25,892 nt of DNA from a virus. The position numbers were made by a program, and so were the translations under genes. The stretch is from the IMG/VR virus record IMGVR_UViG_3300049003_000059, positions 1 to 25,892 of that record; one strand, 5' to 3'. The notes beneath the pieces are model-generated. The model saw only the letters and a program-made list of their open reading frames with translations. It did no database searches and was not told the origin of the DNA. Within the stretch, counting starts at the first letter, position 1, and each line of letters opens with the position of its first letter. This document shows, piece after piece, positions 1 through 25,892 of the stretch.

Positions 1-207
1 ACGGGCGTCGTTCCGCTCGCCGTCGCCGACATCAAAGACCGGCTGCGCGCCTCGCATCCGGCCGAGTTTTCCGAGACGGTCCCGCCGAAACTCTACATCG
101 AAATGCACCACAAACCGGCCGACCGAGGGGAACATCACGACCTCGACGCATGGACCGGAACGTTGGTTTCGGATTGCCTCGAAGTCCCCGATCTGGAGAA
201 GTGGTGA
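1..207 (+). CDS. C-terminal fragment of an unidentified protein (5' end outside window)
   Basis: Reading frame 1 is open from the first base to a TGA at 205-207 and encodes 68 residues, ending in DLEKW. I do not recognise the family. The fragment is charged and His-rich (MHHKPADRGEHHD in the middle), with no membrane segment or repeat. It is followed by a 59-base gap and then the ribosome-binding site of the large surface-protein gene on the same strand, so the two could be co-transcribed. No terminator is obvious in the gap. The composition matches the GC-rich host-like region, and nothing suggests phage origin. Confidence 0.55.
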   Translation, partial: TGVVPLAVADIKDRLRASHPAEFSETVPPKLYIEMHHKPADRGEHHDLDAWTGTLVSDCLEVPDLEKW

Positions 208-266
208 GGGGCCGCGTCCCCGTTCTGGGTTCACATCCTTTCCGCCTACCGAGCTGAGGAGATCCG

Positions 267-3200
267 ATGCCCGTCAGGAAGACTTCGTTCATCCCCCGCG
301 TCGAGCAGCTCGAAGACATCTGCGTTCCCGTCCAGTGGCCGGTGAACATCCCACAGAGCCAGGTGGCGCAACTCCTCGGAACCTACGGCCAGTACCAAGA
401 GTTTAAAGCGACGTTACGAGACGCCGGCATCCACCTGCACGAGGGTATCGACATCGCGGCCGCCGCCTCGACCCCCGTGCGTGCCGTCATGACTGGCATC
501 GTCGAGGCCAGTTTCCGCGACGCCCGGGCAGGCAATTTCGACTCGGTCGTCGTGATCCGCGACGTGCAGACGGATTCCACTGGTAAGCCGCTCAGGAACC
601 CGGACGGGGGCTTCAAACTCGGCGACAAGGGCTGGAACTACAGACACGTCATTCCTGCGCAAGGGTTACGCGACGGCCAACTGGTCCAAGAAGGCGACGT
701 GATCGGGCAAGTGGCGACGTGGCCTGGGGTCGGGTACGGCGATCACCTTCACCTCGACAGGGGACTCGCCGACCGAACGCCGGGACAAAATATCGCGACA
801 CGAGACCCGACGATGGCGAACCGGGTGGAATTTACGCAGGCGCAGAACCTGAACCCCGCACTACCCGATCTCGTCAGATCGCTCCGCTTTGCCTATGCCC
901 CGACCATCAACCCGCTCACGGAATTCCTTGGCAAAAACATCGCCGGTGTCGTCGACGAGATCAAACCGACCGTGGCCTCGATCGACTTCCGCGTGAACGC
1001 CGACGATCCCACGCTCGCCAAGAATCAGAAAACGGAACGCGTCCGGAACACCGTCCGGTACTTCCAAGACACCGTCACGTACGGCCAGGACGCCGTCCGG
1101 GTGGTCGGCGCGAACGCCGTGGCGCGCGCCGCCGACGGGAAACGGGTCAGCGGCCGGGGCGACGGGGCCGAAATCGACTTCGTCGTGGAAGCGTTCGACC
1201 AGTTCGGCTCGAAGGCGAGCCCGGGGGAGCAGCGGCTGAACCCGCTCTCGTTCGACTTTACGGTTACTGGGAAAGCGTTCAAGCAGACCTCCGGGAAGGT
1301 GGCATCGTTCGACTTCAGCGGTTTCCCCAAAGAGGGAATCGATGGATTCTTCCAACTGAAGACCGCGCGGGCCTTCTACGAGAACGACACGAACCACGAC
1401 TCCGTCATGAGCGTGGCCGGACCGGACGCCCGCGGACCGTTCTTCTACGCGGTCACCAACTCCCCGCGAGTCAACGCCGCCGAGGGGAAGGCGGGAAAGC
1501 CCACCGACTTCGCCTCGGTCGCGAACGGCGGGTACGCGTGGCGGTCCGACGCCAAAGCCGGATCCACGTTCTACCCCGGCGCGGCCTCCCAGGCGAAGAA
1601 CAACGCCGCCTCCGCATACCCGGACGACATTTACAACGTCACGGTCCGGGCGACGGATCTGGCGGACCTCACCGGCGAGAAAACGGTCACAATTCTACTC
1701 AACAACTGGCAGCGGACGCTCACGACCGACAAAGCCGCATACGCTGCGAACGAAGAGATCAAGGTCGCCGGATCCCAGTTCCGGGCACGACAGGACGTCA
1801 ACTTTTATCTCGTCCCGGTGACGAAGGATGGCGACAAACCCCAAAAGGAACCCGCCGCCGGAACCAAGTTGGAGGACGCGCAGAAGGTCGGCACGCTCAC
1901 CACGATCAAGATTTCCGATAACCCCAACGACCCCGCGAACGGAACGTTCTCCAGTGCGGCCAAGCTGACCATCCCCGCCGGGCTGGCGGCTGGGACTTAT
2001 CACCTCGTCGCCGACTATGACGGCGACGGCATCTATACCCCCAGGCTCGACGTCGCCACACAAGTCACGATCAAGAACGCGAACAAGCAGCCGGCGAAGG
2101 CGGATCTGACCGGACCCGACGATATCGTCTACCAGGGCCAGGCCATCCAGCTCACCGCCCTCGTTTCGGCCGACGCACCGGGGCAACCAGCGCCACCGAC
2201 CGGGGTCGTCGGATTCTTCGCGGACGGCGGGTTCCTCGGCGCCGTCTCGGCGGTCAACGGCGCGGCGGCGTATACCCTCCCGGCCCTCGTCGGGAGCCAC
2301 ACGTTCGCCGCCGTGTATTACGGCGACGACACGTACGATGCAGCCGAGGGGAGCCTGACCAGCGAAGTTGCGGCACACACCATCAGCACGACTACCAGCG
2401 CCTCGCCATCCACGGCCGCCTTCGGGGACAGTATCCTCCTGAGCGCGAGTGTAGCCTCGAACGAAGAGACGGCGATACCGGTCGGCGGCGAGGTTGCGTT
2501 CTACCTCGGCGACGAATACGTCGGCTCCGCGCCGGTGGAAGACGATGGGACGGCCTCACTTTCGATCGGCGGACCCGAGCGCGGGTCGGGACTGATTCGG
2601 GCCGTTTACAGCGGCGACGAGGTGTTCGCCGAAAGTTCAGCCTCCGCGGCGTACACTGTCACGGACAACGCGCCCGCCGCCGCGCCCGACACCGCACTCG
2701 CCCACAAGAATACCTCGGTCGGTGGCAACGTTCTGGGCAACGACACCGACGTCGATGCCGATACCCTTTCCGCTTCCGTGTACTCCGGCCCATCTCACGG
2801 TACCCTTACCCTCTCTGCCGACGGGTCGTTCGTCTACACTCCGAACACCGACTACACCGGGTCCGACTCGTTCACCTACGCGGTCGATGACGGGTACGGG
2901 GGGAGCGCCACGGCCACCGTCACCATCGCCGTCGCGGATACTCCTGCCCCGGTTGGCACAGCCGACGGCTACACTGCGGCAGCCGACATCGTCGTGGACG
3001 CCGCAAACGGGGTGCTGGCCAACGACACCGCCCCGAACGGTGGGGCGCTGGTCGCGACCCTCGCGAGCGGCCCCCGGCACGGCGCTTTGGCCCTCAGCCC
3101 CGACGGGTCGTTCGTTTACACCCCGGACGACGGGTTCACCGGGTCCGACTCGTTTACCTATTATCCGACCGACGCCGACGGCCCGGGGCCGGCGACGCTC

Positions 3201-4334
3201 GTCAACCTCGTCGTTACTGATCACCCGCCGCAGGTCGAGGACGACGCCGCGACCACGAGCGAGGAGACGCCGGTCACGCTGGCGGTGCTGGCCAACGACA
3301 CAGATGCCGACGGCACTCCCCTCGCGATCCTCGGGGTGTCGGACGGGGCGTTCGGCACGACGACCGTGAACGCCGACGGCACCATCACCTACACCCCCGA
3401 CCGGAACCGGAATGGGACGGACACGTTTACCTACGTGGTCGATGACGGGTACGGCCGATCGGCCGTCGGCACGGCGACCGTGACCGTCACCCCGGTGAAC
3501 GACACCCCGGCGATCGGCTCCGACCAACTCATCACCCCGCAGGACACGGCGATCGACGTCGATCTCCGCTCCCTGGCGACCGACGTCGAGACCGCGCCCG
3601 AGGACCTGACGTTCGCGGTGAGTTGGGCGCAGAACGGGACGGTCGAGCTCTTGGCCGACGGGCACACCGCCCGGTTCACCCCCAACCCGGGGTACGCCGG
3701 GCCGGCCAGCTTCTCCGTCTCCGTGACCGACACCGGCGACGGGGACAGCGCCCCGCTGACGGCCTACGGGAGCGTCTCGGTGCTGGTGGACGCGCCGCCG
3801 GTGGCCTACGGGGCCAACCTGTCGATGCACCTGGCCCCGGGCGAGACGGCCGCCATCCACCTGTTCTACTACGACCCCGACGGCGGCGCGGTGACGCTGG
3901 TCGACTACACCCTGCCCGACCGGGGCAGCATCGGCGTGGCGGCCGGCGGGTTCCAGTTCAACTACACCGCCCCCGACCCGGCGTTCGTCGGCGCCACCTC
4001 GTTCACCTACACGGTGCGCGACGGGGAGGGGAACGAGGTCACCCGCACGGTCACCGTCAACCTGACCAACCAGCCGCCGCAGGGGTCCAACGCGTCCGCG
4101 TCCACGTCCTCCGGCACGCCGGTCGGCGTGGGCGCGTGGTACTACGACCCGGACGGGGACGCGCTGGCCGTGTCGGTGTCCCAGCCGTCGGTCGGGTCGG
4201 TCGGGTACGACCAGTGGGGCCAGATGGTGTACACCCCGCCGTCGAACTTCACCGGGCAGGTCACGTTCAGCATGGTCGTGGACGACGGGCACGGCGGGTC
4301 GCTCACCATCTACGTCACCGTCAACGTGACGTGA
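267..4334 (+). CDS. Giant exported protein: M23 (LytM-type) peptidase domain followed by Ig-like and cadherin-like repeats
   Basis: This 1,355-aa protein starts at an ATG preceded by a GAGGAG Shine-Dalgarno at about 254-260. Residues 11-20 carry RVEQLEDICV, the planctomycete-style N-terminal motif of exported proteins. Residues about 50-170 form an M23 metallopeptidase domain: H58 and D62 (HEGID) and H162 (HLH, 160-162) fit the zinc ligands, while H127 (YRHV) and H160 fit the catalytic histidines. A region I do not recognise spans about 170-600. Two Ig-like domains follow (about 607-705 and 708-798), then six cadherin-like/VCBS-like domains of about 93 residues starting near 800, 890, 984, 1077, 1174 and 1267, each with VLxNDTD or YYDPDG strands and FTY near the end. 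No C-terminal anchor is visible. The likely role is cell-surface adhesion combined with peptide cross-link cleavage. Catalytic activity is inferred from the conserved residues only. Confidence 0.9.
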   Translation: MPVRKTSFIPRVEQLEDICVPVQWPVNIPQSQVAQLLGTYGQYQEFKATLRDAGIHLHEGIDIAAAASTPVRAVMTGIVEASFRDARAGNFDSVVVIRDVQTDSTGKPLRNPDGGFKLGDKGWNYRHVIPAQGLRDGQLVQEGDVIGQVATWPGVGYGDHLHLDRGLADRTPGQNIATRDPTMANRVEFTQAQNLNPALPDLVRSLRFAYAPTINPLTEFLGKNIAGVVDEIKPTVASIDFRVNADDPTLAKNQKTERVRNTVRYFQDTVTYGQDAVRVVGANAVARAADGKRVSGRGDGAEIDFVVEAFDQFGSKASPGEQRLNPLSFDFTVTGKAFKQTSGKVASFDFSGFPKEGIDGFFQLKTARAFYENDTNHDSVMSVAGPDARGPFFYAVTNSPRVNAAEGKAGKPTDFASVANGGYAWRSDAKAGSTFYPGAASQAKNNAASAYPDDIYNVTVRATDLADLTGEKTVTILLNNWQRTLTTDKAAYAANEEIKVAGSQFRARQDVNFYLVPVTKDGDKPQKEPAAGTKLEDAQKVGTLTTIKISDNPNDPANGTFSSAAKLTIPAGLAAGTYHLVADYDGDGIYTPRLDVATQVTIKNANKQPAKADLTGPDDIVYQGQAIQLTALVSADAPGQPAPPTGVVGFFADGGFLGAVSAVNGAAAYTLPALVGSHTFAAVYYGDDTYDAAEGSLTSEVAAHTISTTTSASPSTAAFGDSILLSASVASNEETAIPVGGEVAFYLGDEYVGSAPVEDDGTASLSIGGPERGSGLIRAVYSGDEVFAESSASAAYTVTDNAPAAAPDTALAHKNTSVGGNVLGNDTDVDADTLSASVYSGPSHGTLTLSADGSFVYTPNTDYTGSDSFTYAVDDGYGGSATATVTIAVADTPAPVGTADGYTAAADIVVDAANGVLANDTAPNGGALVATLASGPRHGALALSPDGSFVYTPDDGFTGSDSFTYYPTDADGPGPATLVNLVVTDHPPQVEDDAATTSEETPVTLAVLANDTDADGTPLAILGVSDGAFGTTTVNADGTITYTPDRNRNGTDTFTYVVDDGYGRSAVGTATVTVTPVNDTPAIGSDQLITPQDTAIDVDLRSLATDVETAPEDLTFAVSWAQNGTVELLADGHTARFTPNPGYAGPASFSVSVTDTGDGDSAPLTAYGSVSVLVDAPPVAYGANLSMHLAPGETAAIHLFYYDPDGGAVTLVDYTLPDRGSIGVAAGGFQFNYTAPDPAFVGATSFTYTVRDGEGNEVTRTVTVNLTNQPPQGSNASASTSSGTPVGVGAWYYDPDGDALAVSVSQPSVGSVGYDQWGQMVYTPPSNFTGQVTFSMVVDDGHGGSLTIYVTVNVT

Positions 4335-4350
4335 GCGACAGCAGGAAATG

Positions 4351-4383
4351 CCCCGGTCACGCGGACGTGGCCGGGGTTCTTTG
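4351..4383 (+). terminator. Hairpin terminator after the surface-protein gene
   Basis: CCCCGGTCAC (4351-4360) and GTGGCCGGGG (4367-4376) pair over ten positions with one G-T wobble around a 6-base loop, followed by TTCTTTG. It lies 17 bases past the stop at 4334. The stop codon of the convergent Cys-rich gene (4357-4359) falls inside the stem, so the hairpin may serve both strands, although the minus-strand side lacks a T run. Confidence 0.65.
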
Positions 4384-4539
4384 CCCAACGGGCGGCGTCT
4401 TCCCGGGCTTGGCGCAGGTCGGCCCCTTCGGCTTGTGAATGCACTGGCAGTGGCTCTCGCACCGCAGGCACGTCCGGCACGTCGGCCCGTTGCACAGGCA
4501 CGTCTCGCGGTTCATTCGCTTGCAGCAGTAGCACGTCAT
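4357..4539 (-). CDS. Cysteine-rich miniprotein (60 aa), putative metal-binding
   Basis: A small gene with a very good Shine-Dalgarno: AGGAGG seven bases before the ATG at 4537-4539. Eleven cysteines lie in the first 42 residues (positions 3, 5, 6, 14, 16, 21, 24, 27, 31, 33, 42), with H30 and H35 nearby. They are arranged as repeated CxC and CxxC pairs (CLC, CRTC, CLRC, CQC). The last 18 residues are a basic, Pro/Thr-rich tail. Such spacing suggests a zinc-ribbon or metallothionein-like metal-binding protein, but I recognise no named family. There is no signal peptide. It is convergent with the surface-protein gene and shares its terminator hairpin, and it reads in the same direction as the phage genes, though nothing ties it to the virion. 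Confidence 0.7.
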   Translation of the reverse strand: MTCYCCKRMNRETCLCNGPTCRTCLRCESHCQCIHKPKGPTCAKPGKTPPVGQRTPATSA

Positions 4540-4595
4540 AACGCACCTCCTGCACCCAGTTCAGCGCGAGAGCTTGAAAAGCGCAATGTGCGTTG

Positions 4596-5066
4596 TCAGG
4601 CCGCAGCTCGTTGGATTGGCTTCCCGGCCTTGTACTCTTTCCCCGGCAAGAGGTATCTTTCGTTCGCCAGCGCGAAACACTCGTCGGGCGGGACGCCGAG
4701 CGCGAGGAAGTTGAAGTCGAACAGCGTTTCGTTCCCGTCCCAAACCGTCGAGTGCTTTTCGCTGGTGACGATCCGCCATTCCCGATGCGGCTCGACGAGT
4801 TGCGCGAGGCGGAGGTTGAAGTTCACCAACCAGTGACATGCGGAGTGCTTCACGTACCGCCAGAAGCGCGGCTGCGGACCCCGGTGGAAGATCCACCAGT
4901 CACAGCTCTCGAACTCGTGCGGGTACTGGCCGTGGGTGAACGGCTTCTTCCACCTGCCGAAGGTGTACTTGTTGAAGTCGCGGACGAGGACGGCATTCAC
5001 CCTGCGGTCGGTGAGGTGCGGCTCGATCTTCCGCGTCCAGTGGCGTTTCAGGTCATAATAGTGCAT
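4596..5066 (-). CDS. Hypothetical protein, aromatic-rich, 156 aa
   Basis: The protein is rich in Trp, His, Phe and Arg (for example ESCDWWIFHRG and HSACHWLVNFNL), with well-mixed codons and no low-complexity runs. This makes it much more convincing than the plus-strand frame over the same bases. I do not recognise the family. Residues 53-110 hold a cluster of Trp/His/Cys that might form a small fold or metal site, and no membrane segment is present. The ATG at 5064-5066 has no strong Shine-Dalgarno, so the start is uncertain, but there is no better in-frame alternative. It lies downstream of a strong minus-strand terminator (5121-5152), so it probably has its own promoter in 5067-5120. Confidence 0.65.
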   Translation of the reverse strand: MHYYDLKRHWTRKIEPHLTDRRVNAVLVRDFNKYTFGRWKKPFTHGQYPHEFESCDWWIFHRGPQPRFWRYVKHSACHWLVNFNLRLAQLVEPHREWRIVTSEKHSTVWDGNETLFDFNFLALGVPPDECFALANERYLLPGKEYKAGKPIQRAAA

Positions 5067-5120
5067 GGGGCGAGAGTGCCGCGATTTCGGGAGGCTGTCA
5101 AGCGGCGCCTTAAAACGACG

Positions 5121-5152
5121 AAAAAGCCCCCGCGCGCCGAAGCGCCGGGGGC
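5121..5152 (-). terminator. Strong rho-independent terminator, minus strand
   Basis: Read on the minus strand, a GC-rich stem of about 11 pairs closes a C(TTCG)G tetraloop and is followed by TTTTT (5125-5121). It lies 16 bases past the TAA at 5169-5171 that ends the remnant reading frame coding LFRK. It therefore looks like the native terminator of the gene whose 3' end was displaced by the HNH insertion. Confidence 0.85.
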
Positions 5153-5168
5153 AGGTGGGAGTATTCAG

Positions 5169-5207
5169 TTACTTGCGGAACAGCTCCGCGGTCTGCGGTG
5201 CGATCAC
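5169..5207 (-). pseudogene. 3'-end remnant of a MAKKK-family gene
   Basis: In one minus-strand frame these bases read VIAPQTAELFRK then TAA. The intact neighbour at 5825-6223 ends VVAIAQLFRK then TGA. The DNA matches closely over the last codons (CTGTTCCGCAAG against CTGTTCCGGAAG). The remnant has no start of its own and sits directly before a strong terminator. The simplest reading is that this is the original 3' end of the gene, cut off when the HNH unit entered. The matching stretch is short, so convergence cannot be excluded. Confidence 0.5.
5171..5183. repeat. Direct repeat, left copy, flanking the HNH unit
   Basis: ACTTGCGGAACAG here matches ACTTCCGGAACAG at 5827-5839 in 12 of 13 bases, in the same orientation. 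Both encode the same C-terminal codons (LFRK, minus strand). The two copies bracket the HNH gene and its leader. Confidence 0.6.
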
Positions 5208-5214
5208 GCAAAAA

Positions 5215-5249
5215 GCTAGCACTTGCGCCGTTTAGACGGTCGTGCTAGC
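5215..5249. other. Perfect inverted repeat/hairpin in the HNH leader
   Basis: GCTAGCAC (5215-5222) and GTGCTAGC (5242-5249) pair perfectly, and an inner CCGT-TTAG-ACGG stem (5228-5239) stacks above. On the minus strand the stem is followed by TTTTTG, so it can act as a terminator there. On the plus strand it lies 29 bases upstream of the HNH start codon, where it could modulate expression or mark the end of the mobile unit. Confidence 0.55.
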
Positions 5250-5278
5250 CTCCTTCTTGTCAAGAGAAGGAGTTCACC

Positions 5279-5803
5279 ATGTCACACATTCAGGAAGAAT
5301 GGAAGCCGGTCGTTGGATTCGAGGGCTGGTATCAAGTTTCTGACCAAGGACGCATCCGCAGAATTCGGAAAGGGGCAAATGCGAAACTGAGTGGGCCGCT
5401 CCTCTTCTCCGTGGGTAGCCGAGGATACCTGATTTGTGTGCTGTGCAAGCAGGGAGAGCGGAAAAGCGTCATCGTGCATCGAATTGTAGCAATGGCATTT
5501 CTGGGTCTGCCTGGAAGTAGAAAAGAAGTCAATCACAAGGACGGCAATAAAACAAATAACCGTGTCGAAAACCTTGAATGGGTGACAAGCGGCCGAAATA
5601 AGCAGCATGGCTGCGACATGGGCCTATATCCGCTCGGCGAGCAGGTCTACAACGCCAGGTTTGGCGAGGATGATATCCGCTCCATAAGGAGACGAATTCG
5701 GAATGGTGAAAGAGCTTGCGACATTGCGCAAGAGTACGGTGTTCATCGTGGAACAATCGGGAACATTAAGCGAAGAAAATCTTGGATTCGGCTTCCAGAT
5801 TAG
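5279..5803 (+). CDS. Free-standing homing endonuclease-like protein: NUMOD4 + HNH + helix-turn-helix
   Basis: This 174-aa protein has an AAGGAG Shine-Dalgarno six bases before the ATG. Residues 6-30 (EEWKPVVGFEGWYQVSDQG) match the NUMOD4 motif. Residues 66-103 form an HNH core with VHRIVAMAF, then NHKDGNKTNN and NLEWVT; H67, N85/H86 and N94 sit at positions typical of the family. Residues about 130-170 look like a DNA-binding helix-turn-helix (ACDIAQEYGVHRGTIGNIKR). It should nick or cut a specific DNA site and promote its own spread. It runs opposite to all neighbouring phage genes, is visibly more AT-rich, has its own leader hairpin, and lies between two copies of a gene 3' end, all consistent with recent acquisition. 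Confidence 0.9.
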   Translation: MSHIQEEWKPVVGFEGWYQVSDQGRIRRIRKGANAKLSGPLLFSVGSRGYLICVLCKQGERKSVIVHRIVAMAFLGLPGSRKEVNHKDGNKTNNRVENLEWVTSGRNKQHGCDMGLYPLGEQVYNARFGEDDIRSIRRRIRNGERACDIAQEYGVHRGTIGNIKRRKSWIRLPD

Positions 5804-5824
5804 GGCTTCCTTGCCTGTCTTTAC

Positions 5825-6223
5825 TCACTTCCGGAACAGTTGGGCGATCGCGACGACCTGATCGACGCCGAGGGTCTCCACCAGGGTCTTAATTGCCTCA
5901 ACCTGCAGGGCCATGTTCGGGACGCCGTTCGCGGACGGCTTCGCAGCGGGTGCGGCCTTCGCTCCGGCCGGACGCCCTGGCTTGCCTCTGGGCTTGCTCG
6001 TTCCCTTGGCCTTATTGATCTGGCTCTTGATCGTCGAGAAGCCGCCGTTGTTGAGCGTGATGCCGAACTGCTCCTTGACGAATTTCACGCCATCTGGAGG
6101 GCTGTCCTTCCCGGCGTCGAGGGCGCGCTGAACGGCCACTCGTTGGGTGATCTTCTCGGCCGGGGGAGCGCTGGATTCCGGAGTGGCCTCGGCCTTGCCC
6201 TCGTCCGCTTTCTTCTTCGCCAT
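5825..6223 (-). CDS. Small planctomycete-type protein (MAKKK N-terminus), function unknown
   Basis: The ATG at 6221-6223 follows a GAGAGG Shine-Dalgarno at a good distance; upstream in-frame starts lack one, so 132 aa is preferred. The N-terminus is MAKKKADEGK, followed by an Ala/Pro/Glu-rich stretch. A folded segment at about 25-75 has the pattern ALDAGKDSPPDGVKFVKEQF and FSTIKSQINKAK. A basic Pro/Gly/Ala hinge (KPRGKPGRPAGAKAAPA) follows, then a C-terminal helix (MALQVEAIKTLVETLGVDQV). The layout suggests two small helical domains joined by an AT-hook-like linker (GRP), possibly DNA-binding. This is inference. I associate such proteins with Gemmataceae but cannot name a family. Its 3' end appears rebuilt by the adjacent HNH unit. 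Confidence 0.75.
   Translation of the reverse strand: MAKKKADEGKAEATPESSAPPAEKITQRVAVQRALDAGKDSPPDGVKFVKEQFGITLNNGGFSTIKSQINKAKGTSKPRGKPGRPAGAKAAPAAKPSANGVPNMALQVEAIKTLVETLGVDQVVAIAQLFRK
5827..5839. repeat. Direct repeat, right copy, flanking the HNH unit
   Basis: ACTTCCGGAACAG forms the last codons of the intact MAKKK gene (minus strand). It pairs with the left copy at 5171-5183, with one mismatch. Repeat starts are 656 bases apart and enclose the HNH gene. Confidence 0.6.
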
Positions 6224-6255
6224 CTGCGTGCCTCTCTGGGGAAGGTGCTGATGCG

Positions 6256-6283
6256 ATTCTAGCCGCGCCTTTCTGGCGAGCAA
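6256..6283 (-). promoter_or_regulatory. Candidate promoter for the MAKKK gene
   Basis: On the minus strand TTGCTC (6283-6278) and TAGAAT (6261-6256) are separated by 16 bases. This resembles a sigma-70-type promoter, with a good -10 (5/6) and a weak -35 (3/6). Transcription would start near 6249, about 26 bases before the ATG. Confidence 0.3.
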
Positions 6284-6376
6284 TTCCGAATGGGCAATAT
6301 GTGCGCTTTAATATCCTCCGGCTGTGCCGGATATTCCGGCTGCTGGTGTGCCTTCCCGTCGACCGTCGTTTCGCCG

Positions 6377-6433
6377 TATGGGGTGTCGGAGCCATAACCC
6401 GCGAAGCGGTAAAATGGCGTAGATCACCCCATA
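6377..6433. ncRNA. Three-tier nested hairpin, candidate structured RNA or cis-element
   Basis: Three stems nest around one axis: TATGGGGTG (6377-6385) with CACCCCATA (6425-6433), nine perfect pairs; GCCAT (6391-6395) with ATGGC (6414-6418), five pairs; and CCGC (6399-6402) with GCGG (6406-6409) closing a GAA loop. Internal loops are 5/6 and 3/4 bases. There is no T run, so it is not an intrinsic terminator. The stems are symmetric, so the strand is undecided; on the minus strand it would lie well upstream of the MAKKK start. No known RNA family was recognised. Confidence 0.4.
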
Positions 6434-6689
6434 GGCGGAACAGGGCGGCGGTGCATGGGCTGTTTTAAGCGCCATCCTTGAGGCCGGAGTGAGCCGGTGG
6501 GGTGTCTGCCTTCGGAAGTGCTTGCGCCTGCGATTGGATGGGTTTATGGTGGGCTTTGGTAGCTGCGGCGGCTGATACGGGAGACAGTGAGACACTGCGA
6601 AAAGCTGAATCTCGCAAGCCGGGCTGTGCAGTGTAAGCAACGCCGGCCTCATGCGGCCATTGGCCGTATGGACTATCCCGGCCCGCAGC

Positions 6690-6890
6690 CTACCGCTCCC
6701 TCCGGCTGACCTCGTCTCTGTCGAAGCATCTCGTCCTTTTATCGTCTCTCAGCAGGTCTTTCAGTTCCTTGACCAGCATGAGCGCGCCGAGCCCGAGGAA
6801 CAGGCCGGTGGATACCATGACCAGTCTATCGTTGCCGTTCTTGTTCATGGCGATGTTTGACATCGCGTACATGGGATTGAGATGGGTCAT
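6690..6890 (-). CDS. Small single-TM protein at the end of the lysis cassette
   Basis: The ATG at 6888-6890 overlaps the stop of the preceding gene as ATGA, giving 66 aa. An upstream in-frame ATG would lie inside the neighbour. Residues about 23-40 (LVMVSTGLFLGLGALMLV) form one membrane helix. The cytoplasmic-looking tail is strongly charged (KELKDLLRDDKRTR). Size, topology and position as the last gene of a translationally coupled lysis run suggest a holin or antiholin accessory protein, but no family is recognised. A 9-bp hairpin follows the stop at 6650-6670. Confidence 0.6.
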   Translation of the reverse strand: MTHLNPMYAMSNIAMNKNGNDRLVMVSTGLFLGLGALMLVKELKDLLRDDKRTRCFDRDEVSRRER

Positions 6891-7069
6891 TGCCTCGGCG
6901 CTGTTGGGAATGGCTCCCCGCAATATGCCTCTGTTCGGGGACATGCGCAAGATGAAAGGAGGAAGAGCAGCCCGAGGAGTGCGAGCATGACGGTTAATCT
7001 GATACCGGTGCGGATCAGGTATCTGCGAACCGGGTGGCGGTCGTGCTCGTTGCGGAAGACGATGGTCAC
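6887..7069 (-). CDS. Small lipoprotein-like or membrane protein in the lysis cassette
   Basis: It is coupled to the Rz1-like gene through a GTGA overlap, with GTG at 7067-7069 as start, and encodes 60 aa. A basic N-terminal region (RRYLIRTGIR) precedes the hydrophobic segment LTVMLALLGLLFLL, which ends in LSSC at residues 38-41, a plausible lipobox. C43 and C50 follow in a short tail with Pro residues. If lipidated, the mature protein would be only about 20 residues, similar in size to very small outer-membrane spanin subunits. If not, it is a single-TM protein. It is a second lipobox candidate directly behind an Rz1-like gene, which is unusual. Confidence 0.55.
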   Translation of the reverse strand: MTIVFRNEHDRHPVRRYLIRTGIRLTVMLALLGLLFLLSSCACPRTEAYCGEPFPTAPRQ

Positions 7070-7299
7070 GGCTTCACCGCCTCGGACAGTCCCGCGTGGC
7101 GGCTTGAGCAATCCCCGTAGAGGCCCGTCAGGTTGAGGGTGTAGCCGACGAGGTCGTCGGTGGTCTGCCCGTCGAAAGCCGGGAGCGGGTCGCACGTCTG
7201 CAGCAGGTCAGCGGGGTAATTCGGGGCGAGCGGCAGTAGCGGCTTTGAGCACGCCGACAGTGTCATCAGGCAGCTTGCAATCAGTATGGCTTTTCGCAC
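7066..7299 (-). CDS. Rz1-like outer-membrane spanin lipoprotein
   Basis: Start GTG at 7297-7299, with GGAG eight bases upstream, gives 77 aa. The signal peptide ends in the lipobox LSAC with C17 as the lipidated cysteine. The mature part is Pro-rich (PLLPLAPNYPADLL), then CDPLP and a C-terminal YGDC, a pattern seen in P2 LysC/Rz1-type o-spanins. The first 92 bases overlap the 3' end of the Rz-like gene in another frame, the classic nested or overlapping spanin arrangement. Together with the Rz-like protein it should bridge inner and outer membranes in the last step of lysis. The implied host has a diderm envelope. Confidence 0.8.
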   Translation of the reverse strand: MRKAILIASCLMTLSACSKPLLPLAPNYPADLLQTCDPLPAFDGQTTDDLVGYTLNLTGLYGDCSSRHAGLSEAVKP

Positions 7300-7537
7300 G
7301 TTGGGCACTCCATTGCTGGTTGAGGGTGGCGTACTTCTGGCGCTGGGTGGCGAGTTCGGACTCGGTGGCTTTCGCTTGCTCGGCGATTCTGCCTTGTGCA
7401 AGATTCGCGGCGTCGATCTGCGCCTGTAGGACTTTGGCTTGCGCGGCTTCGGCGAACACGGCCTTGATGTGCCAACCGCTTGCGAATATCAGCAGCGTGT
7501 AGGCCGCGACGATCCCGAGCTTCATCCAGATTGTCAT
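7208..7537 (-). CDS. Rz-like inner-membrane spanin
   Basis: The ATG at 7535-7537 overlaps the upstream stop as ATGA; length is 109 aa. Residues 5-22 (MKLGIVAAYTLLIFASGW) form an N-terminal membrane anchor. Residues about 25-80 are an Ala/Gln/Glu-rich helical region suited to a periplasmic coiled coil. The C-terminus (DCKLPDDTVGVLKAA) matches the usual end of Rz-like proteins, with a Cys available for dimerisation. The Rz1-like gene begins inside its 3' end in a different frame. It should work with that lipoprotein to fuse the membranes after endolysin action. Confidence 0.8.
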   Translation of the reverse strand: MTIWMKLGIVAAYTLLIFASGWHIKAVFAEAAQAKVLQAQIDAANLAQGRIAEQAKATESELATQRQKYATLNQQWSAQRAKSHTDCKLPDDTVGVLKAATAARPELPR

Positions 7538-7728
7538 GGCTTGGGCTCCGGCGGGTCGCAGTGGTCGGACTTGTTCAGCCACTGCTTGAGTATCCCCTTC
7601 CAGCCCGGCAGGAACATGGCGGCGAAGACGAGCAGGAGCATCCAGTCGAGGGAGCCGTGGTAGGCGGTGAGCAGGATCGCGGCGGAGGCGACGATGCTGG
7701 CGAATGTGATTTGGAGGTGGTGGGTCAT
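7534..7728 (-). CDS. Two-TM small membrane protein, holin candidate
   Basis: This 64-aa protein starts at the ATG overlapping the stop of the endolysin gene (ATGA), with GGGAG close upstream. Two hydrophobic segments are visible: about 7-23 (ITFASIVASAAILLTAY) and about 27-43 (LDWMLLLVFAAMFLPGW), joined by a short HGS turn. A charged Pro-rich tail follows (KSDHCDPPEPKP). Two helices, small size and a position between endolysin and spanins fit a class II-type holin. Sequence alone cannot separate this from an antiholin or from the other membrane proteins of the cassette. Confidence 0.65.
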   Translation of the reverse strand: MTHHLQITFASIVASAAILLTAYHGSLDWMLLLVFAAMFLPGWKGILKQWLNKSDHCDPPEPKP

Positions 7729-8138
7729 GGGATCTCCCAGTGGTCTGCGTCGTATTGATGTGCCGGAAAGTCCCCGCCCCAAATTAAGCCGAGTGACTTG
7801 CCGATGGCGACGGCGGCCTGCCATTGCGGGGTGCTCGGGTTCCAGTTGCACGTTCCGTCCGGGTTCATGATGACCCAGTCGAACGCCTTGCTGGCCGGGG
7901 TGCCGTCGTTCAGGGTGATGTTGTGCTTACTTTGCCCTCCGCGCGCCTTGGTCACCGTCTTGCCGACGACGTTCCCGTTCACGTCCCGGCCGACGGCGAA
8001 CAATCGGTCCTGCTCCTGGGCCGATCTGTAAGTTTCAATTACGCGCGCGTCTATGCTCTGGGCGTGGCACTTGTCGAGCCACTGCTGGCAGCGTGGGCGG
8101 AGATCGGGGTGTAAGTCTGAAAGGTCCCGGTCGCTCAC
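7725..8138 (-). CDS. M15-type peptidase endolysin
   Basis: A GTG at 8136-8138 overlaps the upstream stop (GTGA), giving 137 aa; longer in-frame starts fall within the neighbour and read as junk. The N-terminal half resembles L-alanyl-D-glutamate or D,D-peptidases of family M15 (IDARVIETYRSAQEQDRLF). Zinc ligands fit H72 (SKHN), D87 (AFDW) and H133 (ADHWEIP), with D130 as likely catalytic acid. The H72-D87 spacing is longer than in typical members because of a loop (ITLNDGTPASKA). No signal peptide is present, so release would need the holin. It should cut peptide bridges in peptidoglycan, which is notable for a planctomycete-type host. Confidence 0.8.
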   Translation of the reverse strand: MSDRDLSDLHPDLRPRCQQWLDKCHAQSIDARVIETYRSAQEQDRLFAVGRDVNGNVVGKTVTKARGGQSKHNITLNDGTPASKAFDWVIMNPDGTCNWNPSTPQWQAAVAIGKSLGLIWGGDFPAHQYDADHWEIP

Positions 8139-8470
8139 GAAAAGACCCCCAGCACCTTCTCGATCACCTTCGAGCCGCCGAGGGCGAGGAAGCTGCCGAA
8201 GCTGCCCGCCAGCACGGCGATCCGGATCTGCCGCTTCTGGAACCCCTCGACCTCGGTGATCCGCTTGTCGTGCGCCGTGCGCTCGGCGTCGCACCGGTCC
8301 TGATACTTCTTCATGTCAACTTGGTTCCCCTCGATGATCGCGAGCTGGACGATCATCCGCTCCCGCTGCTCCTTGCCGTTCTTCATGTACTCGAAGATGG
8401 CGTCCACGGTCTTGGTGGTGTTCGCCTGGTTCGCTTCCAGCGATGCGATTCGTTCACGGTCTCCTGTCAT
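8135..8470 (-). CDS. Coiled-coil, single-TM protein (XhlA/holin-accessory type)
   Basis: The ATG at 8468-8470 has a clear AGAGGAG Shine-Dalgarno; the long in-frame extension upstream is a shadow of the fibre gene. The 111-aa protein begins with a heptad-rich helical domain (residues 3-80: RIASLEANQANTTKTVDAIF and later helices with alternating charge). A membrane segment near 83-105 follows (IRIAVLAGSFGSFLALGG), then a short tail. This layout matches XhlA-like or DUF-type phage membrane proteins next to endolysins. It is probably a holin partner or regulator. The gene starts 12 bases after the fibre stop and is coupled to the endolysin by GTGA. Confidence 0.7.
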   Translation of the reverse strand: MTGDRERIASLEANQANTTKTVDAIFEYMKNGKEQRERMIVQLAIIEGNQVDMKKYQDRCDAERTAHDKRITEVEGFQKRQIRIAVLAGSFGSFLALGGSKVIEKVLGVFS

Positions 8471-8481
8471 GGTGCTCCTCT

Positions 8482-9951
8482 TTAGCCGGTGGTTTCGACG
8501 GTGGTGACGCGGGCGACCCAGTTGATGGTCTTGGCGGCGGCGCCGGTGACTTTGATGACGAGGGCGTCGTGGGTGTTGTCGGCCTGCACGTCGACGTCCC
8601 AGGTCGCGTCGTCTTCGTACTCGACCGTCTTGGTGATCGAGCCCTTGAGGGCCGTTGTGCCGCCCTGGTTGCGGATCAGGCCCTTCACCTCGTAACTCGC
8701 CGATTCGTTCGTCCCCGTGCGGTGGGCGAGGATTTCGACGCGGAAGCGCCACGACGTGTTCGAGGCGATCGTCATGCGCTTGGACGCGGCGACGGCGTCG
8801 AGGAATATCTCCGTCTGGGTGGCGTCCGTGGTCTGCCCGCTCGCCACCATCGAACTGACCTGCGAGTCGCCGTTGGCGGCGAGGAAGCCGTTCGCCTGGA
8901 CGTGCTGGCCGTACCGGTCGGCTTTGGCGCGGGCGCCGCCGAGAACCACACACCCAATTTCGGTGACGGTGTGGACCGACCCGCCGACGATGACGCTTTC
9001 GGTCGCGGCATTTGAGATCGTGCTGACCAGGCTGGCGATTATTGCGCTGTACGACGCGCTGTTCGTGCAACTCGTACCGCCGATGACCACGCTGCTCGCG
9101 CCCTGATCGATTTCGTTGCCGCCCCCGCCGACGATGGTCGCGGAACTGACCGTGCCGGTGATGGAATTCGTCGATCCGCCGGTGATCGTGTTGATACCGC
9201 CCGAGGAGGACACGGTATTTCCTTCGCCCCCAACGACCGCATCGCTGCTCCCGGCCGCGTCGGCCTTGTTCAGGTGGCCGATGGCGACCGATGACCCGGA
9301 CTGCGCGCCGTAGGTCGAGGTGTTGTCGCCGATCCCGATGGCGACCGAATCGTCCCCCGAGGCGTAGCTCTTGCCGATGGCGGTCGCCCGTGTGCCGGAC
9401 GCGGCCACGGCGCTGTCGCCGAGGGCGACGTTGTGCGTCCCCGCCGCGGACGCCGCGGTGCCGCTGATGTCGGAGAACGCGAGGTAGAACTTGTACGGGT
9501 TTTCCGCGAGCGCCTTGGCCTGAAACTGCGTGCCGTCGTAGATGATCTCGTAAACACCCCCCGAAACGATGTCCCCGGCGACGAGATTCGCGAGCGCCCC
9601 GAACGCCATCTTCTTGATGGTCTTGGCGGTCAGCCCGTCTACCGCCGCGGTGACGGACGTGGTGTTCGTGGATGTGGCGATGAAGACTTGTTTCAGGCCC
9701 GAGGTGAGCGCGCCGACGGGGGGTACGTTCGTGAGAGTGATCGCGTTGGCCGTTCCGCCCACGGTGGGGAAGACGAACTTCTGCAACTGCACGTCGTTGG
9801 CGCTGGCATGCGGTTTCCCGCCCGCCGTCGCTCCGTCCCCCACCCCGAGACGCTTGTTGGTCGTGTCGTAGAACGGTTCCCCCGCGGTCGGGGTGGCGAG
9901 GGCGATGTTCGCCGCCGTATCCCTTCGGAATTGTGTTTGTGTCGTGGTCAT
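8482..9951 (-). CDS. Tail fibre/adhesin with YadA-head-like repeats
   Basis: This 489-aa protein starts at an ATG overlapping the gpJ-like stop (ATGA). Residues about 5-45 (FRRDTAANIALATPTAGEPF, then GVGDGATAGG) match the N-terminal module that begins many phage tail fibres. Residues about 165-350 carry left-handed beta-roll repeats like YadA heads (NVALGDSAVAASGTRATAIG, SVAIGIG, SVAIGHLN, TIVGGGGN, SVVIGG). Residues about 370-489 form a beta-rich C-terminal domain (ending NWVARVTTVETTG) that I have seen in other phage fibres. It probably forms a trimer at the tail tip and binds the host surface. No chaperone or trypsin-like cleavage motif was seen. Confidence 0.8.
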   Translation of the reverse strand: MTTTQTQFRRDTAANIALATPTAGEPFYDTTNKRLGVGDGATAGGKPHASANDVQLQKFVFPTVGGTANAITLTNVPPVGALTSGLKQVFIATSTNTTSVTAAVDGLTAKTIKKMAFGALANLVAGDIVSGGVYEIIYDGTQFQAKALAENPYKFYLAFSDISGTAASAAGTHNVALGDSAVAASGTRATAIGKSYASGDDSVAIGIGDNTSTYGAQSGSSVAIGHLNKADAAGSSDAVVGGEGNTVSSSGGINTITGGSTNSITGTVSSATIVGGGGNEIDQGASSVVIGGTSCTNSASYSAIIASLVSTISNAATESVIVGGSVHTVTEIGCVVLGGARAKADRYGQHVQANGFLAANGDSQVSSMVASGQTTDATQTEIFLDAVAASKRMTIASNTSWRFRVEILAHRTGTNESASYEVKGLIRNQGGTTALKGSITKTVEYEDDATWDVDVQADNTHDALVIKVTGAAAKTINWVARVTTVETTG

Positions 9952-12200
9952 GTGAAATTACCCCAGTCTTCGGTTGCTCCCGGCGAGGACGTCCAGTTCC
10001 CCCAGTCGAGTGTCGGTCCGGGCGCGACGGTCCAGTTGCCCCAGTCGTTCGTGGCGCTCACCGCGCCGGAGATGCCGATGATCAGGCTGTCGATTTCGGA
10101 CCAATCCGAGACGGCCCCGATCGAGTTGCGCGCGCGGATGCGGACGTCGTAGCTGACGTTGACCGACGCGCTCAGGATGTCCGTGAACGTGACGGAGCCG
10201 TCGACCGCGAACGAGGAGCGCCATTCGGTGTCGCTGGTCTGCTTGTACTGGATCTCGATCTTGCCGCCCTGGCTGACGAAGATGTCCGGGTGCCGGTCCC
10301 ACATCGCGACGAGGTTGAAGACCGTGCCCCCGCTCGAGGCCGCGATTCCGCGCGAGTCGTACACGATGCCGGTGACCGGTGCCACGACTCTCGGGTCGGG
10401 CAGGTTGGTGTCGGGCGCGGGATCGACGATGGTGGCGTCGCTGCTGTCCCAATCGTAACTCGCGCTCGCCTCTTCCTGAAGGGTCAGGGTGATCGGTCCG
10501 ATACCCGGGGTGGAAACTTTCCGGATGCGGAACACCTTGTGGTCCCAGCCCAGGGTCTCGTCCGTGTATGTGACGGTGTCCCACACCGCGTAGGGCAGCG
10601 CCGAGTGCTTGAGCGGCATTTCAACAATGATCCCCTGTCGACCCTGCTCCAACAGCAGCTTGCCGATGCGCTGCGCCGCCTCCTGGTGGTTGGTAAAGGG
10701 GAGCTGGATGTCCTTGTAGATTCTCTGCCCGCCGTCCTCGGTCTCGTAGGTGGAGTTCGTGACCTCGTAGAAGTCGGCCTGCTGGAAGTTCAGAGCCGGG
10801 TCGACGAACGTGCCTTTGACGGCGTTGAAGAGCTGCTGCCTCGTTGTCCGGGCCTGGATCTTCACCGGCCCGGCGAGCATGGTGTTGTCGATGTCGCCGA
10901 CGGTCGAATCGTACACACCGGCGTACGGCCGGAACTGGCCCTGCACGTAGGTCACGGTGCCCGCCATCGCCGCCACGAGGGCGTTCAGGTTCTCGACGGG
11001 AGCGGCCCCGGTGTCGAGCACGCCGTTGCAGGTGTACCGCTTCTGCGTCCCCCCGGTGGTGAGGGCGACGGCCTCGTCGCAGTGGTTTGCGGCTGCCGTC
11101 ACGTAGGTGTCGTTGATCTCGTCGGCGTCGCAGCCGAAGCCGTAGTCGCTGGCCAGATAGTCCCGGATGCAGAGCGCGACGTTCTCGCTCCACGCCGTCG
11201 TCCCGTCGCGGGGGTCGTAGAGCTTCTTGCCCTTCACGACGAAGCTGATGTTGGGGATGCCCTGGCTGAAGACGCTGGTGTCGTACTGCAGCCGCAGGTA
11301 GACGTAGGCGATCCCCGAGAGGGTGTGGTTCGACGACCACCCCGGCACTTCCGTGCGCAGGTCGGCGTCGGCCGTCTGGTTCGTGGCCCCGGTGTGGACC
11401 CGGATTCGGGCCTTGCTCGACGTGACTCCGGTGGACGTCTTGTCGGTGGCGCTGCCGCCGGTCGAACTGGCGTTCGGCCCGCCGTTGGCGTAGGTGAATG
11501 TGGTTCCCGAAGGCGTCGAGAGGACGACGAAGGTGCCGTCCATCGTCGGCTCGCTTTGGCCGTCCGTCGTGACGACGTCGCCGACGGCGAACCCGTGCGC
11601 GGCGCTCGTGGTGACCGTTACGACCTCTTCGGTGCGGACCGAGGTGGTGACGGAGTACGGGTTGTCATTGGCCGAACCGGAGGTGGCGTAACTGCCGACC
11701 GTGACCCAGCCGTCGGCGTTGATGCTGACCGGGCTCTCGTTGATGTAGACCGTCTCGACCGAGTCGATCTCGTGCCCCGCCACGGCGATGACGACGTGGA
11801 GCAGGGAGTTGATGCCGTTGTTCGGGTCGTGGGTGTTGCCCGAGTCCGTTGTGCCGATGAACACGATGGGGCCGGAAACCCGCTGTCTGCCGTAGACGAT
11901 CTTGTGCGTCTCGACCGTGGACCGGACCATCGTGGCGCGGGCCGGGTTGATCGTCGCCGCGGTCGTCGCGCCGTTGCTGCTGAACAGCCGACTGCCGACC
12001 GCGTTGAGCGCCGTGGAGACCACAAGGCCCGCGAGTCCGCCGGTGATCGTACCCGCCAGTGCCGTCCCGATGCCGACCGTGGCGAAGGTCGATCCGAACA
12101 CGGCAGCCCCGGTGACGCTACAGGCGAACCAGGCCGTGGCCGCGGTGCCGACCTCGGCCGCGAGTGCCGCCCCGGCTACCGCTGCGACGACCGGGGGCAT
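9948..12200 (-). CDS. Tail tip/host-specificity protein (gpJ / GTA gp15-like)
   Basis: This 750-aa protein has its ATG directly after the stop of the NlpC/P60-like gene. The first 70 residues are Ala/Gly-rich and hydrophobic, as in many gpJ-like N-termini. Residues about 90-115 contain the characteristic THKIVYGRQRVSGPIVFIG. Residues about 325-590 fit the Phage-tail_3 (gpJ) core (NFQQADFYEVTN, LLLEQGRQGIIVEMPL, WDTVTYTDE). Residues about 603-705 look like a fibronectin-III domain (SYDVRIRARNSIGAVSDWS). The C-terminus ends in three short DWGNWT-type repeats. It should form the tail tip and link to the fibre encoded next. Gene order after DUF2163-like and peptidase genes matches GTA gp13-gp14-gp15. 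Confidence 0.85.
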   Translation of the reverse strand: MPPVVAAVAGAALAAEVGTAATAWFACSVTGAAVFGSTFATVGIGTALAGTITGGLAGLVVSTALNAVGSRLFSSNGATTAATINPARATMVRSTVETHKIVYGRQRVSGPIVFIGTTDSGNTHDPNNGINSLLHVVIAVAGHEIDSVETVYINESPVSINADGWVTVGSYATSGSANDNPYSVTTSVRTEEVVTVTTSAAHGFAVGDVVTTDGQSEPTMDGTFVVLSTPSGTTFTYANGGPNASSTGGSATDKTSTGVTSSKARIRVHTGATNQTADADLRTEVPGWSSNHTLSGIAYVYLRLQYDTSVFSQGIPNISFVVKGKKLYDPRDGTTAWSENVALCIRDYLASDYGFGCDADEINDTYVTAAANHCDEAVALTTGGTQKRYTCNGVLDTGAAPVENLNALVAAMAGTVTYVQGQFRPYAGVYDSTVGDIDNTMLAGPVKIQARTTRQQLFNAVKGTFVDPALNFQQADFYEVTNSTYETEDGGQRIYKDIQLPFTNHQEAAQRIGKLLLEQGRQGIIVEMPLKHSALPYAVWDTVTYTDETLGWDHKVFRIRKVSTPGIGPITLTLQEEASASYDWDSSDATIVDPAPDTNLPDPRVVAPVTGIVYDSRGIAASSGGTVFNLVAMWDRHPDIFVSQGGKIEIQYKQTSDTEWRSSFAVDGSVTFTDILSASVNVSYDVRIRARNSIGAVSDWSEIDSLIIGISGAVSATNDWGNWTVAPGPTLDWGNWTSSPGATEDWGNFT
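9951..10052 (-). repeat. Three DWGN[WF]T repeats at the C-terminus of the gpJ-like protein
   Basis: The last 34 residues contain DWGNWTVAPG, DWGNWTSSPG and DWGNFT at 13-14-residue spacing. The stop follows the last copy immediately. Confidence 0.8.
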
Positions 12201-12584
12201 CTAAACCTTCCACGCCTTCCGGCACTTCAGTGTGCCGATTCTGGTCCGTCCCTCGGGCGTGAGGAAATGACTGTACCGGCCGTCGCAGATGCCCAGCGCG
12301 CCCGCGTACAGGACGACGTCGCCTCTCTGAGCGAAGGGCACGTCTATTGCTTGAAGGTGTCGATCAGCCAGATCAGCAGCGCCGTCAGCGCCCAGGTCGG
12401 CCAGTAGTCCCTGAGCTTCCGCTTCGGTTGCGTACTTCCCCCGGTAGTCTTGTGCATAATCTTCTCCCGTCGCTTTCGTCACCCAGTCCGCGCACCGCAG
12501 CACGCAGTCGCTTTTCCCCCATTCGAACGTCACGGCCTCGTTGAGGTGCTCGTGCAGCAGCGCGGGCCAGCTCGCCCGCCTCAC
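12201..12584 (-). CDS. NlpC/P60-like (DUF6950-type) tail-associated peptidase candidate
   Basis: The best start is the GTG at 12582-12584, overlapping the previous stop as GTGA and preceded by AGGAGGTG; this gives 127 aa. A longer ATG frame is a shadow. The core KSDCVLRCADWVTKATG holds the presumed nucleophilic Cys in a DC motif. RYSHFL near residue 104 supplies the histidine. Spacing and position match the small cysteine peptidase of the GTA/lambda-K type (gp14) between gp13 and gp15 homologues. It may open peptidoglycan during DNA entry, or act only as a structural tip protein if the triad is incomplete; the third residue is not obvious. Confidence 0.7.
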   Translation of the reverse strand: MRRASWPALLHEHLNEAVTFEWGKSDCVLRCADWVTKATGEDYAQDYRGKYATEAEAQGLLADLGADGAADLADRHLQAIDVPFAQRGDVVLYAGALGICDGRYSHFLTPEGRTRIGTLKCRKAWKV

Positions 12585-13156
12585 TTCGGCACCTCCTGGC
12601 CCCACCAGACCCGCTTGTCGGCGGCCTGGGCCACGAATTCCAGCCCCCGGTCGTCGGGGTAGCGGGAGCGCTGGTCGGCGTTGTTGTACCGGCGGATTTT
12701 GGGGGTGTCCCACGCCGAGAACCGGCTCTCCACGGAGAGGGCGACGTAGCAGTCCTTGCCCCGCTGGATGTCCGCCTTGTCGATGTTGCCCCGGTACAGG
12801 ATGGTGGGCGCGTCGATCAGGATCATGGTGGCGGGGTCGAAGTAGCCGAGATAGATCGTCGCCCGGCGCCCCTGATAATGCTCCCCGAGCACGACGCTGA
12901 TGACGTCGTTGGGGATGCCCGAGAGGGTGAGCGTGAGCGGCGTTCTCGAAAGGTCGCTGGCTTCCTCGGCGGCGCCGATGCCGCCGAACCTGCCCATCCC
13001 GAGGTACGTGTCGCCCCCGAAAGTGAGGTCGCCGGCCCAGGAGTGGACGAGGATGTCGCCGCTGTCGAGCGCCAGCTTCGCGAGGAGCACGGGCGCGATG
13101 GTCGATGCCGCCGCGGCGGTCGCGGTCGCGGAAGTAATGTCCCGGCTGCCGGTCAT
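12581..13156 (-). CDS. DUF2163-like tail tip protein (GTA gp13-type)
   Basis: This 191-aa protein starts at an ATG overlapping the upstream stop (ATGA). The central pattern LTLSGIPNDVISVVLGEHYQ then GRRATIYLGYFDP is typical of tail-hub proteins. The end reads CYVALSVESRFSAWDTP and RRYNNADQRSRYPDDRGLEF, close to the C-terminus of DUF2163/BR0599-like proteins. It lies between the distal-tail-like gene and the NlpC/P60-like gene, as in Rhodobacter GTA. The likely role is the hub or megatron baseplate of a flexible tail. Confidence 0.75.
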   Translation of the reverse strand: MTGSRDITSATATAAAASTIAPVLLAKLALDSGDILVHSWAGDLTFGGDTYLGMGRFGGIGAAEEASDLSRTPLTLTLSGIPNDVISVVLGEHYQGRRATIYLGYFDPATMILIDAPTILYRGNIDKADIQRGKDCYVALSVESRFSAWDTPKIRRYNNADQRSRYPDDRGLEFVAQAADKRVWWGQEVPK

Positions 13157-13743
13157 GTGATCTTCTCGATGCCCACGAACGTCATCGGCATGTAGACGCC
13201 GTTCCGGTTGCAGGTGAACATGGCCTGGTTGTCGTCGGCGAGCATCATCGTGCAGGTGGGGTTGGCGGTGGTGACGGCGGAGTTGTCCCCGGGGCTGGCC
13301 CGGAGCGCGGGCTTGAAACTGATCGTGGCGTTCCCCGAGCCGTCGCTGGCGCAGTCCGCGGTGACCCGCTTGAGTTCCCCGTTGACGCCGAAATAGTCCC
13401 CGGCCTTGAGCACGGTCTTGCTCGCGGGCCAGCCGTCGGTGACGAGCGAGCTGCCGGTCTGAGAGACCCCGTTGACCAGTGGCGTCCCGCCCCCGAAACC
13501 TCTGGGCGTTTTGCAGTCGGGGTCGAAGCCGTAAAAGGTGTTGGCCCGGCCCTCGAGTTGATCGAAGAACGACTTCCAGTTGGCGGCCTGAGCCCGATTC
13601 ATGGCCGGGAGGGAGAAATTCCCGATCCAGCGCGAACCCGCCAAGAGTACAGTCTGGGCGTCGTTGGTGAGCGGGCTCTCCCAGCTCTGGGTGTTCGTCT
13701 GCAGCCCGAACCGGCAGTCCGTGAAGCCGGGGTAGGACGGCAT
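13153..13743 (-). CDS. Distal tail-like protein (position of GTA gp12)
   Basis: Of the long open frame here only the last 196 residues are real: ATG at 13741-13743, a few bases after the tape-measure stop; everything upstream is a shadow of that gene. The N-terminus MPSYPGFTDCRFGLQTNTQ and the segment RWIGNFSLPAMNRAQAANWK resemble distal-tail proteins that trim short residue lengths (RWxxxFxLPPM..EAAxW). Further on, FYGFDPDCKTPRGF and beta-rich segments follow. It has an ATGA overlap with the next gene and sits between tape measure and DUF2163-like hub, so a tail-tip ring is the expected role. Confidence 0.7.
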   Translation of the reverse strand: MPSYPGFTDCRFGLQTNTQSWESPLTNDAQTVLLAGSRWIGNFSLPAMNRAQAANWKSFFDQLEGRANTFYGFDPDCKTPRGFGGGTPLVNGVSQTGSSLVTDGWPASKTVLKAGDYFGVNGELKRVTADCASDGSGNATISFKPALRASPGDNSAVTTANPTCTMMLADDNQAMFTCNRNGVYMPMTFVGIEKIT

Positions 13744-13751
13744 GCTAATCG

Positions 13752-15404
13752 TCACGAGCGTCTGCCCACGATGCGCGATTCCGAGCCGCCGCCCTGGATG
13801 GCCTTGAACACGCTGGCGTGCGCCTGTGCTGCGATGTACGGTGCGGCGTTCTGGATCGCGGCGAAGACGGTTTCGGGGAGTCCGGGTGACATGTTGAACA
13901 CGAGCGTCTGGCTGACCATCGCGCCGCCGAGCTTGTTGTTCGGGATGATCGTGCCGCCGCTGTTGGGGACGAAGAGTTCCGGGCCGTTCTCGCCGACGAT
14001 CGACGGTATTCCGACGGGCGGACTCCCGCCTTCCGCGAAGAAGCCCCCGAACATGCTCCCGAACAAGCCGCCTCCGCCACCGGGTGAACCGAACAGACCG
14101 TCGGCCAGCGGGCCGAGCAGGTAGCGCTTGGCCAGCATCTTGGCGAGTTCTTCGGCCAGCCCCCGGACCGCGTCCTTGGCGCTCTTCGACTGGAAGATCA
14201 TGTCGCCGGCGGCGCTCGCGAAGCTGTCCTTGAGTTCGGCGGAGAACCGCGCGGCCTCCTGCTGTTTCTGGGCCATCTCGTAGGTCGATCGGGCGACTTC
14301 CGAGTTGGCGGCGGCCAGCAGTTCCGCGTCCTTGATCCCGGCCTGCTGTGCCCGTTCGAGGGTTTCGTAATAGGCCTTCTTCGCCGCCGCGTCGGCCGGG
14401 GCCATGCCGGCGAATTCGTGCTCGTGGGCGAGTTGGGTGTTGTAATCCTCCAAGGCCTTCTTCGCGTCGGCGATCTTCTTGGCGCCGTCGTCCTTCAGGA
14501 GCCCGGCGTTGCCCCCCTTGGCAGAGTTCGAGCCCGAGAACGAGATCCCCATTTCGTCGAAGTCTTCTTTGCTGAAGGGCGCCGGTCCGGTTGCCCCGCT
14601 GTGCGTGCCCGGCACGGTCAGGGCGGCCAGATTTGGGATCGATTTGATTCCGTCCGAAATTGCGTTGACGCCGGCGGCGAAGGCTTCGAGATAGGAAATG
14701 ATCCCGGAGTTGAGGATGGCCAGCTTCATCTGTTCGACGGCCGCGGTCCACTTGTCCCCCATCTCGTCGATCCGCGCGAGGTCCTCGTCGCTCAGAGCGT
14801 CCCCGTTCGCCTTGATCGAATCGGTGAGGCCCTTCATGTCGCCGGCGGCCTGACGGATCAGCGGGGCGATCGTCGCGAACGACCGTCCGAAGATCGAGAT
14901 GCCGAGGTTGGTGAACTCGCTCTGGCTTTTGATCCCCGAAAGGGCGTCGGCGATGGCGTTGAACTGGTCCTCGGGAGACAACTGCTGGAGCTTCCGAACC
15001 GAAAGCCCCATCTGGTCGAAGGCCTTCACCTGGTCCTGCCCGCCCTTGGCGGCTTCGCCGATGGCGTTGTTCATCCTCACCAGCGACCCGGCGAACTCGT
15101 CCACCCCCGATCCGGATTGTCTCAGGGGGATGTTCAGGGCGGAGAGCGTGCTCCCGAGGAAGCCGGTCCGCTGCGCCAGGTCGTTGATGTGATCGGCCTC
15201 GGCGAACGCGGCCCGCCCGAAGCTGGTCACCGCGACGACGCTGAGCGCCGGTGCGAGAGCGAGAAGCTGATTCTTCAGGTTGCTCAGCGAGCTTTCCATC
15301 TTGCCGGCGTTCTGCTGCACGGCACCGCTGGCGCTGCGCATCGCCCGCTCCAGCTCGGCGGAGTCCGCCCTGATCCGTACTACCAGCTCGCCTACGTCGG
15401 TCAT
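13752..15404 (-). CDS. Tape measure protein, short (550 aa)
   Basis: The ATG at 15402-15404 follows the chaperone stop by two bases. The N-terminus (MTDVGELVVRIRADSAELER) and the helical regions at 1-60 and 310-420 are typical of phage tape measures. A C-terminal Gly/Phe-rich stretch (GLFGSMFGGFFAEGGS) leads into GENGPELFVPNSGGTIIPN, a common motif at the end of lambda-type tape measures. At about 0.15 nm per residue it predicts a tail near 80 nm (an estimate from the usual rule). It lies directly behind the frameshifting chaperone, as expected. Confidence 0.9.
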   Translation of the reverse strand: MTDVGELVVRIRADSAELERAMRSASGAVQQNAGKMESSLSNLKNQLLALAPALSVVAVTSFGRAAFAEADHINDLAQRTGFLGSTLSALNIPLRQSGSGVDEFAGSLVRMNNAIGEAAKGGQDQVKAFDQMGLSVRKLQQLSPEDQFNAIADALSGIKSQSEFTNLGISIFGRSFATIAPLIRQAAGDMKGLTDSIKANGDALSDEDLARIDEMGDKWTAAVEQMKLAILNSGIISYLEAFAAGVNAISDGIKSIPNLAALTVPGTHSGATGPAPFSKEDFDEMGISFSGSNSAKGGNAGLLKDDGAKKIADAKKALEDYNTQLAHEHEFAGMAPADAAAKKAYYETLERAQQAGIKDAELLAAANSEVARSTYEMAQKQQEAARFSAELKDSFASAAGDMIFQSKSAKDAVRGLAEELAKMLAKRYLLGPLADGLFGSPGGGGGLFGSMFGGFFAEGGSPPVGIPSIVGENGPELFVPNSGGTIIPNNKLGGAMVSQTLVFNMSPGLPETVFAAIQNAAPYIAAQAHASVFKAIQGGGSESRIVGRRS

Positions 15405-15406
15405 TT

Positions 15407-15969
15407 TTAGTCCGGGAATCTGTTCATGAGTTCTTCCAGTTCGTCGCGGGTCGGGTATTGTTCCTCCGCGGTGTCGACGCCCTTAAACTTGGCGTACCCT
15501 TCGAGCGCCCGCGCGCACTCCCACGTCGTGGCCTTCCAGAAGGCGGCCGGCGGCCACCTCAGGATGCCGAGGCAGGTTTCCTGGTAGAGCCGCCAGGGAA
15601 AGCCTTCAGCAGCTCCCCCACCTGCGTCGCTTTCTCCCTCCGCGTTTCCGGGGGCGCGAGGCAGATGCTGAGGAACCCGTAGAGGTGCATCCGAAGCAGG
15701 GTGTTCGCGTCGCCGGCGAGTCCCACCGTGTTCCACAGCAGGCCGCTGACTTCGGCGGCGGACGTCTTGTGGTCGTTGGCGGTGAGGATCGCCGAGAGGA
15801 GTTTGGCGAGGTCGCGGGCCGAAAGCTCGTCGATGAGCCCGACGACGATCTTGATGATGCTTCGTCCCACCGCGTATTCGGCGGCCTCGATCATCTCCAT
15901 CGTTCCGACCAGGTCGTAGTCCCTCCCCGCGAAAGGAAGCGTGTAGCGCGGGCGTGCCGATTCGGTCAT
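15407..15969 (-). CDS. Tail assembly chaperone, long (GT-type) product by -1 frameshift
   Basis: The short chaperone frame (from 15969) and a second frame ending at 15407 overlap in the -1 relation. The second frame reads WRLYQETCLGILRWPPAAFW then ELEELMNRFPD, the pattern of small tail chaperones (TAC_6/gp10.1-like), but it has no start codon with a Shine-Dalgarno. Slippage at TTTCCCT (15601-15595) joins residue P125 of the first frame to W of the second and yields a fusion of 187 aa. This is the GT analogue used to coat the tape measure during assembly. The ratio of short to long product cannot be read from sequence. Confidence 0.75.
15559..15969 (-). CDS. Tail assembly chaperone, short (G-type) product
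   Basis: This 136-aa protein starts at an ATG overlapping the upstream stop (ATGA at 15966-15969). Its sequence (FAGRDYDLVGTMEMIEAAEY, then LSARDLAKLLSAILTAND) matches the gene transfer agent-type chaperone family (Phage_TAC_11/GTA gp10 region). The Cys-containing middle (LYGFLSICLAPPETRREKA) leads to the frameshift site. Ribosomes that do not shift stop ten residues later (KPASAS). It should bind the tape measure together with the long form while the tail tube polymerises. Confidence 0.8.
   Translation of the reverse strand: MTESARPRYTLPFAGRDYDLVGTMEMIEAAEYAVGRSIIKIVVGLIDELSARDLAKLLSAILTANDHKTSAAEVSGLLWNTVGLAGDANTLLRMHLYGFLSICLAPPETRREKATQVGELLKAFPGGSTRKPASAS
15595..15601 (-). promoter_or_regulatory. 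-1 programmed ribosomal frameshift site TTTCCCT
   Basis: In the upstream frame the codons are GCT TTC CCT, so T TTC CCT is a perfect X XXY YYZ heptamer in the correct register. The downstream bases contain GGCGGC and a later GCCGCC that could pair to form a stimulatory stem. Confidence 0.75.
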
Positions 15970-16331
15970 AGTCTGGGCATCTTCACCGCGGCGACGGTCA
16001 TGCTCGTGGCGGTGTCGAGGGTGTAGTTGACCATGCCCGAGCTGTCGTTGAACTCGGTGGGGCCGAACGGACCGACGATGGCGACGCCGCCGTTGGTGCC
16101 GCTGCCGGGAATGGTGACCGTGGGGCTGGCGACGGTGAGCGGGTTGTAGCCGGGGGTGTTGACCGTGGCGTTCTGGACGGTGAGGGTGAGGGTGCGGGCC
16201 GTGACGCTACCGTTGACGAACAAGAGGAAGGTGTTGCCGTCGTTGAGGAACTTGTCGGCCGTGGACGCCGCGGCCAGGGTCGAGCTGATCAGCCCGGCGA
16301 TGGTCAGCGTTTGAACGGTTAGAGTTGCCAT
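15966..16331 (-). CDS. Conserved small virion-type protein, beta-rich (121 aa)
   Basis: It has TAGGAG six bases before the ATG at 16329-16331; the stop of the tail-tube gene is part of that Shine-Dalgarno. MATLTVQTLTIAGL opens a beta-sandwich-like sequence with VTIPGSGTNGGVAIVGPFGP and EFNDSSGMVNYTL. I know this pattern (FxxDGxTxLxxxNxxxxxxTVTxxT, then VGPF) from many tailed phages, where it lies near neck or tail genes, but its function is not established. No membrane or catalytic motif is present. It is coupled to the chaperone by ATGA. A tail or decoration role is likely. Confidence 0.65.
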   Translation of the reverse strand: MATLTVQTLTIAGLISSTLAAASTADKFLNDGNTFLLFVNGSVTARTLTLTVQNATVNTPGYNPLTVASPTVTIPGSGTNGGVAIVGPFGPTEFNDSSGMVNYTLDTATSMTVAAVKMPRL

Positions 16332-16340
16332 GGGTTACTC

Positions 16341-16745
16341 CTACGAGTTGCTGAAGGTGATCGTGCCGGACGACTCGAGTGTGGCGGTGAAGGTGAACTC
16401 CTTGTTGAAGTCGCCGGACGCCTCGAAGTTGGTGATGAGGAAGCTGGCCTCGATCGTGTCGCCGTCCGGTTCCAGCAGTTGGAACGTGTTGAGGGCCGCC
16501 GCCTGGGCCAGCCCCTTGAACGTCTCGTAGGTGGCGTCGGTCGTGGCGAGCCCGGCGACGTTGATGCTGAGGGATTTCGTGCCGGCCCCTTCGAGGAGAG
16601 TGCGGAAGCTGGCGGAGTCCTTATTGGTGATCTCCACCATCTCGACGCCGAGCTTGTAGGACGTGGACCGCATCGCGGCGAGGGTGCCCCCGACGCCAGC
16701 GGCGCCGAGCTTGAGCAGGAATGAAATGCCTTTTTGTGCGGCCAT
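16341..16745 (-). CDS. Major tail (tube) protein, TP901-1 family
   Basis: This 134-aa protein has the hallmark sequence of Phage_tail_2: MAAQKGISFLLKLG, then VEMVEITNKDSASFRTLLEG and SLSINVAGLATTDATYETFK, ending in an FTATLESSGTITFS strand. It should polymerise into the flexible tail tube. It follows the DUF3168 tail terminator and precedes chaperones, the standard order. Its Shine-Dalgarno AAGGAGG is 12 bases from the ATG and sits in the loop of a small hairpin (16754-16769), an unusual setting for a gene that needs high expression. Confidence 0.9.
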   Translation of the reverse strand: MAAQKGISFLLKLGAAGVGGTLAAMRSTSYKLGVEMVEITNKDSASFRTLLEGAGTKSLSINVAGLATTDATYETFKGLAQAAALNTFQLLEPDGDTIEASFLITNFEASGDFNKEFTFTATLESSGTITFSNS

Positions 16746-16753
16746 GCAGTGGT

Positions 16754-16769
16754 AAGCCCTCCTTGGCTT
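16754..16769 (-). promoter_or_regulatory. Ribosome-binding site in a hairpin loop before the tail tube gene
   Basis: On the minus strand AAGCC and GGCTT form a 5-bp stem with AAGGAG in the loop. The next ATG is at 16743-16745, so the spacing is longer than usual. Confidence 0.35.
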
Positions 16770-16775
16770 GGTTGG

Positions 16776-17204
16776 TTATTGGATATAGGCGCGGTAGCGG
16801 GCTACCCCGTGGTAGTACTGGTCGTTCTGTCCTTCGATCGCGGTGTCCTGAAAGGTCTGCTCGAACTCGGACTGGAGCATGACGAGGGTGAAACCTGAAA
16901 CGGTGACGCTCGATTCCTGCTTGTGCAGCGCGTCGTAGACGGCCGACAGGATCGCCTTCACCGACTTCCTTCCGGCCTTCTGGTAGTCCCAGCAGTGGAT
17001 CGTGACGGTCACGTCCCAGCCGTTGGTGGTCTTGGTCGACCAGTCGGTAGAAGTGTCGTCGCCGATCACCACGTACGGGGCGGTGGCGTCCTGCGGCACG
17101 AAGTCGTACACGGTGGACGAACTGCTCAAGAGCGACGTGAGCGCGGAGTAGCCGGTGAGCCGGGTGTAGATCCCCGCCTGCAGAGCGTTGGACGGGGTCG
17201 TCAT
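16776..17204 (-). CDS. Tail terminator/completion protein, DUF3168 family
   Basis: This 142-aa protein starts at an ATG overlapping the stop of the gp10-family gene (ATGA). The sequence ALQAGIYTRLTGYSALTSLL, VYDFVPQDATAPYVVIGDD and VTVTIHCWDYQKAGRKSVKA is characteristic of DUF3168 (SPP1 gp17 / lambda gpU-like). It should cap the tail tube and join it to the head-neck. Its position between HK97-gp10 and the tail tube is canonical. Confidence 0.9.
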   Translation of the reverse strand: MTTPSNALQAGIYTRLTGYSALTSLLSSSSTVYDFVPQDATAPYVVIGDDTSTDWSTKTTNGWDVTVTIHCWDYQKAGRKSVKAILSAVYDALHKQESSVTVSGFTLVMLQSEFEQTFQDTAIEGQNDQYYHGVARYRAYIQ

Positions 17205-17641
17205 TTGCCGGTGGCCCGAGCGATGGCCAGGGCCAGTCGCTCCTTGATCCAGGCCTTACTCTGTTCGAGTGCCGGGAACATGAACGGACGCGGCGCCATC
17301 TTCGACGTGCCGAATTCGAGCATCGACGCGTACTTCACGGTCCCGCGTCCGGCGGTGACGAACGATTCCCCGTCGCCGGCGTACGAGCTGATCGAGTTGA
17401 CGAGTCGGCCGGTGTCGCTGGCGGGGGCCTCGCCCGGCGCCGAGGCGCGGTGGGTGACGCTCCGGCGGTGGTAGACGATGCCGGACTTCCCGCCCGAGAG
17501 GATGCTCTTTTTGGCGACCGTCTCGACGTGCTTTGCGGCGGCGTAGAGGGCCTTGTTGACCCCCTGCTCGATCCGTTTCGGGGTTGCTGCGAGTGACTCC
17601 TTGATCTTGTCGAGGCCGTCGATCCGAACCGAATAGTCCAT
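17201..17641 (-). CDS. HK97-gp10 family neck/tail-component protein
   Basis: This 146-aa protein has an ATG immediately after the preceding stop (TAG). It matches the HK97 gp10 family: DGLDKIKESLAATPKRIEQG at the start, SAPGEAPASDTGRLVNSI in the middle, and YASMLEFGTSKMAPRPFMFP near the end. The role is head-tail joining or tail completion. Normally this gene directly follows the head-tail adaptor; here 3.3 kb of other genes lie between them. Confidence 0.9.
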   Translation of the reverse strand: MDYSVRIDGLDKIKESLAATPKRIEQGVNKALYAAAKHVETVAKKSILSGGKSGIVYHRRSVTHRASAPGEAPASDTGRLVNSISSYAGDGESFVTAGRGTVKYASMLEFGTSKMAPRPFMFPALEQSKAWIKERLALAIARATGK

Positions 17642-17911
17642 CTACTGTTCCCTGACGATGATCTTGAAGCTCTTCTGCTCGATGCGCCCCCCGGCCGTGG
17701 TGATCTGGTTCGTCACGAGGTACTCCTCCCCGGAAGTGCCGCCGGTCAGCCAGATGGTGGCGATGGTGGTCGTGTTCGAGGTGCTGTAATTGGTGATGCC
17801 GGTCTGAAGGGTCCACGCGGAGGCGGTGATCGTGTCGCTGCCGAGGAACGCGGACCAGTCGACCTGGTAGTCCTTCCGCGCGGACGGGTCTTTGATGAAT
17901 TCCGTTGTCAT
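17642..17911 (-). CDS. Small beta-rich phage protein (possible fibre-tail adaptor), 89 aa
   Basis: It has an ATGA overlap with the repeat-protein gene. The opening FIKDPSARKDYQVDWSAFLG, then DTITASAWTLQTG and WLTGGTSGEEYLVTNQITT, follows a pattern common in phages and sometimes labelled a fibre-tail adaptor; I am not certain of that label. It looks like one immunoglobulin-like or jelly-roll domain with a C-terminal KSFKIIVREQ strand. It lies directly behind a protein ending in nonapeptide repeats, an association I believe recurs in phages, so the two may interact in the neck. Confidence 0.6.
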   Translation of the reverse strand: MTTEFIKDPSARKDYQVDWSAFLGSDTITASAWTLQTGITNYSTSNTTTIATIWLTGGTSGEEYLVTNQITTAGGRIEQKSFKIIVREQ

Positions 17912-19035
17912 GCGACCCTGATGATCCTGCTCTCTGCTGCGACGGTCACCACTCGGCTTTCGGCCGACGCGGTAACCGTCCGGTTGTCGTTGGCGGCCGT
18001 CACGACCCTGCTCTCGGCGGCGATCGTGATGACCCTGTTCTCGGCAGGGACGTAAACGACGTTCTCGCCCGACGGTACGAGCTGCATTCCGCCCGCGCCC
18101 GCCGTGTCGTCCGCTTCGATAACGGCTCCGCTGCCCGTCACGAGAACGACCTGTGTGGCGGTTGCCGTGGCGGTGTCGTCTCCTTCAGTGACCGAGCCGG
18201 TGCCGGTGATCTGGAGGCTACCGATGCCCGATGCCGTATCGTCGATCTCAGTAAGCGCTGCAGATCCGGTGACGGTCAGCGCCCCGGTGCCGGCGGCGGT
18301 GTCGTCGCCCTCGGTCAGGGCGGCGGTGGACGTGACGCCGGTGCCCGACGCTGCGCCAGACCCGACGGCGGTGTCGTCGGCTTCTGTTAAAGCCGCGCTC
18401 CCGCGGATGCCCGCGAGCCCGGCTCCCGAGGCTGAGTCATTCGACTCACTCAGCGCCGCTGTGCCGCTGATCGTCTCGGTTCCCGACGCCGATGTCGTGT
18501 CGCTGGCCTCGGTGAGAGAGGCGCTGCCGATGACGGTTTCGGTGGCGGTTCCCGACGCGGCGTCGTTCGATTCCGTGACCGCAGCCGAGCCGCGAATGCC
18601 GGCCAGACCGGTCCCGCTTGCGGAATCGTTCGCTTCCGTCAGTGAGGCCGTACCGGTGAACGTTTCGAGGCCACTACCGGAGGTAGAGTCTCCCGTTTCG
18701 GTGACAGCCGCCGAGCCGGTGATCGTTTCTGTTGCCGTGCCGGCCGCCGTGTCGTCGGTCTCGGTAAGTGCGGCCGAACCGCGGATTCCGGCGACGCCAG
18801 TTCCGGACGCGGAGTCGTTCGATTCAGTTAGCGCCGCGGAGCCGGTGATCGTCTCCGTGCCGCTGCCGGATGCGGTATCATTCGCTTCCGTGACGGCGGC
18901 CGATCCTCGTATCCCCGCCAGTCCGGTACCTGATGCGGTGTCGTCGGTCTCGATGACGGCCGCGGAGGCGAATACCCCCGTTACGACCCGCTTGATGATC
19001 GCGGCAAAAGGTTGCCTTCTGCCGAGGCGGGCCAT
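17908..19035 (-). CDS. Tandem-repeat virion-type protein (375 aa), two repeat periods
   Basis: Start ATG at 19033-19035 with GGAG nine bases ahead. After a basic N-terminus (MARLGRRQPFAAIIKR), residues 24-324 are 14 units of about 21 residues with consensus SAALTExDDTASGTGxxxIxG. Units ending in AGIRG alternate with units ending in TETITG. Residues 331-375 are five exact-length nonapeptides (AENRVITIA, AESRVVTAA, NDNRTVTAS, AESRVVTVA, AESRIIRVA). It has no aromatic residue in the repeats and no catalytic motif. Periodic Ser/Thr/Asp-rich sequence suggests a fibrous beta-solenoid or an extended whisker. It may be a neck fibre or decoration. I know of no function for it. Confidence 0.75.
   Translation of the reverse strand: MARLGRRQPFAAIIKRVVTGVFASAAVIETDDTASGTGLAGIRGSAAVTEANDTASGSGTETITGSAALTESNDSASGTGVAGIRGSAALTETDDTAAGTATETITGSAAVTETGDSTSGSGLETFTGTASLTEANDSASGTGLAGIRGSAAVTESNDAASGTATETVIGSASLTEASDTTSASGTETISGTAALSESNDSASGAGLAGIRGSAALTEADDTAVGSGAASGTGVTSTAALTEGDDTAAGTGALTVTGSAALTEIDDTASGIGSLQITGTGSVTEGDDTATATATQVVLVTGSGAVIEADDTAGAGGMQLVPSGENVVYVPAENRVITIAAESRVVTAANDNRTVTASAESRVVTVAAESRIIRVA
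17911..18045 (-). repeat. Five 27-bp coding repeats (nonapeptide AESRVVTVA type)
   Basis: Five consecutive 9-residue units with an invariant Arg followed by V/T/I-V/I-T/R. They end exactly at the stop codon. Confidence 0.85.
18064..18966 (-). repeat. Fourteen 63-bp-type coding repeats (21-residue units)
   Basis: Nine units are exactly 21 residues, the others 21-24. Codon usage differs between units, so the array is old enough to have drifted at synonymous sites. Confidence 0.85.
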
Positions 19036-19047
19036 GCTATCTCCTAA

Positions 19048-19530
19048 TCAGATCGCGAGTACGACGTAGCAATAGGCGTTGACGGCGGTGCCGAACGTGA
19101 CGCGGATGCGGCCGAACTTTCCGGCCTGGATGATCGGCTCCCGGCCGAGGGGGAACTGCTTGACGAACTGGGTCGTCGGGGCGATGAGCTGGGGGCCGTC
19201 GAGGTTACGAACGGAAGTGATCGATCCCTCGCCGGTCGACGTGTAGCCGGTGGATGTCGTGCCGACCGCGATCAAGGCGGTGGTCGGGTCGCCGCCCATG
19301 AGCGCGTCCGAATCGAGCTTGGTGATATCGGCCGCGGCTGCGGCCGTTACCGTCGCCGCGACGTCGGTCTCGATCAACTCCACCTTTCCGGGCGTCGCCG
19401 CCGACGAGCCGTCGAAGGAAATGCCCCACTCGATGATCTTGGCGACGACAGTGGCCCCGGGCTTGATCTGCAGCATTGTTTTAACTGCGTTTCCGGTCGT
19501 GACGGTGGCGAAGGCCGCCGTGGTCGGCAT
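19048..19530 (-). CDS. Small phage virion-type protein, 160 aa
   Basis: Start ATG at 19528-19530 with AGGAAA upstream. Sequence: PTTAAFATVTTGNAVKTMLQ at the start, then AKIIEWGISFDGSSAATPG and VKQFPLGREPIIQAGKFGR, ending in VNAYCYVVLAI. Beta-rich, Thr/Ala-rich, no membrane segment. I have a general memory of similar proteins in phage structural regions, but cannot name a family. Located between the repeat protein and another beta-rich gene. A decoration or fibre-associated role is plausible. Confidence 0.6.
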   Translation of the reverse strand: MPTTAAFATVTTGNAVKTMLQIKPGATVVAKIIEWGISFDGSSAATPGKVELIETDVAATVTAAAAADITKLDSDALMGGDPTTALIAVGTTSTGYTSTGEGSITSVRNLDGPQLIAPTTQFVKQFPLGREPIIQAGKFGRIRVTFGTAVNAYCYVVLAI

Positions 19531-19590
19531 GGGGCCGTTTCCTATCAGATAGATCGCCGTATAGCTATCCTCGCTTCCATGTTTAGATTC

Positions 19591-20277
19591 CTAATATGTT
19601 GCCGCAGCGTTGATTGCTTGTAGCGCGGAGATGAATCTGTTCGGGTTGCCCGTTGACGGTCCGGCAAGGGTCATGCTGAACTCGACCCACGGGTTGTTGG
19701 CGGTCGTCGTCGTTTCGTCTTCCGGAAGGTCGCTGGCGCTGTTGTCCCCGAACACGAGCGTGGCGGCGAAGTTCGTGCTGGACGTGTCGCCCTTGCGAAA
19801 CCCGAGCTCGATCACGATGCGGTCATTGTTTTGTGCCGCAACGCTGCTCAGCGCCGAACCAGAACTTCCCTTGGGGAACTTCCTGTTGGTGGCGCTCGTT
19901 GCGAACTCGTTACTCAAGGCGCTGGTGTCGAATGCCAGAAGCGTTCCGCGCGACGTGCCGCCGTCGTTGGAAACAACCTTGACCAGCATTTGCGCCCGCT
20001 GGTCGCCGGCGCTGCCGCTCTCCAACGCCCGGATCTGCCCCTTCACCGTCCCCGTAATGGTTTGGGCGCCGATCGGATCGGACACATACATTCGCATTGC
20101 CCAATCCTGATTGGCAGTGCTGTTCGTTTCCGACACGTTCTTGTTCGACATGGCGGAACTGATTCTGGCCGTCACGCATTTCAGCGCGTCCGCGGAAGCG
20201 GTATTGAACCAGCCGGCGTCGAACGACGGCGTAACGTCGGCGGCGCCGCTCGAGGGCAGGTAAAAGCGGGTCACCAC
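19591..20277 (-). CDS. Beta-rich phage protein, 228 aa, likely virion component
   Basis: The start is one of two tandem GTG codons (20275-20277 chosen), seven bases after the previous stop, so translation is probably coupled. The sequence opens MVTRFYLPSSGAADVTPSFD with WFNTASADALKCVTARI and contains RGTLLAFDTSALSNEF and IVIELGFRKGDT, with WVEFSMTL near the end. It resembles carbohydrate-binding or jelly-roll folds in length and strand pattern. No catalytic motif seen. It belongs to the run of six unusual genes between the adaptor and neck genes and is likely displayed on the particle. Confidence 0.6.
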   Translation of the reverse strand: MVTRFYLPSSGAADVTPSFDAGWFNTASADALKCVTARISSAMSNKNVSETNSTANQDWAMRMYVSDPIGAQTITGTVKGQIRALESGSAGDQRAQMLVKVVSNDGGTSRGTLLAFDTSALSNEFATSATNRKFPKGSSGSALSSVAAQNNDRIVIELGFRKGDTSSTNFAATLVFGDNSASDLPEDETTTTANNPWVEFSMTLAGPSTGNPNRFISALQAINAAATY

Positions 20278-20283
20278 GGCCGG

Positions 20284-20691
20284 TCAATTTCCGCTGGTGA
20301 TGGTGAAAGCGGAACAGGAGACTTGCGCACCCGAGACGATGCTCGTGGTGTTCAAAATCAGGTCGGTACCACTGGTGCCGACAGTGAAGTCCACCTTGCG
20401 CGTACCCCCCGAGGTGAGGAAGCTGGCCCAGGTCGCTGTGCCGGTGTTGTCGGCCGAAGAGTCGGAGGTGATGGCGTTGAGGGTCAGGACGCCGGAAGAC
20501 GCTCCGGGTGCGAAGGTCGCATTCAGGGTGAGTTCGGCCAGAACCGTATTGCCCGAGAGGGCGGTGTCGGGGTTGGTGGGCTGGGTGCCGGAGTAGATGC
20601 GGAAGAGGCCGGAGGCGCCGACGGGGGTTGTGTACTTGGCATCAAGGCCTGCATTTTTGGCCGTAACAGCCACTTTAAGATTCGAGGCCAT
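20284..20691 (-). CDS. Conserved phage protein, beta-rich, 135 aa
   Basis: ATG one base after the stop of the upstream gene; length 135 aa. MASNLKVAVTAKNAGLDAKY, then GASGLFRIYSGTQPTNPDTA, ATWASFLTSGGTRKVDFTVG and a final SCSAFTITSGN. I recognise this combination as recurrent in tailed phages (LRIYDGTQPxxPDTAL and a final VTITAGN). The function is not established. It has no enzyme signature and is likely a structural protein such as a tail or head appendage. Confidence 0.65.
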   Translation of the reverse strand: MASNLKVAVTAKNAGLDAKYTTPVGASGLFRIYSGTQPTNPDTALSGNTVLAELTLNATFAPGASSGVLTLNAITSDSSADNTGTATWASFLTSGGTRKVDFTVGTSGTDLILNTTSIVSGAQVSCSAFTITSGN

Positions 20692-20692
20692 G

Positions 20693-21004
20693 TCAGATCT
20701 CCATCTCGATAGTTGCGCCGGCCGTCACTTCGTCGGGAAGCTTGACGACATTGATCTCGCCGGTCACGCCGTAGCGATTGCGGAGTTGGTTCGCGACCTT
20801 GCCGAACAGGTCTTCGGGCGAATTGGTCTGGTGGTTCTTGACGAAGCCGTCGGGGTAGACGCAGCGCGCCATGACGTTCTCGCTCGCGGCGCCTTCGATC
20901 CCGTCGTTCTCGCCGGGGGCGGCTTCGATCGTGACGACGACCTTGCCCGGGGGCAGTGACGCCGAGGGTGATCCCGGAAGGACGGTTCCTGAGCCTGATA
21001 ACAT
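20693..21004 (-). CDS. Hypothetical phage protein, 103 aa
   Basis: ATG at 21002-21004 after AAGGAG. The first 20 residues are Ser/Pro/Gly-rich. The rest is mixed and globular (VVVTIEAAPGENDGIEGAAS, then YPDGFVKNHQTNSPEDLFGK, GVTGEINVVKLPDEV). I do not recognise the family. Located directly behind the head-tail adaptor and two bases ahead of the next gene. Could be a neck component. Confidence 0.6.
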   Translation of the reverse strand: MLSGSGTVLPGSPSASLPPGKVVVTIEAAPGENDGIEGAASENVMARCVYPDGFVKNHQTNSPEDLFGKVANQLRNRYGVTGEINVVKLPDEVTAGATIEMEI

Positions 21005-21014
21005 TGCGTTCTCC

Positions 21015-21347
21015 TTATTGCTGTTCGAGTGCCTTGATCTGTAGGTAGCGCTGCTCCTCGTTGACGTTGAGCAACTCCTTGATGACGAACGTTCTGCTGT
21101 TGAACGTGAGGCGGTCTCTCGCCGTCAGGTCCGAGCGGTAGCGCATGACGATGCGGTGCGTGACCGGGGCCTGCATCTGCATGGCCTGGAAGCGTTCGTA
21201 GCCCTTCAGGGGCTCGATCGAGGCCCAGACGTCAGACCCGTCGGCCCAAGAGAGGTCGAATCCACCCTGCCCATCAGCCACGCGCGCGAGAGTCTGGATG
21301 GTCATCCGGTAGCGGAACGTGCCCGGCGTGTAACTACACTTAGCCAC
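21015..21347 (-). CDS. Head-tail adaptor (SPP1 gp16-like, Phage_H_T_join)
   Basis: This 110-aa protein starts at a GTG (21345-21347) overlapping the end of the connector gene by eight bases. Sequence: YRMTIQTLARVADGQGGFDL, then WADGSDVWASIEPLKGYERF, HRIVMRYRSDLTARDRLTFN and FVIKELLNVNEEQRYLQIKA. This is the classic pattern of the head-tail joining family. It forms a neck ring that closes the portal and connects to the tail. Normally the HK97-gp10 gene follows, but here it is 3.4 kb away. Confidence 0.9.
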   Translation of the reverse strand: MAKCSYTPGTFRYRMTIQTLARVADGQGGFDLSWADGSDVWASIEPLKGYERFQAMQMQAPVTHRIVMRYRSDLTARDRLTFNSRTFVIKELLNVNEEQRYLQIKALEQQ

Positions 21348-21981
21348 GGTAATCCATGATGCGGTACTGGTTCAGGAGCTGCTTCGCGCCCGGAGGAATG
21401 TCCATCGCGTCGTCGCACATCCCGCGCTGCTCGTAGATCGAGGCGGCCATGATGAGGATCGCGGTCTTGATGGGACCGGGGACGGTGGTCGAAGTGAGGC
21501 CGTAGCCGGTGGCGTAGAGGATCTCGCAGGCGGAGGTGGCACGCAGGTTCGCGGGCCAGACCGCGCCGTAGGCGAGGACGAGCCGCTCCCCGGCGGAATC
21601 CACCGAGTAGTTGCCGCTCGAAAAGGTTGTTGCGGTGTTGTCGAGGTCGTAGGTGGTGACCGAAGTGATCGACTGGACCGGGGCCTTCGGGAGTTCGACG
21701 GTCCTGGGCAACCCGCCGTAGAGGGCGGTGATCGGCAGGTCGTAAACACCCTCGCCGAGCCGGTCGTCCAGACTCCCGCGGTCGAGGTCGAGCGTCAGCT
21801 TCCAACTCTGGGTGATGAGCGAGCGGCGGAGGTACTGCTCGGCAGAAGTGCGCGCCGTGGTGATGAGCGTGGTGATGACGGCGTCGGAAGAATCGTCGTC
21901 GATGCGGAGCCAGGACTTCGCCTCGTCGAGGGTTACCGGCTCGGTTGCCGGTCCCGTGACGAGCGTGAGGAAGCTCCGCAC
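21340..21981 (-). CDS. Head-tail connector (gp6-like, phiE125 gp8 family)
   Basis: This 213-aa protein starts at GTG (21979-21981), three bases after the upstream stop. The N-terminus (EPVTLDEAKSWLRIDDDSSD, then ITTLITTARTSAEQYLRRSL) is the gp6-like signature. The middle is beta-rich (LPKAPVQSITSVTTYD, YATGY). The C-terminus has helices (IKTAILIMAASIYEQRG, LLNQYRIMDYRG). It forms the ring under the portal. Length fits the phiE125 gp8-type members (about 190-210 aa) and exceeds HK97 gp6. Confidence 0.9.
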   Translation of the reverse strand: MRSFLTLVTGPATEPVTLDEAKSWLRIDDDSSDAVITTLITTARTSAEQYLRRSLITQSWKLTLDLDRGSLDDRLGEGVYDLPITALYGGLPRTVELPKAPVQSITSVTTYDLDNTATTFSSGNYSVDSAGERLVLAYGAVWPANLRATSACEILYATGYGLTSTTVPGPIKTAILIMAASIYEQRGMCDDAMDIPPGAKQLLNQYRIMDYRG

Positions 21982-21984
21982 CGG

Positions 21985-22269
21985 TTACGCGGCCTTCTTC
22001 TTGAAGGGCTTCTTCATCTTGTTCTCGGGCGCGGGGCCTTCGGATTTCTCCTCCACCAGTTCGTTCGGGGCGTCCGGTTCGATGACGAGCGTCGGGTGCG
22101 GACCGTCGGCCAGGGCCTCGGGTTCGTGCGGCTCGGCCCAGCCTTCTCTCACGACGATGGCGGCGAGGCCCTTGGACAGGGGGGCGATCGTGCCCTCCTT
22201 GAACTCGACGCGCTCGTGCTGGCCGTCTTGGGTGCCGGGGAAGCTTTTCAGGATCTTGTGGTGTTTCAT
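21985..22269 (-). CDS. Small charged head-region protein, 94 aa
   Basis: Good AAAGGAG before ATG 22267-22269. Residues 1-45 look folded (MKHHKILKSFPGTQDGQHER, then GLAAIVVREGWAEP). The rest is acidic/Pro-rich and ends in a lysine tail (KMKKPFKKKAA). The first part resembles small head-region proteins that lie between capsid and connector genes. Function unknown. Confidence 0.6.
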   Translation of the reverse strand: MKHHKILKSFPGTQDGQHERVEFKEGTIAPLSKGLAAIVVREGWAEPHEPEALADGPHPTLVIEPDAPNELVEEKSEGPAPENKMKKPFKKKAA

Positions 22270-22285
22270 GTGGTCTCCTTTTCGT

Positions 22286-22558
22286 CTACCAGAGGGCGAC
22301 GATGTTGGTGGCGGTGGTGCTGGTGGATTTGATCCGGCTGGCGCAGACGCGGTACACGACGCCGACGAGCAGCCCGGTCAGCGTGACGGTCTCCCCGCCC
22401 TGGGTGACGAGGACGATGTTGCCCGCGCCGCCGACGTAGATGGCGCGAGTGACGTTGGTCAGGTCCGCCGAGTCGCTCGGTGTTACCGCGGCGGCGTGCC
22501 GGTACGGGGAGTCCAGCCCCGTTGAGAGCTGGACGTAGTCGTCGACTGCGGCGACCAT
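22286..22558 (-). CDS. Spike base-like protein (RCAP_rcc01079 type), 90 aa
   Basis: ATG three bases after the upstream stop, without a Shine-Dalgarno of its own, so coupled. The sequence YRHAAAVTPSDSADLTNVTR, then AIYVGGAGNIVLVTQGGETV and a final TTATNIVALW matches the spike base proteins of Rhodobacter capsulatus GTA as I know the family: SPxxHAxxVTPSDSxDLxxxTRAxYVGGxGD and TxAxxIVALW. In GTA it anchors head spikes to the capsid. Here it is located inside the head gene cluster. Confidence 0.7.
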   Translation of the reverse strand: MVAAVDDYVQLSTGLDSPYRHAAAVTPSDSADLTNVTRAIYVGGAGNIVLVTQGGETVTLTGLLVGVVYRVCASRIKSTSTTATNIVALW

Positions 22559-22561
22559 GGC

Positions 22562-23149
22562 TTAGACTGCCGCCGTGAAGGGCGTGGCTTCCGTGCCCGT
22601 TGAGGCCGTGAGGCCGCGGACCGCCCAGGTGTTGGCGGCGACGTCCTCGACTTCGAGCCACTCGCCGACCACGACGCTGCCGGTGGTGGACCGGTTGAGG
22701 GTGATGGTGTCCGAGTTGGTCGAGACCGTGCCGGAGTTGGCGGCGGCGAAGGCCTTCACCGTGGCCGGGTCGTCGGACATGGTGCTGATCATGCCGATCA
22801 TGAAGTCGCTGGCGTTGGCGACCTGCACCTTGTGCGAGTTCGAGGTGGCCAGAACGGTCACGAGGAACTTGAACTTGACCCCCGAGCCGGAGGCCGCGGG
22901 GAGGGTGACGACCGAGCCGGTGGCGGTGTCGAGGTTGATCGTCTGGTTGTTGTTGGCCGACGTCAGCGTCTTGGTGGAACCCGCGGCGACGCCCACCTTG
23001 GTGGACGACTTGCAGGTCTGGTTGATTTCGGTCGCCGTGGCGGTGACGGCAACGCCGGCGAGCTGCAGCGTGCCGGTGATGTTTCGGGTGCCCGCGTCCG
23101 TGGCGACGCCGTCTTCGGCGTAATTCGTGGTCGAGTATGAAGAAGTCAT
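22562..23149 (-). CDS. Putative head fibre/decoration protein, 195 aa
   Basis: Very strong AAGGAGG before ATG 23147-23149. MTSSYSTTNYAEDGVATDAG, then LQLAGVAVTATATEINQTCK, which contains the (V)TATAxEIN motif common in phage appendage proteins. INLDTATGSVVTLPAASGSG and FKFLVTVLATSNSHKVQVAN follow, typical of fibre proteins. Located after a terminator-like hairpin and next to the spike base-like gene, so a capsid fibre or spike is plausible. Confidence 0.65.
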   Translation of the reverse strand: MTSSYSTTNYAEDGVATDAGTRNITGTLQLAGVAVTATATEINQTCKSSTKVGVAAGSTKTLTSANNNQTINLDTATGSVVTLPAASGSGVKFKFLVTVLATSNSHKVQVANASDFMIGMISTMSDDPATVKAFAAANSGTVSTNSDTITLNRSTTGSVVVGEWLEVEDVAANTWAVRGLTASTGTEATPFTAAV

Positions 23150-23162
23150 GGTCCCCTCCTTG

Positions 23163-23194
23163 GGAAAGAAGGGGGTGGGTGTTAGACCACCCCC
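23163..23194 (-). terminator. Hairpin terminator or attenuator between head genes
   Basis: On the minus strand GGGGGTGG (23194-23187) pairs with CCACCCCC (23178-23171) over eight bases around an 8-base loop, followed by TTCTTTCC. It lies 10 bases after the stop of the 142-aa gene. It probably reduces read-through from capsid genes into the downstream block. Confidence 0.65.
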
Positions 23195-23204
23195 GAGATT
23201 GGAA

Positions 23205-23633
23205 TTAAGCGAGCTGGGTCGTGTTCGGAGCCGCGCGGAGCGAGCCGAGGATGGCGCACGCGGAGATCAGAACGGCGCCGGTGTTGTTGGCCGGGGTGAC
23301 GGTCAGGCGGGTGTACCGCTTGGAGCCGGTGTAGCCGAGCTTGGAGATCTTGTTGTCGTCGGAGAAGATGAACGACGCGGCGGCGGCGGTGCCGAGCAGG
23401 TCGGCGGCGGCCACGGTGGCGGCGTCGGACAGGGCGCTGTTGTCGCCCTCCTCGAGCAGCACCGTGAACGTCGCGTCGGTGTCGGCCAGCGAGCCGGTCT
23501 GGATGATGTACTCGACGGCCCCCGCGTCCGCGCCGTCGATGATCTCGCCGACTTTCGCGGTGTTGCCGGTGCCCAGGTCGATCGGGTCGAACACCGAAAG
23601 CACCTGGATGTTGTTGTGTAGGTCGTGTCTCAT
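23205..23633 (-). CDS. Conserved phage head-region protein, 142 aa
   Basis: AAGGAG eight bases before ATG 23631-23633. MRHDLHNNIQVLSVFDPIDL, then GEIIDGADAGAVEYIIQTG, ATFTVLLEEGDNSALSDAAT and GYTGSKRYTRLTVTPANNT. I recognise this as a widespread phage family located just behind the major capsid protein gene. Function is not established; its position and beta-rich composition suggest a capsid decoration protein. It is followed directly by a terminator hairpin, which fits a highly expressed capsid transcript. Confidence 0.7.
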   Translation of the reverse strand: MRHDLHNNIQVLSVFDPIDLGTGNTAKVGEIIDGADAGAVEYIIQTGSLADTDATFTVLLEEGDNSALSDAATVAAADLLGTAAAASFIFSDDNKISKLGYTGSKRYTRLTVTPANNTGAVLISACAILGSLRAAPNTTQLA

Positions 23634-23656
23634 GTGGATTACTCCTTGATGTGTGG

Positions 23657-23704
23657 TTAGAAAATGTAGCCGTGCGCGAACGCCCGGCCGGTCGGCTGGG
23701 TGAA
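23657..23704 (-). pseudogene. Possible orphan 3' end of a GC-rich reading frame
   Basis: Between the second HNH gene and the 142-aa gene, one minus-strand frame reads FTQPTGRAFAHGYIF and a TAA. The GC-rich codons contrast with the AT-richer bases just upstream (23705-23735). There is no start codon with a Shine-Dalgarno. It may be the cut-off end of the gene that originally followed the capsid gene, or chance. Confidence 0.25.
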
Positions 23705-23735
23705 AGTGATTGCTGATTGCAATAAAGTGGTTGCC

Positions 23736-24356
23736 TTACTTCAGGACGTGATCGACCAAATCGCCGTACTCTTCAAGAATCTCGCGTGCCCATTTCACGA
23801 GGTCTTGGACACGCTGGCCCGCCGGTTGCCCGGAGATCCAGAGTTCGAGGTTCTCGATGCGGTTGTCGGCTCGGTTGCCGTTCTTGTGATGGACGTTTTC
23901 TCCATCCGCAAGCGTGCGCCCGATGTGATCCGCCATTACCTGACGGTGCTGGTAGACGTACCCGTTCTTGATGGCGTTAGGGTTGGAGCGGTCATATCGA
24001 ATCACATACCCGTTGTGACCGACATGCCATTCCTTCTTGCCCTGTTCGTTCACGCGCCATTTTGCTTTGAGCGGGTCGCCGTACTTGTTCAGCGACTGGT
24101 AGTGCGAGTAACAATAGGTGCGGGCTTTTCGAGGCTTTTCACATCCGTCAATTTCGCAAACCTCGTTCAGGGCATATTTCCTGATCGGGGAATGTTTGCG
24201 CAGACCTAATGGATTGCCCGTAGCTCGCCAGCGATCCCAGTGCATCCTGCACCAGCCCTTGCCATGCGGTTTCCTGCCGCAGCCTTCAACTGAGCAGATT
24301 TGATCTGCGGCGTATCGAGTGCGACGCTTTCTTGATTGTGTTACTTCATTCGACAC
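23736..24356 (-). CDS. Second HNH endonuclease with zinc-binding Cys/His repeats
   Basis: A GTG at 24354-24356, with AGAGAGGTG just upstream, gives 206 aa; the longer frame from a TTG at 24414-24416 has no Shine-Dalgarno. Two similar Cys/His modules come first: [20 protein letters not shown], then [20 protein letters not shown], each C-x4-C-x9-C-x2-H, probably zinc-binding. The HNH core follows: [34 protein letters not shown]. It resembles free-standing homing endonucleases in phages. AT-richer than its neighbours and located directly behind the major capsid gene, a conserved target region. It is unrelated in architecture to the NUMOD4-HNH gene at 5279-5803. Confidence 0.85.
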
Positions 24357-24428
24357 TGCACCTCTCTGTCCAGCCAGCCATCCGATAAGAATAGATGGAT
24401 GAACAGGGAGATGCAAGCATCAAGGTAC

Positions 24429-25739
24429 TTAACTACTAATCTTCGCGATCTTCAGAGCGTCGAACGACACGACGCCACCGCCGACGCGCTTCGTGGTGTA
24501 GAAGCCGACGTTCGGTTTGGACGAGTACGGATCGCGCAGGATGCGGATGCCGGTGCGGTCGACGATCTGGTAGGCCTTGCGGATGTCACCGTAGGCCATG
24601 GCCAGGGCGTTCGAGGCGATTGCCGCCACGTCGGCCGCGTAGTAGCACGGCTGGCCCATCAGGGTCGGCTGCACGCCCACGTTCTTGTCGAACGCCATGT
24701 TGAAGACCGGGCGGCCCTGGCCGTCCTTGATCTGCATCAGGTTGGCGTTGGACGCGCGGCGGAACAGGAACACGGCGTTGGGCTGGTAGGTCTCCTTCAG
24801 GGAGTTCTGGAGGTTGACCAGGCCGTTGTAGGTGAAGTTGGCCGCGTCGCCGGTCACCACCTGCTCGATCTGCTGGGCCGCGACCGTGGTCGTGGTCGAA
24901 GCCGTGCTGGAGGTGTAGCTCATGATGCCCTTGGGCTGACCCGCGCCGGTGCCGGTGACGAAGGCGGTCGCCTCTTTACGACCGAACTCCTCGGCCACCT
25001 TGGCGGCGAGCCACGCCTCCACGTCGAACATCGCGTCGTCGAGCAGTCGCTGGGTGACGGCGGGGTTCGAGTAGAGTTCGTTGACGTAGAGCTTCAGCGA
25101 GCCGAAGGTCGGGGTCGTGGTGGCGGTACGCGCGCCCTGCTCGGCCACCCAGCCGGACGTGTTGGCGTCGTTGTCGAGGACGTACTCCAGCATGTCGGTG
25201 CCGATGGTGGTCGTGCTGGCCAGCATGCGGATCGGCGAGCTTTCGTAGGCGTAGGTCTTGATGACGCCGCCGAACTCGGGCATCACCAGATAGCCGCCGG
25301 CCGGATCGGAAGCGGCGGAGAGCGTCTTCGCTTCGGGTGCCGCGGAGACGTTCAGGAACTCGTCGAACGCGATCGGGGTGGAGCTGTTCTTGCGCGCGAA
25401 GTCGTTGAACAGCTTCTTCTGCGCCTCCTTGGTCTTCTCGCCGGCCTTGCCGTCGTCGGCGGGCACGCGGTTGAAGGCCGTTTTCAGCGCTGTGAGTTCG
25501 GCTTCGAGGGTCTTGTTGTGGTCCTCAATGGCCTTGGCGCGGGCCTCGGCCTTCTGGCTGAGTTCGATGCCGTCGCCGATGTCCTTGGCGAGCTTGTCGA
25601 TCTTGGCCTGGTCGAAGGCGTCGGTCTTCACCCGCATGGTGGCGAGGTCGGTCTTCAGCGGTTCGAGGGTACTCTTGAGTTCGTTGAAGGCGTTGAGGGC
25701 GCCGTCAATCGCGGTTTTGGTTTCTACGTCTAAAGGCAT
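24429..25739 (-). CDS. Major capsid protein, HK97 fold, with N-terminal delta/scaffold domain
   Basis: Preferred start ATG at 25737-25739 with AAGGA upstream gives 436 aa; an alternative ATG at 25799 has GGAGG and would add 20 residues. Residues 1-100 are a Lys/Glu/Ala coiled-coil region (MPLDVETKTAIDGALNAFNE), the scaffold domain that is removed in HK97. The shell domain has the family signature: SAASDPAGGYLVMPEFGGVI, YESSPIRMLASTTT, NELYSNPAVTQRLLDDAMFD, then GTGAGQPKGIMSY and AMAYGDIRKAYQIVDRTGIR. The protease that cleaves the N-terminus is expected upstream, outside the window. Confidence 0.95.
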   Translation of the reverse strand: MPLDVETKTAIDGALNAFNELKSTLEPLKTDLATMRVKTDAFDQAKIDKLAKDIGDGIELSQKAEARAKAIEDHNKTLEAELTALKTAFNRVPADDGKAGEKTKEAQKKLFNDFARKNSSTPIAFDEFLNVSAAPEAKTLSAASDPAGGYLVMPEFGGVIKTYAYESSPIRMLASTTTIGTDMLEYVLDNDANTSGWVAEQGARTATTTPTFGSLKLYVNELYSNPAVTQRLLDDAMFDVEAWLAAKVAEEFGRKEATAFVTGTGAGQPKGIMSYTSSTASTTTTVAAQQIEQVVTGDAANFTYNGLVNLQNSLKETYQPNAVFLFRRASNANLMQIKDGQGRPVFNMAFDKNVGVQPTLMGQPCYYAADVAAIASNALAMAYGDIRKAYQIVDRTGIRILRDPYSSKPNVGFYTTKRVGGGVVSFDALKIAKISS

Positions 25740-25824
25740 ATGGTGTGTCCTTACAGTTTGAATTGGTTCTGCACTTTCCGCGATTTCATACATCGGCATG
25801 AGACCGCCTCCGCGCCGAGGCCCA

Positions 25825-25892
25825 TCACACGTCGATGTCCCAGATGACCACCTTGCCGGTGTCGCTCCCGGCCGCGGCGACGAGGCCATCCG
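25825..25892 (-). CDS. C-terminal end of an unidentified protein upstream of the capsid gene
   Basis: The frame from the window edge to TGA at 25825-25827 encodes the last 21 residues, beginning DGLVAAAGSDTG and ending KVVIWDIDV. This resembles the end of a WD40 blade, which would be odd between portal/protease and capsid genes, but 21 residues do not allow identification. The stop lies 85 bases before the preferred capsid start. Confidence 0.45.
   Translation of the reverse strand, partial: DGLVAAAGSDTGKVVIWDIDV

Follow-up and report, generated by a model that had tools for sequence, protein, structure and literature searches.

An HNH endonuclease cassette between a planctomycete-phage gene and its native terminator, and a possible case of gene-end replacement

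A small HNH endonuclease gene with a conserved leader of its own lies between a phage gene and the terminator into which related genes run directly, and the last codons of the invaded gene are found on both sides of it, once as the functional end of the intact gene and once as a remnant in the place of the native stop. The DNA analysed here, which we call the window, is a viral fragment of 25,892 nt (25.9 kb; IMG/VR record IMGVR_UViG_3300049003_000059), a metagenomic contig whose genes for a major capsid protein, a tape measure and a tail fibre mark it as a tailed phage. Its nearest relative found is L002, a region that resembles a prophage and lies in the metagenome-assembled genome of a planctomycete. 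We read the arrangement as a putative phage variant of an end replacement for which fungal mitochondria and the E. coli prophage e14 provide the precedents; the direction of the change and the role of the enzyme are inferred. The features of the locus are as follows.

5126-5152, minus strand: intrinsic terminator native to the MAKKK gene, from which it is now separated (fold of about -26 kcal/mol, U-run)
5169-5189, minus strand: AELFRK-TAA, what is left of the native gene end, in an open stretch of 20 codons that does not form a gene
5190-5209, minus strand: junction between cassette leader and remnant, of unexplained source; contains GATCGC, as in the gene end
5210-5249, minus strand: terminator-like leader hairpin, GCTAGCAC..GTGCTAGC and then TTTTT (-23.4 kcal/mol, z -3.8)
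5223-5251, plus strand: promoter-like TTGCGC-N17-TAGCCT, conserved in seven HNH cassettes
5250-5272, plus strand: RNA hairpin CTCCTTCTT-GTCAA-GAGAAGGAG masking the Shine-Dalgarno (SD) sequence of the HNH gene
5279-5803, plus strand: HNH endonuclease gene, 174 aa (NUMOD4, E 1e-10; HNH_3, E 1e-13; C-terminal HTH-like part; phrog_59)
5803-5824, minus strand: 3' UTR belonging to the intact copy; GCCC (within AAGCCC) lies 18 nt past the stop
5825-5845, minus strand: functional 3' end of the MAKKK gene, AQLFRK-TGA
5825-6223, minus strand: MAKKK-type gene, 132 aa, intact, ATG at 6223, ending ..VAIAQLFRK-TGA (TGA 5825-5827)

The HNH cassette and its leader

The HNH gene and the MAKKK gene are convergent, and the TAG of the former (5801-5803) lies 21 nt from the stop of the latter, so that the intact ..AIAQLFRK-stop does stand next to the HNH stop as an earlier note on this DNA had described. 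Both Pfam domains of the HNH protein are intact (NUMOD4, 41.9 bits against a cut-off of 23.4; HNH_3, 51 bits against 24.8) and the protein matches phrog_59 at E 1.6e-49; it is firmly a member of the NUMOD4/HNH_3 phage HNH endonucleases. Its role is deduced from its family, and we regard it as a putative homing endonuclease that would cut the empty allele. The MAKKK protein matched nothing in Pfam, PHROG or NCBIfam. It carries an AT-hook-like basic stretch, KPRGKPGRPAGAK, and its family is multicopy in some planctomycete genomes (at least four copies in G188, for example).

A search of the relatives' DNA showed that window positions 5216-5272 recur in the host genome of L002, immediately before an HNH homologue. 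When HNH genes of many planctomycetes were compared, a common leader (window 5210-5281) emerged that is shared by seven cassettes, in the window, L057, L060, L063, L065, L078 and L082, all of them planctomycete HNH cassettes. Over about 70 nt it holds TTGC(G/A)C, a gap of 16-17 nt, a TANNCT-like hexamer, an SD-pairing hairpin and the ATG, and the opposite strand of most of the seven leaders is a hairpin followed by a T-run; the two promoter-like hexamers are contained in this terminator-like hairpin, and the SD-pairing hairpin comes after it. A covariance model built on five of the leaders and scanned over 397 genomes recovered the remaining two, each directly upstream of an HNH gene; weak matches in G053, G206 and G106, where there is no HNH gene, were taken as chance. 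The leader matched no Rfam family. We call its two hexamers promoter-like on the strength of their conservation, a simple sigma-70 consensus scan calling no promoter there.

The claim that the MAKKK gene has been separated from its terminator is right but incomplete, in that the cassette carries a terminator-like hairpin of its own on the minus strand (5210-5249). Since transcription from the MAKKK gene, once it had crossed the HNH gene in antisense, would come upon this hairpin, the cassette may make good the loss of the displaced terminator, and the hairpin is a possible new terminator for the MAKKK gene. A leader of about 70 nt that combines a promoter with a masked start and, on the opposite strand, a terminator would explain how entry between a gene and its terminator could be possible with transcription spared, and its conservation offers a handle for finding further cases. 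Two other kinds of element were rejected: a group I intron or intein (positions 4900-6400 gave no match to Rfam at E<=1, and the HNH gene is on the opposite strand), and an integrase-borne element of the e14/icd type (the insert contains the HNH gene alone and no integrase). A second, different HNH_3 gene adjoins the capsid gene at 23736-24416 and is without a leader of the cassette type.

Empty sites and the native terminator

If the HNH unit is an insert then relatives with an empty site should show the gene running straight into the terminator, as the earlier note predicted, and this is the arrangement that we found in L002 and at four other orthologous sites (L003/L029, L087, L030 and L096), where the gene is followed after 5-19 nt by the same kind of terminator. 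In L002 a gene 79% identical to the MAKKK gene is followed by its stop, 19 nt and a homologous terminator, the terminator block being 93% identical between the two (window 5112-5152, L002 3677-3716). The spacing is 16-18 nt in L003/L029, L030 and L096 and 5 nt in L087; the orthologue in L028 has no terminator of such kind nearby. In the window, nothing but the remnant and the antisense strand of the HNH gene precedes the terminator at 5126-5152, which bears out the claim of an AELFRK-stop before a strong terminator with no other gene to serve. The stop of the remnant stands 16 nt from it, to be compared with 19, 18, 17, 16 and 5 nt in the orthologues, and the remnant occupies the position of the native stop.

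Both flanks of the insert are L002-like, at 82% over 757 bp for the MAKKK gene with its upstream DNA and at 87% identity for the next conserved small gene beyond the terminator, so that the conserved block has gained about 650 nt, as a net insert between stop and terminator. Between the terminator and that next conserved small gene, which is Cys-rich, lies a variable slot (window 4540-5125, L002 3720-5000) that holds a 156-aa gene in the window and an unrelated 458-aa gene in L002.

The window is the sole occupied site found. The orthologue profile run against viral sequences, and searches of phage and plasmid collections and of planctomycete genomes, gave no second one, only empty sites or distant homologues, and none came from a scan for the terminator pattern (74 hits, not inspected singly); no HNH gene adjoins any of the other MAKKK homologues examined. 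Side-by-side MAKKK paralogues, which the earlier note took as a sign against insertion, were not seen beside any orthologue.

Two gene ends and their origin

The intact end reads AQLFRK-TGA and then GTAAAGACAGGCAAGGAAGCCCC, and the remnant reads AELFRK-TAA and then CTGAATAC. The direct repeat of 12/13 bp that had been noticed between them (5171-5183 and 5827-5839) is real, though weak by itself: it is modestly above chance, being equalled in 28 of 20,000 random 58-mers of the window, and a free search of the 250-nt flanks gave a score of 10 against 8-9 in shuffles. The motif A.LF.K-stop, of which the A, L, F and K are invariant among the orthologues, was found in none of 20,000 random 58-mers and, over all six frames of the window, in two places only, the intact end and the remnant. 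This motif and its spacing to the terminator are not chance.

Five of the 21 nt differ between the intact end and the remnant, with A.LFRK-stop retained. Two of the differences are silent codon changes, two fall in one codon that is variable among the orthologues and the last is TAA for TGA; the chance that five random changes would retain A.LFRK-stop is P 0.0025. The 3' UTRs of the two ends differ about as much as those of the window and L002, that is, at an inter-species level. Given this probability and this level of difference, the remnant probably diverged as the end of a still-working gene, and the mostly silent changes together with the UTR divergence point to two alleles, a donor and a recipient, rather than to a fresh target-site duplication, an argument that hangs on five differences since the remnant is just 21 nt long. 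A by-eye count against L002 over this short stretch gave 5 differences for the intact copy and 8 for the remnant. As the body of the MAKKK gene keeps about 80% identity with L002 all the way to the stop, its functional end is not of distant source. The simplest reading would be that each end formerly belonged to a working gene, in two related phages, before a single event united them. Most orthologues start their terminator (GCCCC..) at the spacing where the UTR of the intact copy has GCCC, which suggests that from this position the cassette was joined inside the 5' arm of a terminator.

We think it probable that a mobile HNH cassette arrived in the 3' part of the MAKKK gene through recombination between two related planctomycete phages. 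The cassette would consist of its own promoter, the SD-masking hairpin, the HNH gene and the minus-strand terminator hairpin, and a cut by the HNH enzyme near the gene end may have been the starting event. At the gene-side joint, homology with the gene body would have been used, so that the functional end, the 3' UTR and the first terminator bases came or belonged with the cassette; the far-side joint was probably illegitimate and would lie immediately before the last codons of the recipient. The two ends would thus stem from two alleles, and the outcome would be a working gene with the end of one, an opposed HNH gene, and the AELFRK-stop and terminator of the other as a remnant, with the leader hairpin presumably now terminating the MAKKK transcript. 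The replacement end may either have been supplied by the cassette itself or have been carried as flanking DNA in repair or recombination. Counting against this origin are the single occupied site known, the unexplained junction at 5190-5209 and the lack of any other clean end duplication.

A single genome could also have been entered, with repair synthesis doubling about 45 bp from the gene end to the start of the terminator and the outer copy drifting afterwards, no foreign allele being involved. The order of end, UTR and terminator start is the same on both sides, as expected from a duplication, and strong flanking repeats do occur at some other HNH loci (16/17 bp in L069, for example). A drifting remnant should lose its coding features, however, and here A.LFRK-stop was kept through five changes which, the stop TAA/TGA aside, are silent or at the sole orthologue-variable residue. 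The shortness of the compared stretch keeps duplication with drift in play as an unlikely but serious contender, and we grade it as less likely than recombination between two phages. Plain phage mosaicism, in which the joint merely happens to fall at a gene 3' end, one parent already had the HNH gene and the enzyme was uninvolved, seems to us distinctly improbable. Phage genomes are mosaic and nuclease genes often sit at the borders of exchange (PMC10448857), and the region past the terminator varies too, in the 156-aa gene of the window and the 458-aa gene of L002; the cassette, however, fits precisely into the space between the two ends: about 20 nt separate its leader edge from the remnant and 21 nt its stop from that of the gene, a closeness that an unrelated joint would not require. 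We give hardly any weight to a coincidental AELFRK-stop or a misassembled contig, which the weakness of the 12/13 repeat alone and the origin of the contig as a metagenomic viral fragment might suggest, given a motif absent from all 20,000 random 58-mers, the native terminator spacing, the conserved block on both sides and a 13-bp repeat below the usual word lengths of assemblers.

Known systems and other HNH loci

In fungal mitochondria, mobile ORFs (mORFs) with foreign C-termini are known from Allomyces atp6, Glomus atp6, atp9, cox2 and nad3, Rhizopus atp9 and Mortierella cox2; that C-terminus arrives with the endonuclease gene, and its native counterpart stays behind (PMC3630166). The window shares with them a free-standing gene of homing-endonuclease type at a gene 3' end, with the replacement C-terminus adjoining and the native one on the far side, and differences between the two ends that are mostly silent; in the mitochondrial genes these indicate another lineage, as they may do here. 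It differs in being a phage, in having an HNH rather than a LAGLIDADG or GIY-YIG enzyme, in the duplication of only about 7 codons, and in an HNH gene that is convergent with its target and has its own promoter/terminator leader; it is also known from sequence alone. No donor allele for the MAKKK gene end was found among the relatives searched. The insertion of e14 in icd left a 165-bp icdC remnant with 12 nt differences (PMC11148124), and the icd and tRNA-gene islands in general are likewise integrative elements by which a gene end is replaced (PMC10111431). There too the insertion is within a gene end, with the replacement on the gene side and a remnant on the other, but those elements use an integrase and att sites, whereas the insert of about 650 bp in the window has no integrase. 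The free-standing HNH homing endonucleases mobA-mobE of T4-like phages, in the sections of their description drawn on here, are small intergenic genes, and T4-type homing genes have, close to where the endonuclease gene begins, terminators and hairpins that mask the SD sequence (PMC2988022), as in the window; those sections describe splitting or plain intergenic insertion and, unlike the window, no duplicated target-gene end. A limited literature search found no report of end replacement by a free-standing phage HNH gene.

If our reading is true, mitochondria and integrase-borne elements are not alone in sparing an invaded gene by bringing a second copy of its end, and endonuclease genes as small as those of phages can alter how the genes next to them end. 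One could speculate further, although we think it rather unlikely, that there is a phage counterpart of the mitochondrial end-replacing mORFs, namely HNH cassettes made for gene 3' ends, whose leader would be both endonuclease promoter and terminator of the invaded gene, and which would travel with a gene end recoded by silent changes, perhaps shielding the occupied allele from cutting.

Duplicated gene ends were sought at 129 HNH loci including the window, with swapped pairs as the null. The 128 other loci gave no clean case in the form that the test required, and end duplication was found in 0 of the 6 other cassettes with the same leader. In this unguided test the score of the window is unexceptional (equalled by 25 of 3000 null pairs), and the case therefore rests on the empty-site context. 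Since no other HNH locus has a clean case, end replacement would be an accident of one arrival, or rare, rather than a fixed property of the cassette. Apart from the window, L079 alone stands out in the test; it was rejected as a second end duplication, the HNH gene there being flanked by whole paralogous genes; an 18/20-bp repeat in L008, a short common motif within coding sequence, was likewise set aside.

Some of these loci have features of their own. The cassette of L079 (1175-2345) lies between two paralogous small genes (MTPxQIxxDLIRIYG..) and has leader-like matches facing both ways. In L069 a 16/17-bp direct repeat, TTCACAAAATrGCGATC, is present on both flanks of the HNH gene and resembles a target duplication. 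In L209 (2262-5097) two leader-bearing HNH cassettes flank a gene at 3009-3881 on the minus strand, ArdC-type antirestriction-like by eye, and one of the two HNH genes is convergent with it at a distance of 40 nt.
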